From an uncultured Acidobacteriota bacterium (GTDB lineage Bacteria; Acidobacteriota; JAAYUB01), in NCBI GenBank assembly GCA_937925645.1, contig CALAMB010000189.1, positions 62,001-126,000 on the forward strand: DNA of 64,000 nucleotides. Direction: 5' to 3'. Every line of letters begins with the position of its first letter. The first letter of the stretch is position 1. Shown piece by piece: positions 1 through 64,000 of this stretch. A program made the translations under genes and the position numbers. The notes below the pieces were generated by a model. It was not told the DNA's origin, did not search any database, and was given only the letters and a program-made list of their open reading frames with translations.

Positions 1-849
1 CTTGTCTTCAATCGACGGGCAATAGCGAGGGCCAATCCCGGTGATCTGGCCGGAAAAAAGCGGCGAGCGGTGAAGGTGTTCCCGGATTATACGGTGTACG
101 CGGTCATCGGTATGGACGATGTGACAGCAGGTTTGGGGTAACGTGGCGGCGGATGTCCGAAACGAAAGAAACGTCGGCTTTTCATCTCCTTCTTGAACGG
201 CCATCCGGGTGTAATCGACCGTCCGACCGTCAATCCGCGGAGGAGTGCCGGTTTTCAGCCGTTCGCAGGTATAACCCAACCGGCGAAGGCATTCGGCCAA
301 GGCCACCGAAGGCGGTTCTCCGGCCCGGCCCGCCGGAATCCGGAGCGGACCGATGTGAATGAGTCCGTTGAGAAACGTGCCGGTGGTGAGGACGACGGCG
401 CTGGCCCGATACCAGCGCTCATCATGAAGCGTGACTCCCGTGGCGCTATCGCCCCGCTCCGTTATTTCAACAACCTCGCCTTGTATCAAGTGAAGATTGG
501 GCACGCCTTCCAGCGCTCGTTTCATTTCCTGCCGATAGCGATCCCGGTCCGATTGAGTTCTGGGACTCTGAACCGCCGGACCCCGCCGCCTGTTCAGCAG
601 TCGGAACTGGATGCCGGTCCGGTCGGCGATCAGGCCCTGCAGTCCGCCCATTGCGTCAATCTCTCGGACCAGGTGTCCTTTGGCAATCCCGCCGATGGCC
701 GGATTGCATGACATGGATGCGACCAGGTTGAGATTGGGTGAAATCAAGGCAGTCCGGGCACCAAGGCGGGCGGCGGCATGGGCCGCCTCACAGCCGGCAT
801 GACCGGCCCCGATTACGATCACATCGAAAACGCCCGCCTCAACCGCCAT
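1..849 (-). CDS. mnmG: tRNA uridine-5-carboxymethylaminomethyl modification enzyme MnmG (GidA), N-terminal part
   Basis: This is the first 283 codons of MnmG; the rest lies beyond the left edge. With MnmE the family builds the cmnm5 group on the wobble uridine of several tRNAs, using FAD, NADH and methylene-THF. The N-terminus has the FAD-binding dinucleotide motif [10 protein letters not shown], followed by the family signatures [14 protein letters not shown] and RLKTGTPPR. The frame stays open to base 1. The ATG at 849 puts the FAD motif about 12 residues in, as is usual. The gene starts 13 nt after the LolA-like gene and probably shares its transcript. Identification is very secure; only the truncated end is unknown. 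Confidence 0.96.
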
Positions 850-862
850 GCGTCACCGCCGA

Positions 863-1630
863 TTATTTCTTTTTAGCGGCAGGAACAGGCTCCAGGAACA
901 GATCATCGGTCAAGCCAACGTTAAACTTGACCTCTGCGTATTCCACCAATCCCGTGTTTTTCTCACGGGTAAAGAATTCGACCCGATGCGGCGCCATCAC
1001 CCCGTCGGAGCTGAACCAGCGAAAAAACATCTCCGATTTGGGCAGAACGATCCCGTCTTCATTCCGGTCCTGATATTCCACCTTGACAGGTAGGGCAACG
1101 CCTTCTTCAAACAAGACGGTCACCGTGTAGTTTTCTGCATCGATAAACTCCAAGGCCTCCATGGGCTTAACCGTCTCAATTTCGGAAGGGCCGTAGTACA
1201 ATACCTTCATCCCGTCTTCCTTCCAGCGGCTCCGAAAGATGTTGTATATGTTCCGTTTCTCCGACAGGCGAAAGCGCCGCAGTTCCTCCTCGGTTTTGGG
1301 TTTGACCCGGCCGTATTCGTACGTCCAGCCTTTGCCGAGTTCAAGGTTGAAGATGTCCGCCAAAGCTTCACGCTGCTTTTCCAGTTCTGTCCGGGATTTG
1401 CCTTCCCAACGATAGTACTCCCAGAATTTCGTCCAAGACTGTCCATCCCTCTTGATGATAAAAAACCGGCCAGTGCCATACATGTCTTTCCATGTCAAAA
1501 ACCTTTGTCCACCTAGAGCCTGGATGGTCCGCTGGATCACCGTCTGCGCGCGGGGATCGTCGGCGGCTCGGGTCCAAGCTCCGGTCGACAAAAACATCAG
1601 CAACAGAATCGGCCACGTTTTCTTCGACAT
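863..1630 (-). CDS. Secreted LolA-fold-like protein of unknown function
   Basis: A 255-residue protein with a clear signal peptide (short Lys-rich start, hydrophobic WPILLLMFLST core, likely cleavage near TRAAD). The mature part reads like the LolA/LppX lipoprotein-carrier fold: an N-terminal segment of the form 'IQRTIQALGGQRFLTWKDM' and repeated amphipathic beta strands such as TGRFFIIKRDG. I see no catalytic motif. A GTG lies one codon upstream, but GAGGGG six bases before the ATG at 1630 supports this start. It sits between ribF and mnmG. A periplasmic lipid- or lipoprotein-handling role is inference from the fold resemblance only. Confidence 0.7.
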   Translation of the reverse strand: MSKKTWPILLLMFLSTGAWTRAADDPRAQTVIQRTIQALGGQRFLTWKDMYGTGRFFIIKRDGQSWTKFWEYYRWEGKSRTELEKQREALADIFNLELGKGWTYEYGRVKPKTEEELRRFRLSEKRNIYNIFRSRWKEDGMKVLYYGPSEIETVKPMEALEFIDAENYTVTVLFEEGVALPVKVEYQDRNEDGIVLPKSEMFFRWFSSDGVMAPHRVEFFTREKNTGLVEYAEVKFNVGLTDDLFLEPVPAAKKK

Positions 1631-1721
1631 CACACACCCCTCGGCACAGATTCACAATCAGGGATTCTTCCTGGATCCTGATCGTTTCAATCCTCGATGA
1701 AATAGCATCGAAAAGCGAACG

Positions 1722-2678
1722 CTAGCCGCCGCTAGATCGACATTGAAATACTGATCGGCAGGCGTCAACGTCTTTACGTATCTGGGTAATTAGTTCCGCC
1801 AACGTAGGAAAACTGTATTCGGGCCGGATCATCTCCTCAAAATACACCCGAACGGAGTGGCCGTACAGATCTTCCGCACAATCAAACAGGTGGATTTCCA
1901 AAACGCGCTGCCGGCAGGACAGAGACTTGCCGGTTTCAATCGACGGTCGGACACCCAGATTGGCCGCGCCGTCCCATCGCTTGCCGCCGGTTTGGAGCGA
2001 GGCCGCGTAAACTCCGTTTGGAAGCAGCAATTGTATCGGCGATTGCACGTTGGCCGTCGGAAATCCGATCTGTCTGCCAATTTTAGAACCACCCTCCACC
2101 CGGCCGTCTACAGCATAGCGATGACCCAACAGTCGGTTAGCCGTCGCCACTTCACCGGTCATCAACAGGTGTCGGATCCGGGTGCTGGAAACCACTTCTC
2201 CGCCAGCCTCGGTTTCCATCGCGGGGATCACATCGAACCCCAAGGCGGCGCCCATTTCATGCAGAAGCTGCGTGTTGCCCCGTCGGTCGTGGCCGAAGCT
2301 GAATTGGGCGCCGATCACCACGGCGGACATGTCCAGATCGCGGAATAACAAGTCCCGAATAAATTCCTCCGCGGTCAGAAGGGACATTTCGTGACTGAAC
2401 GGATAGACGACAACTCCATCCAGCCGTGCGTCCGCAAATAGCTCCAGTTTCTGTTCCAACGTTTGGAGCAGCGGTGGGCAACGCTCCGGGGCCAGCACGG
2501 CCAGCGGGTGCGGATGGAAAGTCACCAACACCGCGTAGACCTTTCTTCGATCGGCCTCTCGGCGCATCAGCTGAAGCAGGCTGCGGTGGCCGGAGTGCAC
2601 TCCATCAAAGTTGCCGATGGTCACAACCGGTCGATGAAAAGCACCGGCGATCTGGTTTACTTCCCGAATAATCCTCAT
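1722..2678 (-). CDS. ribF: Bifunctional riboflavin kinase / FAD synthetase
   Basis: RibF phosphorylates riboflavin to FMN and adenylates FMN to FAD in the cytosol. The 318-residue length is normal. The N-terminal adenylyltransferase domain has the nucleotidyltransferase motif GNFDGVHSGH at about residues 22-31 and a later SSTRIRHLL element. The C-terminal flavokinase domain has GRQIGFPTANV with the preceding GRVEGGSKIG. Its ATG overlaps the stop of the DUF1844 gene as ATGA, implying translational coupling. FAD made here would serve MnmG two genes downstream, although that co-location may be incidental. Confidence 0.96.
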   Translation of the reverse strand: MRIIREVNQIAGAFHRPVVTIGNFDGVHSGHRSLLQLMRREADRRKVYAVLVTFHPHPLAVLAPERCPPLLQTLEQKLELFADARLDGVVVYPFSHEMSLLTAEEFIRDLLFRDLDMSAVVIGAQFSFGHDRRGNTQLLHEMGAALGFDVIPAMETEAGGEVVSSTRIRHLLMTGEVATANRLLGHRYAVDGRVEGGSKIGRQIGFPTANVQSPIQLLLPNGVYAASLQTGGKRWDGAANLGVRPSIETGKSLSCRQRVLEIHLFDCAEDLYGHSVRVYFEEMIRPEYSFPTLAELITQIRKDVDACRSVFQCRSSGG

Positions 2679-3094
2679 GAAAGGGTGATTCCGCTGCCAC
2701 TTTTCTCGACAAAGCGGAGTTGCAGGTTTGCAAGGAGGCCGTCGAGCAGGCGCTCCTCCTCAGCAGTCAGGTTGCCGCGCGTTTTTTCCCGAAGCACGAC
2801 CAGGGAGTCAATGAACAACTTGGCCACCGGCAGGTTGAGCTGGGTTTTGCCCGTGGCCGGGTCGGGAATATCGCCCAAGAATGCCACAGCCGGCATGGCC
2901 AGATTGTTCAGAATGAAGGTAAAATCCGCCGACGGCGGCCCGTCTGGCGTGTTTTCAACTTGTGCCGCGTCGGGCGGTGCCGGGTCCCGATCGCCGCCTT
3001 TCGGAACGGCTTCTTCTCGGAGACCACCCTCTTGGGTCACTTTTCGCTTGTCCACCACCTGGAAATCATCAGGATTCGAATCGTTGTTATTCAT
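2675..3094 (-). CDS. DUF1844 family protein
   Basis: A 139-residue soluble protein. The C-terminal half (from about residue 65) carries the DUF1844 pattern: 'FTFILNNLAMPAVAFLGDIPDP' followed by a helical segment (AKLFIDSLVVLREKTRGNLT) and an 'EERLLDGLLANLQLRFV' end. The first about 60 residues are polar and probably disordered. The frame is open to 3178, but the ATG at 3094 starts MNNNDSN right after a G-rich stretch, and the upstream extension looks non-native. Homologues often sit beside ribF or mnmG genes; the function is unknown. The stop codon overlaps the ribF start. Confidence 0.8.
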   Translation of the reverse strand: MNNNDSNPDDFQVVDKRKVTQEGGLREEAVPKGGDRDPAPPDAAQVENTPDGPPSADFTFILNNLAMPAVAFLGDIPDPATGKTQLNLPVAKLFIDSLVVLREKTRGNLTAEEERLLDGLLANLQLRFVEKSGSGITLS

Positions 3095-3178
3095 CGGCGC
3101 CCCCAGATTCAGTATGTTTCCAGCGGGACAGTTTACCATTTTCCCGTGCCTAAACACAATCTGGCGCGATGCAGGCAT

Positions 3179-6100
3179 TCAACGCCCGGTGGAGGACCAT
3201 GCAATTCGGGCTGCCAAGGTGCATGCGACAGTCAACAACACCAAAAGATAAATGAGATCTTCCCTGGCTTGATCAGCAGCTTTCGCCTTGATGGGGTGTG
3301 GAAGGCCGAAAAGCACGAAGCTGCCCCAATGACGAGGATGATGAAACGCGGGGTCGCGTCGCATCCAACGGCGGGCCGCGCGAAGCGCGAACGCCGCCTG
3401 GCCCGAATGCCTGGGCAATTCCCGATAAAACCGATCCATGAATGCCGCCGCGGACATGTCCAGCACAGGTGACAGAGTCAGGAGTACAGCCCGGCTGCCT
3501 GACGCCAGCATCGCCCGCCCCAAACTGAAGTTGCCATCCCCGGGAAACACTCGGCCCCGGCCGGAAGAACAGCCTGACAATACAACCAGATTGGCTTGCC
3601 AACGACTCGCTTGCAATTCTGACAAGGAAACGCTGATGGTTTGATTGCCTTGCGTGGTCAATAATATCCGGCTCTCCCAAGGGGCCGCTTCATCAGTTTC
3701 AATGTGGGTCGCCACATGAATGACATCCCAGGTATGGCCCGGCTGATTGACCGGACCGATACCACGGCTGAACTCTTCACCCGCCACCAGCCGTATTTGG
3801 GGCCACCGAAGGGTGCGTGCCGCGACACGCACTTCCTGCTCCGCCCAAGGCAGGCCCGTTTTACCAGCCGCGCCTGACGGAAAGCCGTGAATCCCAAGAA
3901 AGCCGGTCACGGATGTTCGATCGGCATCGATGCTGTCCCGAACCGCCAAGAAACGCCAAGCCGGCAAATAGATGACCGGCAATTGTTCTCCCAACGGGAG
4001 AGTACGCCCGTCCGACGCAGTAACCGGTAGCAATTCGACAGGAAGGTGGTAGAGGCAACCATCCGGGAGGACAAACAGTTCGTTGCACTGCCGCAGCTTC
4101 TGAGCCATTGCGTTCCCTAACAGAATTTGGGCCAGTGATTGTCGCGCAAGCTCTGCCTCCGGTCGATCCCAACCGGCGGCCGCCACTGTTTCCTTGAACC
4201 GGTCCGTCGACGTCACTTTTTCCAGGCGGGCATCGTGCCCGCTGAGCTGAAGCCGATAGACCGCCTCGACGCCTTGAAAGATCATGACCGCAAATGCCGA
4301 TCGTCGTTTCAACCAGCTCTGAACTGCAGACAGTTTCATCATAACGGCTGACGATGAATTCGTTGGAAGCTGACCGCCCATCTCGCGGACAAGAACTCGG
4401 CCCCGATACGCTTCGATCAAACGGAACGCTTCCGCTTCGGTCCAGGCGGACGGTGAGCCGCGTCGCATCAGTTCGACAAGACTGGCCAGCGATGCTTCGA
4501 CTACTTCATCACAATTCTCCAAAAAATGAAGTTGAATCTCCGCGTTGGCGCAATCCTGCTCCAATCGTTCAAAGTCGTCCATGGTCCGGTTAAAACACTC
4601 CAGGGCCTGTTCATGCCGGCCAAGGCCCGCCAGTGCTTTTCCCTGGAAAAAGTACATCTCCCACGCCAGGGCGCGATAGCCGGCGGAGCGAAGCTCATCG
4701 CCCAGAGAACCAAACTCTTTAACCGCTTGCGCCATCTTGCCTTGTTCAAACAAGAAATGGGCGGAGACGCCCCGGATCATGAACTGTCCAAGAGGGGTGG
4801 GCTGCCGGTTATGCAAACGACGGGCTTTCCGCAGAGCCGATTTCGCCGCCGCTTCATGCTTGTTGGCCAGTTGGGTGATGGCCAAATTTCCGGCAATTTG
4901 CGCCGCCCGGGCCCATTCGCCCGTTCCTTCAGCCGCAGCGATGGCCCGCAGGTAGCAATTCACCGCCTCATCCCACCGCCTTTTCCGGGAGTAAATGTTT
5001 CCCAAATTGCCTTCCGCCAAAACGATCAGCGATGATGCCGCGTCTGACGGGGAAAGTGTCAAGACCGACTCATAATCCTCCTTCGCCCTTTCGATCAAGT
5101 TCAAACGCTCCAGTAACGCGCCTCGATTCAAGCGAACCAGCGCTACAGCCGTCGAATCATCTCTTGCCTCATAGTAAGCTAATGCTGATTCATAACACCG
5201 CACCGCCTCGGTGGATTGACCGAGTTCGTCCAAAACAAAACCCCGATTGACCATGGCCGCGGCGTGAACACGATCGTGCAGATCCCGCCCGGAAGCGAGG
5301 GCCGATTTAAACAGGTCCGCCGCCTCTGTCAAGCGTCCCTGTCGAACGCGCAGCATGGCTGTCACACAGTCCCGCCGACGACACAAAGAAGGCAGGGGAA
5401 AGTCCGCCGTCAGCCGGGATGCCTGATCCAGGTGGCGCTCCGCGGCTCCCTCATCACCGACAGAGATCGCGATTTGCGCCAGCAGGATTCGTCCTTCAGC
5501 AGCTCGCCAACAATCATCTGCCCCGGATGCCATTTCAACTACCCGGCCTGCAGTCAGTCGGGCGGCATCCAACTGCTCGTACTGGAGCAATATCTCCGCG
5601 CGAACCGCGAGCGCATCCAACGCCCGATTCGATGCCAACCGTCCGCTCAATGGCAAACGAGCTACCGCCCGGGCTCCCTTCAGACAATCTCCGGCCAACT
5701 GGACAAAGGGATTATCCGTCGGGCCCAAATGCCGCAGGAACAACCGAACCCGTTCGGTTATCAGCGGCTTGAGCTGGCGGACCAACTCGTAATCCCAATA
5801 GAAACAATTCGGTGCTGTTTGGATAAGATCTAACAGTACTTCGGGTGAGTTCGGTTCAGCCGTCAGCAACTTGCGGTGCAAATCGATGATAGCCGTCTCC
5901 ACCGGATCCAGTCCCACCCGCAACTTGTTTCCTGATATGGTTTCCAACTCGGCAATCAGCCGGCCGGCCCGATGAGCGGTGTCAGGGCTATGGATCCAGG
6001 TTGCCATGATGCGAAGAACTTCAGCCTGTTTGCCGCGGTGAGCCCATTGGAGTGCGGCGACCTCCGCCTGCCGCATAGCTGATGTTCCACGTGGAACCTG

Positions 6101-6187
6101 CCGGCCCGCTGAGAATTCCGAGCTCAGTAGAATAAAGATGCAGACAGCCCACCACAGCCCGCAGGAAAATATCGGGACGCGTCGCAA
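3179..6187 (-). CDS. Membrane-anchored TPR-CHAT protein (caspase-like peptidase fold)
   Basis: A 1002-residue protein that starts with a signal or anchor helix (CGLWWAVCIFILLSS). About 500 residues of TPR-type helical repeats follow (for example ALAYYEARDDSTAVALVRLN), then a C-terminal CHAT domain. CHAT is a caspase-related cysteine peptidase fold. The expected dyad is visible: His828 in HVATH and Cys873 in LSGCSSG. A last hydrophobic segment (LIYLLVLLTVACTL) is a second membrane helix, so the peptidase domain is probably extracytoplasmic and tethered at both ends. The start is a TTG at 6187 behind a strong GGGGAGGG; no upstream in-frame ATG exists and the next ATG would lose the signal peptide. 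It follows the response-regulator gene by 29 nt. The substrate is unknown. Confidence 0.85.
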   Translation of the reverse strand: MRRVPIFSCGLWWAVCIFILLSSEFSAGRQVPRGTSAMRQAEVAALQWAHRGKQAEVLRIMATWIHSPDTAHRAGRLIAELETISGNKLRVGLDPVETAIIDLHRKLLTAEPNSPEVLLDLIQTAPNCFYWDYELVRQLKPLITERVRLFLRHLGPTDNPFVQLAGDCLKGARAVARLPLSGRLASNRALDALAVRAEILLQYEQLDAARLTAGRVVEMASGADDCWRAAEGRILLAQIAISVGDEGAAERHLDQASRLTADFPLPSLCRRRDCVTAMLRVRQGRLTEAADLFKSALASGRDLHDRVHAAAMVNRGFVLDELGQSTEAVRCYESALAYYEARDDSTAVALVRLNRGALLERLNLIERAKEDYESVLTLSPSDAASSLIVLAEGNLGNIYSRKRRWDEAVNCYLRAIAAAEGTGEWARAAQIAGNLAITQLANKHEAAAKSALRKARRLHNRQPTPLGQFMIRGVSAHFLFEQGKMAQAVKEFGSLGDELRSAGYRALAWEMYFFQGKALAGLGRHEQALECFNRTMDDFERLEQDCANAEIQLHFLENCDEVVEASLASLVELMRRGSPSAWTEAEAFRLIEAYRGRVLVREMGGQLPTNSSSAVMMKLSAVQSWLKRRSAFAVMIFQGVEAVYRLQLSGHDARLEKVTSTDRFKETVAAAGWDRPEAELARQSLAQILLGNAMAQKLRQCNELFVLPDGCLYHLPVELLPVTASDGRTLPLGEQLPVIYLPAWRFLAVRDSIDADRTSVTGFLGIHGFPSGAAGKTGLPWAEQEVRVAARTLRWPQIRLVAGEEFSRGIGPVNQPGHTWDVIHVATHIETDEAAPWESRILLTTQGNQTISVSLSELQASRWQANLVVLSGCSSGRGRVFPGDGNFSLGRAMLASGSRAVLLTLSPVLDMSAAAFMDRFYRELPRHSGQAAFALRAARRWMRRDPAFHHPRHWGSFVLFGLPHPIKAKAADQAREDLIYLLVLLTVACTLAARIAWSSTGR

Positions 6188-6216
6188 GATACCCTCCCCA
6201 CAAACGGCATCTCGGC

Positions 6217-6897
6217 TTATGGAATCAGCTTATAACCCATCCCGTATACGGTGATCAGGTGTTGCGGTTTTTTCTGGTCGGTTTCAATCTTTTTCCGTAG
6301 CTTGGCGATAAAATTGTCGACGGCCCGGTTGGTGGGATCGGCGGCCATACCCCAAACCTTTTGAAAAATCGTGTCCCGAGAGACCGGCTGATTCTGATGT
6401 TGGTGCAGGAGCTTGAGAATCTCCACTTCATAAAAGGTCAGCGGGATCTGCTCCTGCCCGCATCTCAGGTCGAAGGTGTTACAGTCCACCTGCCACGGTC
6501 CAATCTTAAATTCCTGTTTACAAGTTTCCGTGGCCTGACTACGACGGAGCAGCGCCTTGATCCGGGCAAGCAGCTGCGCCACCGAAAAGGGCTTGGTGAC
6601 ATAGTCATCCACACCCGCTTCAAATCCCCGAATGACGTCGTGCTCCTGGCTTCGGGCTGTGAGCATAAGAACGGGAACGCGGCCGTTCTGGGATCGGATC
6701 TGGCGACAGACTTCGTACCCATCCATGTCGGGCAGCATGAGATCCAGCACGACCAGGTCGGGTGCCACAGTCCGGATGAGACGCAGGCCGGCGGCGCCAT
6801 CTTCGGCCAACACCGCCCGATGGTTCTCAAACTCGAGCAGGTCTTTAAGGCCTCGGGCCATCTCCGATTCATCTTCGATAATCAGGATCGTGGCCAT
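6217..6897 (-). CDS. OmpR/PhoB-family response regulator (orphan)
   Basis: A 226-residue two-component regulator. The receiver domain (1-about 120) has the acidic pocket IIEDE, phosphoacceptor Asp in LVVLDLMLPDMDG, the Thr of MLTAR and the Lys of YVTKPF. The C-terminal winged helix (about 130-226) has the family form, with LTFYEVEILKLL and the DNA-recognition segment RAVDNFIAKLRKKIE. No histidine kinase gene is adjacent. The next gene on the same strand is the TPR-CHAT gene, so this regulator heads the operon leading to mnmG and may control it. A sigma70-like promoter lies upstream (6928-6956). Confidence 0.93.
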   Translation of the reverse strand: MATILIIEDESEMARGLKDLLEFENHRAVLAEDGAAGLRLIRTVAPDLVVLDLMLPDMDGYEVCRQIRSQNGRVPVLMLTARSQEHDVIRGFEAGVDDYVTKPFSVAQLLARIKALLRRSQATETCKQEFKIGPWQVDCNTFDLRCGQEQIPLTFYEVEILKLLHQHQNQPVSRDTIFQKVWGMAADPTNRAVDNFIAKLRKKIETDQKKPQHLITVYGMGYKLIP

Positions 6898-6927
6898 CTA
6901 TATTCCGATGTGTGTCTGTGCTGTCAT

Positions 6928-6956
6928 AATGTAATGGTTGGAAGCTCAATTGTCAA
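6928..6956 (-). promoter_or_regulatory. Sigma70-like promoter for the response-regulator/CHAT operon
   Basis: Reading the minus strand, TTGACA (6956-6951) is followed after exactly 17 bases by TACATT (6933-6928). The predicted start is near 6921, giving a leader of about 24 nt before the ATG at 6897. The -35 matches consensus fully and the -10 matches 4 of 6. Confidence 0.6.
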
Positions 6957-7020
6957 TTTTCATTGCTTGAAAGCACGGATTCGTAGCTGGCCCGCACGCC
7001 GGGCGGGTCGTGGAAATTCT

Positions 7021-7830
7021 TCATTTCGCTTTCATTATTGGCCGAGAAATCGGCAATTCAACAGACTGCACCACACCCAGTTGCTGTTCGGGCACCCAGC
7101 CATTCCAACCGTTTGGCAGCACCACTTGATACCAACCGTCTGTTCGGGCGGCTAATTCAACAACCAAGCCCTCATGGATGGAGAAAATTACCGGGTTACT
7201 GAGCGAAGGACCGCTCCGGACATCCTGTTGGCGTGCCAGAATGACACCGTCAGTAATAGCTGAATCACGCTCTACAACCGCCCAAAAAAGGATAGCCGTT
7301 GCAAGGGCAAGCAGCAGCGTCCCCGCCAGAAACCAGAGTGCGGCGCGGCGGCCCGGCAGATGGCGCACACGCAATCCGTACCACCCCGCCATGCAGACAA
7401 ACGTGAACGCCATCAGGACCAGCCCACTGATTCCATCGACCCCCATCCAGGCGATCATGCGGTCCCGGATGATTTCGAGTATCCCGGGCGGGTTCGGCAG
7501 CACCTTGTTTGTCTGTATACTATTGATATATAAGATGTTATGTCGCGCATCACCATGTCCCGGATTCAACCATAAGGTCCGCTGAAAATACAGCACAGCT
7601 TCACCTAGACAGTTCCTCCGAAAAGCGTTACAGCCGAGGTTGTAATACAACTCGGCATTCCCCGGCGCTTCTTTAGCCGCCTGGCGCCACGCCTGATCCG
7701 CCGCTTCAAACTGACCGTTGTTATACAACCGAACCCCGGCCCGCATCGGCGCTTCGGAATGAACGGTCCCCAACATTCCCATCGACAGAAAACCCAATGT
7801 CAGCCACCCGATGAGGCCTGACCGGTTCAT
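7021..7830 (-). CDS. batE: BatE-like TPR and SH3-domain membrane protein
   Basis: A 269-residue protein with a signal or anchor sequence (IGWLTLGFLSMGMLG). TPR repeats follow at about 30-100 (LYNNGQFEAADQAWRQAAKE, then ELYYNLGCNAFRRN). Two membrane helices sit in the middle (ISGLVLMAFTFVCMAGW and LWFLAGTLLLALATAILFWAV). A bacterial SH3-like C-terminus carries 'LVVELAARTDGWYQVVLPNG'. This layout is that of BatE in Bacteroides aerotolerance operons. It is the last gene of the operon and overlaps BatD by ATGA. Role: envelope-associated, exact mechanism unknown for the family. Confidence 0.8.
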   Translation of the reverse strand: MNRSGLIGWLTLGFLSMGMLGTVHSEAPMRAGVRLYNNGQFEAADQAWRQAAKEAPGNAELYYNLGCNAFRRNCLGEAVLYFQRTLWLNPGHGDARHNILYINSIQTNKVLPNPPGILEIIRDRMIAWMGVDGISGLVLMAFTFVCMAGWYGLRVRHLPGRRAALWFLAGTLLLALATAILFWAVVERDSAITDGVILARQQDVRSGPSLSNPVIFSIHEGLVVELAARTDGWYQVVLPNGWNGWVPEQQLGVVQSVELPISRPIMKAK

Positions 7831-9725
7831 GACGAACCTCCATCAAGCACCCGCAAGAGCCTTTCGACCCGTCCCAGGAGTTCCCCGTGTTTGAGTGCTG
7901 GCGCGGCGGATGGAGCGTAACGACAACTCTCGCACAGCTGCAGAATTCCCAACAGATCCGTGGTGGCGGTTTCAGAGACGTTGTGTTCCGCCAGCACTTG
8001 GCGAAGCCGGGTACCGGTGAGTTCGATGCTGTTGATTCCAAATCGCGCCTGAAGATAATTCTGGAGCAAGCGATGGACACCGGCGAACAAGTCGGCTGAA
8101 TATCCTTTCCGGCCGATTCGGGCACAAGTCCGCAGCTCGCGCCGGGCCCGCACCGCCGCGCGGGAGCGTTCCCAGCCGTGCTTGTCGCGCTGGAGATAGC
8201 GGCGCCGCTCATCAACAGCGATAGCTCCGAGTGTCACGAGCACAATGATGCCAAATGCCGCCGGGAACCAGGGACGACGGTAGAACCGTCCCGAAGGCCT
8301 TCGATCGAGTTCGGGCCCTGAGTGGATATGCCGAATATCCCTTCCCTTCATTTCGACTGGCATGCCGAATCCGCCCGCATTACCCAACCCGGTTCCAGCT
8401 ACACGTTCGCCCTTGGCACTCAGTCTCAGCGCTGGAGAGGATGCGATCCGATAGGTTCGCGCTCCTGGATCGAAGTAGACCAGCCGGGGAATACTCATCT
8501 CGAACACGCCGGGTTCAAGTGGTATGACCACATACTCCCAGGTTCGGCTCCCGCGCAACGTGCCATTCACCAGACGGATGCTCTCCGAAATCTTGGGGGT
8601 GTATATTTTGCATCCCGGCACTTCCGCCATTTTCTGTTCGGGGATGCCGCGCAGGTTGCCTTCACCCCGCACAGTCAGACGGACGGTGGCCGCCTCGCCT
8701 GTTGCAGTTGTCGTTTTATCCAACTCGGCCTGGATGTCGAACCGGCCACACAATCCGGCAAAATCAGTCGGCTGACCGGTCACAGGAAAGTCCATCACAT
8801 CAATCACAATAGAATTCGTTCGGCGGAGTACGACCTGGCGCCGCGTCATGCCGAAGAATGATCGCGTCTGTGTTTCCACCAGAACCCGGAGGATCCACGG
8901 ATCTAAATCGAACCGCCCCGACCGCAAGGGAAAGAGCACCCAACGGCGCAGCACCTGGGTGTTGTACTGGCGGCCATCGTGCTCCCGCCGGCCCACGCGG
9001 GCCGGGTCGCGGGGATCGAGTTCCACATTCTCAACCCAAAAGCCCTCGAACTTACCTTCTTTGTCCAGATCGGCGCCACCGATACGAACCCGGTGGTAGA
9101 GCACCAGATCAAGCGGCACGGGCTGACCGACAAACACCGTGTTGACCGGGCTTTCAAGGCGCAGCAACAGATCGGCTCCCGGGTCGGCCGGCGTCTCAGC
9201 CTCGGCGTCCGAACCGAACGGATCCAGGGTGCCGAAGGGTGATCGGGCACCCTGACCGGGCGGCGCGACACTGCCGGCCACAACTTCAACGGGTACAGGA
9301 TTTGTCCCGGACACCCGCTCACCCAGCCGGATCTTCACGGAGGGCAGTTCAAGTCGTCCGGTTTTGAGCGGCATGAAACTGTATGCGATAACCTTGGTGA
9401 ATGACGCATTTCCGTTGATGAATCGGAACTGAGTGGAAACGTTGGGACCACCGATCAGCCGGAAATCCGGCGAGGATGGCTTTTCCACAATCTCCGCCCC
9501 GGCGGCATCGGAACCCTCAATGGTGATCTCCAGCGTCACCGTATTCTCCAGGCCAATCCGTTCGGCGCTTGCTGCCGCTCGGACCTTCTTCTCTTCGCCC
9601 CGCGCGATCCCACACCAAGCGGCCAGGACAACCACGCCGACGAGTACTCTGGCGACGCCGGCACCTCTGTGGCGGTGAATACTTCTAACGCGCACCCCTC
9701 GCGGCTCAGCTTCTGGCGTTCTCAT
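7827..9725 (-). CDS. batD: BatD-like protein (oxygen-tolerance family)
   Basis: A 632-residue secreted or membrane-anchored protein. A signal helix (ARVLVGVVVLAAW) precedes tandem Ig-like BatD repeats; phrases typical of the family include LENTVTLEITIEG, 'SFMPLKTGRLELPSVKI' and LRRWVLFPLRSGRFDL. A late membrane helix (PAAFGIIVLVTLGAIAV) leaves a cytoplasmic tail of about 130 residues with a helical LLQNYLQARFGI segment. The ATG at 9725 has GGAG eight bases upstream. It sits 36 nt after BatC and overlaps BatE. Annotated family function is aerotolerance or stress resistance; the biochemical role is unknown. Confidence 0.88.
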   Translation of the reverse strand: MRTPEAEPRGVRVRSIHRHRGAGVARVLVGVVVLAAWCGIARGEEKKVRAAASAERIGLENTVTLEITIEGSDAAGAEIVEKPSSPDFRLIGGPNVSTQFRFINGNASFTKVIAYSFMPLKTGRLELPSVKIRLGERVSGTNPVPVEVVAGSVAPPGQGARSPFGTLDPFGSDAEAETPADPGADLLLRLESPVNTVFVGQPVPLDLVLYHRVRIGGADLDKEGKFEGFWVENVELDPRDPARVGRREHDGRQYNTQVLRRWVLFPLRSGRFDLDPWILRVLVETQTRSFFGMTRRQVVLRRTNSIVIDVMDFPVTGQPTDFAGLCGRFDIQAELDKTTTATGEAATVRLTVRGEGNLRGIPEQKMAEVPGCKIYTPKISESIRLVNGTLRGSRTWEYVVIPLEPGVFEMSIPRLVYFDPGARTYRIASSPALRLSAKGERVAGTGLGNAGGFGMPVEMKGRDIRHIHSGPELDRRPSGRFYRRPWFPAAFGIIVLVTLGAIAVDERRRYLQRDKHGWERSRAAVRARRELRTCARIGRKGYSADLFAGVHRLLQNYLQARFGINSIELTGTRLRQVLAEHNVSETATTDLLGILQLCESCRYAPSAAPALKHGELLGRVERLLRVLDGGSS

Positions 9726-9761
9726 CCAACATGCTCCATCGGGCCCTGCGCCCTGTCCACG

Positions 9762-10616
9762 TTACCAGTCCCGCTCCGTAGGCGGGCGCTTGCGTGCCTG
9801 CCCCTGCTGTAATCGCAGCAGCTCATTCTTCTCTTGCTTTTCCAAAGCGTGCAATAACCGCATGGCCTGTGCTTTATCCATTACAGGAACCGCATCTCTT
9901 TTATCTGTTCCTTCAGCTGTGGTTTTGGTTCTTGTCCGCTCCGTTTTCTTATCCTTCGGACCGGGTTCGGTAAATGGTGTGTCGGCAGCTTCACGGTTTT
10001 TCTCTGAGCCGGCGGATTGATTTTTTGGCCCAGCAGTCCGTTTATCAGTTTGCTGTTCTGATCGCTGTTTTTCCGTCTGCTTGCCGCCCCGGCTTTGAGC
10101 ACCCGCTCCTTCTGCTTGAGACTCTTTGTCCGTCTGACTGTGCCCGCTTTGTTGTTGTTGGTGTTGTTGTTCCTGTTGCTCTGCTATTTTACGCAGCGCC
10201 AGTTCCAGATTCCGCTTGGCATCCGTTTGGGCGGGATCGAGAAGCAGGCTGTCCCGAAACGCGGCAGCAGCAGCCGTCCAATTGTTATCGACCGCATGGG
10301 TGTTGCCCGCGTTATACCGGGTGCGGGCTTTCAAACGGTTGTCTGAAGAAGCCATGGCTTTTTGGTACTCGGCTCGAGCTTCAGCCGTCTTTCCCATGGC
10401 CAGCAAGGCGTCCCCAATATTGAACGCCAACACCGGATGGTCTGGATCCTCTGCCCGGCCGCGCCCGAATGCCTCCAGCGCCTGGGGGTATTGGCCTTGA
10501 TCAAAGCGCTCTTTGCCTCTCCGGGTGGCATCGTGCAACGGATCACGCAAGATGCCCCCCGTGGCGGATATTGCCAGCATGATCATGAAGCCGACAGGCC
10601 AACGCGATCGCATCAT
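9762..10616 (-). CDS. batC: BatC-like TPR protein with Gln/Lys-rich tail
   Basis: A 284-residue protein: an N-terminal membrane or signal helix (WPVGFMIMLAISATGGIL), TPR motifs at about 30-140 (RFDQGQYPQALEAFGRGRAE; RTRYNAGNTHAVDNNWTAAA) and then a low-complexity tail rich in Gln, Lys, Glu and Thr (starts IAEQQEQQHQQQQSG). The reading frame is open further upstream, but the ATG at 10616 forms an ATGA overlap with the BatB stop, and the extra 60 codons overlap BatB and are Arg/Ala-rich antisense-like sequence. BatC proteins normally combine TPRs with such a charged tail. Confidence 0.82.
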   Translation of the reverse strand: MMRSRWPVGFMIMLAISATGGILRDPLHDATRRGKERFDQGQYPQALEAFGRGRAEDPDHPVLAFNIGDALLAMGKTAEARAEYQKAMASSDNRLKARTRYNAGNTHAVDNNWTAAAAAFRDSLLLDPAQTDAKRNLELALRKIAEQQEQQHQQQQSGHSQTDKESQAEGAGAQSRGGKQTEKQRSEQQTDKRTAGPKNQSAGSEKNREAADTPFTEPGPKDKKTERTRTKTTAEGTDKRDAVPVMDKAQAMRLLHALEKQEKNELLRLQQGQARKRPPTERDW

Positions 10617-11755
10617 CCCACCCCTTTGTGCGACCGCACCGGCGGCGGCACGGACAGCACCCCTCCCGCCTGCACACGGGGCCGCCGGCCGGGGTCGGCG
10701 CGAAGCCGCACGCGTGTCCATGCCCGGGCCGCTTCGCCCAACAGCCGACGGAAACTGCGCCGGCTGTCGGAGAGCAGCCCCTCGATGATGAGACACAGCA
10801 CCGCCGCCAGAAGCGGAATCTGGTAACGGTCCAAAAAACGACGGGATATCTGGGACTGAAGATCCTTCTTCTCCATGTTGTCGATGTGCCCGGCCAGCAG
10901 CGCCACCTCGTCCTCCAACACCGATGCACGGAAGTATTGGCCGTTGCCCGTGCGGGCGACAGCCGTCAGCGTCGCTTCGTCCAGGCGGCTGACGACCGGA
11001 GTTCCGTCTGCCTCTCGCTTGTAATCCATAATTTCGTTATGCTCGTTGAAGATGGGAATGGGCTGTCCGGCTGGCGAGCCCACGCCAATGGTGAAAATTA
11101 TGATCCCCTCATCAGCCGCCCGTTGGGATTCAGCCACCGGGTCACCGCTTAAATTCTCACCATCGGTCAATAAGATGAGCACCTTGTATTTTTGCTGGTG
11201 GCGTTGGAAGGTATCGCGAGCCAGACTGATGGCCGATCCGATATCAGTGCCCGGATCGGGAATTTGGCCGGTGTCCATCAGTTCAAGAAACAGTGCCGCC
11301 GCCGACCGATCCACGGTGAGCGGACACTGCAGAAACGCGCTGCCGGCGAACGAGATGATGCCCACGCGCGCGTCGCCCACATCTTCGAGCAATGCCTGCA
11401 GCTCCTGTTTGGCTTTACCCATGCGGTTGGGCGGCGTATCCGGTGTATTCATACTCAGGGAGGTGTCCACCGCGATGAGCACGTCCACACCTCGACGGAT
11501 GATGGTCTCCATGCGGGTGCCCCATTGCGGCCGGGCCAGCGCCAGCAGGCAGCCGGCAAACGCTGCCAGGAGCAAAACGGCCGCCATCATCTTCTTTGAA
11601 TTGCTCACTCCCGCCAGCAAACGCAGCCGTATATCGGGCGAACGGCTGATGCAGGCCAGCTGCCGCCGGTGCCATCCGCCCAATACGATGAGCATCAGCG
11701 CCAGGGGTATCAAGCCCCACAACCAATCGAGCCACTGGGGGTCGGCAAATCGCAC
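10613..11755 (-). CDS. batB: BatB-like VWA-domain membrane protein
   Basis: A 380-residue protein with the BatA/BatB layout. Two N-terminal membrane helices (WGLIPLALMLIVLG and MMAAVLLLAAFAGCLLA) precede a von Willebrand A domain at about 88-290, then comes a C-terminal helix (YQIPLLAAVLCLIIEGLL). The metal-ion site has DTSLSM (DxSxS) plus a later LLTDGENLSG. A short Arg-rich tail follows the last helix. The next gene overlaps it by ATGA. VWA domains of this type bind protein partners in a metal-dependent way; the partners are unknown. Its pairing with BatA is standard for the operon. Confidence 0.9.
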   Translation of the reverse strand: MRFADPQWLDWLWGLIPLALMLIVLGGWHRRQLACISRSPDIRLRLLAGVSNSKKMMAAVLLLAAFAGCLLALARPQWGTRMETIIRRGVDVLIAVDTSLSMNTPDTPPNRMGKAKQELQALLEDVGDARVGIISFAGSAFLQCPLTVDRSAAALFLELMDTGQIPDPGTDIGSAISLARDTFQRHQQKYKVLILLTDGENLSGDPVAESQRAADEGIIIFTIGVGSPAGQPIPIFNEHNEIMDYKREADGTPVVSRLDEATLTAVARTGNGQYFRASVLEDEVALLAGHIDNMEKKDLQSQISRRFLDRYQIPLLAAVLCLIIEGLLSDSRRSFRRLLGEAARAWTRVRLRADPGRRPRVQAGGVLSVPPPVRSHKGVG

Positions 11756-11789
11756 GCGCCACGTTCCTCGTTTCGAGATCGTCTGCCCG

Positions 11790-12773
11790 TCAAGGCATCC
11801 GGCGGAGGATTGTACCTCCCAACACCGTCCATAAACTCAACATGACCAGACCGGTCACAACATAGGGTGGATACAATTCCACATAGTCCGACCAGCGATG
11901 GACATGAATCTTGCTCCGCTCGAGGGCGTCGATCTGCCGGAAGATCGCTTTCAGCGCTGCCGGATCCGTCGCCCGAAAGTAACGGCCGCCCGTTCGCCGT
12001 GCCACATCGGTAAGCACGTCTTCATCAATCCGCACTTCCAGCTCCACCAACTCTTTTCGACCCGTATACGGATTCAACACCGGAAACGGGGCCGTTCCCT
12101 CCCGGCCCACTCCCACCGTGTAAACCTTGTGGCCCAGAGCCTTAGCCATCTCGGCGGCGGTGAGTGGATCGATCTCGCCCGTGTTGTTGACACCATCGGT
12201 GACCAAAACGATCACGCGCGACCGGGCTTTCGATGCTTTCAGCCGACCGACCGCCGTGGCCAAGGCGGTGCCGATTGCCGTTCCGTCAGGTAACGCGCCC
12301 AGTTCCGTGGCATCCACCAGCCGGAGCAGCACGTCATAGTCCACCGTGAGCGGACAGCGGGTCACCGCTCGGGCGGCGAACACCACCAAGCCGATCCGAT
12401 CGGAGACGCGTCCGTTGATGAAATCACGGACCACCTGCTTGGCCACGCCAAGCCGGTTGCGCGGTTTGAAATCGCGGGCGTCCATGCTGCCAGAAGTGTC
12501 GAGCGCGATCATGATGTCCACTCCGTCGGTGGTGGCTTCCTCTCCCGCCATGACCTTCTGCGGCCGGGCCAGGGCCACCACCAAAAGAACAATAGCGGCG
12601 ATCTTGAGCAGAAAGTGCAGGTGCAGCCAGAACTCCCCGCCGGGCTTCAGAGCGAAACCGGCGGGGTGGCCCATCGCCGCGCCGTCCACCCGCAGGTTAC
12701 GCCAGTGCCGCCAAACCAGGAACGGCAACGCCGCGAGCAACCACAGCGCTTCTGGGTTGCGGAACAGGTTCAC
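11790..12773 (-). CDS. batA: BatA-like VWA-domain membrane protein
   Basis: A 327-residue VWA membrane protein. N-terminal helices are ALWLLAALPFLVW and FLLKIAAIVLLVVALARPQ (the ARPQ end is typical). The VWA domain has a complete metal-ion site: DTSGSM at about residue 90 and VTDGVNNTGE. The C-terminal membrane helix is PPYVVTGLVMLSLWTVLGG. The ATG overlaps the upstream gene's stop as ATGA, and the gap to BatB is 34 nt. It probably works with BatB and BatD at the inner membrane. In many genomes a MoxR-type AAA+ ATPase is encoded alongside, but not here. Confidence 0.92.
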   Translation of the reverse strand: MNLFRNPEALWLLAALPFLVWRHWRNLRVDGAAMGHPAGFALKPGGEFWLHLHFLLKIAAIVLLVVALARPQKVMAGEEATTDGVDIMIALDTSGSMDARDFKPRNRLGVAKQVVRDFINGRVSDRIGLVVFAARAVTRCPLTVDYDVLLRLVDATELGALPDGTAIGTALATAVGRLKASKARSRVIVLVTDGVNNTGEIDPLTAAEMAKALGHKVYTVGVGREGTAPFPVLNPYTGRKELVELEVRIDEDVLTDVARRTGGRYFRATDPAALKAIFRQIDALERSKIHVHRWSDYVELYPPYVVTGLVMLSLWTVLGGTILRRMP

Positions 12774-13741
12774 GACGCCACCTCCGTCACGCGCGCATCG
12801 ACGCTGCCATTCATGCCAGGAGCGGCCGCCACCAGCTCATGCACCAGCCGAATGATCTCGAATGCCTGCTGTAGCGCGACGTCGCCATCCTTTGGTGTCG
12901 CCGGATAATTGGCGAACTTGATCCGGTCGGCATCCTGAAAAAACCGGGCGATGAGCATCACCACATTTCGTGTCAGGCGATCGTCGCGAGGAAGTTGATC
13001 CACGATTTCGGCGGTGGTGCGTTCCAGAACCACTACGCCCAGTTCTTTCCCCAGGTAGTCTTTGACAATTTCAGTAATCCGGAAGTAGAACTCCCGAACG
13101 TGTCCCCGCCGAGGCAGATCCTGACCGGCCAGGTCGTGCAGACAGTCGCGGGCCAGCAGATCTGGCGGGATGACCGGCGCCTGCCGCTGCTTGCGCCGGC
13201 ACCGCAACCACCAGACCAAAAGCCCGATCGCGAACAGGATTGCCAGTCCGGCCCCGATCACGATGGCCAGGCGCCAAGCCGGAAATGGAATAATCCAAGG
13301 CGGTTCAGGCTCATCCAGCGTCTCGTCGTTGTCGGGTCGCAATGCTCGGATAACCACAGTCATTGAACCTGTGCGGGCTTCAAGCGCCTGTTCTCTCTCC
13401 CGGCAGACATACCGAAGTGACTCGACACGCCGAATTCCGGTATTAAAAAATGCCAGACGTAAACGGCGGCGTTCACGAACTGTTCCATTCAAAACTTTCT
13501 GATCCAGCCGGTCCTCACCCAAGACAGCCACATCGGATGGTAAATCGCGAACCAGCTCCGGCCGGCTGGCGCCGGCCGGATAGCAGAGCTCCAGTTCCAG
13601 CACGACAGGATCGCCGACGGCCGGTTTTGCGTCAGGCTCGGCCTGTCGCACTGACACATCAAACCGGTTGGATTCGGCCGCGATGGCCGCACCCACTACG
13701 GCTGCCCAGACAATCAGAAATGATAGATACCAATGACGCAT
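12770..13741 (-). CDS. DUF4381-like membrane protein, first gene of the Bat operon
   Basis: A 323-residue protein: signal helix (MRHWYLSFLIVWAAVVGAAI), an extracytoplasmic beta-rich domain of about 130 residues, one membrane helix (AWRLAIVIGAGLAILFAIGL) followed by an Arg-rich stop-transfer RCRRKQRQ, and a cytoplasmic helical domain containing VREFYFRITEIVKDYLG. That helical tail resembles the end of BatD and of DUF4381 proteins placed before batA. The frame extends upstream to a TTG at 13801, but the ATG at 13741 begins directly at the signal peptide. Its stop overlaps batA. Function unknown; likely a Bat-complex component. Confidence 0.75.
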   Translation of the reverse strand: MRHWYLSFLIVWAAVVGAAIAAESNRFDVSVRQAEPDAKPAVGDPVVLELELCYPAGASRPELVRDLPSDVAVLGEDRLDQKVLNGTVRERRRLRLAFFNTGIRRVESLRYVCREREQALEARTGSMTVVIRALRPDNDETLDEPEPPWIIPFPAWRLAIVIGAGLAILFAIGLLVWWLRCRRKQRQAPVIPPDLLARDCLHDLAGQDLPRRGHVREFYFRITEIVKDYLGKELGVVVLERTTAEIVDQLPRDDRLTRNVVMLIARFFQDADRIKFANYPATPKDGDVALQQAFEIIRLVHELVAAAPGMNGSVDARVTEVAS

Positions 13742-13936
13742 CGCCAGACCGCTCAGAACGGATCGAAGGCTAATACTATCAAACCGGGCTTGCGGATTCA
13801 AACGCCTCAGGGCGGGAGCGATGCCGTCCGTGGGTCCACAACGGGAGTGCTCAGCACATGATTTTCAGTTATGGTTGCGTCGGTGCATTTCAACAAACTG
13901 AGTGCATCTCATCCAACGTGTGAATCCCGAACTGAC

Positions 13937-15070
13937 TTAATGCCGCAACTTTCTCACGGCAGCGATGATCCGGGCAGCCGCCGCACGGATCTCTTCCTCG
14001 GTGGTCGGACGTCCAGTGGACAGTCGCAGCGTGCCGAGCGCGTAATGCGCGGGAACGCCCATGGCCTTGAGCGTGGCTGAAGGCTCCCCGCCCGCGCCAT
14101 GGCACGCGGCACCGGCGGAAGCGGCCACCCCTTCCAGCGTCGCCATGAGATCGGTCACCGACACGCCCCCAATGCCGACACTCAATGTGTTGGGTAACAC
14201 GGGTGCCGGCACACCGTGCCGGCAAATGTCGTCCAGTTCCGAGTCCAGCAGAGCCAGCAGCAGATCCCTCATCTGGCCCAGGTGAGTAGGACGGCTTGCC
14301 CCTTCGGCGGCCGCCAGCTCGCAGGCGGCGCCCAGGCCGACAATCCCGGCGACATTCTCCGTTCCCGGCCGCCGGCCGCCTTCCTGACCGGCACCTCGAA
14401 CAAACGGCTCAATTCGGACCCCTGTACGTACGTACAGCGCCCCGACTCCCTTTGCCGCGTACAGCTTGTGCCCGGCCACCGTGAGCAGATCCACACCCAG
14501 CTCATCTACCCGGCAGCGGAGCTTGCCAACGCTCTGAGCGGCATCGGCGTGGAACAGAATGCCCCGCTCCCGGAGAAGGGCGGCGATCTCCCGCAACGGC
14601 TGGATCGTCCCCACCTCGTTGTTGGCGTGCATGACGGAGACCAGACACGTATCAGGCCGCACGGCCCGCCGCACATCGTCAGGATCCACGCGCCCGGCGC
14701 CGTCCACCGGCAACCAGGTGACGGACCATCCGTCGGCGGCCAGCTGGCGGCACACTTCCACCACCGCCGGGTGCTCCACCGACGAGGTGATCAGGTGGCC
14801 GCGATCCCTTCGACACGACCGCGTTACCCCAAATATGGCCAGATTGTTCGATTCCGTCCCGCTGCCCGTGAAAACGATTTCGGCGGGTGTTGTGCCCAGA
14901 AGGCCAGCCACCCGGACGCGCGCGGTCTCCAGCCCGTCGCGCGCCGTCTGACCGAAGCTGTGAGTCGAGGATGGATTGCCATAGCATCCTTCCAGGTATG
15001 GCCGCATCGCCGAGAAAACTTCCGGCGCAACTGGGGTTGTGGCGTTATAATCCAAGTAGACGGTTTTCAC
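13937..15070 (-). CDS. Cysteine desulfurase, NifS/IscS type
   Basis: A PLP enzyme that takes sulfur from cysteine for Fe-S cluster or thio-tRNA synthesis. Visible signatures are YLDYNATTP at the N-terminus, GTESNN in the PLP pocket, HADAAQSVGK, the PLP-lysine motif TVAGHKLYAAKGVG, and the active-site cysteine loop ASAGAACHGAGGEPS. The start chosen is a GTG at 15070 because GGAGG lies eight bases upstream; the ATG 33 bases earlier would put that ribosome site inside the gene. The result is 377 residues. No iscU or thiI lies next to it, so whether it serves Fe-S assembly or tRNA thiolation is open. Confidence 0.93.
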   Translation of the reverse strand: MKTVYLDYNATTPVAPEVFSAMRPYLEGCYGNPSSTHSFGQTARDGLETARVRVAGLLGTTPAEIVFTGSGTESNNLAIFGVTRSCRRDRGHLITSSVEHPAVVEVCRQLAADGWSVTWLPVDGAGRVDPDDVRRAVRPDTCLVSVMHANNEVGTIQPLREIAALLRERGILFHADAAQSVGKLRCRVDELGVDLLTVAGHKLYAAKGVGALYVRTGVRIEPFVRGAGQEGGRRPGTENVAGIVGLGAACELAAAEGASRPTHLGQMRDLLLALLDSELDDICRHGVPAPVLPNTLSVGIGGVSVTDLMATLEGVAASAGAACHGAGGEPSATLKAMGVPAHYALGTLRLSTGRPTTEEEIRAAAARIIAAVRKLRH

Positions 15071-15110
15071 AAATTCCGCCTCCCACGCTTGTTTCAGTGT
15101 CAATTTCGAC

Positions 15111-15848
15111 TCAGGAATTTGCTGCCGCCGGGCCGCCGGTAATGCGGTGCGTTGCCGGCGCAGGAAACACCTTCCGGTAAGCGGCCATAACCGCGCCCAT
15201 GGTCACGGGCAAGACCAGAAACGCGCCGACGTAACAGAAGCAGGCGCCTGCCACACCCAGCAGAACCTGGAGAACCATCACCCGGAAGGCGCCCCAGAAA
15301 TTCGCCTGGGCCGCCCTTGCCCCCAAACGGACTGCCGCCGTTCCGGACAGCCCGTGCTCGGCGATCAAAGGGAAGGCGAACATGAAAAACGTGCCCAGGA
15401 TGATCGCCGCTGCCATGATGCTCAGGACAAACACTCCGATTATGGCCAGGTAGAGCGCGAAGGCCACGGTCAGTCCGCCGCGGTCGATGAACAGCGGCAG
15501 CATGATCACCACCCCGCTGAGCGACAGCGAAAGGGGCAGGGTGACCATTAGACCGGCCCCGAACAGCAGCACGGTCGCCACCAACCCGGACTGAAAGTAC
15601 TGAAACCCGTCAAACAGTTGTCGAAATTCAACCCCCTCTCCCCGCAGCCGCGCCAGGTAACACAGATAGATGCCGCACATCATGGCGCCGAACAAAACAA
15701 TGGGCACCACGGAGCCGATGATCATGCCGGCGGCGGTAATGCCCACGAACAACCAATACCGGCCCCGAACCAGCTCCCATCCTTCGGTCAGGCAAACCCA
15801 AGGCCGCACCGCTCCCCGGGTGAACCGGATAGAATCGCCTTCCTCCAT
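15111..15848 (-). CDS. Polytopic inner-membrane protein of unknown function
   Basis: A 245-residue protein with about five or six hydrophobic helices (for example YWLFVGITAAGMIIGSVVPI, YLAIIGVFVLSIMAAAIIL and VLLGVAGACFCYVGAFLVL). The about 30-residue soluble N-terminus contains RPWVCLTEGWELVRGR. Loops such as YLARLRGEGVEFRQLFDGFQ resemble uncharacterised bacterial membrane families with a YckC/DUF2189-like layout, but I cannot assign one. The frame runs back to 16031, yet the ATG at 15848 is the first before protein-like sequence and leaves room for a divergent promoter. It is 40 nt upstream of the cysteine desulfurase on the same strand. Confidence 0.72.
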   Translation of the reverse strand: MEEGDSIRFTRGAVRPWVCLTEGWELVRGRYWLFVGITAAGMIIGSVVPIVLFGAMMCGIYLCYLARLRGEGVEFRQLFDGFQYFQSGLVATVLLFGAGLMVTLPLSLSLSGVVIMLPLFIDRGGLTVAFALYLAIIGVFVLSIMAAAIILGTFFMFAFPLIAEHGLSGTAAVRLGARAAQANFWGAFRVMVLQVLLGVAGACFCYVGAFLVLPVTMGAVMAAYRKVFPAPATHRITGGPAAANS

Positions 15849-15944
15849 CGTTCGCCTCCATTCGCGCCGCTGCTCCTGTCGTAGACCCCTATTAGACGGC
15901 ATTCGCCAGATAAAGTAAACCTTCACCGAAGCCGCTCTGTTAAA

Positions 15945-18791
15945 ATGATCCGCATGACAGGTGCCATTTGTATTCTGTTCTTCCTGTCTGGTGTTGCCGC
16001 CCTCCTGTTCGAATCTCTCTGGTTTGTTCAAGCCAGTTTGGCCTTGGGCAACAGCGTGTGGGCCTCCGCCCTGGTGCTGGCCGGCTTCATGGGTGGACTC
16101 GGCGTGGGCAACGCGGTCGCAATCCGGCAGGCGGATCGCTGGTCCCGGCCACTGCTTGCATATCTGATTCTGGAAGTTGCGGTGGGCGGCACCGGTTACG
16201 CGCTGGTTTGGCTGTTGCCGGCCTTGTCACCCCTCTTGGCGCCGTTGTTCGGTCAAATTTTGGACAACGCCATCCTGCTTAACGGGATTCGCCTGGCCCT
16301 GTCGTTTCTACTGATGCTTGTTCCCACTACCGCCATGGGCATGACATTGCCGTTGCTGGTCCGGGCGATACATCGCCAAGATTCAAACTTCGGTCGGGCT
16401 CTGGGCAACTTGTACGGTTGGAACACACTGGGCGCAATGGTCGGGGCACTGATCGGAGAACTGGGCCTGGTCGCCAGCGTGGGTATCCGGGGTGCCGCCG
16501 CAGTCGCCGGTGCCCTGAATATTCTGGCCGCCTTGCTGGCCTTCCGTCTGGACCGCCGTCAACCCAACAACCGGGCCGTGGAACTGGAACATCACCGCGA
16601 GGCGCCAAAGCCCTTTCCGCCGGCAGTGTGGCTCTTGGCTGCGGCAGCGGCCCTGAGTGGAGCTGTGTTCCTTGCGCTGGAAGTTGTCTGGTTTCGCCTG
16701 CTGCTCATCTTCCACAACGCCTTCAGCTGGAATTTCAGCCTGATGTTGGCAGTCGTACTGGCCGGCATCGGCTCCGGTGGATTGATCGCCGCACGTTTTT
16801 TCAAACGGTTGGATACGGTCTATTGTCTCGCGGGACCAGCGGCTTTGCTTGCCGGGACTTGGGTTGCCGGCGGATATTTCCTGGCGGGACCGGTTCTCAG
16901 GCCCGGCTCCGGTTGGTCGCCGGATCTCGCCGTTCTACCGGGTGCCATATCGCTCATGTTTCCCGTGGCGCTTGCCTCGGGCGTGCTATTCACTCTGCTG
17001 GGACAAGCCATCCAATCCAAAGTGGTCACCGTCGGCCGGTCCACCGCGGTGACGACGCTGGCCAACACCGGCGGCGCAATGGTCGGTTCCCTGGCGGGAG
17101 CGTTCATGCTAATACCGGCATGGGGTATTGAACAGTCTCTTTTTATCCTGGCCGCGGCATACGGTGGCGTCGCCATCTTGACTGCAATTGCCTTGCCCCG
17201 CCCACCATCTGTTTGGCGGATGGCCAGCTGGTCTGCGACCATTGTGTTTGTGGTCGCCCTGGGCTTGTTTCCTTTCGGTCGAATGGCGGATGTTTACCTG
17301 AGTGCCGCCAGGTCCGGTTTCGAAGCCGCCGGCGAGCACCCCGTCGTTATCCGGGAAGGTTTGACCGAAACCATCCAGTACCTGCGGCGTGAGCTGCTGG
17401 GTGTGCCGTACTACTTCCGGATGGTGACCAACAATCATTCCATGTCAGCCACCGACGTTCGCAGTCGCCGGTACATGAGCCTGTTCGCCTGGCTGCCGGG
17501 CGCCGTGCATCCGGCTCCCCGACGCGCCCTGCTGATCTGCTTCGGTGTGGGCACGACCGCTGGCGCGCTGACCGACATACCCGGATTACAATCCGTTGAT
17601 GTGGTGGATATCTCCCGCGATGTGTTGGAGCTGGGCTCCATCCCGTTTCCGAATCCCGGGATGAATCCGCTGTTGGATCCGCGCGTTCGGACCGTGGTCG
17701 AGGACGGCCGGTTCTTTCTGCAGACCACGCCCAACCGGTACGATATCATCACGGCCGAGCCGCCGCCGCCAAAGCATGCAGGGATCGCCAGTCTGTATTC
17801 CCGGGAGTATTTCCATCTGGTGCGCGACCGCCTGGCCGACGGAGGGATCGTCTCTTACTGGCTGCCGGTATACCAACTGACCGAGTTGGAAGCTCGGGCC
17901 ATCTCAGCCGGCTTCCTGGACGCCTTCCCCGAGGCGTCGTTGTGGACCGGCGCCGGCCTCGACTGGATGCTGGTCGGAATCAAACCGCCGCTTCGCGCCA
18001 CCACCCCGACGGCCATCGATCGCCTGTGGACGCAGCCGGCCACGAAAACCAAACTCGACGCGCTGCTGTTATCCAGTCCGGCCCATCTTGGGGCCACCTT
18101 CATCACCGACGGCACCCGTCTGCGGGATTGGATCGGAACGGCGCCGCCCCTCACCGACGACCATCCCAAACGCCTGGCTTCGCGTGAAACCGACAACCGG
18201 CCGGATCTCCCGGTGTTTATCGCCTTCATGAACAGCCCTTCTTCAGCTGAAGACTTTAGCCGCAGCGGGTTGATTCAACAGTTCTTTCCCGAACCTTACC
18301 GGCAGGCAGCCTTAAGACAGTTTCCCCGCCAGGTGACCATCAACGCGGTGCTTTCGACCACATACACCTTGAATCTGGTTCCTTACTTACACCGACATCT
18401 CGATGACCCGGAAGTGGTCAATGCGGTGTTCTGGATGCTCAAAAGCGACGCCCATGACGCCCGGGCCATTGTCACCGACAATCTGGGAAAGGGACTGCTT
18501 GATGAAGGCGTCTACAATACACTGGCCTTGTCCGCCCTGATTGATAGAGACCTGCCCTCAGCCGATCGTTGGCTGGCAAACGCTCAGCCGTCCGCGCCTT
18601 CTGTCTATCTCCCGTTTCGCATCTATTTTCGGCTCCGGCTCGGCGATGTGCCGGGAGCCCGGCAATTGGCCCGTCAATTAATCGCCGGCGCCGACACTGA
18701 CCGGCCAGCCGTCGAGGACTACCTGATCTGGGTGTTTGGCGTATTCGGTCAGACCATTGACTTCCCCCTCGCGTCTGGAACCTCATCATGA
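15945..18791 (+). CDS. Membrane protein fused to a spermidine-synthase-like domain
   Basis: A 948-residue protein. Residues 1-about 460 hold roughly eleven membrane helices, opening with SGVAALLFESLWFVQASLAL as in the transporter-like half of fused 'spermidine synthase' proteins. Residues about 500-700 form a Rossmann aminopropyltransferase-like domain with the SAM/dcSAM-binding loop CFGVGTTAGAL (near 527) and VVDISRDVLEL. The usual catalytic DxxD segment is replaced by ITAEPPPPKHAG, so polyamine synthesis is doubtful. The last about 240 residues look helical and TPR-like. It overlaps the radical-SAM gene by ATGA, so the two are co-translated. ATG at 15945 or the next ATG at 15954 could be the start; no strong ribosome site separates them. 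Confidence 0.82.
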   Translation: MIRMTGAICILFFLSGVAALLFESLWFVQASLALGNSVWASALVLAGFMGGLGVGNAVAIRQADRWSRPLLAYLILEVAVGGTGYALVWLLPALSPLLAPLFGQILDNAILLNGIRLALSFLLMLVPTTAMGMTLPLLVRAIHRQDSNFGRALGNLYGWNTLGAMVGALIGELGLVASVGIRGAAAVAGALNILAALLAFRLDRRQPNNRAVELEHHREAPKPFPPAVWLLAAAAALSGAVFLALEVVWFRLLLIFHNAFSWNFSLMLAVVLAGIGSGGLIAARFFKRLDTVYCLAGPAALLAGTWVAGGYFLAGPVLRPGSGWSPDLAVLPGAISLMFPVALASGVLFTLLGQAIQSKVVTVGRSTAVTTLANTGGAMVGSLAGAFMLIPAWGIEQSLFILAAAYGGVAILTAIALPRPPSVWRMASWSATIVFVVALGLFPFGRMADVYLSAARSGFEAAGEHPVVIREGLTETIQYLRRELLGVPYYFRMVTNNHSMSATDVRSRRYMSLFAWLPGAVHPAPRRALLICFGVGTTAGALTDIPGLQSVDVVDISRDVLELGSIPFPNPGMNPLLDPRVRTVVEDGRFFLQTTPNRYDIITAEPPPPKHAGIASLYSREYFHLVRDRLADGGIVSYWLPVYQLTELEARAISAGFLDAFPEASLWTGAGLDWMLVGIKPPLRATTPTAIDRLWTQPATKTKLDALLLSSPAHLGATFITDGTRLRDWIGTAPPLTDDHPKRLASRETDNRPDLPVFIAFMNSPSSAEDFSRSGLIQQFFPEPYRQAALRQFPRQVTINAVLSTTYTLNLVPYLHRHLDDPEVVNAVFWMLKSDAHDARAIVTDNLGKGLLDEGVYNTLALSALIDRDLPSADRWLANAQPSAPSVYLPFRIYFRLRLGDVPGARQLARQLIAGADTDRPAVEDYLIWVFGVFGQTIDFPLASGTSS

Positions 18792-20104
18792 AGCCACTCG
18801 CGGTGGTGTTTCTGCAGCAACGGAACAACAAACACAGCGTAGCCGCTCTGGCTGGCGCGCTGGAATCGGTCGAAGACCGCCTCGGATTGACGGTCTGGTT
18901 CGCCCGGCCGCGCCAGGTGATCGATCGCCTGAGCCAGGCGGCCGCGATACACCGCCAGGTGGTTCTGGCCTGGTCGTTTCACACACCCGATGTTTTGTCG
19001 GTGGCGCCGGCCTTGCGGGACATTCGTCAACGGGCGGCGGCGAACCGCTGGCCGTTGCTCGCACTCGCCGGCGGGGCGCACCCTTCGGGTGATCCGGCCG
19101 GGACGTTGCGGCTGGGCTTCGACTACGTGCTGCGCGGCGAGGCAGAAGCCAGCCTCCCGCACTTCCTGGCGGCGCTGGCCGCCGGCGGCGGCCACCGGAA
19201 TACGCCGGGGCTTGGCTGGCTGGACAACGACGCGTACTGTCAGAATCGGCGCCCGCGGCCCGTCAACCTGGATCTTTATCCTCCGTTCGCCGCCCGTCAC
19301 AGCCTGTTCGCGCCCATCGAGATCAGCCGCGGTTGCCCTTGTCACTGCGGATTCTGTCAGACACCGGCGTTGCTCGGCCGGCGGATGCGCCATCGAAGTC
19401 TTGACACAGTAGTCCATCACGCCGAGGTCATGCGCCGCCACGAGCTGACAGACCTGCGATTTGTCTCGACCAACGCATTCGCCTGGGGTTCAGCCGACGG
19501 ACAGACGCCCAATCCGGCGGGTATCGAAGCCCTGTTGAACGCGCTGGGCGGCATCTTTGACAAAGGCCGCATTTACTTCGGGTCCTTTCCCTCTGAAGTC
19601 CGGCCCGATTCCGTCACACTCGAGCTTGCTGCAATGGTCCGCCGGCTGGCCGGCAACGACAACGTTGTGATCGGAGCCCAATCCGGCAGCGACCGCATGC
19701 TGGAGCGCCTGCGCCGCGGGCACGACGTGGCCCAGGTAGTTCGGGCCGTGGAGATCCTGCGCAACGCCGGTTTCCGCGTTTATGTCGATTTCATATTCGC
19801 CCTGCCCGGCGAGCGCGAGGAAGACCAACGCCTGACCCGCGTCCTGATGCGCCGTGTTTCGGATCTGGGTGCGATCGTCCATGGCCACGCCTTTCTGCCT
19901 CTGCCGGGCACTCCGCTCCACCGCGCCCAACCCGGGCGGGTGGATGCCGAAACCCGCCAGCTGGCGCTGGAGTTGGCCGGCTCCGGCCAGCACTGTGGGC
20001 ATTGGCGGCAGCAGGAAGAACTGGCCGTCCGCCTGAACCGGTTTTACCGGGAACAATCGCCTGCCGCATCCGACGACAACAGTTCAACCGCTGGAGTTGA
20101 GTAA
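18788..20104 (+). CDS. B12-binding / radical SAM domain protein
   Basis: A 438-residue enzyme. Residues 1-about 165 look like a cobalamin-binding-type domain (VVFLQQRNNKHSVAALAGAL; ALAGGAHPSGDP). The radical-SAM core begins at ISRGCPCHCGFC, where C-xxx-C-xx-C is formed by the first, third and fourth cysteines. Later core motifs are GSFPSEVRPD, IGAQSGSDRMLERLRRGH and YVDFIFALPGEREED. Layout and length suggest the B12-binding/radical-SAM family named after the archaeal protein MJ_1487; that match is by memory and not searched. No classic DxHxxG B12 ligand motif is evident. The substrate is unknown. Its ATG overlaps the preceding membrane/synthase gene. Confidence 0.88.
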   Translation: MKPLAVVFLQQRNNKHSVAALAGALESVEDRLGLTVWFARPRQVIDRLSQAAAIHRQVVLAWSFHTPDVLSVAPALRDIRQRAAANRWPLLALAGGAHPSGDPAGTLRLGFDYVLRGEAEASLPHFLAALAAGGGHRNTPGLGWLDNDAYCQNRRPRPVNLDLYPPFAARHSLFAPIEISRGCPCHCGFCQTPALLGRRMRHRSLDTVVHHAEVMRRHELTDLRFVSTNAFAWGSADGQTPNPAGIEALLNALGGIFDKGRIYFGSFPSEVRPDSVTLELAAMVRRLAGNDNVVIGAQSGSDRMLERLRRGHDVAQVVRAVEILRNAGFRVYVDFIFALPGEREEDQRLTRVLMRRVSDLGAIVHGHAFLPLPGTPLHRAQPGRVDAETRQLALELAGSGQHCGHWRQQEELAVRLNRFYREQSPAASDDNSSTAGVE

Positions 20105-20232
20105 TCGGAACTCCCCTCCCGGTATCGATTTATAAAATAGGGTGAATTCCCCAACCGCATGAATTGGCTCCTTCCGGTGGCGCATCGGGCACCATTGCGG
20201 TGCGGCGCTTGGGTGCCGCGGACATCAGACGA

Positions 20233-20967
20233 TCATTGGGTGCGGCGCGAAAGATAGCCGGCGAGAAGCTCCCGCAGGTGTTCGCCATCGAACGGATGGT
20301 AGTGGCCGGGGTAGACGATCCGGACCGGCAAATCCAACAGACGGTGAGCGGAAGCGGCGTATGCCGCACGGTCGCTGCCGGGCAGCTTGTCCAACAGCTC
20401 ACCGTCGTAAACGACATCACCGGAGTAGAGTTCCTGGCTGGCGGGTTCGTACAGGGCGATGCATCCCGGTGAATGGCCCGGCAAGTGGATCACCTCCAGT
20501 TTCCGGTCTCCCAGATCCAGCAGGTCGCCATCCGCCAACAGACGGCTGGGAACAACCGGCCGGAAACGGTAGTCGGCGGCCCGGAATCCCGCTACCGGCT
20601 GGCGGGTGAAGTGTTCATCCAGGATCCAGCCCATGGCCGGGTCGCTGAGAGTCATCACCGGATCGGCGTCCGCCAGCGCAGCCGCCTCCGCCGCGTGAAT
20701 CGCCACATCAGCGAACGCGGCCAAACCGCCCGCATGATCAAAATGGACGTGGGATGCCACGGCCAGCAGCGGCTTGTTGATACGATCCACCAGGGCCGCC
20801 CGCAGATCGGCGACGCCGGTGCCCGCATCCAGGAGCAGGTCTCGATCCCGACCGCGGATGAGCCACACGTTCGCCCGGTTCCACTGCCAGTAGAAGGGTT
20901 CGGTGATCCACACCAGCCGCGGGTGGAGCGGCTGAACATTGAACCAGTGTTCGGCGATTGGTATCAC
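20233..20967 (-). CDS. MBL-fold metallo-hydrolase
   Basis: A 244-residue metallo-beta-lactamase-fold hydrolase. Zinc ligands are visible: SHVHFDHAGG (HxHxDH), the later His of LPGHSPGC, the Asp of YSGDVVYDG and the His of YPGHYHPF. This complete di-metal set resembles glyoxalase-II-like or general MBL hydrolases; the physiological substrate cannot be told. The only credible start is a GTG at 20967 with GGAAAG upstream. It lies 33 nt downstream of the kinase/Ppx-like gene on the same strand, so they are probably co-transcribed. Between its stop and the convergent radical-SAM gene I see no convincing terminator. Confidence 0.9.
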   Translation of the reverse strand: MIPIAEHWFNVQPLHPRLVWITEPFYWQWNRANVWLIRGRDRDLLLDAGTGVADLRAALVDRINKPLLAVASHVHFDHAGGLAAFADVAIHAAEAAALADADPVMTLSDPAMGWILDEHFTRQPVAGFRAADYRFRPVVPSRLLADGDLLDLGDRKLEVIHLPGHSPGCIALYEPASQELYSGDVVYDGELLDKLPGSDRAAYAASAHRLLDLPVRIVYPGHYHPFDGEHLRELLAGYLSRRTQ

Positions 20968-21000
20968 GCGACTTTCCAGGAACCCGGCTGCCGTCAGTGA

Positions 21001-23193
21001 TCAGCGGGTCGCCGCCTGCGCGTGTTGCCTTGCGGCGTATCGCGCCAGGTATCCTTTGAACCAGCCTTGATTGGCGTATCGGATGAAGTAAAGCTGCTTC
21101 CGATCGAATTCGAGCTGGTCGGCCAACAGAACCATCAGGGCGCCTCCGGCGACGAGCTGCTTGACATGGAAAATGTCCCGGATGTTGAGAATCTCCTGCA
21201 GGGCTTCCTGCTGCACGACCTCGTCTTCGATTTTGGAGAGATCGGGGCCGACCACCGCGGTCGGATCCTTGACGATCCGCGCATAGAACGTGCGGATATC
21301 TTCGGCGGTGAACGATACGGTGGGATCCCGCCGCTCGGGATACGTCAGGGTTACCAGCGCCCACACAATTCCCCCGCTGAGATAGACATCCCGCCGGTTG
21401 AGCAATCCGGGCTTTCGTTCGATTTTTTCCGCAAGAATCGGCAGGATGTGATTCCGGATTGTACGGTCAATGCAGGCCGGCTCGTGATCCACAGGACCGC
21501 ATTCCCGGTCAATCTCCAACGACAGCGATTTGGAACCGACCGGTATGTCCATGGGCACGAACCGGTCTCCCCCCACGCTCTTTTCCAGATATCCGCCTTT
21601 CGTGTTGCCGCTGCCCAGATCCAGAGCCAGTGCGGTGTAGATCGCCCGCGGGGGCAGGATGCCCAGCGCACCCAGCTCGGCCTCTTGTTCGGCGGTGATG
21701 AATTGGACGGAGCAACCGGTGGTCTGCAAGACTTCCCGCTTGAGTGTCTCGAGGCGGGCCACCGCCCACGGCCCCTTAAGTTCCGCCGCGTTCACCACTC
21801 CGCTGCTGCCGGCGATGACGATCCGGTCATCGGGCAGATGATGTCCTTCCCGGACCCATCGGTAGAGTTCCGCGATTTCTCGGACGGACTCGGCGATGGC
21901 GTCCGGACTGTAGGTTATCATTGACGAGGTGATATGGCGACGATCCAACTCCTGATAATCGCCCAAGCCCTCCGCGTGTTCGCCAAAGCGGGCGATGACC
22001 GCCCGGACCCCGGATGCGCCCACCTCGATGCCGCCGTAGACGCCGGGTGGGACCACATACTCCGGTGCCGTTGGCGCCAACCCCAGCTTGGCTCCGATGG
22101 CGGCCCAACCGGGATACACGGCCAGTGCCGCCAGCACCAGCGCCGCCAGCACCGGTGCCACGTAGAGCGGCCGGCGCGCCAGCGCCTGCCACCAACCGGC
22201 CCGAGCCGGCGGACCGAAGCCGGCGGCGCGCGTCCTGCCCGTGGTCTCCTCGTCCAGAGTGGAGGTGTCGCTGGCGGCGCTTGTCCACGGGGTGTCATCA
22301 GGCCGCAGAGCACCCTCCGGCCCAGCGGTCTCAGCCGGAGCGATGGCATCGAAGATCGTCTCCAGCCCACCATCGGTCAGCCCCTCCTGCCGCCGGGTGT
22401 CCTCGCATAATCCGGCAAAATCCGACAGATTGGCCAGACGGTTGCTGCGCTCCTTGTTCAGCATGCGCGCCACGGCCTCGCTCAGAACCTGGGGACATCC
22501 GGACAGCGTGTTGCCCAGCAGGGGGGGATTGTGGGTGAGTATTCTGTAGAGCACCCCGGTGGCGTTCTCGGCCTGGAAGGGATTGTCGCCCTGGAGCAAC
22601 TCATAGGCGATGACACCGAGCGAATACTGATCCGCGCGGGCATCCACCGGTTCACCCCGCGCCTGCTCGGGGCTCATGTAGGCGAGGGTTCCCACGGTAA
22701 CCCCTTCGCGGGTGTGAATGGTTGACTCGACCAGCCGGGCGATGCCGAAGTCGACAATCTTCACCGAGCCGTTTCGGGTGACGATCAAGTTGGCCGGTTT
22801 GACATCCCGGTGAACCACACCGTTTTGGTGGGCGTAATCAAGCCCCCGGGCCACTTGGGACAGGATATTCAGCGTCTGCGCAAGGGAGAAGCGGATTCCG
22901 GCATCACGGAGCTGCTTCAGGTTTCGGCCTTCCAGGTACTCCATGACGATGTAGGGCATGCCGTCTTCTTCATAAAGGTCATGGATCTGGACAATGTTGG
23001 GATGTGGAATTTGGGCCAGCGCCCGGGCTTCCTTCAGAAAGCGGGCGGCCTTTTCCGCATCGTCGATGAATTGGGGAAAGAGCGCTTTGATGGCGACATA
23101 GCGAGCCAGCCGGCGGTCGTAGCCCTTGTAGACCGTGCCCATGGCACCGGCTCCGATCGTGCCGACGATCTCGTATTTTCCGATGGATTTCAT
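21001..23193 (-). CDS. Ser/Thr protein kinase fused through a membrane helix to a Ppx/GppA-like domain
   Basis: A 730-residue protein. Residues about 5-270 are a Hanks-type kinase: glycine loop IGAGAMGTVYKG, ATP lysine in VAIKA, catalytic HRDVKPANL, DFG and GTLAYMSPEQ. A Ser/Thr/Pro-rich linker and one membrane helix (about 344-361, VAPVLAALVLAALAV) follow. The last about 340 residues resemble the actin-like ATPase fold of exopolyphosphatase/GppA: GGIEVGASGVRAVIARF, TAEQEAELGALGIL, ALDLGSGNTKGGYLE and YLSGGIVWAL. Simple topology puts this domain outside the cytoplasm, which is odd for a nucleotide or polyphosphate enzyme. The ATG at 23193 is preferred over a TTG three codons earlier. The kinase call is firm; the C-terminal assignment is by motif reading. 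Confidence 0.85.
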   Translation of the reverse strand: MKSIGKYEIVGTIGAGAMGTVYKGYDRRLARYVAIKALFPQFIDDAEKAARFLKEARALAQIPHPNIVQIHDLYEEDGMPYIVMEYLEGRNLKQLRDAGIRFSLAQTLNILSQVARGLDYAHQNGVVHRDVKPANLIVTRNGSVKIVDFGIARLVESTIHTREGVTVGTLAYMSPEQARGEPVDARADQYSLGVIAYELLQGDNPFQAENATGVLYRILTHNPPLLGNTLSGCPQVLSEAVARMLNKERSNRLANLSDFAGLCEDTRRQEGLTDGGLETIFDAIAPAETAGPEGALRPDDTPWTSAASDTSTLDEETTGRTRAAGFGPPARAGWWQALARRPLYVAPVLAALVLAALAVYPGWAAIGAKLGLAPTAPEYVVPPGVYGGIEVGASGVRAVIARFGEHAEGLGDYQELDRRHITSSMITYSPDAIAESVREIAELYRWVREGHHLPDDRIVIAGSSGVVNAAELKGPWAVARLETLKREVLQTTGCSVQFITAEQEAELGALGILPPRAIYTALALDLGSGNTKGGYLEKSVGGDRFVPMDIPVGSKSLSLEIDRECGPVDHEPACIDRTIRNHILPILAEKIERKPGLLNRRDVYLSGGIVWALVTLTYPERRDPTVSFTAEDIRTFYARIVKDPTAVVGPDLSKIEDEVVQQEALQEILNIRDIFHVKQLVAGGALMVLLADQLEFDRKQLYFIRYANQGWFKGYLARYAARQHAQAATR

Positions 23194-23313
23194 GCGCCTC
23201 AATCTATCACAGGAAGACGGCGATGAGAAGCTCTCACCCTTTGAACGCGGTTGTCGTCACAGATGCCGCCGCGAGCTGCCGGCGATACCGGGCCGCGGCG
23301 GGGACGCCCCGGC

Positions 23314-23928
23314 TTACTTGTGTCGGACGTACAGCATTTCCATCGACCGGAACAGCTTGCCGTCGGGGCCGACATCGAACGCTTCCATCCGGCGGTGATC
23401 CGCGTCGTCCTCATACTCCACCGCCCGCTGCTGGCGGTACTTGTTGGCAACCGGGTCCGGCAGGTCGCCGATGTACTCCACCGATTTCCCGTCGGCGGCG
23501 GGCGTGCCTTCGGAGGTCATGATGCCCGTGCTCATGCTGTCGATCCAGACGGCCACGTACTTTTTCTTGATATTGTCAAAACCGAGCAAACCCAGTCCGC
23601 TGAACGGCTGCCCCAAGGCCGTGCTTTCGATTTTCTCCAGTACGTACCGGCCGCCCATGATCAAACTGCATTCACTGACGCCTTTTGATTCCTCAGCCGG
23701 TGCTCCGGGGGCCGGCCACATGCGAACCGTGACATCCCAGGTGCCCGCGCGTTGCCGGAACTGCCGGTGCGGTTCGCCGATCTCCGCGTAGCGGGCGTAG
23801 GCGGCCATCGTCGCCTGCATCGGGTCTTCCTTGGCTGGAGTCGCCTCCTGGCCCAGGGCCGGTACGCCCAGAACCAGCAGGGTCACAACGTTGACAAGTG
23901 CACACCAACAAATCCAGTTGGTTTTCAT
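23314..23928 (-). CDS. Secreted DUF1579 family protein
   Basis: A 204-residue protein with a signal peptide (ICWCALVNVVTLLVLG, cleavage near ALGQE). The mature part matches the DUF1579 pattern: 'EPHRQFRQRAGTWDVTVRMW', GRYVLEKI, LLGFDNIKKKYVAVWIDSM and a C-terminal RMEAFDVGPDGK. The family is a beta-barrel-like fold of unknown function, common in Acidobacteria and Planctomycetes. AAGGAGG six bases before the ATG at 23928 fixes the start; the ATG 18 bases upstream would read through that site. It is transcribed away from the aminotransferase gene. Confidence 0.85.
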   Translation of the reverse strand: MKTNWICWCALVNVVTLLVLGVPALGQEATPAKEDPMQATMAAYARYAEIGEPHRQFRQRAGTWDVTVRMWPAPGAPAEESKGVSECSLIMGGRYVLEKIESTALGQPFSGLGLLGFDNIKKKYVAVWIDSMSTGIMTSEGTPAADGKSVEYIGDLPDPVANKYRQQRAVEYEDDADHRRMEAFDVGPDGKLFRSMEMLYVRHK

Positions 23929-24165
23929 GTTTTCCTCCTTAGACACGGCTGTCCTGTATCAGTCCATTTCCTTATTGAATGCTATCGGACTATTTAAATT
24001 TAGATTCATATCGAGGCGGGTTTGATTCTCCTGATCCCCGAAAACTGCTCGGCTGATTGCATCCAACCGTTGGCGGAGGTATCATCACGCGATCACGTCC
24101 GGCGCCGGCTGTCGGCTTCGGTCCTGATTGATTCTACCCCACCATCGCCAGCCCAGGAGATCGTG
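23929..24165. other. Divergent intergenic region (DUF1579 / aminotransferase)
   Basis: A 237-base spacer between two divergent genes. The half next to the DUF1579 gene is AT-rich (around 23970-24010) and probably holds promoters for one or both genes, but no clean -35/-10 pair was found. No open frame here looks protein-coding. Confidence 0.4.
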
Positions 24166-25287
24166 ATGAATATCCGGGATTTTCAGCTGGAGCGTTATTT
24201 TGCCGCACACGAGTTCCGCGCGCGATTCCTGCTCAGCCCGTCAGACTGCGAGAGCTTGTCGCTGGCGGAGCTGCTGACGCACGCGGATGCGGACAGTCTG
24301 GCTCTCTGGCAGGAGATGCAACTGGGTTACACGCAGTCAGCGGGCCACCCGCTCCTTCGGACCGAAATCGCCAGGCTCCACATCGAGGCAACTCCAGAGG
24401 ACATCCTCGTCTGCGCGCCGGAGGAGGGCATCTTCATCGCCATGCACTGTATCCTCCGGCCGGGCGACCATGTGGTGGTGATGGCTCCCTGCTACCAGTC
24501 GTTGGCGGAGTTGCCACGCGCGCTGGGCTGCACTGTCGACCGGTGGTCGGTCCGCGTGCAGGGCGATCGCTGGAATCTTGATCTCGAGGAACTGGCCGCC
24601 CGGATCACGCCGCGGACCCGGCTGGTCGTGGTCAATTTCCCGCACAACCCCACCGGCTATATGCCCGACACCACCGTCACGGCCGGCCTGCTGGAACTGC
24701 TGCGGGCCCATGACGCGATGTTGTTCGCCGACGAGATGTACCGTTTTCTGGAGCACGATCTCGAGCGCCGTCCGGTTTCGCTGTTGGACCAGCACGAACG
24801 AACGATCGTTCTGGGCGGGCTATCCAAATCGTTCAGCCTGCCGGGTCTGCGCATCGGCTGGCTGGCCACCCGTGATCGTCGATTACTGGACCGCTGCGCC
24901 ACGTTCAAGGACTACACCACCATCTGCAGCGCAGCGCCATCGGAGATTCTGGCAATCATGGCCCTGCGTCGAAAAGACGGCATCATCGCGGCGAACCGGC
25001 GGATCATCGGCGCCAATCTCGACTCCTGCCGGTCGTTTTGCCGGGAGCATTCCCGCTGGCTGGAATGGCTGGAGCCGGACGGGGGCTCCACGGCTTTTCC
25101 CCGACTACGGCCCCCGCTTGAAGCGGATGGTTTCTGCGACCGCCTGCTGCATCGCCGCAGTGTGATGGCCGCCTCCGGCCGTCTGTTCGATTGGCCGGGT
25201 GAGCACGTCCGGCTGGGCCTGGGCCGCCGAAACCTGCCGGACGTGCTGGCCGAGGTCGCCGATGAATTGGCTGCCCGTGATCAGTAG
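24166..25287 (+). CDS. PLP-dependent aminotransferase, class I/II
   Basis: A 373-residue fold-type-I aminotransferase. Motifs are a PLP-phosphate region CAPEEGIFIAMHC, NFPHNPTGY (substrate/PLP Asn and Pro), ADEMYRF (PLP ring Asp-x-x-Tyr) and the Schiff-base lysine in LGGLSKSFSLPGLRIGW. Family members with this pattern act on varied amino acids, so no substrate is given. The frame is open 48 codons further upstream, but AGGAG six bases before the ATG at 24166 and the start of alignable sequence (MNIRDFQLERYF) support the shorter form. It is monocistronic as far as can be seen. HisC of the his operon is a separate, divergent aminotransferase. Confidence 0.9.
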   Translation: MNIRDFQLERYFAAHEFRARFLLSPSDCESLSLAELLTHADADSLALWQEMQLGYTQSAGHPLLRTEIARLHIEATPEDILVCAPEEGIFIAMHCILRPGDHVVVMAPCYQSLAELPRALGCTVDRWSVRVQGDRWNLDLEELAARITPRTRLVVVNFPHNPTGYMPDTTVTAGLLELLRAHDAMLFADEMYRFLEHDLERRPVSLLDQHERTIVLGGLSKSFSLPGLRIGWLATRDRRLLDRCATFKDYTTICSAAPSEILAIMALRRKDGIIAANRRIIGANLDSCRSFCREHSRWLEWLEPDGGSTAFPRLRPPLEADGFCDRLLHRRSVMAASGRLFDWPGEHVRLGLGRRNLPDVLAEVADELAARDQ

Positions 25288-25448
25288 TGATCACGACTCC
25301 GCCGACACACGTTCGCCATCCCCCTGCGTTTTCGCCGAACTTGTCTGTGGACCAATCGTAATAATCTGAAGTTGAATGCGTGTGGCTTTTCCGGATTGCA
25401 ACCAGCAAGGGCTGATTGTTCCGACCCCGCAGCCGCCAGGAGGTTTAG

Positions 25449-26801
25449 ATGAAACAACTCGGTGTCCTGGGAACCATCTGGTTGCTGGCGGCGCTCCTGC
25501 AGGCCGCTTCCGCTGGTTCGATTGACGCAGTCGGAATCTGGACCGCCAGCGAGCATCAATCGCAGCGGATCCGTTGGCCCGGTTATGAGCCCGGCCGCAT
25601 TCCGGCGGCCATCTTCGACGGTTCCCACACCTGGCTGTTCTGTCACCCCCAGCCGCCAAATGGTTTTCTGCCGAGGCCGGACATGCCGGGCGTATACATC
25701 CACCCCGGCCTGCATCCCGCCATCCGGGCCAACACATCCATCGAGTTGAACGGCGTGCAAACCGCTACGATCATGCCCTCTCTCCCACGGAGTGCGGGCG
25801 CCGGCGAGACGGAGACAAACCGTCTGGCCGGTGTGCTGTTGCACGAAAAATTTCACGTGTTTCAGCACCACCGTCATCCGGACTGGGGGGCGAACGAAGC
25901 CGCGCTCTTCGTTTATCCCGCCACGGACGGGGAGTTGCTGGGCTGGCGGCGCCTGGAGACCGACGCGCTCCGGCGGGCGCTGGCAGCGGCTTCCGCGGAT
26001 GAGGCCCGTCGCTGGGCGGCCGCCGCCCTGGACTGGCGGGCGCGCCGTTACGGCCGGCTGGCCGGGGAATTCCAAACCTACGAGCGCGAAACCGAGCGGG
26101 TTGAGGGGACGGCGTTCTACGTGGAATCCGTCGTCACTGGGCGCACCGCCACCTCATCCGGCGACAACGCAGAGTATACACCCCGGGATGTCCGCCGCTG
26201 GTGCTACACCACCGGCAACTGGCTGGCCCGGTTGCTGGACCGGTTCGATCCCGGTTGGAAGGACGCGCTCGAAGCCGGATCGTTCGCCTATCTGGACGAT
26301 CGTTTGCGGCAGGTGACGCCCGACAGCATAGCGGCAGCCGAGTTTGATGACGCGACCGCATCCCGCTGCCTGAAGCAAGCCCTGCAGGATGCGGCCGATT
26401 TGCGGCGGGAGCGCGAACGCCTGCTCGAGGACTATTTGAGCCAGACCGGCGGCCGGTTGATTCTCATTTCCGAACAGCCTCTCTGGCCGGCCGGCTTCGA
26501 TCCCATGAACGTGGACACCCTGACCGCCACGGAAGTGTTGCATCGCCGTTGGCTGAAACTGAAAAACGACAACGGCTCCCTGGAGATCCTCGACGGCCGC
26601 GTGCTGACGGAAGGGGCCGGCCCCCACCCGCTCTTCAACGGCGTGCGCAGGGTGACGCTCACCGGTTTGACCGGCGCGCCCCGGGTGGAGGTCCGCGACG
26701 GGCGCACGCTGCTGGAGTGGGGGCCGCTGAAAGGAGATTTTGCCTCCGCCTCCGTCGAGCGGGCGGGGCGGACCGTGATCTTACAAATGCTGCCGCACTG
26801 A
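25449..26801 (+). CDS. Secreted protein with a HExxH metallopeptidase-like motif
   Basis: A 450-residue protein with a signal peptide (GTIWLLAALLQAASAG). At about residue 138 it has LLHEKFHVFQHH, a HExxH zinc motif. About 80 residues later ERVEGTAFYVES offers a Glu that could be the third ligand of a gluzincin-type site. The C-terminal about 130 residues look like beta-rich sequence without obvious repeats. CAGGAGG lies before the ATG at 25449. It does not match a peptidase family I can name, and the motif alone does not prove activity. Neighbours give no functional hint. Confidence 0.65.
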   Translation: MKQLGVLGTIWLLAALLQAASAGSIDAVGIWTASEHQSQRIRWPGYEPGRIPAAIFDGSHTWLFCHPQPPNGFLPRPDMPGVYIHPGLHPAIRANTSIELNGVQTATIMPSLPRSAGAGETETNRLAGVLLHEKFHVFQHHRHPDWGANEAALFVYPATDGELLGWRRLETDALRRALAAASADEARRWAAAALDWRARRYGRLAGEFQTYERETERVEGTAFYVESVVTGRTATSSGDNAEYTPRDVRRWCYTTGNWLARLLDRFDPGWKDALEAGSFAYLDDRLRQVTPDSIAAAEFDDATASRCLKQALQDAADLRRERERLLEDYLSQTGGRLILISEQPLWPAGFDPMNVDTLTATEVLHRRWLKLKNDNGSLEILDGRVLTEGAGPHPLFNGVRRVTLTGLTGAPRVEVRDGRTLLEWGPLKGDFASASVERAGRTVILQMLPH

Positions 26802-26911
26802 ACAATCACCGGCCGTGGATAACTTCCAACAACCAACACGGGGGGCGGCAACGAGCGTCCGCCACAACCTGATCCGTCGGTGAATTCGTAATCGTTGGCG
26901 ACGTCAAGTGG

Positions 26912-27490
26912 TTATCGTAAGTTCTGGATTGGCGTTTGTTCCATTTCCGCAAAATTCTTCATCATCGTGGACAGCATCCCATACGTGTCTTGGCGCTTGT
27001 TTTGCAGCTGCTGCATTAATTGTTCTCGCATTTGATCCGCCATCGCCTTGCTCCCGGCCTGGATTTCTTCGGACCGCGCGAACCGTCCATGCCGATCGAA
27101 GCGGCCGTAGCGATCAGACAAGCCGAGCCGGTCGGCAAGGGCGCGAAGCGCCGTCCGCTGTTCAAAAAAATCATTCTGATTGTCAGCGGCCGCACCAGCC
27201 GGATCTCGGCGGGTTTGAATACCTTGCTGATCCTGCTGCAACGCGTTTTGGGTCATCCGGATCGCCCCCTCCGGCAGCGTGTCGCTGAAACCCGTTGCGG
27301 GCAGCTGTCGCATGGTGTTCCCAAAAGTGTCCATCGTCTGTTCAGTCGAATCCTGCAGGTTCTCCGACGCCTCTCCTCGCGTGAAGTGCGCTTCCAATTG
27401 TTTGAATTCGGCGGATCGGGCTTGCCAACCCGCGGTGTCGGCGCTGGCTTCCGGGAAAGATTGCGTTTTGCCCCAGTGTGGAAACGGCAT
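26912..27490 (-). CDS. Hypothetical Gln-rich helical protein
   Basis: A 192-residue hydrophilic protein with no signal peptide or membrane segment. It is rich in Gln, Asp and Met (for example MADQMREQLMQQLQNKRQDT) and is predicted helical, possibly a coiled coil near the C-terminus. An in-frame stop at 27500-27502, four codons upstream, leaves the ATG at 27490 as the only start. I recognise no family. The opposite strand is also open through this region, but the composition here (acidic and amide rich, low Arg/Pro) is the more protein-like. Treat as a probable gene of unknown role. Confidence 0.55.
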   Translation of the reverse strand: MPFPHWGKTQSFPEASADTAGWQARSAEFKQLEAHFTRGEASENLQDSTEQTMDTFGNTMRQLPATGFSDTLPEGAIRMTQNALQQDQQGIQTRRDPAGAAADNQNDFFEQRTALRALADRLGLSDRYGRFDRHGRFARSEEIQAGSKAMADQMREQLMQQLQNKRQDTYGMLSTMMKNFAEMEQTPIQNLR

Positions 27491-27700
27491 CGTTTCCGGT
27501 CAGGGGCACTTCTGACGCGCCCGGCTGGTTTGTTCACTGGAGCGGATTCAACGGATGTTGCCCGAGCCCGTGATCCGGGTCCGATGAACCTCTCCGGTCG
27601 TCGTTTGAACAATTATCGTCTATCGTCCTCCACGGCTATTTGTTGTTCAGAAACGAACATTCAATGATTCAGGCATCCCGGAGGTCAACCGGTCACGATG
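27491..27700. other. Intergenic region without recognised gene
   Basis: About 200 bases between two minus-strand genes. No protein-like frame or strong terminator hairpin was seen. It probably contains the promoter of the Gln-rich protein gene. Confidence 0.35.
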
Positions 27701-28666
27701 TCAATCCCGAAAACGGAAACCGATGCCGATGAATCCGGCGGTTTGATAACTCTGCTCGTTGAGGATCTTCCCGCCGGCATCCGCCTGGCCGAGCTTGCCG
27801 CCCAATTCCACGCCTCCGATCAGATTGACCTGAAGGCCGGGCTGGATCCGCCAGATGACGCCCCCAAAGACCGGCACCTCCCGATTGCTGCCAATCCCGC
27901 CCTGCTCGCCGCCGCTGTCCCGAAGCCGGAAATCGGTCTGCTCGTACCGGCCGCCCACAAACACCCGCCACTTGCCGGCGGGATCCCAGTTCAGCACCAG
28001 TCCGGGGCCCCGGGTGGCGCCGAGCCCTCCGCCTGTCTCTAGGCTCAGCTTTTCGGCGATTCGCCAGTTGACGAACAGCACCGGGAAGACACTCGGATCA
28101 TCTTCGATCTGGCTGATGACGCCGATGCCGGGTCCCAGGGTCAGGCGGTCACCGAAGCGATAGGAAAAACCGGCCAGACCCCCGCCGGTGATTGCATCGC
28201 CGAAATCGGCGCCGCTCTCGGCCGTCGTGCGGAGTGTCGGAATCATGAAGAGCGTCCACTTCCGGTTAATGCCGTAGCGGACGAAGGCCCCTATGCTGAT
28301 GGTGTGGATCGTTCCCCAGGGTGCCTCTGGCGCAATGCCGGGTTGTCCCTCATAATCGTAGGCGGTCCGGTCGTACCCGACCGCAATGGAGACACTCCGC
28401 CGGAAATCCGGCGCATACGTGAACCCTCCCTCGAACAACAACCGGCTGGCGCCGAACGAACCACCGGAATCGATCCCGCTGTCGAACTGGTACAGAAACG
28501 CGCCTTCGGTAAACACCGACCACTTGTCCGCCGTCCCGGCCGGCAATCCGCGGTCTGGCCGTCCCTGCCCGGCCGCCCCAGCGATCATGGTCAACGCCAG
28601 CGTAACCGCCAGCACGCAACGACGGTTCTGCCGGATGCCCCTGTAACACGAATGATCTCTCGCCAT
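27701..28666 (-). CDS. Putative outer-membrane beta-barrel protein
   Basis: A 321-residue protein with a long Arg-rich N-terminus, a signal helix (CVLAVTLALTMIAGAAG) and a mature region of alternating strands rich in Gly and aromatic residues. Examples are FTEGAFLYQFDSG, LAGFSYRFGDRLTLGPGIG and WRVFVGGRYEQTDFRL. It ends with FIGIGFRFRD, close to the aromatic-terminated last strand typical of barrels. It resembles DUF6268-type or transporter-like barrel proteins. The true signal peptide could start a few codons inside. Function unknown; an outer-membrane location is inferred from composition and strand pattern. Confidence 0.7.
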   Translation of the reverse strand: MARDHSCYRGIRQNRRCVLAVTLALTMIAGAAGQGRPDRGLPAGTADKWSVFTEGAFLYQFDSGIDSGGSFGASRLLFEGGFTYAPDFRRSVSIAVGYDRTAYDYEGQPGIAPEAPWGTIHTISIGAFVRYGINRKWTLFMIPTLRTTAESGADFGDAITGGGLAGFSYRFGDRLTLGPGIGVISQIEDDPSVFPVLFVNWRIAEKLSLETGGGLGATRGPGLVLNWDPAGKWRVFVGGRYEQTDFRLRDSGGEQGGIGSNREVPVFGGVIWRIQPGLQVNLIGGVELGGKLGQADAGGKILNEQSYQTAGFIGIGFRFRD

Positions 28667-28851
28667 TTTGACTCCCCAATATGATCAGTGTACTCGGCCT
28701 GCCTGAAAACGCTCTCTGAGATGCGCGGTGCAGCGTGGCGATTCTCAGATACTACGCGGATCATAGAAATTCCGCTCTGCGGTTGCCGTGGCCCTGGTCC
28801 GGCTCATGACCCGCAACGCGTGCCGCCCGCACCCGATCCCACAAATTGTGC
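28667..28851. other. Spacer upstream of the his promoter
   Basis: Divergent spacer between the beta-barrel gene and the his operon promoter. It contains a 7-bp inverted repeat, TCTGAGA (28715-28721) and TCTCAGA (28743-28749), 21 bases apart, of unknown meaning. No gene was recognised. Confidence 0.3.
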
Positions 28852-28880
28852 TTGACACATACTCCCTGCTTGGATATCTT
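28852..28880 (+). promoter_or_regulatory. his operon promoter
   Basis: Perfect -35 TTGACA (28852-28857), a 17-base spacer, and -10 TATCTT (28875-28880). The expected start is near 28887, only about 11 bases before the first leader-peptide ATG, so the leader transcript begins almost at the ribosome site GAGG (28888-28891). Confidence 0.8.
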
Positions 28881-28898
28881 GTGCGGCGAGGTCAACGA

Positions 28899-28979
28899 AT
28901 GGTTACCGCAACAGTCTCCCGGCATCATCACCACCATCACCCGAACCCCGGGCCGGGCACCGGTGCGCGCGCTGTTTAG
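28899..28979 (+). CDS. his operon leader peptide 1 (six consecutive His)
   Basis: A 26-residue peptide that begins MVTATVSR, then has six consecutive histidine codons (28923-28940) and ends at TAG 28977. GAGG seven bases before the ATG is a plausible ribosome site. As in enteric hisL, a ribosome short of His-tRNA would stall on the His run. GGCCGGG (28951-28957), inside the peptide gene and downstream of the His codons, can pair with CCCGGCC (29013-29019), the 5' arm of terminator 1. Translation to the stop would cover that segment and let the terminator form. Regulation is inferred; the sequence elements are directly visible. Confidence 0.88.
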   Translation: MVTATVSRHHHHHHPNPGPGTGARAV

Positions 28980-29010
28980 TCATCTACTTTCACAGCACAG
29001 ATCACACCAA

Positions 29011-29035
29011 CCCCCGGCCTTGGCCGGGGGTTTTT
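29011..29035 (+). terminator. Attenuator terminator 1 of the his operon
   Basis: A GC-rich stem formed by CCCCCGGC (29011-29018) and GCCGGGGG (29023-29030) with a CTTG loop, followed by TTTTT (29031-29035). It lies 31 bases after leader peptide 1 ends, as expected for an attenuator. Confidence 0.88.
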
Positions 29036-29087
29036 AGTTTATGGTGCCGTTTTGTGAAAAATGCTCGCTTCGTCGTAGGATGAACAC

Positions 29088-29219
29088 ATGAAACCAAGCA
29101 AGGCAGAATCGATTAACACCCAACAACCAGCATTCAGCCGCCGGTCATCTGACGCTGAACTTTTCGCTGCGCCGTTTCACGCCCATTACCATCACCACAT
29201 CCACATCCCTCCCGGGTGA
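29088..29219 (+). CDS. his operon leader peptide 2 (His-rich C-terminus)
   Basis: A 43-residue peptide beginning MKPSKAESINT. Its end contains HAHYHHHIHIPPG, with six His among the last 13 residues. AGGA seven bases upstream of the ATG is a good ribosome site. The final codons include CCCGGGTG (29211-29218), a perfect complement of CACCCGGG (29253-29260) in the 5' arm of terminator 2 and an exact copy of its 3' arm. A ribosome stalled on the His codons (29178-29204) would leave this segment free to act as antiterminator; one at the stop codon would cover it. Sequence alone strongly supports a second, independent attenuator in series. Confidence 0.85.
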   Translation: MKPSKAESINTQQPAFSRRSSDAELFAAPFHAHYHHHIHIPPG

Positions 29220-29252
29220 CGGCGCACGCGGCACATCGTCCCACGTTTCCCT

Positions 29253-29284
29253 CACCCGGGCTCAGACGCCCGGGTGTTTTATTT
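29253..29284 (+). terminator. Attenuator terminator 2 of the his operon
   Basis: A nine-base-pair stem, CACCCGGGC (29253-29261) with GCCCGGGTG (29268-29276), a six-base loop, and TTTTATTT right after. It ends just before the hisG ribosome site AAGGAG (29285-29290). Confidence 0.9.
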
Positions 29285-29295
29285 AAGGAGCCATC

Positions 29296-30159
29296 ATGAT
29301 CAACAATGACCGAATTCAGTTGGCGTTGCCCAAGGGGCACATGTACGCCGCAGTGGAACAACTGCTGGGGGATGCCGGCCTGGCCGTGCTGGGCAACGGC
29401 CGCAACTATCGCCCGGTCTGCGCCGACGACCGGTTCGAGCTGAAGATCCTCAAACCCCAGAACATCGTCCGGATGGTGGAGCTCGGGTCCCACGATGTGG
29501 CTTTCGCCGGCTACGACTGGGTGGTGGAACTGGGCGCGGATGTCCGCGAGCTGCTGGATACCGCCCTGGACCCGGTCTGCCTGGTGGCTGCGGCGCCGCA
29601 GGAGCCGGCCGGGGATCCGGCGTTCTTCCGCCGTCGGTTGCTGGTGGCCTCGGAGTATGAAACCATCACCCGCCGCTATCTGGACGGCCGCGGCGCGGAT
29701 TATCTCTTTATCCGCAGCTATGGCGCCACCGAAGTGTTTCCGCCCGAAGACGCCGACCTGATCGTGGATAACACCGCCTCCGGCCGCACGCTGCGGGAAA
29801 ATGGGCTGGCCGTCGTAGACGAATTGCTGCGCTCATCAACCCGGCTTATCGCCAATCCCGCCGCCATGGACGGTCCCAAAGGGAAAACCATCGCCGAGTT
29901 GGCGATGCTGGTTCGGGCTGTGCTGGACGCCCGCAACCGGGTCATGCTGGAAATGAACGTGGCCGATGAGCGCTTGCCCGCGGTATTGGCTGTCCTGCCC
30001 TGCATGCGCAAGCCCACCATGTCCAGTTTGTCCGACGAAGCCGGTTTCGCCGTCAAGGCCGCTGTGCCCCGGGCCCAGGTTGCCCGGCTGATTCCAGAGC
30101 TGAAAGCCGCGGGCGCCACCGACATCCTTGAATATCCCTTTTCCAAGGTGGTGCTGTGA
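29296..30159 (+). CDS. hisG: ATP phosphoribosyltransferase, long form
   Basis: First step of histidine synthesis: ATP plus PRPP gives phosphoribosyl-ATP. The 287-residue length and the C-terminal domain of about 75 residues (EMNVADERLPAVLAVLPCMR ... ILEYPFSKVV) mark the long, His-feedback-inhibited form that needs no HisZ. Catalytic-domain signatures include LALPKGHMY, LKPQNIVRMVE and DLIVDNTASGRTL, the PRPP-binding loop. AAGGAG five bases upstream fixes the ATG. It is the first structural gene after the double attenuator, so enzyme feedback and transcription attenuation both act on the pathway entry. Confidence 0.97.
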   Translation: MINNDRIQLALPKGHMYAAVEQLLGDAGLAVLGNGRNYRPVCADDRFELKILKPQNIVRMVELGSHDVAFAGYDWVVELGADVRELLDTALDPVCLVAAAPQEPAGDPAFFRRRLLVASEYETITRRYLDGRGADYLFIRSYGATEVFPPEDADLIVDNTASGRTLRENGLAVVDELLRSSTRLIANPAAMDGPKGKTIAELAMLVRAVLDARNRVMLEMNVADERLPAVLAVLPCMRKPTMSSLSDEAGFAVKAAVPRAQVARLIPELKAAGATDILEYPFSKVVL

Positions 30160-31250
30160 TGGCCGGCTCGGCGCTCCCGCAAATCCGGCCGGCCCTGCGC
30201 GGCATCACCCCCTATGCGACTTCTACCGGGCGGGGCGAATACCGTCGCCTCGATGCCAACGAAGGGCCGCCTCCGGCGCCCGGTCTGTTGCGCGAGCTGC
30301 TGGTCGAGGCCGCCTCCCGGCTCTCGTATTACCCCGAGTACACCGAGCTGCGGCGCCAAGCCGCCGTTCACTACGGCACCGCTGCCGATGGCGTGCTGCC
30401 TGTGTGCGGCGCCGACGAAGGCCTCCGGTTGGTGATCGGAGCGTTCGCCGGGCCCGGTGACCGGATGGTCACGGTGCGTCCCACCTTCGGCATGTACGCC
30501 TTTTACGCACGGCTTTCCGGCGCCGTTGTCGCCGCAGTGCCGCTGGCTCCTGATTTCGAGCTGGACCTGGATGCGATCCGTGATGCGGCCGGTGGCGCGG
30601 CGCTGATTGTGCTGGCGTCGCCCAACAACCCCACCGCCCGTCCCATCCGTTCCGGCGACCTGGCCGGACTGCTCGAGCTTGCGCCGGAGCGTCCGGTGCT
30701 CCTGGATGAGACCTACGCCGAGTTCTGCGGCCAGAATTTCATTCCCTGGATCGAACGCTTCCCCAACCTGATCATTCTGCGCACGCTGAGCAAGTCGCGC
30801 GGCCTGCCGGGATTGCGCTGCGGTTTCATCATCGGCAATCCCGCGGTGGTCTCGTCGTTGAACACTCTCCGCTCACCCTACAATCTGACCGCCACGGCCG
30901 CCTGGGTCGGATCCGCTGTCCTGGCGGGTGACACGAACTTCCGGGAACGGCTCGCTGCCGCCACCGCCGCCCGGGCGGACCTGCAACGGGAGCTGGCGCG
31001 CTTGGGCGTGCCGGTCTGGCCGTCAGCCACCCATTTCTGTCTGCTCTATTTGGGCGGCGCTGCCGGATCCGCCGCGTCCGCTCTGGCCGAGCAAAGCATC
31101 CTCGTTCGAACGTTGGACGACGACCTGTCGGGTTTCATTCGGGTCAGCGTCACCGGACCGGACGATGTCGCGGTGTTTTTGTCCGCCTTCACCCCGTGGC
31201 TGGCCTGCCGCCGCCCCGAACCCATCCCTGCCGCCTGGAGGTTGCCATGA
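30159..31250 (+). CDS. hisC: Histidinol-phosphate aminotransferase
   Basis: A PLP enzyme converting imidazole-acetol phosphate to histidinol phosphate, with glutamate as donor. Signatures are DANEGP near the N-terminus, YYPEYTELR, CGADEGLRLVI, ASPNNPTARP, LLDETYAEF and the Schiff-base lysine in RTLSKSRGLPGLRCGF. The 363-residue length is usual. The ATG at 30159 shares one base with the hisG TGA (TGATG); a GTG one codon earlier is the alternative. It is followed by hisB with an ATGA overlap. Confidence 0.95.
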   Translation: MAGSALPQIRPALRGITPYATSTGRGEYRRLDANEGPPPAPGLLRELLVEAASRLSYYPEYTELRRQAAVHYGTAADGVLPVCGADEGLRLVIGAFAGPGDRMVTVRPTFGMYAFYARLSGAVVAAVPLAPDFELDLDAIRDAAGGAALIVLASPNNPTARPIRSGDLAGLLELAPERPVLLDETYAEFCGQNFIPWIERFPNLIILRTLSKSRGLPGLRCGFIIGNPAVVSSLNTLRSPYNLTATAAWVGSAVLAGDTNFRERLAAATAARADLQRELARLGVPVWPSATHFCLLYLGGAAGSAASALAEQSILVRTLDDDLSGFIRVSVTGPDDVAVFLSAFTPWLACRRPEPIPAAWRLP

Positions 31251-31828
31251 AGTCAGACCGCGTCACTATCAAACGACAGACCGGCGAGACGTCGGTCTCC
31301 GGAGTCCTGAGCGGTGATTCGTTTGTCCGCCGGATCGTCACTCCGATCCCGGTGTTCTCCCACTTTCTGGATCAATTGGTCTACTACTCCGGACTGGGCC
31401 TCGAGCTGGACGCCCGCGAGCTGGTGCCGGCCGACGATCACCATCTGGTGGAAGACACGGCTTTGGCTGTCGGCGACGCGCTAACCGGCTGGCTCGGCGA
31501 CCGTGGCGGACGCCGGCGCTTCGGACAGTGCTGGCTGCCCATGGATGATGCCCTGGCGCTGGCCGCTCTGGACATCGGCGGCCGGCCCGGATTCTGGTTC
31601 CGCGGGCGTTTCCGGCGCGAAGCCGTTGGCGGTCTGGCGGTGGAAAACGTCATTCACTTTTTCCGTTCCCTTGCCCACGCCGCCCGCTTCACGTTGCACC
31701 TGCGAGTCAGCGGGCAAAACGCCCACCACATGGCCGAAGTGCTGTTCAAAGCTACCGGCCTTGCCTTGGAAGAAGCTCTGCAGCCATGGGCCGGCGTTGT
31801 CCGAAGCACCAAGGGTGGCCTCCGATGA
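31247..31828 (+). CDS. hisB: Imidazoleglycerol-phosphate dehydratase
   Basis: A manganese enzyme that dehydrates imidazole glycerol phosphate to imidazole-acetol phosphate. Metal-ligand motifs are DDHHLVEDTAL and NAHHMAEVLFKA, plus HFLDQL near the N-terminus. At 193 residues it is the dehydratase alone, with no fused histidinol phosphatase as in E. coli HisB. The frame is open further upstream inside hisC, but GGAGG five bases before the ATG at 31247 and the ATGA overlap decide the start. Confidence 0.95.
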   Translation: MKSDRVTIKRQTGETSVSGVLSGDSFVRRIVTPIPVFSHFLDQLVYYSGLGLELDARELVPADDHHLVEDTALAVGDALTGWLGDRGGRRRFGQCWLPMDDALALAALDIGGRPGFWFRGRFRREAVGGLAVENVIHFFRSLAHAARFTLHLRVSGQNAHHMAEVLFKATGLALEEALQPWAGVVRSTKGGLR

Positions 31829-32415
31829 TCGGCGTTGTGGATTACGGTGCCGGAAACCTGCGGAGTCTGGAGAATGCGCTGGCGGCGGTGGGCCTGCCGT
31901 CGCGACGGGTGTCTCGACCCGGGGTGCTGTCGCGGTGTTCCCGCCTGGTGCTGCCGGGAGTTGGACACTTCGGGGCCGCGGCGGCGGCGTTGCAGTCGAG
32001 CGGTATGGCCGCCGCCTTGCAAACCTGGGTCCGCTCCAATCGACCGTTTTTGGGGATCTGCCTGGGTCTGCAACTCCTGTTCGAAGCTTCCGACGAGGCT
32101 CCGGGCGCCTCCGGGCTGGGCGTGTGGCCGGGGCGGTGTCGGCCCTTCGACGCCGACTGTCTGAAGGTTCCCCACATGGGGTGGCGCACCGTGCACATGT
32201 CAACCGGTCCGGAGATACCGGCGGCCTATTTCGTGCACTCATACTACGTCCCTATCGACGCCGGACCTCGGCAGTGGGACTGGCGCGGAACGGCGCGCTA
32301 CGGCGTCGAGTTCCTGGCTGCCGGACGGTCCGGCGCGCTGACCGGCTGCCAGTTCCATCCCGAGAAGAGCGGACCGCGGGGGTTGGATTTTTTGAAGGAG
32401 GTTCTGTCATGCTGA
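31825..32415 (+). CDS. hisH: Imidazole glycerol phosphate synthase, glutaminase subunit
   Basis: The class I glutaminase that feeds ammonia to HisF. A 196-residue protein beginning MIGVVDYGAGNLRSLENAL. The nucleophile elbow is GICLGLQLLFE (Cys in the middle), and the His/Glu of the triad are in FHPEKSG. The oxyanion strand is LVLPGVGHFG. The ATG overlaps hisB as ATGA, and the end overlaps hisF by seven bases, so the two synthase subunits are made together. Confidence 0.95.
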   Translation: MIGVVDYGAGNLRSLENALAAVGLPSRRVSRPGVLSRCSRLVLPGVGHFGAAAAALQSSGMAAALQTWVRSNRPFLGICLGLQLLFEASDEAPGASGLGVWPGRCRPFDADCLKVPHMGWRTVHMSTGPEIPAAYFVHSYYVPIDAGPRQWDWRGTARYGVEFLAAGRSGALTGCQFHPEKSGPRGLDFLKEVLSC

Positions 32416-33164
32416 TGAAACGAATCATCCCCTGCCTGGATGTCAAGGACGGCCGGGTGGTGAAAGGCGTCCGGTTTCAAGGCCTCCGCGACGGCGGCGA
32501 CCCTGTGGAGCTGGCCCGGCGCTACTATGCCGACGGCGCCGACGAGCTGGTTTTCCTCGACATCACCGCCGGCCTCGAGGGGCGGAGAACTGTCGGCGAG
32601 CTGGTGGCGAAGACCGCCCGGACGGTGTTCGTGCCCCTCACAGTGGGCGGGGGCATCTGCAGCGTGGCCGACGCCCGGCGTCTGCTCCGCTCCGGTTGCG
32701 ACAAGGTAGCGGTCAACACGGCGGCCGTGCGGCGGCCGGAGCTGCTGTCGGAATTGGCGGACGGGTTCGGACGCCAGTGTGTGGTTTTGGCCGTGGACGC
32801 ACTGCGGACGGAGACCGGTTACCGGGTGGTGGTGGATGCCGGCCGGACGGTGACGGAGCTCGAGTTGACCGATTGGTTACGCCGGGGCCAGGCATTGGGC
32901 GTCGGTGAGATTCTGCTCACCGTCATCAACGCCGACGGCCGACAGGAAGGGTACGACTTGGCGGGCCTTCGGCAGGCCGGTGCTGTTTGCCGGGTGCCTG
33001 TCATCGCATCGGGCGGCATGGGCACCGCCGCACATATGGTCGACGCCGTGGCGGCCGGTGCGGATGCCCTCCTGGCCGCCTCGGTGTTCCATTACGGCCG
33101 GTACACGGTCCGTTCGCTGAAGGCCGAATTGAGCCGCCGCGGCGTTGAGGTCCGGCCATGCTGA
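32409..33164 (+). CDS. hisF: Imidazole glycerol phosphate synthase, cyclase subunit
   Basis: The (beta/alpha)8 barrel that closes the imidazole ring, releasing AICAR, which PurH (60074-61645) can consume. A 251-residue protein with RIIPCLDVKDGRVVKGV (catalytic Asp of CLDV), LDITAG, TVGGGI, the second catalytic Asp in VVLAVDAL, and IASGGMG. The loop normally read as TSMDxDG appears here as TVINADG, a mild variation. GAAGGAGG seven bases before the ATG at 32409 supports the start. It overlaps hisH and the next gene. Confidence 0.96.
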   Translation: MLMKRIIPCLDVKDGRVVKGVRFQGLRDGGDPVELARRYYADGADELVFLDITAGLEGRRTVGELVAKTARTVFVPLTVGGGICSVADARRLLRSGCDKVAVNTAAVRRPELLSELADGFGRQCVVLAVDALRTETGYRVVVDAGRTVTELELTDWLRRGQALGVGEILLTVINADGRQEGYDLAGLRQAGAVCRVPVIASGGMGTAAHMVDAVAAGADALLAASVFHYGRYTVRSLKAELSRRGVEVRPC

Positions 33165-34384
33165 TCCCGAGCATCGATCTGATGGGCGGCCGAGCCGTCC
33201 AGCTTGTGGGCGGGCGCGACAAGGTGTTGGAACAGGGCGACGTCGAAGAGTTGGCCCGCCGATTCGGCGTGTACGGCGAGATCGCCGTGATCGACCTGGA
33301 TGCGGCGCTTGGCCGTGGCGACAACGGCGAACTGGTCCGGCGGCTGTGCCGTATCGCCCGCTGCCGCGTCGGCGGCGGCATTCGCGACGAGCGGTACGCC
33401 GCCGAACTGCTCCGCGCCGGGGCAGCCCGGCTGATCATCGGTACGGCCGCGGAAGAAGCACTCCTGACCCGGCTGCCCCGAGACCGGGTCCTGGTGGCCG
33501 TGGACCATGACCGCGGCCACGTGATGAGCCACGGTTGGCGTCAGGATACCGGCGAGTCGCCCGCCACACGCATCCGCCGGTTGGCCCCTTTCTGCGGCGG
33601 CTTTCTGGTGACGGGAATTCACCATGAAGGGCGGATGGAAGGATTCGCCATGGAAGAGATCCGGGAGTTGCGTGAGGCTGCCGGTCAACCCGTGACTTAC
33701 GCCGGCGGCGTCACGACAGCCGCCGAGGTGGCGGCGCTTGATCGGTTAGGTGTTGACGCCCAGGTGGGTATGGCCTTGTACACCGGCCGTCTGGACCCCA
33801 CCGAGGCGTTCCTCGCCTGTCTGGATTTTGACAAAGAAGGCGGACGCTTGCCGTGTGTGGTCCAAGACATCGCTGGCCGGGTGCGCATGGTCGCATGGCA
33901 GACTCCGGAAAGCCTGCGTGAGGCCTTTCGCACCGGACGCGGCGTATATTTTTCGCGCCGCCGCCAGAATTTGTGGACAAAGGGTGAAACCAGCGGCCAC
34001 GTCCAGCGGCTGGTCCGGGTTGGGCCCGATTGCGACCGGGATACGCTCCTGTTCACGGTGGATCAGGAAGGCCCGGCTTGCCATACCGGTTCGGCCGGAT
34101 GCTTCGGTTTGCTGGACTTCGCCACGGCGGACCTGGAGGCGGTGTTGCGCCAGCGTGTCCAAAACCCCGTCAACGGCAGCTACACCTGCCGCCTGCTGCG
34201 CGAGCGGGGCCTGCTGGCGGCCAAACTGCGCGAAGAGGTGGATGAAGTGATCGAGGCCGCCGGGCGGACGGACGACCTGGTGTGGGAATGCGCCGACGTT
34301 CTGTACTTTTTGTTGGTTCAGATGACGGCCGGTGGAATCAGTTTTAGCAACGTACTCAGTGAACTGGAACGACGGAGGAGGTAA
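33158..34384 (+). CDS. hisAIE: Trifunctional HisA-HisI-HisE fusion
   Basis: A 408-residue protein joining three consecutive-pathway enzymes. Residues 1-about 222 are HisA (ProFAR isomerase): MLIPSIDLMGGRAVQL, VAVDHDRG with the second catalytic Asp, and YAGGVTT. Residues about 225-320 are HisI (PRA-CH): VVQDIAGRVRMVAWQ, VYFSRRRQNLWTKGETSGH, metal Asps in DCDRDTLLF and Cys in ACHTGSAGCF. Residues about 325-408 are HisE (PRA-PH): NPVNGSYTCRLL, KLREEVDEVIEAA and ECADVLYFLLVQM. HisIE is a common fusion; adding HisA in front looks uncommon. No frameshift is needed. It would catalyse the second, third and fourth steps (PRA-PH, PRA-CH, then isomerase). The ATG overlaps the hisF stop. Confidence 0.94.
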   Translation: MLIPSIDLMGGRAVQLVGGRDKVLEQGDVEELARRFGVYGEIAVIDLDAALGRGDNGELVRRLCRIARCRVGGGIRDERYAAELLRAGAARLIIGTAAEEALLTRLPRDRVLVAVDHDRGHVMSHGWRQDTGESPATRIRRLAPFCGGFLVTGIHHEGRMEGFAMEEIRELREAAGQPVTYAGGVTTAAEVAALDRLGVDAQVGMALYTGRLDPTEAFLACLDFDKEGGRLPCVVQDIAGRVRMVAWQTPESLREAFRTGRGVYFSRRRQNLWTKGETSGHVQRLVRVGPDCDRDTLLFTVDQEGPACHTGSAGCFGLLDFATADLEAVLRQRVQNPVNGSYTCRLLRERGLLAAKLREEVDEVIEAAGRTDDLVWECADVLYFLLVQMTAGGISFSNVLSELERRRR

Positions 34385-34388
34385 TTGC

Positions 34389-35666
34389 ATGATGCGATCA
34401 GTGAATGTGGAAGAAGCTATGGAATGGGTTCGACAGTCTCGCCTGTCGGCTCCACCGCCGGAGGTTGCCCAGATATTGAACGATATCCGGCGCGACGGTG
34501 GCGATGCAGTGCACCGATGGGCCGGCCGTCTCGACGGCCACACCGGCGGCGGCTTTGAAGTGCCCCAAGAATCGGTGCAAGCCGCACGCGACGGCTTGGA
34601 CCGAGAGACCCGGGCCCAGTTGGAGGACGCAGCCCGAAGGATCCGGACCGTGGCCGCTCGCCAGCGGGAACTGTTCACTGATCTTTCGTTCGAACTGGAC
34701 GGCGTGGTCCTCGGCCACCGGGTGATACCTGTGGAGCGCGTGGCGTGCTACGCACCGGGGGGGCGTTACCCGTTGCCGTCGTCCGTGCTCATGGGCGTGA
34801 TCCCGGCGCGCGTGGCCGGAGTGAAGGAGATCGCCGTGCTGAGTCCGCGCATTCACCCCGTGACACTGGCGGCCGCGGCAATCGCCGGCGCCGACCGGGT
34901 GTTCAACATCGGCGGTGTGCAGGGCGTGGCCGCCGCCGCATGGGGTCTGGCCGGTCTGCCCCGGGTTGATTTGATTGTCGGCCCCGGCAACCGGTTCGTC
35001 ACGGCCGCCAAACAGGCGCTGTACGGCCAGGTCGGCATCGATTTCCCCGCCGGACCATCGGAACTGCTCATCATCGCCGATCGGACCGCCGATCCCGTCC
35101 TGCTGGCCGCCGACCTTCTGGCCCAGGCGGAGCACGACCCTGACGCGCTGCCCGTCCTGATCAGTCCGGACGAGGACCTGCTGGAGCGCGTGCGGCAGGA
35201 GCTGGCCGTCCAGATCGAGGCGATACCCGCCGCTTCACCGGCTCGGGTCAGCATGACCAACGGTTTGCTGGTGCGACTATCCAACTGGGGTGACGCGGTG
35301 GAGCTGGCTGACCGGATGGCGCCGGAACACCTGGAACTGGCCGGGCCAGAAGCCGAAGCGTTGGCTGACCGGTTGACCAACTATGGAAGCCTTTTCATCG
35401 GCTCCCTGTCAGCCGAGGTCTTCGGGGATTACGGATCGGGCACAAACCACATTTTGCCTACCAGCGGCGCCGCCCGGTTCACCGGCGGCGTGTGGGTCGG
35501 CACTTTTCTGCGTGTTCTGACCCGGCAGCGCGTGCGTGCCGACGGGTTGCCCGCACTGGCGCGCCTGGCCGAAGGTCTCGCTCGTGCCGAAGGCCTGCCT
35601 GCCCACGCCGCTGCCGCCCGGCTGCGCATCGAGCGAACCGCTAACAGCCACGGCTTCGTCCATTGA
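34389..35666 (+). CDS. hisD: Histidinol dehydrogenase
   Basis: The last step: a zinc enzyme oxidising histidinol to histidine with two NAD. A 425-residue protein. Motifs are CYAPGGRYPLPSSVLM, 'VDLIVGPGNRFVTAAKQALYG' and DFPAGPSELL. Zinc ligands are Gln and His in QAEHDP, Asp in GDYGSGTNHILPT and a C-terminal His in NSHG. GGAGGAGG precedes the ATG at 34389, which lies four bases after the hisAIE stop. It is the last gene of the his operon, and a convergent metallophosphoesterase gene starts its end 31 bases later. Confidence 0.96.
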   Translation: MMRSVNVEEAMEWVRQSRLSAPPPEVAQILNDIRRDGGDAVHRWAGRLDGHTGGGFEVPQESVQAARDGLDRETRAQLEDAARRIRTVAARQRELFTDLSFELDGVVLGHRVIPVERVACYAPGGRYPLPSSVLMGVIPARVAGVKEIAVLSPRIHPVTLAAAAIAGADRVFNIGGVQGVAAAAWGLAGLPRVDLIVGPGNRFVTAAKQALYGQVGIDFPAGPSELLIIADRTADPVLLAADLLAQAEHDPDALPVLISPDEDLLERVRQELAVQIEAIPAASPARVSMTNGLLVRLSNWGDAVELADRMAPEHLELAGPEAEALADRLTNYGSLFIGSLSAEVFGDYGSGTNHILPTSGAARFTGGVWVGTFLRVLTRQRVRADGLPALARLAEGLARAEGLPAHAAAARLRIERTANSHGFVH

Positions 35667-35697
35667 GAAAGTCGAACCTGTGTTGACCGTCACCTCG

Positions 35698-36372
35698 TCA
35701 CCGGGTGAACGGGAAGCGGCACTCGGCGGAAACACCGGCAGCCGAAATCTCCACCCATGCGTAGCCGCCGCGGACGAAAGGTCCGGGGTTCAGAATCCGG
35801 GTGTTCCCCATGGTGTCTTCACCGGCGGCTTCGTGTATGTGTCCGCACAGCAGCAGATCGGGGCCGTGCTCCTCGATCAGGCGGCGGACCGATCGGCTGC
35901 CGGCGTGAAGCCCCAGCCGAGTGCGGTCGACCCGTGTACCCCGCGGCGGCGTGTGGCTGATCATCAGCCGGAATTTGCATCCGGCGATGGCGCGGAGTGG
36001 AGCATCCAGTTGAAGGTAAATCTCCTCTTCACTGAGTTCAAAGGGCGTCGCGAAAGGTGTGGGCGCGGATGCGCCCAGTCCGGCCAGTCCCGCCTCACCC
36101 AGTGTGCGGTGGCGTCCGTGCAGGCTGATCCCCTCGTTCTCCAGCAGATCCAGCACGTCCGGATGGTCCACGTTTCCGGGTATCGCGAGGACGTGCGGAT
36201 TGATGCGTCGGAACGCATCCAGCATCCGAGCGGCTTGGTCGGCGTGGCCGAACCGGGTCAGGTCTCCCAACAGCAGCACCCAGTGGGCGGACGCGATGGT
36301 ATCGGCCAACTGCCCCAAGAATTCCAGCCGTTCGTGGATGTCGCTAACAGCCAAAATTTTGAGTGTGTCCAT
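35698..36372 (-). CDS. Calcineurin-like metallophosphoesterase
   Basis: A 224-residue protein with the full metallophosphoesterase set: VSDIHER (DxH), LLLGDLTRFG (GDxxx), IPGNVDHPD (GNxD variant), ISHTPP and CGHIHEAAG (GHxH). This resembles YfcE/Icc-type phosphodiesterases. The frame is open back to 36477, but the ATG at 36372 starts the conserved beta strand TLKILAVSDIH and has GGGAGG upstream. It is convergent to hisD. Since no histidinol-phosphate phosphatase is seen in the his cluster, a role there is conceivable but unsupported; HolPases are normally PHP or HAD proteins. Confidence 0.88.
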   Translation of the reverse strand: MDTLKILAVSDIHERLEFLGQLADTIASAHWVLLLGDLTRFGHADQAARMLDAFRRINPHVLAIPGNVDHPDVLDLLENEGISLHGRHRTLGEAGLAGLGASAPTPFATPFELSEEEIYLQLDAPLRAIAGCKFRLMISHTPPRGTRVDRTRLGLHAGSRSVRRLIEEHGPDLLLCGHIHEAAGEDTMGNTRILNPGPFVRGGYAWVEISAAGVSAECRFPFTR

Positions 36373-36535
36373 CGTCGCGAGCACCTCCCGGCTGAAGCCA
36401 ACGATTGCCATCATAGCAAACTCATCCGCACCACTCCACCCGTCCGAACCGACTATGATCCGATAATCGGTCGCCACAGCGGAAACACATTTACGATTTT
36501 GGGGGAATGTAATTGAAGCATATATAAAAAAGTGT

Positions 36536-36564
36536 TTGCCATATATCTAAAAAGAAATTAAAAT
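36536..36564 (+). promoter_or_regulatory. Sigma70-like promoter for the receiver-XRE regulator
   Basis: TTGCCA (36536-36541), a 17-base spacer, and TAAAAT (36559-36564) in an AT-rich stretch. The expected start is near 36571, about 44 bases before the ATG at 36615. The region 36373-36614 otherwise holds no recognised gene. Confidence 0.65.
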
Positions 36565-36614
36565 ACTGCAAGATCAAACTCCCGCAAACATGATTCAACT
36601 ACCGAGGATGCTTT

Positions 36615-37214
36615 ATGTTGAAGAAAGTGCGTATTTTAATTGTGGACGATGATCCGGATGTTTGTGAGTATCTTCACAAATTCCTGTCCAAAGACGGTTA
36701 TGACGTCACCACGGTCGCCAACCCGACCCAGGTGCTGGACGAGCTGAAAAACAAACCCTATCAGATCATCATCCTCGATCTGAAGATGCCCGGCATGTCC
36801 GGTGAAGAACTGTTGCGTCGGATTCGCGCCATTGACTCAGACATTTGCATCATCATTTACACCGGCTATCCCTCGGTGGATTCTGCCGTTGACACCATGA
36901 AACAGCAGGTGTTCGACTATATTAAAAAACCCTTCAACATCGATGATTTCCGAGCGGTGATCCGCAAAGCCATCGAGGAACGCGGCCTGATCATCACTCC
37001 CGAAGCACGCCTGAATCAGGAGATCGGCAATAAAATAAGGACCCTGCGCAAGAAGAAAAACTTGACGCTCAAGAAACTGGCGAACCGAACCGGATTATCA
37101 GTAAGCCTGATTTCCCAGATCGAACTGGCCAAGACCTCGGCGTCCGTGTCCACCCTCTACAAAATCGCTTCTGCGTTGGGAATCAAGATCGGATATTTTT
37201 TCAGCGATATTTAA
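36615..37214 (+). CDS. Response regulator with XRE-type helix-turn-helix output
   Basis: A 199-residue protein. The receiver domain (1-about 122) has IVDDD, phosphoacceptor Asp in IIILDLKMPGMSG, the Thr of IYTGY and the Lys of YIKKPF. The output domain (about 137-195) is a Cro/XRE helix-turn-helix: RTLRKKKNLTLKKLANRTG, then LSVSLISQIELAKTS as the recognition helix region. Receiver domains with an XRE output are much rarer than OmpR or NarL types. The start has GAGG eight bases upstream. The next gene encodes a kinase-like protein with its own promoter and operator, so this pair may be a two-component system in which this protein acts on the palindrome at 37309. Confidence 0.9.
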   Translation: MLKKVRILIVDDDPDVCEYLHKFLSKDGYDVTTVANPTQVLDELKNKPYQIIILDLKMPGMSGEELLRRIRAIDSDICIIIYTGYPSVDSAVDTMKQQVFDYIKKPFNIDDFRAVIRKAIEERGLIITPEARLNQEIGNKIRTLRKKKNLTLKKLANRTGLSVSLISQIELAKTSASVSTLYKIASALGIKIGYFFSDI

Positions 37215-37242
37215 GTCATCGGCTAAGATCACTGCTTTTTCG

Positions 37243-37268
37243 GCCGGTGGTTTTTTCCGCCGGCTTTT
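37243..37268 (+). terminator. Intrinsic terminator after the receiver-XRE gene
   Basis: The stem GCCGGTGG (37243-37250) with CCGCCGGC (37257-37264), one G-T wobble, and a TTTTTT loop is followed by TTTT. It separates the regulator transcript from the kinase-like gene. Confidence 0.75.
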
Positions 37269-37308
37269 CAGTTTCTGCCCATCGAGCGTCTCCCTGATTA
37301 AAAAAGCG

Positions 37309-37325
37309 TTGTAAACCGTTTACAA
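37309..37325. promoter_or_regulatory. Perfect palindromic operator TTGTAAAC-C-GTTTACAA
   Basis: Eight-base perfect arms around a single C. It covers the -35 box of the promoter at 37309-37337, so a bound dimer would block or reshape RNA polymerase binding. XRE regulators typically bind such dyads, and the adjacent regulator gene makes that protein the first candidate. Confidence 0.7.
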
Positions 37326-37337
37326 TCCGCATACAAT
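37309..37337 (+). promoter_or_regulatory. Promoter of the kinase-like gene
   Basis: -35 TTGTAA (37309-37314), a 17-base spacer, and -10 TACAAT (37332-37337). The predicted start is near 37344, very close to the first ATG at 37353, so translation may use the ATG at 37353 or the one at 37374. Confidence 0.65.
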
Positions 37338-37352
37338 TATTCCGGTCTTCAT

Positions 37353-38417
37353 ATGTCCCAAGCAGCGCTTCCCATGAGCATCGATTTGCTCTGCGGCCTC
37401 CTGCACCGGTCGGCGGGAATTTCCATCTTTTTGTTGGATAATGACTTCCAGGTGGTGTGGAAGAATTCTGAGGACGAGTGCCCGATCCAGCACGTTCCCC
37501 AGGCCGAGGGAACTTATCTTTACCGGACGATCCGGTCGACGGACGGCTGCTGTGTACTCAGTTCTCCTCCTGTTTCCGGCGACCCCGGCGTCTGCCAGCA
37601 ATATCACGAACACGCCGATGACCGGGAAACCGTTTATCACGTGACGATCTCTTCACGCCAGAAGAAAACGGGTGAAAAAACCGGCTATTTGGTGGTGCAG
37701 CAGGACATCACCCAATGGAAACAGCGGGATGAGCAGCGCTACCAGGATGCCAACCGCCAATATCTGCTGCATTTGGCGGGTGGTTTCGCCCACGAAATCA
37801 ACAATCCGCTGACCGTTCTCAGTGGCACGCTCCAGGAATACTCGCAGATGAACGGGCTGGACGAAGAGCGCCGGCAGGGTTTTCACACAATGGTCAAGGC
37901 CTGCAACCGGATCCGGGAGTTTGTCAACCGCATCCGCGCGTTGTCTGCCGAGGAGTCGGAAGACAACAATGCCACCGATGTAGCCACAATTTTCAATCGT
38001 GCCGCCGGGTATTTCCAGGAATTTTTCCGGATCAAGGATATTCACATCGCTTGGGATCTGCCGGATCACTGGCCCAACCCGGTCATGAATCCCGGCGTTC
38101 TGGCAAAAATCGTTTTCAACCTGCTGCACTATATCGCCGATTCCATCCGGCCCGGCGGGACAATCCGGATCGAAGTCCCCCCACCCAATGATCACCCCTA
38201 TCTGCAAGCCGTGTTCTCCAGCGACGCGTTCATCAGCCTGCCCCACAAGCTGAACAACATGTTTCTGTCGCCGGGGAACCCTTGCGAAGTGGACACCATA
38301 CACGCCCTGGGTCTAACCACGGTGCACAACCTGGTCAAGGGCCATCACGGGAACCTGCGCATCGAGCAGAAAGCGCCGCGCGGGATGGCTTTTTATCTGG
38401 AAATCCCTTTACGTTAA
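37353..38417 (+). CDS. Histidine-kinase-like sensor with degenerate ATPase domain
   Basis: A 354-residue cytoplasmic protein with no membrane helix. Residues about 10-125 look like a PAS sensor (AGISIFLLDNDFQVVWKN ... GYLVVQQDITQWKQRDEQ). The phosphoacceptor helix has GGFAHEINNPLTVLSGTLQE, a good H box. The following HATPase domain is poor. The N-box position reads NLLHYIADSI, with Tyr where the Mg-binding Asn is expected. No DxGxG box is evident, and the G2 region is ALGLTTVHNLVKGHHG. It may be a weak kinase, a phosphatase or a pseudokinase. Its gene follows the receiver-XRE regulator. The last nine bases overlap the convergent gene. Confidence 0.82.
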   Translation: MSQAALPMSIDLLCGLLHRSAGISIFLLDNDFQVVWKNSEDECPIQHVPQAEGTYLYRTIRSTDGCCVLSSPPVSGDPGVCQQYHEHADDRETVYHVTISSRQKKTGEKTGYLVVQQDITQWKQRDEQRYQDANRQYLLHLAGGFAHEINNPLTVLSGTLQEYSQMNGLDEERRQGFHTMVKACNRIREFVNRIRALSAEESEDNNATDVATIFNRAAGYFQEFFRIKDIHIAWDLPDHWPNPVMNPGVLAKIVFNLLHYIADSIRPGGTIRIEVPPPNDHPYLQAVFSSDAFISLPHKLNNMFLSPGNPCEVDTIHALGLTTVHNLVKGHHGNLRIEQKAPRGMAFYLEIPLR

Positions 38418-38726
38418 AAATGTGACTGGCTCGGTTGTGGGCTCGTAGGCGCTGAAATCCGGTATGTCCGGAAAGGCGCTGAGATGGGAGATCTTGGCGA
38501 ACGGGACGAACACCTGGGTTTTGGACAATTCCACCTCTCCCGTCCGTTTGTTGGTCAGCGGAAACTTGTCGTGCTCAAAAAAAATGCCATGTTCATCGAC
38601 GCCTGTCATTTTGACAAAAATTAACCGGGTCGGGCCGGGCGGTTCATAGCCGGCAATCACCAGGCTTTGGGTAAAACCGATATAGACAAAGCTGCCGACG
38701 AGCTGTGGGAGCGTCAGGATGTCCAT
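38409..38726 (-). CDS. Small hypothetical protein
   Basis: A 105-residue soluble protein, mostly beta-strand-like (FVYIGFTQSLVIAGYEPPG; TRLIFVKMTGVDEHGIFFEH). It has no signal peptide, cysteine or catalytic motif. It opens with MDILTLPQLVGSF after GAGGG upstream of the ATG. The 3' end overlaps the kinase-like gene by nine bases on the opposite strand. I recognise no family. The sequence is well balanced and protein-like, so it is a probable real gene. Confidence 0.6.
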   Translation of the reverse strand: MDILTLPQLVGSFVYIGFTQSLVIAGYEPPGPTRLIFVKMTGVDEHGIFFEHDKFPLTNKRTGEVELSKTQVFVPFAKISHLSAFPDIPDFSAYEPTTEPVTFLT

Positions 38727-38790
38727 GGCTCACCCTCCTGAGAACCGTTTGCGTCTATTGTAGCCGAGGGCTGACAGCCGGCCAAGCACT

Positions 38791-39693
38791 TTAGAGCGAC
38801 GCCCGCCGGAATCCTTCGCCCATGATCTCGTACACCTCGCTCACCATCACGAACGCCTCGGGGTCGTGATCGCGGACGATGTTCTTCAGGCGGGGCAGCT
38901 CGCGGGGCCGGATCACCACGAGAATGATGGGCCGGTCTTCGCCGGAATAGGCGCCGATGCCGTTGAGCAACGTGGCGCCGCGTCCCATCACCTGGAGGAT
39001 CTCGTCGGCGATCTCGCGGTACTTCCGGCTGATGATGAGGAACTTTTTCCCCTGGTTCATGCCCTGGATCAGAAAGTCAATGGTCTTGGAGTTCACGAAG
39101 ATGGCGATGATGGCGAACATCGCCATCTCGGCCCCGAACACGAATCCCGCCCCCACCGTGACGAGGGCGTCAATCATCATGAGGCTGCGCCCGATGGGAA
39201 TCTCGGTATATTTGTGGAGAATGCGGGCCAGAATATCGGTCCCGCCGGTGGAGGAATTTTTCAGAAATACCAGCGCCATTCCGGCGCCGGTCAGAATGTC
39301 GCCGAAGATGGTGGCGAGCAGGATGTTTTGGGTGATGCCCTGCTCGGCCAGATTGGGTCCCGCTCCCAGCAGGGGCGCCAGAAAATAGATCCCGTCAATC
39401 ATGAACGACAGCGCCACCGTAGTGACAGCCGATCGCAGCCCGAACTCCCGTCCCAACGTCATCATGGCGACCAGAAACAGCACGCCGTTGAACGCCAGCA
39501 TGGACAAGCCCACCGGTACGCCCAGCAAATGAAACAGGATCGTGGAGATCCCGCTGACTCCCCCGGCGGTGATCCGGTTCGGGATCAGAAACAGATCCAG
39601 TCCCAGAGCGACCAGGAAACAGCCGAAGATGATCGCCGCATAATCGACGACCGGCTGCATCCGCCCCAGTTTAACCAGTTTTTTCGCCACCAT
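38791..39693 (-). CDS. YitT family (DUF161/DUF2179) membrane protein
   Basis: A 300-residue protein. Five or six membrane helices occupy residues about 15-210 (YAAIIFGCFLVALGLDLFL, GVSGISTILFHLLGVPVGL and MFAIIAIFVNSKTIDFLI). A cytoplasmic C-terminal DUF2179 domain follows (KFLIISRKYREIADEILQVM, GRGATLLNGIGAYSGEDRPI). This is the standard YitT layout; the family is functionally unresolved. A GTG lies six codons upstream, but GAGGG eight bases before the ATG at 39693 supports the start given. The gene is monocistronic and divergent from the DUF72 gene. Confidence 0.92.
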   Translation of the reverse strand: MVAKKLVKLGRMQPVVDYAAIIFGCFLVALGLDLFLIPNRITAGGVSGISTILFHLLGVPVGLSMLAFNGVLFLVAMMTLGREFGLRSAVTTVALSFMIDGIYFLAPLLGAGPNLAEQGITQNILLATIFGDILTGAGMALVFLKNSSTGGTDILARILHKYTEIPIGRSLMMIDALVTVGAGFVFGAEMAMFAIIAIFVNSKTIDFLIQGMNQGKKFLIISRKYREIADEILQVMGRGATLLNGIGAYSGEDRPIILVVIRPRELPRLKNIVRDHDPEAFVMVSEVYEIMGEGFRRASL

Positions 39694-39783
39694 GACAACA
39701 ACCCTCGCCACAATGAGGGCCGGATTATATCATCGGCCGCCCCAATTTCAAGTTTGTCCGGAACCCCGTGTTAGAATAGTCGC

Positions 39784-40617
39784 ATGGCGGCCCGCTTCTT
39801 CATCGGTCCGGCCGGTTGGAGTTATGGCGACTGGGCCGGAACCGTCTATCCACCGGATATTATCCGACAGCACCAGCAGTTGTCCTGGCTCGCGCGTCAA
39901 TTCAATCTCGTTGAAATCAACACCAGTTTTTACCGCATCCCCTCACCGGCGATGGTGGACCGCTGGTTGCGCGCCGTGCGCGACCGGCCGGCTTTTCGCT
40001 TCACGATGAAGATGTTCCAAGGGATCACCCATGAACGCCGCCTGGACGCTGCCACTGTGGGCGCGTTCCGGAGCATCCTCAAGCCGCTGCACGGTGAGGA
40101 CCGTCTGGGAGACTTGCTTCTTCAGTTTCCGTGGTCGTTTCGGTGCGGTCCCCGGGAGAAAATTTTCCTTCGTCAAGTGCTGGACGCCTTTGCTGAATTC
40201 CCGCTGGCGGTGGAAGTCCGGCACGGGAGCTGGAACCAGGAGGCCTTCTTCGATTATCTGCACTCCCGCGCGGTCACGTTCTGCAACATCGACCAGCCGG
40301 TTATCGGAGAATCGATGGGTCTGCTTTCCCGGGTCACGGCCCCGACCGCCTATCTGCGCCTGCACGGCCGGAACCAGGCGGATTGGTTCCGGGCCGATGT
40401 CGGCGTGAACCAGCGCTATAACTACCTCTACGGTGAAGCCGAAATCTCTGCGCTGGCGGCGGCGGCGGCGGCCATGGGCCGTGAAGCGGACCAAGTCTAT
40501 ATCGTGACCAATAACCACTACCGCGGCAAGGCGATCGTGAACGCACTCCAGCTTTGTCGCCGACTGATACCCGCTTTTACACCCGTTTGGGAGCCGGATC
40601 CCGGGGCAATTCTTTAA
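39784..40617 (+). CDS. DUF72 family protein (YecE-like)
   Basis: A 277-residue barrel-like protein with the DUF72 signatures: FIGPAGWSYGDWAGTVYPP at the start, VEINTSFYRIPSPAMVDRWL, FRFTMKMFQGITHERR, LLLQFPWSF, VEVRHGSW, YLRLHGRN and VYIVTNNHYRGKAIVNALQL. The family resembles TIM-barrel nucleases or sugar-phosphate enzymes, but its activity is not established. No strong ribosome site precedes the ATG; a TAGAAT hexamer 12 bases upstream hints at a very short leader. The gene is divergent from yitT. Confidence 0.93.
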   Translation: MAARFFIGPAGWSYGDWAGTVYPPDIIRQHQQLSWLARQFNLVEINTSFYRIPSPAMVDRWLRAVRDRPAFRFTMKMFQGITHERRLDAATVGAFRSILKPLHGEDRLGDLLLQFPWSFRCGPREKIFLRQVLDAFAEFPLAVEVRHGSWNQEAFFDYLHSRAVTFCNIDQPVIGESMGLLSRVTAPTAYLRLHGRNQADWFRADVGVNQRYNYLYGEAEISALAAAAAAMGREADQVYIVTNNHYRGKAIVNALQLCRRLIPAFTPVWEPDPGAIL

Positions 40618-40648
40618 AACTTTTCACTCGCGTCCACCGTCTAATGGA

Positions 40649-41389
40649 ATGATGACTAGCATGATCCCGTTGGCACGTATTCTTTGCCCGGCCGTCTTTG
40701 TCTGGCTGATGGTGTGGTTCTGGCCCGCCTCCGCTTCAGCTCAGGGTGAGACACGCGAGTTGATCCCGGCGGTGACACGCGAGGCGAGTCTGCCGACACT
40801 GGCCATCAAGGCCGATTTTCACCTCGGCAAAACCTGGCACGAGACGCTGCAGCCATTTCCGGCCCTGGAGAAGCGGCTGTTAGTCGTCAATCTGACCATC
40901 ACCAACACGAGCGACCGACCGCAAAGCCTCTATCTCGACGAGGTCTGGCTATACCTGCATGGCGAAGACCAGCGGATCAGCCGCGTGCACGCGGAAGAAC
41001 TGGGTCCGCAGGTCTTCATCTCCCCTCAACAAATCTTCTCCGACCCCGACGCCGGCCGGCAATCGCGAGTTCAAACGGCCGCTCCCGGCCCGGTGTACCG
41101 AGACGGCCAGGTGCTGGTCAACCCGACCAACAATTCGGGCGTCATGGTGGATCTTGGTCGAACCAAGGACCAGACGTCCGCCATTTCCCTGCAGAAATTC
41201 GTTCTGGCTCTGTTCGAAAAAGAATTCAGCGCCTCCTATTTGAAACCGGGCCAGCTCGCGAACGGCTTGTTGTACTTTTACCTGCCGTGGGAAATGGATT
41301 CGTTCGCGGGGATGACGTTCCACCTGGACGAGATACTGGGAGGAACCGAACAGTTGCAAATGGACATCGCCGCGTCCCCGGCCCCCTGA
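40649..41389 (+). CDS. Secreted hypothetical protein
   Basis: A 246-residue protein with a signal peptide (LARILCPAVFVWLMVWFW, cleavage near SASAQG). The mature domain looks like an Ig-type beta sandwich: LLVVNLTITNTSDRPQSLYLDEVWLYL, then YLPWEMDSFAGMTFHL. This is reminiscent of DUF4352-like extracytoplasmic domains. Two ATGs, at 40649 and 40661, could start it; neither has a clear ribosome site. No enzymatic motif. It precedes the retropepsin-like gene by more than 200 bases, so co-transcription is uncertain. Confidence 0.65.
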   Translation: MMTSMIPLARILCPAVFVWLMVWFWPASASAQGETRELIPAVTREASLPTLAIKADFHLGKTWHETLQPFPALEKRLLVVNLTITNTSDRPQSLYLDEVWLYLHGEDQRISRVHAEELGPQVFISPQQIFSDPDAGRQSRVQTAAPGPVYRDGQVLVNPTNNSGVMVDLGRTKDQTSAISLQKFVLALFEKEFSASYLKPGQLANGLLYFYLPWEMDSFAGMTFHLDEILGGTEQLQMDIAASPAP

Positions 41390-41430
41390 CACCCCGGTTC
41401 CGACCGCTGCCCGCCAGGCGGCGCGTCCGC

Positions 41431-41476
41431 ATATCAGAAAGAAACCTTGCCATTTCCAGTTCCGTTCTGATATAAA
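41431..41476 (+). promoter_or_regulatory. Promoter flanked by a 9-bp inverted repeat
   Basis: TTGCCA (41447-41452), an 18-base spacer and TATAAA (41471-41476) form a promoter candidate for the retropepsin-like gene. ATATCAGAA (41431-41439) and its exact complement TTCTGATAT (41465-41473) bracket it, the second arm overlapping the -10 box. No T-run follows, so it is more likely an operator dyad than a terminator. Confidence 0.5.
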
Positions 41477-41625
41477 AAAAGCAACATGCGGATGCACTTT
41501 TTCGCCAGAACGGAAACTCAGTCTCACAATCGAGGATCACGGGAGACCATGCGGTCTCTATCGCCCGATCCAGCCCACTGACCATCAAACGCCTGCCCCG
41601 GGGGGCGTCGGATAAGGAGTTGATG

Positions 41626-43434
41626 ATGAAACGAACGGTGTTCTTCGTTTGGCTATTGTCGGTCAGCCTGCTCAGCACCGGCCTGGCGATCACGCCCCAG
41701 GAGCTGATCCAGAAAAACAGGCAGGCTTTGTCGTCAAACCAGGAGTCCCTTTTCAATCTGTCCACCATCCGAATGGTGGGGCAGATCGAAAAATACGGAC
41801 TGCAGGGTAACGTCGGCATCTTTGTCGCGCTTCCTGAGCGATTCTCCATGGTCCACGAGTTTTCTCTTTTCTCTGAAAAATGGGTTGCCAGAGACAAGGA
41901 AGCCGAAATACTGGATATGACCGGATGGCGCCGCGCCGCCGCCAGGGGCGATCTGTTCCATTTGCGCGCCCTTCAGTTCATTCTCGGTCTTCAATATCTG
42001 AATCCCGACATGGCTCCGCCCACCGACATCCGCGAGGCGGACGGAGAAGTGAGTGCGACGCTGCTCACAACCGAAGGAGTCCCGATTCGAGTGGTTTACG
42101 ATGCCGCCAACTTTCTCCTCCGCAGCTTCGCCTTCACCGGGGCGGACGGACTGGGTGTGGTCATGCGGATTGAATCATACCGCCAGTGGGACGGCGTGCA
42201 ACTACCCGGCCGACTGCGCGAGGAATCGCTCAATCCGGCGACCTATACGTTCACCCAGTGCGAAGTCAATCGGGGCGTTGACGGCTCATTCTTCAACATC
42301 CCGCTCTCGCCGGCTGACAGCAACCTTCCCGATCGGGGCTCGGTCCGACTTCCCGTTCAGCGATATTTTGGCCTGCCGCTGATCAAGTGCTGGATCGGCA
42401 ACTCGCCGGCGCTCACGTTTCTGATCGACACCGCCCTGCCTTTCTCGATCATCGACCGCAGCATTGCCTCCCAACTGGGCTTCACACCCCAGGGCCGCCG
42501 CACGGCCGCTACCCGGTATCCGCTCGGCGACATGGCGTTTCTGCGACTGCCCGCCGTGTTATTGCGCGAGGTGGAGTACCGGAATAAACTGTTCCTGGCT
42601 GCCAACATGATTCCCGCCAGCACCAACATCCAGCTGCCGGTCCACGGCATTCTCGGGGCCGACTTCTTCCATCAGAATGTCGTCAACCTGGACATGGCAA
42701 CGGAAACGTTCCGCATCAGCTCCGCCCGCGGCTTTTCCCCGGAGCAACAATGGGCGCGTGTGCCGCTGCTCACCTCCGGCGGCACGTTGGCCATGATCGC
42801 CACGCTCAACGGGGTGGAAACAGCGATGGAGCTGGCCACATCCTACAGTGAGTCTGTGGGCTTCAGCGCCAGCAGCGAGCTCGCGCGCGGACTCATCCGC
42901 CGCCAGGGTCCCTCGGCCGCGGGTTTTTCTGTGGGCTTGGGCTTCGGCTTACCCGAGACGATCGTACCCCTGGGTTCCCTCAGCCTGGGTGGCTTGTCCG
43001 TCGGCAATCCCCTGGCTCACTTGATTGAGTTTTCTGAGGATTTTCCGAGCGGCCGTCGTCAGGCCGGCTGGTTGGGTAGCGGTCTGTTGCGTCGTTTCTC
43101 CGTTCATCTCGATATTCCGGGTCAGATGGCTTATCTTGAACCCACCGCCGCCCTTCGCGAGACGGACACCTTCAACGCCGCCGGTTTGTACCCTGTAAAA
43201 TCGGGCGGCAAGCTGGTGGTGCAACGAGTGGTGGCGGGGTTGCCGGCGGCCAACGCCGGGATCGAACCCGGTGATGTCATCACCCAGTTGATGGGATATC
43301 CCGGCGAGCAGATCCTGTTCGACCGGGTGTACGGTTTTCTGAATGTCCCGCCGGGTCAGAGCATCGCGCTTCAGATCCAGAAAGGCGACGGAACCGTGCT
43401 GGACCTGCAGCTCCGGAACGAGAGCGCTTTCTAG
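41626..43434 (+). CDS. Secreted retropepsin-like aspartyl protease with PDZ domain
   Basis: A 602-residue protein. After a signal peptide (VFFVWLLSVSLLSTGLA) comes a LolA-like domain of about 220 residues. A retropepsin-like double repeat follows: FLIDTALPFSIID (DTG-like site written DTA) with HGILGADFFHQNVVNLD downstream, and a second weaker lobe. The C-terminus is a PDZ domain (about 525-600): LVVQRVVAGLPAANAGIEPGDVI. The second repeat lacks a clear DTG, so activity is uncertain. AAGGAG six bases before the ATG at 41626 sets the start; TTG and ATG codons just upstream are too close to it. The stop TAG is within CTAG shared with the deoB stop. Confidence 0.8.
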   Translation: MKRTVFFVWLLSVSLLSTGLAITPQELIQKNRQALSSNQESLFNLSTIRMVGQIEKYGLQGNVGIFVALPERFSMVHEFSLFSEKWVARDKEAEILDMTGWRRAAARGDLFHLRALQFILGLQYLNPDMAPPTDIREADGEVSATLLTTEGVPIRVVYDAANFLLRSFAFTGADGLGVVMRIESYRQWDGVQLPGRLREESLNPATYTFTQCEVNRGVDGSFFNIPLSPADSNLPDRGSVRLPVQRYFGLPLIKCWIGNSPALTFLIDTALPFSIIDRSIASQLGFTPQGRRTAATRYPLGDMAFLRLPAVLLREVEYRNKLFLAANMIPASTNIQLPVHGILGADFFHQNVVNLDMATETFRISSARGFSPEQQWARVPLLTSGGTLAMIATLNGVETAMELATSYSESVGFSASSELARGLIRRQGPSAAGFSVGLGFGLPETIVPLGSLSLGGLSVGNPLAHLIEFSEDFPSGRRQAGWLGSGLLRRFSVHLDIPGQMAYLEPTAALRETDTFNAAGLYPVKSGGKLVVQRVVAGLPAANAGIEPGDVITQLMGYPGEQILFDRVYGFLNVPPGQSIALQIQKGDGTVLDLQLRNESAF

Positions 43435-44609
43435 CCCCGGTCCGGCCCAAACGCACTCAGGAAGCTATTTCCCACCGGCAAAACCAAACCGAAATTTTCG
43501 GCGATGGTTTGCCCCACGTCAGCCAGGCTGGTGCGCGTGCCGAGATCCGCGCCGCCCGGCAATCCGGGCGTCCACCCCAGCAAGGGCACGTACTCCCGGC
43601 TGTGGTCCGTGGAAACGGTGGTCGGATCGCAGCCATGATCCGCCGTGATCAACAGACAGTCGCCAGGGCCCATGGCCGCCATCCAAGACGGCACGGCTTG
43701 ATCAAGCTCCTGCAGCGCGGCGGCATAACCGGCAGCGTCGTTCCGGTGGCCGAACAGCATGTCGAAATCCACCAGATTGGTGAAGATGACTGATCCGCGA
43801 CCCGATGCGATCATCTCGCGGGTGACCCGGATTCCGTCGGCGTTGGTCTTTGTCTTGATTTCCTCTCCCGTATGACGCCAGGCGAAGATCGATGCGATCT
43901 TGCCGATGGAGACAAGCTCCCGCCCTGCCATCGACAGTTCGCTCAACAGGTTGGGTTCGGGCGGGGGCAATGCAAAATCCTTACGGTTCACGGTCCGGGT
44001 GAATACCCCGTGTTCGCCGATAAACGGGCGGGCGATCACCCGTGCGACACCGTGCGGTCCTTGAAGCAGTTCCCGTGCCGTCCGGCACATGCCGTACAAC
44101 TGGTCCGGCGGGATGACGGCCTCGTGGGCCGCCAATTGAAACACGCTGTCGGCTGACGTGTATAGAATCGGGTATCCGGTGCGGACATGCTCGTCGCCCA
44201 ATTTCTGGATAATCTCGGTCCCCGAGGCCGGGTAGTTGCCCAACACCAGCCGGCCGATCCGGTCTTCAAACGCGCCGACAATTTCCGGCGGAAATCCTTT
44301 GGGATAAGTGGGAAAGGGCTGTTCCGTCAAAATGCCGGCCATCTCCCAATGGCCCACGGTTGTGTCTTTGCCTTGCGAGGCGGTGGCCATCTTGCCGTGG
44401 AGCGCGGCGGCATCGGCCCGGTGGGGGTGGCCTGGAAGCGACGCGATGTTGCCCAAACCCAGACGGTGCAGGGTCGGCAGGTACACGCCGGTGGCCGCCA
44501 AAGTATGGCCGATGGTGTCCGAGCCGGCATCGCCCCACTGGTCGGCATCGGGCATCGCCCCGATGCCCGCAGAATCGGCCACGATCAGAATGATGCGATG
44601 AAATCTCAT
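43431..44609 (-). CDS. deoB: Phosphopentomutase
   Basis: An alkaline-phosphatase-superfamily mutase interconverting (deoxy)ribose-1- and -5-phosphate in nucleoside salvage. A 392-residue protein. The metal and nucleophile motifs are IILIVADSAGIGAMPDA, GSDTIGHTL (Thr nucleophile region), GKDTTVGHWEMAG, NLVDFDMLFGHRND and LLITADHGCDPTT, with DHSREYVPLL at the end. The frame is open upstream, but the ATG at 44609 starts the family's conserved N-terminus and overlaps the preceding gene's stop as ATGA. Its own stop codon overlaps that of the convergent protease gene. Confidence 0.96.
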   Translation of the reverse strand: MRFHRIILIVADSAGIGAMPDADQWGDAGSDTIGHTLAATGVYLPTLHRLGLGNIASLPGHPHRADAAALHGKMATASQGKDTTVGHWEMAGILTEQPFPTYPKGFPPEIVGAFEDRIGRLVLGNYPASGTEIIQKLGDEHVRTGYPILYTSADSVFQLAAHEAVIPPDQLYGMCRTARELLQGPHGVARVIARPFIGEHGVFTRTVNRKDFALPPPEPNLLSELSMAGRELVSIGKIASIFAWRHTGEEIKTKTNADGIRVTREMIASGRGSVIFTNLVDFDMLFGHRNDAAGYAAALQELDQAVPSWMAAMGPGDCLLITADHGCDPTTVSTDHSREYVPLLGWTPGLPGGADLGTRTSLADVGQTIAENFGLVLPVGNSFLSAFGPDRG

Positions 44610-46021
44610 GGATGCTCGCCTGTGATGCGCCGGATTGCGCCCCGGTGACTCGCAGCCAGCCGCGCGAGCCGTTTCGGATCGAGCGTTAACAGCCGCCGGT
44701 CTTTCATCAGCCACTTTCCGGCGACCATGGTTCCGGTAACCGCTTCGCCGTGTGCGACGTACACCAAGTGGGAGTAGATATTGTGGACCGGCTGATACAC
44801 CGGCCCACTGAGGTCGAGGACGATCAGGTCCGCCTGTTTCCCGGACTCCAGCGAGCCGATCTGCTTGTTTGCGCCGATCGCCGCCGCCCCGTCGATCGTG
44901 GCCATCCGGACCACGTCCCGTGCCGGCATGACCTCCGGATCGTTCTCCCGGAACTTGTGAATCTTCGCCGTCAGATCCATGGCATCGAAGAGATCCAGCC
45001 GGTTGTTACTGGCGGCGCCGTCGGTGCCGAGACCGACGGGAATGCCGCGCCGGCGGATTTCGACGACCGGCGCGATACCGGACGCCAGCTTCATGTTGCT
45101 GTCGGGATTATGCGCCACCGCCGTCCCGCTGTGTTGCAGGAGATCCAAATCCGCCGGTGTCAGTTGAACACAATGGGCGGCCAGGCTGCCTCGCCCGAGC
45201 AGTCCTATCTGCGCGGCATGTTCCACGGGGCTCGCGCCATAGCGCTTCCGGATGTCGGCGACCTCGTTGACGCTCTCCGAGAGATGGAACGTCAGGGGCG
45301 ACTTCATACGCGCGGCCAGCTCGCGGGCCTGCCGCAGCGTTTCCGGGGAACAGGTGTAGCAGGAATGGGGTGCGGGAATCACCTTGACCAGCGGATCAGC
45401 CTGCCAGCGGCGCATCGTCGCCTCGGCGTACTGGAGCGCCTCGGCCGGCGTGGCGAAATCGGGTGCCTTGAAATCGATGATGGTCTGGCCCAGCCAGCCG
45501 CGCATGCCGGCTTCGCGAACCGCCCGGGCGACGTCATCCTCAAAATAGTACATGTCAACGACCGTCGTCGTCCCCCGGCTGATCATCTCGGCACAGCCGA
45601 GCAGGCTCGCCTCGTACACAAAACGGGCATTGACCAGCTCGGCCTCGAGCGGAAAGATGTACCGGCGCAGCCATGCCATCAACTCCAGATCATCGGCCAC
45701 CCCCCGCATGGGATTCATGGCGATATGCGCGTGCAGGTTGACCAGCCCGGGCAGAATCCACCGGTCGCCCAGCTGTTCTGTCCGGCGGGCCCTTACCCGC
45801 CCCCGGATTGTTTCCGGAGCTCCCACGGCCACGATGGCGCCGCCCCGGATCGCAATCGCGCCAGGTTCCCAGATCGCCAGGTCGCCATCCATGGTCACCA
45901 CATGGTCGGCGACGATCAGGAGGTCGATCGGCGTCCGGGCAGCGGCCCGCATACCGGGTACACTCGTCGCCAGGCAAGCGCCGATGATCAGAATAGCCCA
46001 TAAACAAGGTCGAAGTTTCAT
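44606..46021 (-). CDS. Exported amidohydrolase resembling MTA/SAH deaminase
   Basis: A 471-residue metal-dependent hydrolase of the TrzN/MtaD type. Zinc ligands are visible in LVNLHAHIAMNPMRG (HxH), FHLSES (His and the catalytic Glu nearby), AAHCVQL and GLGTDGAASNN (Asp). These match 5'-methylthioadenosine/S-adenosylhomocysteine deaminases. Unlike the cytosolic norm it has a signal peptide (LRPCLWAILIIGACLAT). GGAG eight bases before the ATG at 46021 fixes the start. It is translationally coupled to deoB, so a nucleoside-salvage role, possibly acting on periplasmic nucleosides, is a fair inference. Substrate not proven. Confidence 0.85.
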   Translation of the reverse strand: MKLRPCLWAILIIGACLATSVPGMRAAARTPIDLLIVADHVVTMDGDLAIWEPGAIAIRGGAIVAVGAPETIRGRVRARRTEQLGDRWILPGLVNLHAHIAMNPMRGVADDLELMAWLRRYIFPLEAELVNARFVYEASLLGCAEMISRGTTTVVDMYYFEDDVARAVREAGMRGWLGQTIIDFKAPDFATPAEALQYAEATMRRWQADPLVKVIPAPHSCYTCSPETLRQARELAARMKSPLTFHLSESVNEVADIRKRYGASPVEHAAQIGLLGRGSLAAHCVQLTPADLDLLQHSGTAVAHNPDSNMKLASGIAPVVEIRRRGIPVGLGTDGAASNNRLDLFDAMDLTAKIHKFRENDPEVMPARDVVRMATIDGAAAIGANKQIGSLESGKQADLIVLDLSGPVYQPVHNIYSHLVYVAHGEAVTGTMVAGKWLMKDRRLLTLDPKRLARLAASHRGAIRRITGEHP

Positions 46022-46164
46022 TGGGTGCGCTCCCATTCTGCGGAAACTTGCCGATGCGGCATCCCTATTGTATCCCTAATGCTTCGTCCCGTCGCCCCCG
46101 TTCAAAAAATTTCCAATTCGGCCGGAGGTTATGCTACATTGGGGTCCGGTGAAGGGGTGCGCTG
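46022..46164. other. Divergent intergenic region
   Basis: Region between the exported deaminase and the DnaJ-TPR gene. Promoters for both are expected here; no clear hexamer pair was picked out. Confidence 0.35.
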
Positions 46165-47679
46165 ATGAAAGACCGCAAGGCTGTCCTGGCGGCGAAAATC
46201 CTTGAAGTCATCCAAAAGGCGACGGCAAAAACCGCCGACGTGCGGATCATTTTCAGTCACAAGGATTCCTGGAAGAGCATTGACATCAGCGGCGAGGACA
46301 TTCTTCACATCGACAGCACCGAGATCACCGAAAAGTATGGCGCCCTGCTGTTGATGAATAAGCTGATCGCCCCGTCTGACCTCAAGAAGGCCACCGCGAG
46401 TGATTCCAAACCCTGGCAGGTGGACGACGCGCTCATCGCCTCACTCAAGCTGGATGCCAGCCAGGTGCGCAAGATTTTTTCTCTTCAGCTTTCCCGGCTG
46501 ATTCACACCCTGCTGGACTGGCCAACGCTCAGTTTCAAAATCAGCACCCGCGATTCCGGCCACCGCCCGGCCAGCAAAAAACCGTTGCCGCTCAGCGAGC
46601 TGAAACTGCACCTGCTCCGGCTCGCTCCGCCGGAAGAGCAGATCCGTGAAATCCGGGAGAAGAAAGACCGACTGTTCCTTTTGGATTCGAGCAAACTGGC
46701 GGTTCTTCGCCATCTGCCGCTGAACGCCCGGGAAGGCAATTTGCTGAGCCGCATCAAGGGTCGGCTGACCCCCGAAGCCATCGCCCGGGAAGGACAACTG
46801 CCTCCCGAACAGGTGTTTGAGCTGGTCGCCATTTTCCGAGCCCTGGGCTTCATCGAGGAGGACGGCCACCTGCCGGCGATCCCTCCGGCACCCGAACCAG
46901 CCGCCCCGACGGCCGAGCCGAAGGTTACCGATAACGATATCTCGGCCATCCTGAAGGAAATTCGCGATTACCGCGAAGAGTTGGACAACAAGGACTACTA
47001 TGAGGTCTTCGGCATGACGCGGGATGATTTCTCCGCCTCGCGCCTCAAAACCAACTATTACGCCCTCGCTAAAAAATACCATCCGGACAAGTTTCGGAAA
47101 TACGGTTCCGAAGAGATCAACCGCCTCATGGAAGATGTGCTCAACCTGTTCAATACCGCGTACGACGTCCTCAAGGATCCGCAGCGCAAGCAGAATTACG
47201 ACACCGAATGCAACACGTCCGAGCTGAAGCCAACCGTTGCCTCCATGGCCAAGGCCGGACCCCGCCCGCAGGAGATGGACCAGATCGCGCTTGATAATTT
47301 TCAACAGGGCCGGAACTTGATCCAGTTGCAGAAGTACGCGGAAGCCATATCATTCCTGCGACGCTCGGTTCAGATCAAACCGGAGAACGCCGAGTACAAC
47401 GCCTACCTGGGATACGCGATGTCGAAGGTGCCCCAGTTCCGCAAAGAGGCGGAAAAGCATTTCCTCCGCTCAATCGAGATCAATCCGATGAGCGTCAACA
47501 CCTATCTCCATCTCGGCCGGCTCTATAAAGACGCCCACCTGGCCAACAAGGCACTGGCCGTCTTCCAAGAGGCCCTGCGATGGGACCCCGAGAACAAAGT
47601 GGCCCTGCAGGAAATCGACGAGATATCCGGTGTGCGCAAGTCCCGGGGCGGCCTGTTCGGCGGACTGTTCAAGAAGTAG
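46165..47679 (+). CDS. DnaJ-domain and TPR protein
   Basis: A 504-residue cytosolic protein. The N-terminal about 230 residues include segments like GALLLMNKLIAPSDLKKAT and LLSRIKGRLTPEAIAREGQL that recall DUF4388/PATAN-type regulatory domains. A J domain follows (about 275-350): DYYEVFGMTRDDF, then YHPDKFRK with the intact HPD that activates Hsp70. Three TPR units at about 375-480 complete it (ALDNFQQGRNLIQLQKYAEA; YNAYLGYAMSKVPQFRKEAE). It ends GGLFGGLFKK. GGGG precedes the ATG. It probably recruits DnaK to a specific client; a signalling link is suggested only by the downstream response regulator. Confidence 0.87.
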   Translation: MKDRKAVLAAKILEVIQKATAKTADVRIIFSHKDSWKSIDISGEDILHIDSTEITEKYGALLLMNKLIAPSDLKKATASDSKPWQVDDALIASLKLDASQVRKIFSLQLSRLIHTLLDWPTLSFKISTRDSGHRPASKKPLPLSELKLHLLRLAPPEEQIREIREKKDRLFLLDSSKLAVLRHLPLNAREGNLLSRIKGRLTPEAIAREGQLPPEQVFELVAIFRALGFIEEDGHLPAIPPAPEPAAPTAEPKVTDNDISAILKEIRDYREELDNKDYYEVFGMTRDDFSASRLKTNYYALAKKYHPDKFRKYGSEEINRLMEDVLNLFNTAYDVLKDPQRKQNYDTECNTSELKPTVASMAKAGPRPQEMDQIALDNFQQGRNLIQLQKYAEAISFLRRSVQIKPENAEYNAYLGYAMSKVPQFRKEAEKHFLRSIEINPMSVNTYLHLGRLYKDAHLANKALAVFQEALRWDPENKVALQEIDEISGVRKSRGGLFGGLFKK

Positions 47680-47968
47680 TTGCCGCGAAGGTCATATTCC
47701 GAACAAACAATCATGACAACCGCGTTCCGGACCATGCAGCGGGCTGGGCTGCGGCACGGTCGCTCGCCGCGTCACGACGTCGTCTTGTGTTGCCGGATCC
47801 TTGCGCGGTCTGCAGTTCCGGGTCATGCTCCGTCATTCAGACATATGAAAAAATGTTGACGAAATTTAAAAAAATCTTTTTCTCTCCTCCATTTTTTTCT
47901 TGAACTGCAAGGGTTTTTGATCTATTTATGAAGCCGTCAAGGGGGAAAACCCTTATCAGACGGGCACT
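47680..47968. promoter_or_regulatory. AT-rich leader of the OmpR-type regulator gene
   Basis: A 289-base region. The last about 130 bases are strikingly AT-rich for this genome. A possible promoter is TTGAAC (47900-47905), 17 bases, TATTTA (47923-47928); the -10 is weak. A small hairpin AAGGG/CCCTT lies around 47939-47954. No gene was found in the first part. Confidence 0.35.
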
Positions 47969-48697
47969 ATGACAGAAAAGCCATTGAAGATCCTGATTGT
48001 TGACGATGAACCCGAGGTCACCCGCTCCATTGCCGCCTATCTCGAGCGAATCGGCTATGAGCCGCGCGAGTTGAATGATCCCGAACCGTTCACTGACACC
48101 TTCCTTGACTTCAAACCTGATTTGGTCATCCTGGACATCATCATGCCGAAGGTGGATGGCGTCGAGCTGTGCCGATCCATACGCCGGCTGCCGCTGTACT
48201 GTCCCATAATCATGCTCACGTCAAAGAGCGATGTCGTTGACAAGATTGTCGGATTGGAAGTCGGCGCTGACGACTACGTTCCCAAACCGTTCAGCCTGCG
48301 TGAACTTGAAGCCAGGATCAAGGCCGTTCTCCGGCGGCAGATTCTTCAAGCCAAAGCGCTGGACAGTGCCGCCGCCGCCAACTTGCTGCAGCACGGTAAC
48401 ATCACGATGGATCTGAAGAACCGGATCCTGAAGATCGGCAAAAAGAAAATTGAGCTCACGCCGAAAGAGTTTGAGCTGATGCGCCTTTTTCTTTCAAACC
48501 CCGGCCGCGCGTTCAGTCGGGAGGAGTTGCTGGAAAAAGTGTGGGGAAATACCTATCGCGGATATCACCGGACGATCGATTCCCATATCAACCGGCTGCG
48601 CGCCAAGGTCGAATCAAATCCCGACCACCCGGAGATTGTCGTAACCGTCTGGGGTGTCGGCTACAAGTTTAACGAAGATTATCAACCCAAAACCTAA
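47969..48697 (+). CDS. OmpR/PhoB-family response regulator
   Basis: A 242-residue regulator. Receiver domain: IVDDEPEVT, phosphoacceptor Asp in LVILDIIMPKVDG, the Thr of MLTSK and the Lys of YVPKPF. A linker of about 25 residues precedes the winged helix, with LTPKEFELMRLFLSNPGRAF, EELLEKVWGN and the recognition helix TIDSHINRLRAKVES. No kinase gene is adjacent, so it is an orphan in this window. HU follows after 15 bases with its own strong ribosome site and probably shares the transcript, an arrangement that would tie nucleoid protein level to this regulator's promoter. Confidence 0.93.
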   Translation: MTEKPLKILIVDDEPEVTRSIAAYLERIGYEPRELNDPEPFTDTFLDFKPDLVILDIIMPKVDGVELCRSIRRLPLYCPIIMLTSKSDVVDKIVGLEVGADDYVPKPFSLRELEARIKAVLRRQILQAKALDSAAAANLLQHGNITMDLKNRILKIGKKKIELTPKEFELMRLFLSNPGRAFSREELLEKVWGNTYRGYHRTIDSHINRLRAKVESNPDHPEIVVTVWGVGYKFNEDYQPKT

Positions 48698-48712
48698 CCT
48701 TCAGGAGGCACT

Positions 48713-48982
48713 ATGAACAAAGCAGATCTGATCAAGAAGATGGCGAACGACGCGGAGATTTCCCAGACCCAGGCGGGCCGAGCGTTCAACGCAGTCATCG
48801 ACGGCATCGCCAACGAGCTCTCCAAGAGCCGCCGGGTCACCATCGTCGGTTTCGGCACCTTCTCCGTCACCCGCCGCAAAGCCCGCATCGGCCGCAACCC
48901 CAAGACCGGTGCGCCCCTGAAAATCGCCGCCCGCAAGGTCCCGAAGTTCACCCCGGGCAAGGCGCTGAAAGATCGCTTCTAG
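48713..48982 (+). CDS. hup: HU family DNA-binding protein
   Basis: An 89-residue HU/IHF-type histone-like protein. Signatures are MNKADLIKKMANDAEISQTQ, the signature GFGTFSVTRRKARIGRNPKTG and a terminal FTPGKALKDRF. It binds and bends DNA as a dimer. CAGGAGG precedes the ATG. A strong terminator follows 26 bases after its stop. Position next to dnaN and the origin is common for nothing in particular, but HU does assist origin opening. Confidence 0.96.
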   Translation: MNKADLIKKMANDAEISQTQAGRAFNAVIDGIANELSKSRRVTIVGFGTFSVTRRKARIGRNPKTGAPLKIAARKVPKFTPGKALKDRF

Positions 48983-49008
48983 TTTTATCCAAAACAGAAA
49001 ACAACAGA

Positions 49009-49037
49009 GGTCGGGCGCAAGCGCCCGACCTTTTTTT
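49009..49037 (+). terminator. Strong intrinsic terminator after HU
   Basis: The stem GGTCGGGCG (49009-49017) with CGCCCGACC (49022-49030), a CAAG loop, is followed by seven T. It lies between the convergent HU and dnaN genes. Confidence 0.92.
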
Positions 49038-49146
49038 CATCTTCGCAACAACGCCGAAGGTGCCGCCCTCGGCAGTTGAATCCGTAATTAATTGTTGTTG
49101 TCTGACCGAATGTTCCGCCGGTCCCGCGCCGCCGATGCGCCGTGTG

Positions 49147-50262
49147 TCAGATCGACATGGGCATGACGATGTATTTGTACACGTAATCGAGTTCCCCCGC
49201 CGGCCTAAACATGCCGGCGATGTTCTCATCCGTGAATTCAAAAGCGACCTGTGGTGTCTCCACCACGTTCAGAAACTCCAGGAGATACTGGGAATTGAAT
49301 CCCAACTCCACCGGGTCTCCCTGATATTCCACCTCGAGAACTTCTTCCGCCTCTCCCTTGTTGACGTCCTCGGAACGCAGGAGAATCCGCCCGTTTTCCA
49401 TCCGGAAAATAATTCGCTTTGAAACCTCGTCGGCGAGCACGTTGAGGCGATTGATGACGGCCCGCAATTCTCCGGTTTTCAATACAAAACGGTAATGCAG
49501 ACTGCGCGGGATAACCATCTCATAGTTTGGAAACTGCCCCGCCAGCAGTCGCGAGACCAGCAACCGATTCTCAATCCGGAAAAACAAGTTGTTTTCATTA
49601 TGAGCGAAATGCACCGTCAACTGCTCTTTCGACAACATCCGAGACAATTCCAAAACCGTCTTCTTCGGAATCAGGATCCGGATGTCGGTTTCCAGATTTT
49701 CCAGAACCTTCGGCGCCTCCACATAAGCCATCCGATGCCCGTCCGTGGAAACCATTTTCAAAAAATTATTGTTCATGAGCAGCAACAGACCGTTCAGAGC
49801 AAAGCGCGACTGCTCCTGGGTTGTCGAAAAGATGGTCATCTGAACCATCCGTCGCAGAATGTCGCCCGGAATGTCCAGAAAATCTCCCTGGAACACGGAG
49901 ATGATGGGAAACGTGTCGACCGGCAAACAGACCATCCGTGACTTGGACCGACCGTGACTGATGATGACTCGCTCTGAATCCTCACTGTAGATCTCGATCT
50001 CGGCCGATTCCGGCATAAACCGGATGATGTCGGTCAACTCCCGTGCCGGCATCGCCAGCGCGCCATCCTCCTCGACCATTGCGGGACAGTTGGATTTAAT
50101 GCTGACCGTCAGGTCGCTGCCGGCCAGTGTCAGACTCTGTGACTCCGCGTGTGGCTCTACAAGGACATGGGCCAAAATGGGCATTTTGGAGCTTTTTTCC
50201 ACGATGGGCGTGATATAGCCCAGTTCGGTCAGAATGTCCTGTCGCTTGACTTTGAATCTCAT
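49147..50262 (-). CDS. dnaN: DNA polymerase III beta subunit (sliding clamp)
   Basis: The ring-shaped processivity clamp. A 371-residue protein of three similar domains. Typical segments are AMPARELTDIIRFMP, TDGHRMAYVE at the end of domain 2, AGQFPNYEMVIP, and the C-terminal YVYKYIVMPMSI, close to the family's usual VMPMRL ending. AGGAG six bases before the ATG at 50262 chooses this over the TTG two codons earlier. It lies downstream of dnaA on the same strand across the likely origin, the classic dnaA-dnaN order; recF and gyrB do not follow. Confidence 0.96.
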   Translation of the reverse strand: MRFKVKRQDILTELGYITPIVEKSSKMPILAHVLVEPHAESQSLTLAGSDLTVSIKSNCPAMVEEDGALAMPARELTDIIRFMPESAEIEIYSEDSERVIISHGRSKSRMVCLPVDTFPIISVFQGDFLDIPGDILRRMVQMTIFSTTQEQSRFALNGLLLLMNNNFLKMVSTDGHRMAYVEAPKVLENLETDIRILIPKKTVLELSRMLSKEQLTVHFAHNENNLFFRIENRLLVSRLLAGQFPNYEMVIPRSLHYRFVLKTGELRAVINRLNVLADEVSKRIIFRMENGRILLRSEDVNKGEAEEVLEVEYQGDPVELGFNSQYLLEFLNVVETPQVAFEFTDENIAGMFRPAGELDYVYKYIVMPMSI

Positions 50263-50509
50263 CAGCAACTCCTGTCCTATTTCCTGATCAAACGTAACTT
50301 ATATAACGGTTGGACCAGTAGTAGTAATAGTGCCTGTGGAAAGTGATGATAATCAACGGAATGATTGTAACATGAACAAGTTGTTTTGTTGAAAAAATGT
50401 TTGAAAATGACCGAGCAGTTGTGGATAACCATGCATCGGATCAACGGAAAAGTTTTTCAGAGAAAATTCACAGGCTTTTCCACAGAATAATTGTATTAAT
50501 GTGGAAAAA
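50263..50509. other. oriC: Candidate replication origin between dnaA and dnaN
   Basis: A 247-base AT-rich spacer. It holds one perfect DnaA box (TTATCCACA on the minus strand, 50429-50421) and three near matches: TGTGGAAAG (50335-50343), TTTTCCACA (50476-50484) and TGTGGAAAA (50500-50508). A tract around 50370-50410, with many A and T runs, could be the unwinding element. No box cluster is seen upstream of dnaA. The number of boxes is modest, so this is a good candidate rather than a proven origin. Confidence 0.65.
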
Positions 50510-51835
50510 TCAGTCAAGCAGGGCGCGAAGACGGTTCAGGGTGGAGCGGAGTTCGGGATCCTTCTCTTTTCGCTGTTCGATCTTTTCGATAGCGTACAGA
50601 ACGGTGGTATGGTGCTTGCCTCCGAACTCCTTCCCTATTCTTGGCAGGGAGTGATCGGTGTGCCGCTTACAGAGAAACATGGCGATCTGGCGCGGCTCGG
50701 TGATGGCCCTGGAGTTGTTCTTGGAGATCAGGTCGGACACTTTGATCTTGAAAAATTCAGCCACCACTTTCTGGACCCGGTTGATGGTGACGACACGCTG
50801 TTCCGGCGATTTGATGTTGGTCAGAATCCGTTTGGCCAGGTTGAGATCCAGTTTCTCGCCGGTCAGTGACGAGTAGGCGATGAGGCGGATCAACGATCCT
50901 TCCAGCTCACGGATATTCGACTTGATGTTCGACGCGATGTAGTAAATCACATCATCCGGGATGAGCATACCCTCCAACTCCGCCTTTTTGCGGAGGATGG
51001 CGATTTTGGTCTCCAGCTCCGGCGGTTGGATATCGGCGATCAGGCCCCATTCAAAACGCGAATGCAGCCGCTCCTCAATGTTGGGGATTTCCTTGGGTGG
51101 GCAATCGCTGCTGATGACGATCTGCTTCTGGGAATCGTACAGCGCGTTGAATGTGTGAAAGAACTCCTCTTGGGTCCGATCTTTACCCGACAGGAACTGG
51201 ATGTCGTCCACCAGCAGGACATCGATATTTCGGTACCGCTCACGGAACAGCAACATTTTGTCATAACGGATGCAGTTGATCAGCTCGTTCATGAAGCGCT
51301 CGGAGGACATATATACCAGTTTTGCCTGGGGCCGTTTTTGCAGGATGTAGTGTCCGATGGCGTGCATCAGGTGCGTCTTGCCCAAGCCCACCCCGCCGTA
51401 AATATACAACGGATTGTATGCCGTGGATGGTTGCTCGGCCACGGCCATAGCGGCGGCGTGGGCGAACTGGTTGCTGGAGCCGACCACGAACGTATCGAAG
51501 CGGTATTTGAGATTCAACCGCACCTGGCCCAGCAGCGCCTGTGCGTGCTCGCCCGTGGCCAGCGTTTTTTCCGGACGCAGGTAGCCGTTGGTGGCCGTGT
51601 CATTGTCCGCCAGAAAACGGATGCGGTAGCCGTCAAGATCCAGCGACTGCTGGATGCTCTGGAGGAGATCGGAGAAGTTTTCCGTGATCCACTCCTTGTA
51701 GTATTTATTGGGTACCCGCACGAGGATTTCGTCGGCGGTCACCCGGGCGGCCTCCGTGGATTCAAACCAAGTCTTGTAACACTCGGTCGAAACTTCGCCT
51801 TTGACCTTTTGAAGAATCTGCTTCCACTGATTCAT
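50510..51835 (-). CDS. dnaA: Chromosomal replication initiator DnaA
   Basis: A 441-residue AAA+ initiator. Domain I begins MNQWKQILQKVKGEVSTECY. Domain III has Walker A GGVGLGKTHLMHA, Walker B VLLVDDIQFLSGKDRTQEE and sensor HSRFEWGLIADIQPPELETK. The C-terminal DNA-binding domain has the DnaA signature ending HSLPRIGKEFGGKHHTTVLY. The frame is open 15 codons further, but AAGGA eight bases before the ATG at 51835 and the family N-terminus favour this start. It is followed by the candidate origin and dnaN. Orientation indicates the standard rnpA/rpmH side is not retained here. Confidence 0.97.
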   Translation of the reverse strand: MNQWKQILQKVKGEVSTECYKTWFESTEAARVTADEILVRVPNKYYKEWITENFSDLLQSIQQSLDLDGYRIRFLADNDTATNGYLRPEKTLATGEHAQALLGQVRLNLKYRFDTFVVGSSNQFAHAAAMAVAEQPSTAYNPLYIYGGVGLGKTHLMHAIGHYILQKRPQAKLVYMSSERFMNELINCIRYDKMLLFRERYRNIDVLLVDDIQFLSGKDRTQEEFFHTFNALYDSQKQIVISSDCPPKEIPNIEERLHSRFEWGLIADIQPPELETKIAILRKKAELEGMLIPDDVIYYIASNIKSNIRELEGSLIRLIAYSSLTGEKLDLNLAKRILTNIKSPEQRVVTINRVQKVVAEFFKIKVSDLISKNNSRAITEPRQIAMFLCKRHTDHSLPRIGKEFGGKHHTTVLYAIEKIEQRKEKDPELRSTLNRLRALLD

Positions 51836-51978
51836 GCGGTGTTCCTTCAGCAGACCGAAAAACCCCTCGTCCATCTCCACGTGGCTGGCATGGCTTGTGT
51901 TGGGTGGACGCTATAGATTTACAGCCGAGGTATTTTATTTAAGCACAACCCCCAGCACGGATCAATCGAAAAAATAGG

Positions 51979-52419
51979 CTACCTTTTCTTCTCGACCACG
52001 GTCAACACATGACACGGCGCTTTGTGAATAAGCGCCTCTTCGACAGAAGTGAAGAACAAGCGGGCGAACGCGCTCTTGACCGAGTTGCCCAGAATGATTA
52101 AATCGATATCGTTCTTTTTGGAGAAGCGCACGATCTCTTCGACGGGATCCCCCGTGACCGTATGGTAGGAAGCCGAGACCGAGGAGAGAAACTCGGCAGG
52201 AACGAATTCCAGAATTCGCTCGCGCAATTCATCACCCGAGTGCCGGGCCGTGTGCAGGGAGCCGGCCACCAGGCTTGGCGCACCGGACAGCGGATCATCG
52301 ACGTGCAGAAAACAGACTGTGGCTTTGAACAGCGATGCGAACTGAACGGCGGTGCGGGCGACGTCGTCGATCAAATCGTCAAACTCGACCGGCGCCAGAA
52401 TCTTGTGTATTTGCAGCAT
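51979..52419 (-). CDS. Universal stress protein (UspA family)
   Basis: A 146-residue Usp domain. Beta-1 strand HKILAPVEFDDLIDDVART with the conserved Asp region, then FASLFKATVCFLHVDDP, DPVEEIVRFSKKNDIDLIILGN and the C-terminal VEEALIHKAPCHVLTV. The ATP-binding G-x2-G-x9-G-S/T pattern is not clear (GNSVKSAFARLFF), so it may be the non-ATP-binding type. GGGGAG before the ATG at 52419 chooses this over the upstream start in the same frame. It sits 143 bases upstream of dnaA. Confidence 0.88.
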   Translation of the reverse strand: MLQIHKILAPVEFDDLIDDVARTAVQFASLFKATVCFLHVDDPLSGAPSLVAGSLHTARHSGDELRERILEFVPAEFLSSVSASYHTVTGDPVEEIVRFSKKNDIDLIILGNSVKSAFARLFFTSVEEALIHKAPCHVLTVVEKKR

Positions 52420-52569
52420 GGTGTTCTCCCCGAACGGTGGCTTCAAACGTATTATAACCGCACGGCTCACCGGAAAGAAGAGGGCACCCGGATGTGTTCG
52501 ACGATGAGCCGATTGTGAGCGGAGAAAAGTGAGCGCCGCTCCGCTTGACCACCGGTACGTGCAGGCGGG

Positions 52570-53292
52570 TCAAGCCGGTAGATGCAAGCCGCAGGCCGAC
52601 CAAGCGGCGTCAGCGACGGTTTCCCACCCGCGGTTGGCGAGTGGACTCGCGGGGCTCGGGTGCGGCAGGCGGCCGTGGAGTACGGGAGATCCGCTCAGCG
52701 CCACCTCCGCACGGCGGGAGGCGAATTGGCCGATGCCGATCACCCACCGTGGCCGAAGGCACGCAACCATCGCGCGCAACGCCTCGTCACACGCGGCCAG
52801 AAGCGAAGCCCGATCGTGTGACGGCAGCTTGTCGGGCGTCAGGTTGGCTCCGCCGGCATCAAAAAACGCCATAGGACAATAATTGGCGACAAAGCCGTGG
52901 CGGAAAAAAATTTCCGGAGTCTCCCAGTGCCGACGGATCCACCCCCAGAGGCGGCGACCGCTCACCTCGCGGCGCCGGCAATCGAAACCTTCCACGGGAC
53001 GGCGGGGATGCAGTCTGGCCGGCTGACCGACTGCGGCTTCGATACCCAACCAGTCGCGAACGGTTGGCACTTCGCCAAACGGGATGCCGGTCTGAACCAT
53101 GCCCCAGGGGCCGGGATTCATTCCGACAAGAACGAACTCCTTGGCTGGATTTCCATATCGGTTTGCATATGCAGCGTACGCCGACCGGGCATAGGCCAGC
53201 GGGTTGTACACACAGTTGACCGGAGGGCCAAAGCTCAATCCATCGAGCCGCCGGGTCAGTTCGTCAGCGAGGGCGAGCAGGGGGTGAATCAT
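52570..53292 (-). CDS. Single-strand-selective uracil-DNA glycosylase (SMUG1 type)
   Basis: A 240-residue base-excision repair enzyme. Motif A is LVGMNPGPWGMVQTGIPFGE, near-identical to the SMUG1 active site (Asn rather than the family-1 Asp). Motif B is LPHPSPASPLANRGW, with the His of the leucine/His loop. NYCPMAFFDAGGANLTPDKL lies in the middle. It removes uracil and hydroxymethyluracil in the eukaryotic relatives. SMUG1-like enzymes are scattered in bacteria. The gene is divergent from ileS and monocistronic as far as can be seen. Confidence 0.92.
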   Translation of the reverse strand: MIHPLLALADELTRRLDGLSFGPPVNCVYNPLAYARSAYAAYANRYGNPAKEFVLVGMNPGPWGMVQTGIPFGEVPTVRDWLGIEAAVGQPARLHPRRPVEGFDCRRREVSGRRLWGWIRRHWETPEIFFRHGFVANYCPMAFFDAGGANLTPDKLPSHDRASLLAACDEALRAMVACLRPRWVIGIGQFASRRAEVALSGSPVLHGRLPHPSPASPLANRGWETVADAAWSACGLHLPA

Positions 53293-53325
53293 GCCGCCCA
53301 GTCTAGCACAGTACGGAAATCCCCA

Positions 53326-53354
53326 TTTACTTTATGTGATCAAGTGCTTATAAT
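53326..53354 (+). promoter_or_regulatory. ileS promoter
   Basis: TTTACT (53326-53331), a 17-base spacer and perfect TATAAT (53349-53354). The expected start is near 53361, giving a 30-base leader, too short for a T-box. The gene start is a GTG with AGGAG about nine bases upstream. Confidence 0.75.
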
Positions 53355-53390
53355 GCCGCGCTTAACGAGAACCGACAGGAGAGTGTCCCT

Positions 53391-56186
53391 GTGGACAAGC
53401 CGTTCAGTGTCAAAGATTCCGTCAACCTGCCAAGAACCGATTTCAAGATGCAGGCCAACCTGGTGCAAAACGAGCCGAAGATGCTCCAGTTCTGGGAGTC
53501 CATCGGCCTGTACGAGCAAATCCTGCGGAAGAACGAAGGACGCCCCCCCTACATCCTGCACGACGGCCCGCCGTACGCCAACGGCAACATCCACCTGGGC
53601 ACCGCGCTGAATAAGGTGCTGAAGGATTTTGTCGTCAAGTACAAATCCATGAAGGGTTTTTACAGCCCCTACATCCCCGGCTGGGATTGCCACGGCCTGC
53701 CCATTGAAAAACGGATGGAGACGGAATTGGGATTTGGCAGCAAGCAAATGGACATCCTGGAGTTCCGCCAGCACTGCCGCCGCTATGCCGAAAAATACGT
53801 GGGCATTCAACGGGAACAGTTCAAGCGCCTGGGGGTGTTTGGTGATTGGGCCAACCCGTATCTGACGATGAGCCACTCGTACGAGTCGACCATCGCCCGC
53901 GTGTTCGGCGATTTTGTGAAGATGGGCAACGTCTACCGCGGCGCCAAGCCCGTGTTTTGGTGCATATCCTGTCAGACGGCTTTGGCCGAAGCCGAGGTGG
54001 AATACGACGACCACGAGAGTCCGTCGGTGTACGTCAAGTTTCCGGCCAAATCCGACTTCAGCCGGGTGATCCCTGAGGTTGCTGGCAAGCCGCTCAGCGT
54101 GGTGATCTGGACCACGACCCCCTGGACGCTGCCGGCCAACCTGGCGATTGCCCTGCATCCGGACTACGACTACGTGGCCGTGGAAATCGGCGACGAGGTG
54201 CTCGTGGTGGCTGAAGGCCTGCTCAGTTTCTTCCTGCAGGACACCGGCCTGGCCCAGGGGGTCGTACTGGCCCAAGTCAAGGGCGCGGTCCTTGAGGGAC
54301 AGATCTGCCGGCATCCGTTTATCGACCGTGACTCCGTGCTGGTTCTGGCCGATTATGTCACTCTGGAGCAGGGTACCGGCTGCGTCCACACCGCCCCGGG
54401 ACACGGGCAGGAGGACTATGTCACCGGCCAGCGGTACGGCCTGCCGGTGCTGTGCCCGGTGGACAACGAAGGCCGGTTCACTGACGAGGTGCCGCATTGG
54501 AACGGAATGGAAGTGTTCGCGGCCAATGAACCCATCGTGGAACACCTGCGCCGGAACGGGTCCCTGATTCGGGCGACGGCGATCAGCCACAGTTATCCCC
54601 ACTGCTGGCGTTGCCATAAACCCATCGTCTTCCGGTCCACCAAGCAATGGTTCATCGCGCTGGACCTGAACGACCTGCGTGCCAAGGCGCTGGAAGAAAT
54701 CAAGCGGGCAAAGTGGTACCCGGAATGGGGCGAGACGCGCATCACCAACATGGTGGCGAACCGGCCCGACTGGTGCATTTCCCGCCAGCGCAGCTGGGGT
54801 GTTCCCATAACCGTTTTCTACTGCAGCAAATGCGACGGTGTGCTCATGGATGCCGAGGTGGTGGCGCACGTGGCCGGGATCTTCGAACACGAAGGCGCCG
54901 ACGCCTGGTACCGGCGCGGCAGCACCGAGTTGCTGCCGCCCGGCACGGCCTGTCCCCAATGCGGCCACACCGAGTTTGACAAGGAGTATGACATCCTCGA
55001 CGTCTGGTTTGATTCCGGGGTCAGCTATGAGGCGACCAGCCGGAACCGCCCGGAACTGCCTTGGCCGTCCGACATGTACCTCGAAGGCGGCGACCAGTAC
55101 CGCGGCTGGTTCCACTCGTCGCTGCTGGCGTCGCTGGGTTGCCGCGATACCGCGCCCTACCGGGAAGTGCTGACCCACGGGTGGGTGCTGGACAAGGACG
55201 GACTGGCCATGTCCAAGAGCCGCGGCAACGTGATCGAGCCCGAGACGGTGATCAAGCAGTCGGGCGCCGAGATCCTCCGGTTGTGGGTGGGGTCGGTGGA
55301 ATACCGCGAGGACGTGCGCATCAGCGACGAGATCCTCTCGCGGCTCCGCGAGGCGTATCGCAAGATCCGTAATACTCTCCGCTTTCTCCTGGGCAACCTG
55401 GCGGGTTTCAATCCCGCCCGGGATGCGCTCGATGCAGCGGCGCTCCTGGAGATCGACCACTGGGCGCTGGCGCGCCTCCACCAGTTGCTCGCGCGTTGTG
55501 GGCAGGCTTACGACCGGTACGATTTTCATATCATTTACCACAGCGTCTATCAGTTCTGCAGCGTCGACTTGTCCGCGGTCTACTTCGACATTCTGAAGGA
55601 CCGGCTGTACACGGCCGCGGCCGACTCGCCCGAACGGCGTTCGGCGCAGACTGCGCTCTGGACAATCCTGCACCATCTGGTCCGGCTGCTGGCGCCGCTG
55701 ATCCCCTTTACCTCCGAGGAAGCGTGGCAACACATGCGGCCCATGGCAGACCTGCCCGAGTCGGTACACCTGGCGGATTTCCCGGTTCCAAAGGCCGCGT
55801 GGCTTGACGAAAGATTGCTGGCAAAATGGGATCGGGTGCTCGCGATCCGCGAACTGGTCAGCAAAGCGCTGGAGACGGCCCGCCAGGAAGGCCGGATCGG
55901 TAACTCGCTGGAGGCCCGCGTCAGCCTCGGCGCCAGTCACGACGACACCGCATTTTTAAGCGACCTGGCCGGAGAGCTGCGCTACATCTTCATCGTATCC
56001 GGCGTGACCTTCACGGAAAGACCCGGCGCCGGGGATGGCCAGCCGGAGGTAACCGTGGACAAAGCGCCCGGCGCCAAGTGCGAGCGGTGCTGGAACTATT
56101 CCGAGCGGGTGGGGACGTTCGACGATTTTCCGACGGTATGTGAACGGTGCATCCCGGTGGTGCGCGCGCTGGCCGGCAAGGCTTAG
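53391..56186 (+). CDS. ileS: Isoleucyl-tRNA synthetase
   Basis: A class I synthetase of 931 residues. The HIGH-type motif is PYANGNIHLGTALNKV at about 58-73, and the KMSKS loop is LAMSKSRGNV at about 604-613. The editing CP1 domain includes VIWTTTPWTLPANLA and GTGCVHTAPGHGQEDY. The zinc-finger C-terminus, CERCWNYSERVGTF with a second CxxC in VCERC, is the bacterial form. The start is GTG at 53391, the first codon after the ribosome site. No lspA gene follows, unlike in many genomes; after 139 bases comes a convergent gene. Confidence 0.98.
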   Translation: MDKPFSVKDSVNLPRTDFKMQANLVQNEPKMLQFWESIGLYEQILRKNEGRPPYILHDGPPYANGNIHLGTALNKVLKDFVVKYKSMKGFYSPYIPGWDCHGLPIEKRMETELGFGSKQMDILEFRQHCRRYAEKYVGIQREQFKRLGVFGDWANPYLTMSHSYESTIARVFGDFVKMGNVYRGAKPVFWCISCQTALAEAEVEYDDHESPSVYVKFPAKSDFSRVIPEVAGKPLSVVIWTTTPWTLPANLAIALHPDYDYVAVEIGDEVLVVAEGLLSFFLQDTGLAQGVVLAQVKGAVLEGQICRHPFIDRDSVLVLADYVTLEQGTGCVHTAPGHGQEDYVTGQRYGLPVLCPVDNEGRFTDEVPHWNGMEVFAANEPIVEHLRRNGSLIRATAISHSYPHCWRCHKPIVFRSTKQWFIALDLNDLRAKALEEIKRAKWYPEWGETRITNMVANRPDWCISRQRSWGVPITVFYCSKCDGVLMDAEVVAHVAGIFEHEGADAWYRRGSTELLPPGTACPQCGHTEFDKEYDILDVWFDSGVSYEATSRNRPELPWPSDMYLEGGDQYRGWFHSSLLASLGCRDTAPYREVLTHGWVLDKDGLAMSKSRGNVIEPETVIKQSGAEILRLWVGSVEYREDVRISDEILSRLREAYRKIRNTLRFLLGNLAGFNPARDALDAAALLEIDHWALARLHQLLARCGQAYDRYDFHIIYHSVYQFCSVDLSAVYFDILKDRLYTAAADSPERRSAQTALWTILHHLVRLLAPLIPFTSEEAWQHMRPMADLPESVHLADFPVPKAAWLDERLLAKWDRVLAIRELVSKALETARQEGRIGNSLEARVSLGASHDDTAFLSDLAGELRYIFIVSGVTFTERPGAGDGQPEVTVDKAPGAKCERCWNYSERVGTFDDFPTVCERCIPVVRALAGKA

Positions 56187-56325
56187 ACGTTGTGCCTCGG
56201 CCTGGTGCGACAGCCACGCCGATCGACCGAAGCGCCTGTTTCGCCGGCGGTCTGCCGGCGGGCGTCGACGTGCTTAATCATTCGCTGTATCAGAACCGAA
56301 ACTTGCGTCGAGGCGCCGCGGCTAT
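56187..56325. other. Convergent spacer with a GC hairpin
   Basis: A 139-base spacer between ileS and the M16-like gene. It contains a seven-base-pair hairpin, CGCCGGC (56242-56248) with GCCGGCG (56254-56260), but no T-run. It could be a weak or factor-assisted terminator. Confidence 0.35.
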
Positions 56326-59034
56326 TCATCGGGACGGCGGCTGAGGTGGCGCAGCCGCAGGGCCGGGAGCCGGCGGATCCAGGGCTGTTGCGGCGGCGGC
56401 ATATTGCGGACTGCGCCAGAAACGGCTGACCAGCTCGCGGACCTGCTCCCGGCGGCCGATCCTCAAGGCGGCCGCCATCTCTTTCTCATCCCAGAGACGG
56501 GAATTCCACAGCCCGTTCATCACCAGCCAGCGGGTCAAGGCATCGGGTGTCGCCAGCCGGATACTCTCGCCCAGCTCTGTCAGCTTGATGGCCGAAGCCA
56601 GCTGCCAGAGATTCAGCGGACGCTCGGGCAGTGCGTTCAGCCATGCCCGAACCTCCGTCAATTGGCATTGCCAGCCGGCTTCGGACTCAGCGATGAACTG
56701 CAGATGAATGTACCCGCGGCCGGACAACGGTTGGCTTTTCATATCGATGACAACCGGCGGGCCACCGGTGGAACGGCGCAGGTAAAGCTGGCGGAGCAGC
56801 TCCAGGCGAAGCAGGTCCCGCTCGCCGCCATACGGACCCGGCAGCAAAAAGCTGACCACGGCCCGGGCTGCGGCCGGCTGCTCCGGGATGCTGCCTGGCG
56901 CGAAGGAGGCGGACAGCGCGGGCAGCTGGAGGGGAACGAATTCCGACGTTGAAATCAAATCGGTGATGGGTGGCAGCAGCTCGGTGCCGGCAAATCGACC
57001 CACCATGGCCAGGATGGGGCGATTGCGATAGAAACGGGTATCGTAATGGGCACGGAGATCAGGCCCGCTCACCGCGGCAGCGGTTGCGGGGCCCCGACGT
57101 GCGTACGGACTCTCGGAACCATAGAGTGCTACCAGCGCGTCAGCCAGCGCCGCCCGCGCGGGCACCCGTTCCGGATGGGCGACGAACAGCGGAGCCAGAG
57201 ACGCGGCCCGGGCCAAATCCACATCCGCCGGCTGGTGGCGATGCAGGATGCGGAAAAACACTTCCAAGGCGGCCTGGCGGAAATACGCCGGGCAGACCAG
57301 GGTTACGGCGGTCAGCTCCGGTTCGGCTTCGAGTCCGATACGGGCGCCCAGCATTTCCAGCCGCTCCAGGAGGAGACGGCCCTGGTTGTCGCGGCAGGAT
57401 AGGAAGCGCGACCAAAGGGCGAGTCGGTTCAGGCCGGGCTTGTCCGCCGGTTCCGCGTGGACGCCGCCGGGATAACCAACCCTGACCCAGACCAGTGGAA
57501 ACCGGTGAAATTCCTTTAGGAATGCCGCCGGCCCCCGCAGGATGCCTGAGGTGACGATCCGATCCATCTTCTCGGCGTTGAACTCGGGCTCGGGATCGAA
57601 ATCAGGAACGGCCAGCGGGATATCCGGCGTGTCTTTGAGCTTTTTCGCAGCATCGCGCACCATCGCCGGCAAGGCTTTTGATAGGGATTCACGGAACGCA
57701 TCGGGAGTCCGATCATGCCGGGCGCCGCCGAATCCGGGCAATTCCAGCACCAGCGCGTGATCAAGTGTCAGATAGGTTTTTGCGGCAGCGGCGATTTCGC
57801 GGCGGTTGGGTGCGGCCAGACGGCGGCGCCAGTCGCCGTACCATTCGGACCGGATTGGCTGGCCGCGTTCCAGCATGATTTCGTGGAACACGGGCGCTTC
57901 AGCGATGGCGGCTCCCAGGTGGGTAAAGGCCTGGTTTCGCGCCCGTTCCTGGTCGACATCCAGCCAACTGCCGGTAGCCACAAGTTCGGCCGCCGTGAAA
58001 AGTCCGTTTTCCACGGCGTCGAAGGAACCTGCCGGGCACCGGAGCTCCACCGTGAATATGGATCGATCGCGGCCCACCCGGAATCCGCACTGCGCCTGCA
58101 CCGGGATCCAGGACGGCGCCTGCCGGAACTGGCGACCGGCCATCGAGGTCAGTCCGTCGGCCAGCAAACTGGCGGATAGAAGGAACGCGCCCATGCGGGC
58201 CGAATTCCAGCCGGGACCCTGATAAAACACCACCACCCGCGGAGGATCGGCCGGGATGTCCCATTGAGCGAAAAGGAGCGGCGCGCCGGCGGCGGGGCCG
58301 GGCTCAAGCACCGGGCCGCTCGCGGGCTTGGACCAGCCGCTGGCGCGCTGGGCCAGCAGACTGGCAGCTTCGGCGGCATCACCCCGGCCGGTGATCACGA
58401 TGCGGATTCGGGCCGGATCCGCCAATAGAGACCGCAGCGAGGCGAGGGCCGCTGAATCCGGAGGCGTCGCGTCCAACAGGGTCTCAATGCGTTCCAACCG
58501 GCCGCCGGCTACCAGTTCCGTGGTCAGATCATCCTGGGCGGCATCCCATCCCAGCGTCCGAACACGGGCTGACCGGAGGCGGATCCTGGCGGCGGCCTGC
58601 GACCAGAAGGGCTCCTGGACGCGGTCGGTGAACAGAGTGTCCATCAGCAATGCCAGCGCGCGGGGCAGCCCTTCCGGTCGGCAAACCAAGTCAAAGACCG
58701 CATGGCGCCCGTCGTACCGGACGGACGACATGGCGTCCAGGGTGGCCAGTGCCTCGCGCGGCGTTTCTTCATCGGACCGACTGGTATCCAGATACAGCGT
58801 TTCCAGCCAGGCGGCGGCCTGCCGTCCGCGGGGTAGCCAGTTGGCGGGAAGAGGCAGATAGACCGAGACGTAGGTGAACTCCAGCTCATAGCGGGGTTGG
58901 TAGATCAGCCGAAGACCGTTGCCGAGAGTCTGGGTGACGATCCCCTCGGGCGGCGGCGGGACGCCCGTTCCCTGAGCCGCGGCCAATACGGTCAACGCGG
59001 CGGCCAGTATGACCGTCCAGCGCCCTCTGTGCAC
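56326..59034 (-). CDS. M16-like peptidase homologue lacking the zinc motif
   Basis: A 902-residue secreted protein (signal peptide WTVILAAALTVLAAAQG). Sequence pattern is that of two concatenated M16 (pitrilysin-type) units: TQTLGNGLRLIYQPRYELEF at the start, CRPEGLPRALALLMDTLF, RNQAFTHLGAAIAEAPV and, in the second half, DTRFYRNRPILAMVG. The expected HxxEH is absent: the site reads RGRQAAAWLETLYLD, and no HxxEH occurs in the second unit. It is therefore probably an inactive scaffold or chaperone-like partner. The start is GTG at 59034 behind GAGGAGG. The gene follows the Gfo/Idh gene by 24 bases. Confidence 0.82.
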   Translation of the reverse strand: MHRGRWTVILAAALTVLAAAQGTGVPPPPEGIVTQTLGNGLRLIYQPRYELEFTYVSVYLPLPANWLPRGRQAAAWLETLYLDTSRSDEETPREALATLDAMSSVRYDGRHAVFDLVCRPEGLPRALALLMDTLFTDRVQEPFWSQAAARIRLRSARVRTLGWDAAQDDLTTELVAGGRLERIETLLDATPPDSAALASLRSLLADPARIRIVITGRGDAAEAASLLAQRASGWSKPASGPVLEPGPAAGAPLLFAQWDIPADPPRVVVFYQGPGWNSARMGAFLLSASLLADGLTSMAGRQFRQAPSWIPVQAQCGFRVGRDRSIFTVELRCPAGSFDAVENGLFTAAELVATGSWLDVDQERARNQAFTHLGAAIAEAPVFHEIMLERGQPIRSEWYGDWRRRLAAPNRREIAAAAKTYLTLDHALVLELPGFGGARHDRTPDAFRESLSKALPAMVRDAAKKLKDTPDIPLAVPDFDPEPEFNAEKMDRIVTSGILRGPAAFLKEFHRFPLVWVRVGYPGGVHAEPADKPGLNRLALWSRFLSCRDNQGRLLLERLEMLGARIGLEAEPELTAVTLVCPAYFRQAALEVFFRILHRHQPADVDLARAASLAPLFVAHPERVPARAALADALVALYGSESPYARRGPATAAAVSGPDLRAHYDTRFYRNRPILAMVGRFAGTELLPPITDLISTSEFVPLQLPALSASFAPGSIPEQPAAARAVVSFLLPGPYGGERDLLRLELLRQLYLRRSTGGPPVVIDMKSQPLSGRGYIHLQFIAESEAGWQCQLTEVRAWLNALPERPLNLWQLASAIKLTELGESIRLATPDALTRWLVMNGLWNSRLWDEKEMAAALRIGRREQVRELVSRFWRSPQYAAAATALDPPAPGPAAAPPQPPSR

Positions 59035-59058
59035 TGTCGATTCCTCCTCGGATGGCCG

Positions 59059-59988
59059 CTAATGTTCGTTGATGCGGGCTAGCACCGCGTGGGCGGCTTC
59101 CAGCGCAGCCAGTCCTTCCTCGCCCCGGCAGCCGTTGGGCCCCTCGCTCCGAACCGCCCGGATGAACGACTCCAGCTCGAGCCGGAGCGGTTCGCCGGAT
59201 TGGACGGGGACCTCGCGGGAAACCATTTCCCGGCCGACGGGATTATCGGCGGGCTGCACGATGCGCGAAACGACAGATTGACGACCCAAATCGATGCTGA
59301 AATACTGCCCCTCTTGGAACCAGCGGAACTTGCGGAGTTTTTCCGCCGAGACCCGGCTGGCCGTCAGGTTGGCAGTCGCGCCGTTGGCAAACTCGATGCG
59401 GGCGCTGGCAATGTCGATCTTGCTGGTCAAAACCGGCGCACCGGAGGCCCGAATATCCCGGATGTCCGAATTCACCAGGTTTAAAACCAGATCCAGATCG
59501 TGGATCATCAGATCCAACACCACGTCCACGTCGAGGCAGCGGGGGACGAAGACTCCGAGCCGGTGGGCTTCGAAGAATCGGGGATCCCGGACCGAACCGC
59601 GGACGGCGAGGAGGGCCGGGTTGAATCGTTCCAGATGACCGACCTGCAAAACAACACCGGTTTGGGCGGCGCGCCGGATGAGGTCGCGGGCGTCGGCGGG
59701 TTCGGTGGCGATGGGTTTTTCCACCAGCACGTGACGCCCGGCGTCGAGGAACGGCACGCAGATCCGGTGGTGGTCGGTGGTGGGAGCGGCAACGCTGACA
59801 CAATCGACCAACGGGATCAGTTCCTGATAGTCCTGAAAATAACGGGTGCCGTAACGTTCGGCCACGCCCCGGCCCTGGTCAGGGTTGATGTCGGCGACAC
59901 CCACGAGGCTCACGCCGGCGGTGGCGGCCAGGATGCGGGCGTGATGCTGCCCCAGGGAGCCGACACCGATCACGGCGACCTTGATCAT
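59059..59988 (-). CDS. Gfo/Idh/MocA-family NAD(P)-dependent oxidoreductase
   Basis: A 309-residue dehydrogenase. The Rossmann loop is VAVIGVGSLGQHHARIL, followed by VGVADINPD, the catalytic VLVEKPIAT (EKP) and the GHLERFNPA segment of the sugar-oxidoreductase subgroup. HDLDLVLNLV carries the later conserved His and Asp. The EKP and DxxxHD-like residues are intact. GGAGGAAACAGTC precedes the ATG. The order purH, this gene, M16-like is probably one transcript. Subfamily members with the GHLERFNPA pattern are often found near lipid A or UDP-sugar genes, but the substrate is open here. Confidence 0.92.
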   Translation of the reverse strand: MIKVAVIGVGSLGQHHARILAATAGVSLVGVADINPDQGRGVAERYGTRYFQDYQELIPLVDCVSVAAPTTDHHRICVPFLDAGRHVLVEKPIATEPADARDLIRRAAQTGVVLQVGHLERFNPALLAVRGSVRDPRFFEAHRLGVFVPRCLDVDVVLDLMIHDLDLVLNLVNSDIRDIRASGAPVLTSKIDIASARIEFANGATANLTASRVSAEKLRKFRWFQEGQYFSIDLGRQSVVSRIVQPADNPVGREMVSREVPVQSGEPLRLELESFIRAVRSEGPNGCRGEEGLAALEAAHAVLARINEH

Positions 59989-60073
59989 GACTGTTTCCTC
60001 CGATCAATCAGCAATGAACCGCGGGCAGAACCGGCTGGTATACGGACTGCGGGTACGGCAGGTTGCCGCGGAG

Positions 60074-61645
60074 TCAGTGCCGGAAGTGCCGCCGGCCGGT
60101 GAACACCATGGCCAGTCCCCGGGTGTTGGCCGCGTCGATGACCTCCTCGTCCCGGATGGAACCACCGGGCTGGATCACCGCAGCGATGCCGGCGTCGGCG
60201 GCCAGGTCCAGTGTGTCGCGGAACGGAATGAAGGCGTCCGAGGCCAACACTGCGCCGGCCAGCGGCTGGCGTGATTTGGAAATTGCGAGCCGCGTGGCAT
60301 CCACCCGGCTCGTCTGGCCGGCGCCCGCACCCAGCAGCCGGCACTCCTGGGCGGTGACGATGGCGTTGGATTTGACATGCTTCACACAACCCCAGGCGAA
60401 AAGCAGGTCCGGCCACAGCGCCGCGGCCGGCTCGCGAACCGTCACCACGCGGAGTTCCTCCCGCCGGAGTGTTCCCGTGTCGGCGTCCTGCACCAGGAAG
60501 GCGCCGTCGATGCTGCGGAACTGCAAGTTCGGCCGCTCGGACCGGGCCGCCGGCTTGCGAATCAGCCGCAGGTCTTTCTTGCGGTTGAAGAGACTCAGCG
60601 CCTCGGCATCGAAATCGGGCGCGACGATCACTTCGACGAACAGTTTGCCGATCTCCCTGGCCGTCGGCCCGTCCACGACGCGGTTAAAAGCAATGATGGA
60701 GCCGTAAGCCGAGTCGGGATCAGCTTCGAACGCCCGCCGGAACGCCCGCGCGCTGTTTTCGCCCAGCGCGACGCCGCACGGGTTGGCGTGTTTGATGATG
60801 GCGCAGGCGCACGCGTCGAATTCCGTGGCCAGTTGCCAGGCGGCATCCATGTCCTGATAATTGTTGTAGGACAGCTCCTTGCCATGAAGTTGTTCCGCGG
60901 CCAGCCAGCCGTCCGGCTGGCGTCCGCTGGGTCCATAAACGGCCGCGCGCTGGTGGGGATTCTCGCCGTAGCGCAGGGCGCGCCGCCGGCGAAGCATGTG
61001 GCAGACGAGTTCGGGCAATCCATCGGCGGGCGGGGTGTTCCGTGGAGCGCCGTCCGCGATGACGGTATCGTTCAAGTATTGGCAGATGCAGGCGTCGTAG
61101 GCGGCCGTGGTCTCAAAGGCCTTCCGGGCCAGCGCGAGGCGGGTATCCAGAACCAGGTCGCCGGATGTGTCCAACTCCCGAATGACCCGCGGATAATCGT
61201 CCGGATCAACCACCACGGCCACGTCGGGAAAGTTCTTGGCGGCCGCCCGGATGAGGGTGACGCCGCCGATGTCGATCTCTTCGAGCGCCTCCGGGACCGT
61301 GATACCGTGGGCGGTCCGCTCTGCAAAGGGATACAGGTTCACGACCACCAGGTCGATGGGCGCGATTCCCCGTTCGTCGAGGCTGCCCATGTCGGCCGGA
61401 CGGTCACGGCGGGCCAGAATACCGGCGTGCACCGACGGGTGGAGGGTTTTGACCCGGCCGTCCAGCAATTCGGGAAAACCGGTCACATCCGACACATCAC
61501 GCACGTCCGCGCCGTGTTCGCGGAGCAGCCGGGCGGTGCCGCCGGTGGAGATGATGACGGCCCCATGGCGCGCCAGCGCGACGGCCAGTTCCGGAAGGCC
61601 GCGCTTGTCGTGGACGCTCAGGAGGGCAGTCCGGATACGGGTCAC
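60074..61645 (-). CDS. purH: Bifunctional AICAR formyltransferase / IMP cyclohydrolase
   Basis: The last two steps of de novo IMP synthesis; AICAR also arises from HisF. A 523-residue protein. The N-terminal cyclohydrolase part has TALLSVHDKRGLPELA, STGGTARLL, GFPELLDGRVKTLHPSVHAG and NLYPF. The formyltransferase part has RYGENPHQRAA, KHANPCGVALG, AYGSIIAFNR and SDAFIPFRDTLDLA, with AVIQPGGSIRDEEVI near the end. AGGAG six bases before the GTG at 61645 fixes the start, and GTGA overlaps the upstream lipoprotein stop. Longer in-frame starts overlap that gene fully. Confidence 0.97.
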   Translation of the reverse strand: MTRIRTALLSVHDKRGLPELAVALARHGAVIISTGGTARLLREHGADVRDVSDVTGFPELLDGRVKTLHPSVHAGILARRDRPADMGSLDERGIAPIDLVVVNLYPFAERTAHGITVPEALEEIDIGGVTLIRAAAKNFPDVAVVVDPDDYPRVIRELDTSGDLVLDTRLALARKAFETTAAYDACICQYLNDTVIADGAPRNTPPADGLPELVCHMLRRRRALRYGENPHQRAAVYGPSGRQPDGWLAAEQLHGKELSYNNYQDMDAAWQLATEFDACACAIIKHANPCGVALGENSARAFRRAFEADPDSAYGSIIAFNRVVDGPTAREIGKLFVEVIVAPDFDAEALSLFNRKKDLRLIRKPAARSERPNLQFRSIDGAFLVQDADTGTLRREELRVVTVREPAAALWPDLLFAWGCVKHVKSNAIVTAQECRLLGAGAGQTSRVDATRLAISKSRQPLAGAVLASDAFIPFRDTLDLAADAGIAAVIQPGGSIRDEEVIDAANTRGLAMVFTGRRHFRH

Positions 61646-62421
61646 GGTGAGCTCCTCTCGCCCTGTGGGGGCTTTTTGGAATAGGGATAGAACGGCGTCC
61701 CGGACAGATCGCCATTGGACCTGCGCCAGCAATAAAGCCACAGATTGGCGATGTCGGTGATGGTGTGTGAAAAATGCAACGACGCGAGGCCGAAAGCGGG
61801 GGACCGGTCATCGAACGCCCGGGCACTGCCGCCTTCACGGTACAGTGCCGCGACCCGTTTGGCGTAGTTCCGATTGCGTTGTGCCATCTCATCCAGATAG
61901 AGGTCCGACCGGCCGTCCGGAAACAGCAGGGGCGAGTAATTGTTAAACACGGCAACGAAGCGGTGCTGTTTGCGTTGGATGAAGCCGCCGAAATCGGCGA
62001 AATATGCCAGCTCGTCAGGTGACTCGGCGAACTGTTCCCAGGCGTTGTGGTCATAGACGCGCCGGGCGATGGCGCCAAATCCCTCGACGACCTCGTTAAA
62101 CAGTGGCGTGTCCGACAGACGGCGGTCCATCATGGCCAGTTCGGCCACAAGCGCCGCCCGGGTGCCGGACAGATCGGCGGGCGGCGCGGATTTACGAAAA
62201 CCGCTCAGCAACAGGTGCTGCCGACGCTCCATGATGTCGCGCAGCGCGGGCGGCATCAGTTTCCGGGCATAAATGACGAGCGCATCCGGGGGCGGGGAAG
62301 GTTCGGCCGGCGCCGCAAGGGCGGCCCCGGCCGCGCAGCCAGCCAGAAGCCAGGCGCAGACGCCGACCACGACAACGGCTCGCACAGCGGACCGTCGTCG
62401 GGTGTCGTGGCGGCGGGGCAT
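61642..62421 (-). CDS. Putative lipoprotein of unknown function
   Basis: A 259-residue protein. An Arg-rich start and hydrophobic helix (AVVVVGVCAWLLAGC) end in a lipobox LAGC, so Cys about residue 29 is probably acylated. The mature part is largely helical, with HNAWEQFAESPDELAYFADF and FSHTITDIANLWLYCWRR. The His/Asp pattern faintly recalls zinc-dependent phospholipase C-like folds, but I would not assign that. The ATG at 62421 begins the signal peptide; the frame is open 16 codons further. The stop overlaps purH as GTGA. Confidence 0.72.
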   Translation of the reverse strand: MPRRHDTRRRSAVRAVVVVGVCAWLLAGCAAGAALAAPAEPSPPPDALVIYARKLMPPALRDIMERRQHLLLSGFRKSAPPADLSGTRAALVAELAMMDRRLSDTPLFNEVVEGFGAIARRVYDHNAWEQFAESPDELAYFADFGGFIQRKQHRFVAVFNNYSPLLFPDGRSDLYLDEMAQRNRNYAKRVAALYREGGSARAFDDRSPAFGLASLHFSHTITDIANLWLYCWRRSNGDLSGTPFYPYSKKPPQGERSSP

Positions 62422-62519
62422 CGGTTGGGTCGGGCCCGCGAGGGGCTGGTGAGGATCTTCCCTGATCATGCCGGTGAATATAGCATAGCCAAGCGGGTAA
62501 TTCCCTTCAAAAAACCACG

Positions 62520-62547
62520 TTGAATCCCGGTGGGGTTTTGTTATAAT
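62520..62547 (+). promoter_or_regulatory. Promoter of the ppiD-like gene
   Basis: TTGAAT (62520-62525), a 16-base spacer and perfect TATAAT (62542-62547). The start is expected near 62554, leaving a 40-base leader before the ATG at 62595. Confidence 0.7.
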
Positions 62548-62594
62548 GCCGTCTTTTCGGGACTTGGATTTCTGGTCATCGGTTGGAGGCAGGC

Positions 62595-64000
62595 ATGCTA
62601 AATTTCATCCGGGATAAGAAGGCGAACCTGAAATGGGTCCTCTGGCTGGTCATCATCGCACTCGGCGCCGGCATGGTGCTCATGTTCGTCACCACGCCGT
62701 CCGGTGGTGGCGAAGTGGAGATGGGCAATTATATCGCCAAGGTGGGCGACAGTGAAATAACCATCAATTCCTACCGCTCCAACTTGCTGACGGTCCTCAA
62801 TATGATGGGGCCCGAGGCCCGGCGGGATGACAAAATGATCCGGCAGTATGGCAACATGGTGCTGGGGCAGATGATCCGAACCGTGGTGTTGTCGCAGGAA
62901 GCGGCCCGAAACGGCTTCACCGTGTCGGACGAAGAGGTAATGAACAGCATCGTCAACAGCCAGGGTTTCAATATTGATGGAAATTTCATCGGCACCGAAG
63001 AGTACAAGACCAACCTCAAGCGGCTGGGCATTTCCCCGGAAGAGTACGAAGCCAATGTCCGGCGAAGCCTGCTGAGCCAGAAACTGCAGGATTTTCTATC
63101 CAGCACGGCGGCCCTTTCCGAAGCGGAAATCCAGGCCAAGTATGTGGAAGAGCAGGACAAGGCGAAAATCCGCTATGTCGCCTGGGGAGAGTACGCCTAT
63201 GCCTCCAAGGTCCAGTACAACGACGCGGCCGCCCGGAAGTATTACGAAGCGAACAAAACCAACTATAAAATCGATGAGACCCGCCAGTTCAAATATCTGA
63301 TTCTGGACACCAACAAGCTGGCGGCGGCGCTGGCGGCGGCCGTGACCGACGCGGAGATTCGCGCCGAATACGAGGCTAACCGCGACGAGCGTTATCAGGA
63401 GATGGTGCGCGCCTCGCATGTCCTGATCAAGGTGCCGGAAAACGCCTCTCCGGCCGAAGCGGAGCTGTTGCGACAGAAAGCCGCAACCGTCCGGGAGCTG
63501 GCCCTGCGCCCGGGGGCCGATTTCGCCAAGCTGGCCGAGCAGTATTCCGAAGATGAGGGATCGGCCAAACGCGGCGGGGATCTGAACTTCTTTCCCCGCA
63601 ACCGCATGGTCAAGGAGTTCGAGGATGCGACGTTTGCCCTCACCAAGGGCCAGATATCCGAAGTGATCAAGTCCCAGTTCGGTTATCACATCATCCAGTG
63701 CACCGACCGGCGCGATTTCGATTTCTACCGCTCGGTCATCGCCCGCAACCTGAGCCGGACCAAGGCGGAACAGCAGCTGCAGGGCACCGCCCAACAAGCG
63801 CTGCAGAAAGCCCGCGAGAACAAGAATCTCGAAGCGGTTGCCAAAGAGTTCGGCGGTACCGTGGAACAGTCCGAACCGTTCAACAAAAGCCAACCCGACT
63901 ATTCGTTGGGCCTGCCGCCTGACAAAATCGACGAGCTGCTGGCATTGAAGCTGAATGAGGTGGGTGAACTCCAGCAGACCAGCCGGGGTTTCCTGATCCC
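62595..64000 (+). CDS. PpiD/SurA-like peptidyl-prolyl isomerase, N-terminal part
   Basis: At least 468 residues; the gene runs off the right edge. A short cytoplasmic start MLNFIRDKKANLKW is followed by a membrane helix (VLWLVIIALGAGMVLMFV), as in PpiD, which folds outer-membrane and secreted proteins in the periplasm. A SurA_N-like helical domain comes next (YIAKVGDSEITINSYRSNL). A parvulin domain at about 270-375 has RASHVLIKVPENAS, GGDLNFFPRNRMVKEFEDA and FGYHIIQCTDRR. GGAGG five bases before the ATG supports the start. It is divergent from the lipoprotein gene. Confidence 0.9.
   Translation, partial: MLNFIRDKKANLKWVLWLVIIALGAGMVLMFVTTPSGGGEVEMGNYIAKVGDSEITINSYRSNLLTVLNMMGPEARRDDKMIRQYGNMVLGQMIRTVVLSQEAARNGFTVSDEEVMNSIVNSQGFNIDGNFIGTEEYKTNLKRLGISPEEYEANVRRSLLSQKLQDFLSSTAALSEAEIQAKYVEEQDKAKIRYVAWGEYAYASKVQYNDAAARKYYEANKTNYKIDETRQFKYLILDTNKLAAALAAAVTDAEIRAEYEANRDERYQEMVRASHVLIKVPENASPAEAELLRQKAATVRELALRPGADFAKLAEQYSEDEGSAKRGGDLNFFPRNRMVKEFEDATFALTKGQISEVIKSQFGYHIIQCTDRRDFDFYRSVIARNLSRTKAEQQLQGTAQQALQKARENKNLEAVAKEFGGTVEQSEPFNKSQPDYSLGLPPDKIDELLALKLNEVGELQQTSRGFLI

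Follow-up and report, generated by a model that had tools for sequence, protein, structure and literature searches.

Does the histidine operon of this uncultured Acidobacteriota bacterium carry two attenuators in series, and what would a second one contribute? Attenuation is a textbook mechanism, and the enterobacterial hisL leader contains one attenuator unit. The leader before hisG in the window—the whole 64,000-nt stretch of DNA analyzed here—resembles hisL in placing a promoter, a His-run leader peptide, a terminator, and a competing antiterminator ahead of the his operon, but it contains two units instead of one. The reading we favor, with a probability of roughly 0.8, is that these are two complete ribosome-mediated attenuators, both reading charged tRNA-His and standing in series between one promoter and hisG. 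The tandem leader is real and conserved, and it is probably functional.

Anatomy of the leader

The preliminary description had proposed two complete units before hisG, and every element of both could be located: In each unit, a ribosome-binding-site motif and a His-rich mini-ORF are accompanied by an intrinsic terminator, whose 5′ arm is complementary to a segment farther upstream (Table 1). Segment 2 of unit 1 forms seven Watson–Crick pairs with CCCGGCC at 29013–29019 in the terminator 5′ arm. Segment 2 of unit 2 forms nine pairs with TCACCCGGG at 29252–29260, eight of them within the stem; the lengths of 7 and 8 bp given earlier thus hold, with a ninth pair in unit 2 by sequence. As judged from sequence, antiterminator and terminator pairing would be mutually exclusive in each unit. 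A scan of the leader gives two terminator-like sites (29009–29032 and 29253–29276), against 0.8 in shuffles.

Table 1. Features of the his leader and of the first gene of the operon (positions in the window)
Feature	Position	Strand	Remarks
Promoter-like site	28852..28880	+	TTGACA, 17-nt spacer, TATCTT; from the sigma-70 scan; before both units
Leader peptide gene 1	28899..28979	+	26 aa, six consecutive His; GAGG motif upstream; translation MVTATVSRHHHHHHPNPGPGTGARAV
Unit 1 segment 2 (antiterminator 5′ strand)	28951..28957	+	GGCCGGG
Unit 1 intrinsic terminator hairpin	29009..29032	+	10 pairs, then TTTAGTTTAT
Leader peptide gene 2	29088..29219	+	43 aa, six His in the last 13 residues; translation MKPSKAESINTQQPAFSRRSSDAELFAAPFHAHYHHHIHIPPG
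Unit 2 segment 2 (antiterminator 5′ strand)	29211..29219	+	CCCGGGTGA; overlaps peptide 2 stop codon
Unit 2 intrinsic terminator hairpin	29253..29276	+	9 pairs, then TTTTATTTAA
hisG, long form with HisG_C domain	29296..30159	+	ATG at 29296, preceded by AAGGAG

The operon is ordered hisG-C-B-H-F-A/I/E-D, with hisG as its first gene. One forward-strand ORF (33158–34381) encodes a three-domain HisA–HisI–HisE fusion (PF00977, PF01502, PF01503). The fusions of his genes named in the available part of a 2007 paper are hisA/hisF, hisIE, hisHF, hisNB, and hisIED; HisA–HisI–HisE is not among them there (PMC1963479).

A single promoter ahead of both units had also been proposed, and a sigma-70 scan of 28700–29400 agrees, returning the site at 28852–28880 as its sole match. 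Shuffled sequences average 0.4 matches, and the scan alone is weak evidence for a promoter at this position. Unit 2 could instead be transcribed from a separate promoter that lies in the inter-unit gap or overlaps hairpin 1; the series would then be parallel starts, a reading that we regard as very unlikely. Such a promoter would escape the scan if it used another sigma factor, and nothing positive speaks in its favor. Against it, both hexamers and the 17-nt spacer before unit 1 are conserved in three close relatives, and no sigma-70-like site occurs between the units, including 29036–29087, where the preliminary description had held that a strong promoter would make unit 2 independent. Moreover, hairpin 1 lies just 14–24 nt from the peptide 2 start in 9 of the 13 genomes with a tandem leader (the window's and 12 relatives), a gap that could accommodate a separate promoter only if the promoter overlapped hairpin 1. 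Given this gap and the missing inter-unit site, a transcript that reaches hisG should have passed both hairpins, as the series of two attenuators would require.

Pairing strength by itself separates the leader from chance only moderately. When segment 2 and the terminator 5′ arm of the window were treated as isolated duplexes and compared with shuffles, P values were 0.012 for unit 1 and 0.016 for unit 2. Across the 13 genomes, P ≤ 0.05 was reached by six units 1 and two units 2 (8/26 in all, the unit 1 value of L113 being misplaced by a late His). When unit 2 partners were swapped across clades, 87 of 720 permutations were as good as the matched duplexes, which are thus not clearly better than swapped ones. 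Conservation is stronger evidence against chance than these duplex statistics.

Conservation and phylogenetic spread

The preliminary description had let its case depend on conservation in relatives. Of the sampled genomes, 12 have a HisG with 65% or higher identity to that of the window, and every one of them carries the two units. Among the best 80 of 466 loci, the closest HisG sequences come from Acidobacteria MAGs (93 and 91% identity), and the next tier, at 65–68%, comprises one Acidobacteria MAG and Holophagaceae; by its HisG, the window thus belongs to the acidobacteria. Six genomes make up the order-level group that includes the closest one; hisG matches were found in four, each of which carries both units. 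These order-level genomes are absent from the 93 genomes of a class-level search centered on a Holophaga genome; the tandem leader therefore spans two class-level groups.

Counterparts of both peptides occur in 12/12 relatives, and runs of at least three His are found in both units of the window and of every relative, some ribosome-site motifs being short. In one relative (L007), peptide 2 lacks its stop codon: The codon reads TTG, about 71 nt before the hisG start (on a contig shared with L087), and the reading frame stays open across the terminator as far as the hisG start, perhaps through decay or an assembly error. Among the window and three close relatives, both peptides keep length and frame, and non-synonymous codon changes equal or exceed synonymous ones in 12/12 pairwise comparisons, the pattern that leader peptides would be predicted to show. 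Between more distant genomes, conservation of peptide 1 is poor. We also considered whether peptide 2 ends in a PPG-stop stalling motif and dropped the idea: The last residues are PSG in L113 and L005 and PHPG in L084, with the pairing segment kept.

The distribution was quantified with a detector that reads the 450 nt before each hisG and requires a His-rich ORF, a ribosome-site-like motif, and a hairpin after it. From 103 HisG rows, with five excluded from the count for having less than 300 nt upstream, the detector returned two units in 12 of the 13 tandem-group genomes; the exception was L007, missed through its lost second stop codon. Among 85 other hisG loci none had two units, 10 had one, and 75 had none, a count in which leaders beyond 450 nt are missed (for example, near −500 in L117 and L120–L125). 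With an added rule of at least four T in the eight bases past the hairpin, 8/13 genomes keep two units, and the five that are lost, L007 included, are those with a poor hairpin 1 U-tract. A looser rule, without the ribosome site, found one His-rich ORF in 36 of 90 other tree rows and two in 0/90. None of 18 further Acidobacteriota hisG upstream regions, drawn from 19 new loci of which the out-of-register L193 was left out, had two units. Inspection covered 700 nt before hisG; within that distance, no His leader was seen in 16 of the 57 weak HisG matches (L095–L110), where hisG may not be the first gene.

The 13 tandem genomes group together (support 100/97), with one state change, in a maximum-likelihood tree of 103 HisG rows, the label "two units" having been assigned by hand to these rows after inspection. 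This topology fits a single origin of the tandem leader, and operon and leader may have been inherited or transferred together, the tree being compatible with either. Because the tandem-group genomes are related, the counts above are not independent. Both units lie on both sides of the group's deepest split (HisG 65–68% identical to that of the window), and the earlier judgment that recent duplication was unlikely fits this placement. We set recent duplication aside: The two units extend across the whole group, and their peptides share little beyond the His codons.

Single leaders were also encountered. One His-rich ORF with a terminator-like hairpin stands before hisG in L030, L039, L055, L056, L058, L060, L068, L088, L092, and L094, which belong to Myxococcota, Planctomycetota, Sumerlaeota, and Holophaga relatives; several lack a ribosome-site motif. 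These sequences suggest that attenuation of his operons may extend beyond the groups usually named for it.

Other amino acid operons of these genomes provide a comparison. A scan of trpE covering 15 of 20 loci found one Trp-rich leader in five genomes (G075, G006, G081, G079, and G078), with a terminator detected in 4/5. The corresponding loci, L160–L164, each have one ORF with at least three Trp in six codons; a second ORF also listed for L160 and L162 was taken as chance. In L161, for example, the leader peptide is 28 residues long, and four codons within a stretch of six specify Trp. No Trp leader was found in L165–L168, from the window's order (G001, G097, G002, and G003), where the matches start inside the protein. 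At the 13 of 20 leuA loci scanned, there was no Leu leader and one chance-like ORF. Within the operons examined, sequence comparison thus places doubling only at his; the contrast of double his with single trp concerns five Holophaga-side genomes, four of which have a poor hairpin 1 U-tract.

Predicted switching of the two units

In the proposed mechanism, a ribosome waiting at the His codons would leave segment 2 free, and free segment 2 would capture the terminator 5′ arm before the 3′ arm is made, so that RNA polymerase would read on. A ribosome past the His codons would cover segment 2, and the terminator would form. The polymerase would meet gate 1 and then gate 2, each with a separate ribosome, and total read-through would be roughly the product of the two. 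We infer that both hairpins would terminate transcription in vivo in a His-dependent manner.

This scheme was modeled by folding each unit up to the terminator loop with a ribosome-sized unpaired footprint set on each codon. The shift was defined as the antiterminator probability over the His run minus its last codon, less that over the codons from two past the run to the peptide end; controls were 60 shuffles per unit, preserving dinucleotides, of all sequence before the terminator. Capture of the terminator 5′ arm tends to be high with the A site on His codons and to fall afterward. The shift is positive in 26/26 units and exceeds 0.2 in 25, averaging 0.38 (unit 1) and 0.52 (unit 2), against a shuffle mean of about 0.01 (per-unit spread 0.11–0.28). 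Single-unit P values were ≤0.05 for 7/13 units 1 and 7/13 units 2; the rows being related, the 26 units are not 26 independent tests. As a yardstick, 14 hand-picked single His or Trp leaders gave 13 positive shifts, 11 above 0.2 and 5 with P ≤ 0.05. By this model, the individual units appear comparable to ordinary single attenuators.

The two units of the window differ in the sharpness of the predicted switch. Antiterminator probability in unit 2 drops from 0.89 on the His run to 0.00 past it, and the antiterminator is already lost when the last His codon occupies the A site. In unit 1, it drops from 0.60 to about 0.4 (P = 0.115) and recovers to about 0.5 once the ribosome reaches the stop codon; unit 1 is the weaker switch in the model. 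A ribosome that has reached the stop codon leaves segment 2 of unit 1 unmasked and re-paired with segment 3 in L001 and L002, so unit 1 would have to act by timing, during the ribosome's passage over the codons that follow the His run.

Unit 2 is also the cleaner switch on average over the 13 genomes, as would be the case if it alone gated hisG and unit 1 mainly made a short terminated RNA or peptide acting in trans. Trans action of this kind is reported for the trpL-derived peTrpL of Sinorhizobium in the portion of that paper available (PMC7298713). We consider such a division of labor improbable. The unit 1 shift is positive and His-dependent in 13/13 genomes and exceeds the unit 2 shift in 7/13; a source of small RNA would not need a His-dependent shift, which therefore counts against a role in trans only. 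The scan, moreover, returned no second promoter-like site, so a terminator at unit 1 would gate hisG anyway, and the poor conservation of peptide 1 among more distant genomes argues against its acting in trans.

Two further folding results bear on how the series would operate. In folds lacking a ribosome, 14/19 units have segment 3 engaged in the antiterminator at a probability of ≥0.5, which leaves tight repression without translation unexplained. With the whole terminator in the fold at equilibrium, the terminator stays at ≥0.64 at every His position in eight of the nine units tested, and only L003 unit 2 flips; the switch in the model therefore works only if pairing occurs during transcription, and we infer that capture is co-transcriptional. 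Folding with ribosome footprints, the check suggested in the preliminary description, gave a positive shift in all 26 truncated units but no switch in eight of nine units at full-terminator equilibrium. In silico, the leader is by functional class a ribosome-mediated amino acid attenuator: It has His-codon ORFs, terminators, and a position-dependent antiterminator, the last solely for transcripts ending before the terminator 3′ arm.

Hairpin 1 varies within the group. Its U-tract is poor in 5/13 genomes (L006, L007, L083, L084, and L086) and proper in the window and seven others; in the five, hairpin 1 is very strong and lies shortly before the peptide 2 ribosome site. Possibly, though we doubt it, hairpin 1 is no longer an intrinsic terminator in these five genomes, and unit 1 either tunes peptide 2 translation or uses Rho. 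Hairpin tails such as TTCTCGCATTC and a peptide 2 start only 14–20 nt away are compatible with this view, and the stem-loops of the mgtCBR leader are, in the accessible text, described as unlike intrinsic terminators, with Rho suggested (PMC3641672). The proper U-tracts of the window and the seven other genomes point the other way, as does the His-dependent pairing of unit 1, which persists in all five. Loss of hairpin 1 termination there can hold together with two gates in series in the window.

Known systems and the possible meaning of a second gate

At the gathering threshold, Rfam found no family in the whole window, T-box models included. With permissive settings, all matches stayed below threshold; the His_leader model (RF00514) scored unit 1 at 24.9 bits, against a cut-off of 49 (E = 0.12), and unit 2 was not among the matches. 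Proteobacterial attenuators have reportedly been surveyed by Vitreschak et al. in 2004. In the part of the open-access literature that was searched, no case of ribosome-mediated attenuation doubled for a single amino acid came to our notice.

Several known leaders share single features with this one. In the Salmonella mgtCBR leader, two ORFs in series likewise act on transcription of one operon; according to the part of that report available, its units sense different signals (ATP and proline) and its stem-loops do not resemble intrinsic terminators (PMC3641672), whereas both ORFs of the window are His-rich and both units have terminators. Different signals of the mgtCBR type were not found in any tandem leader, both ORFs being His-rich by codons in 13/13 genomes. 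Tandem T-boxes for His before an Enterococcus transporter also sense one signal twice and are thought, in the sections available, to sharpen the response (PMC9413887). T-boxes bind the tRNA directly, whereas here a translating ribosome would be the sensor; and the same sections ascribe T-box doublings to possible recent duplication (PMC9413887), whereas these His units are old. The ermB leader also has two ORFs before one gene, but its available description is of erythromycin-induced translational attenuation, not amino acid supply (PMC8274638). The rimP leader of several Gammaproteobacteria resembles the present one in its tandem terminators, the upstream one with a potential antiterminator, but the excerpt available does not describe it as a system of leader peptides for amino acids (PMC2965389).

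The sensitivity of attenuation has been modeled for his and trp leaders, as the accessible part of one study describes (PMC1183508). The conserved doubling, as read from sequence, suggests that the tandem leader does a job beyond that of one switch. We give about even odds to the more specific proposal that the two-gate series, older than the split of the two Acidobacteriota class-level groups (or of their his operons), is a multiplicative gate. If the gates are independent, the benefit would follow arithmetically as a product of read-throughs and a sum of logarithmic sensitivities, and the response to His limitation would be steeper with two gates. A multiplicative gate would mean independent ribosomes, a basal leak that is squared, and a logarithmic sensitivity to charged tRNA-His that is doubled relative to a single hisL. 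As a natural series of two gates for the same signal, long kept while trp is single in five genomes, the tandem his leader would make the tuning of sensitivity and leak testable by removing either gate.
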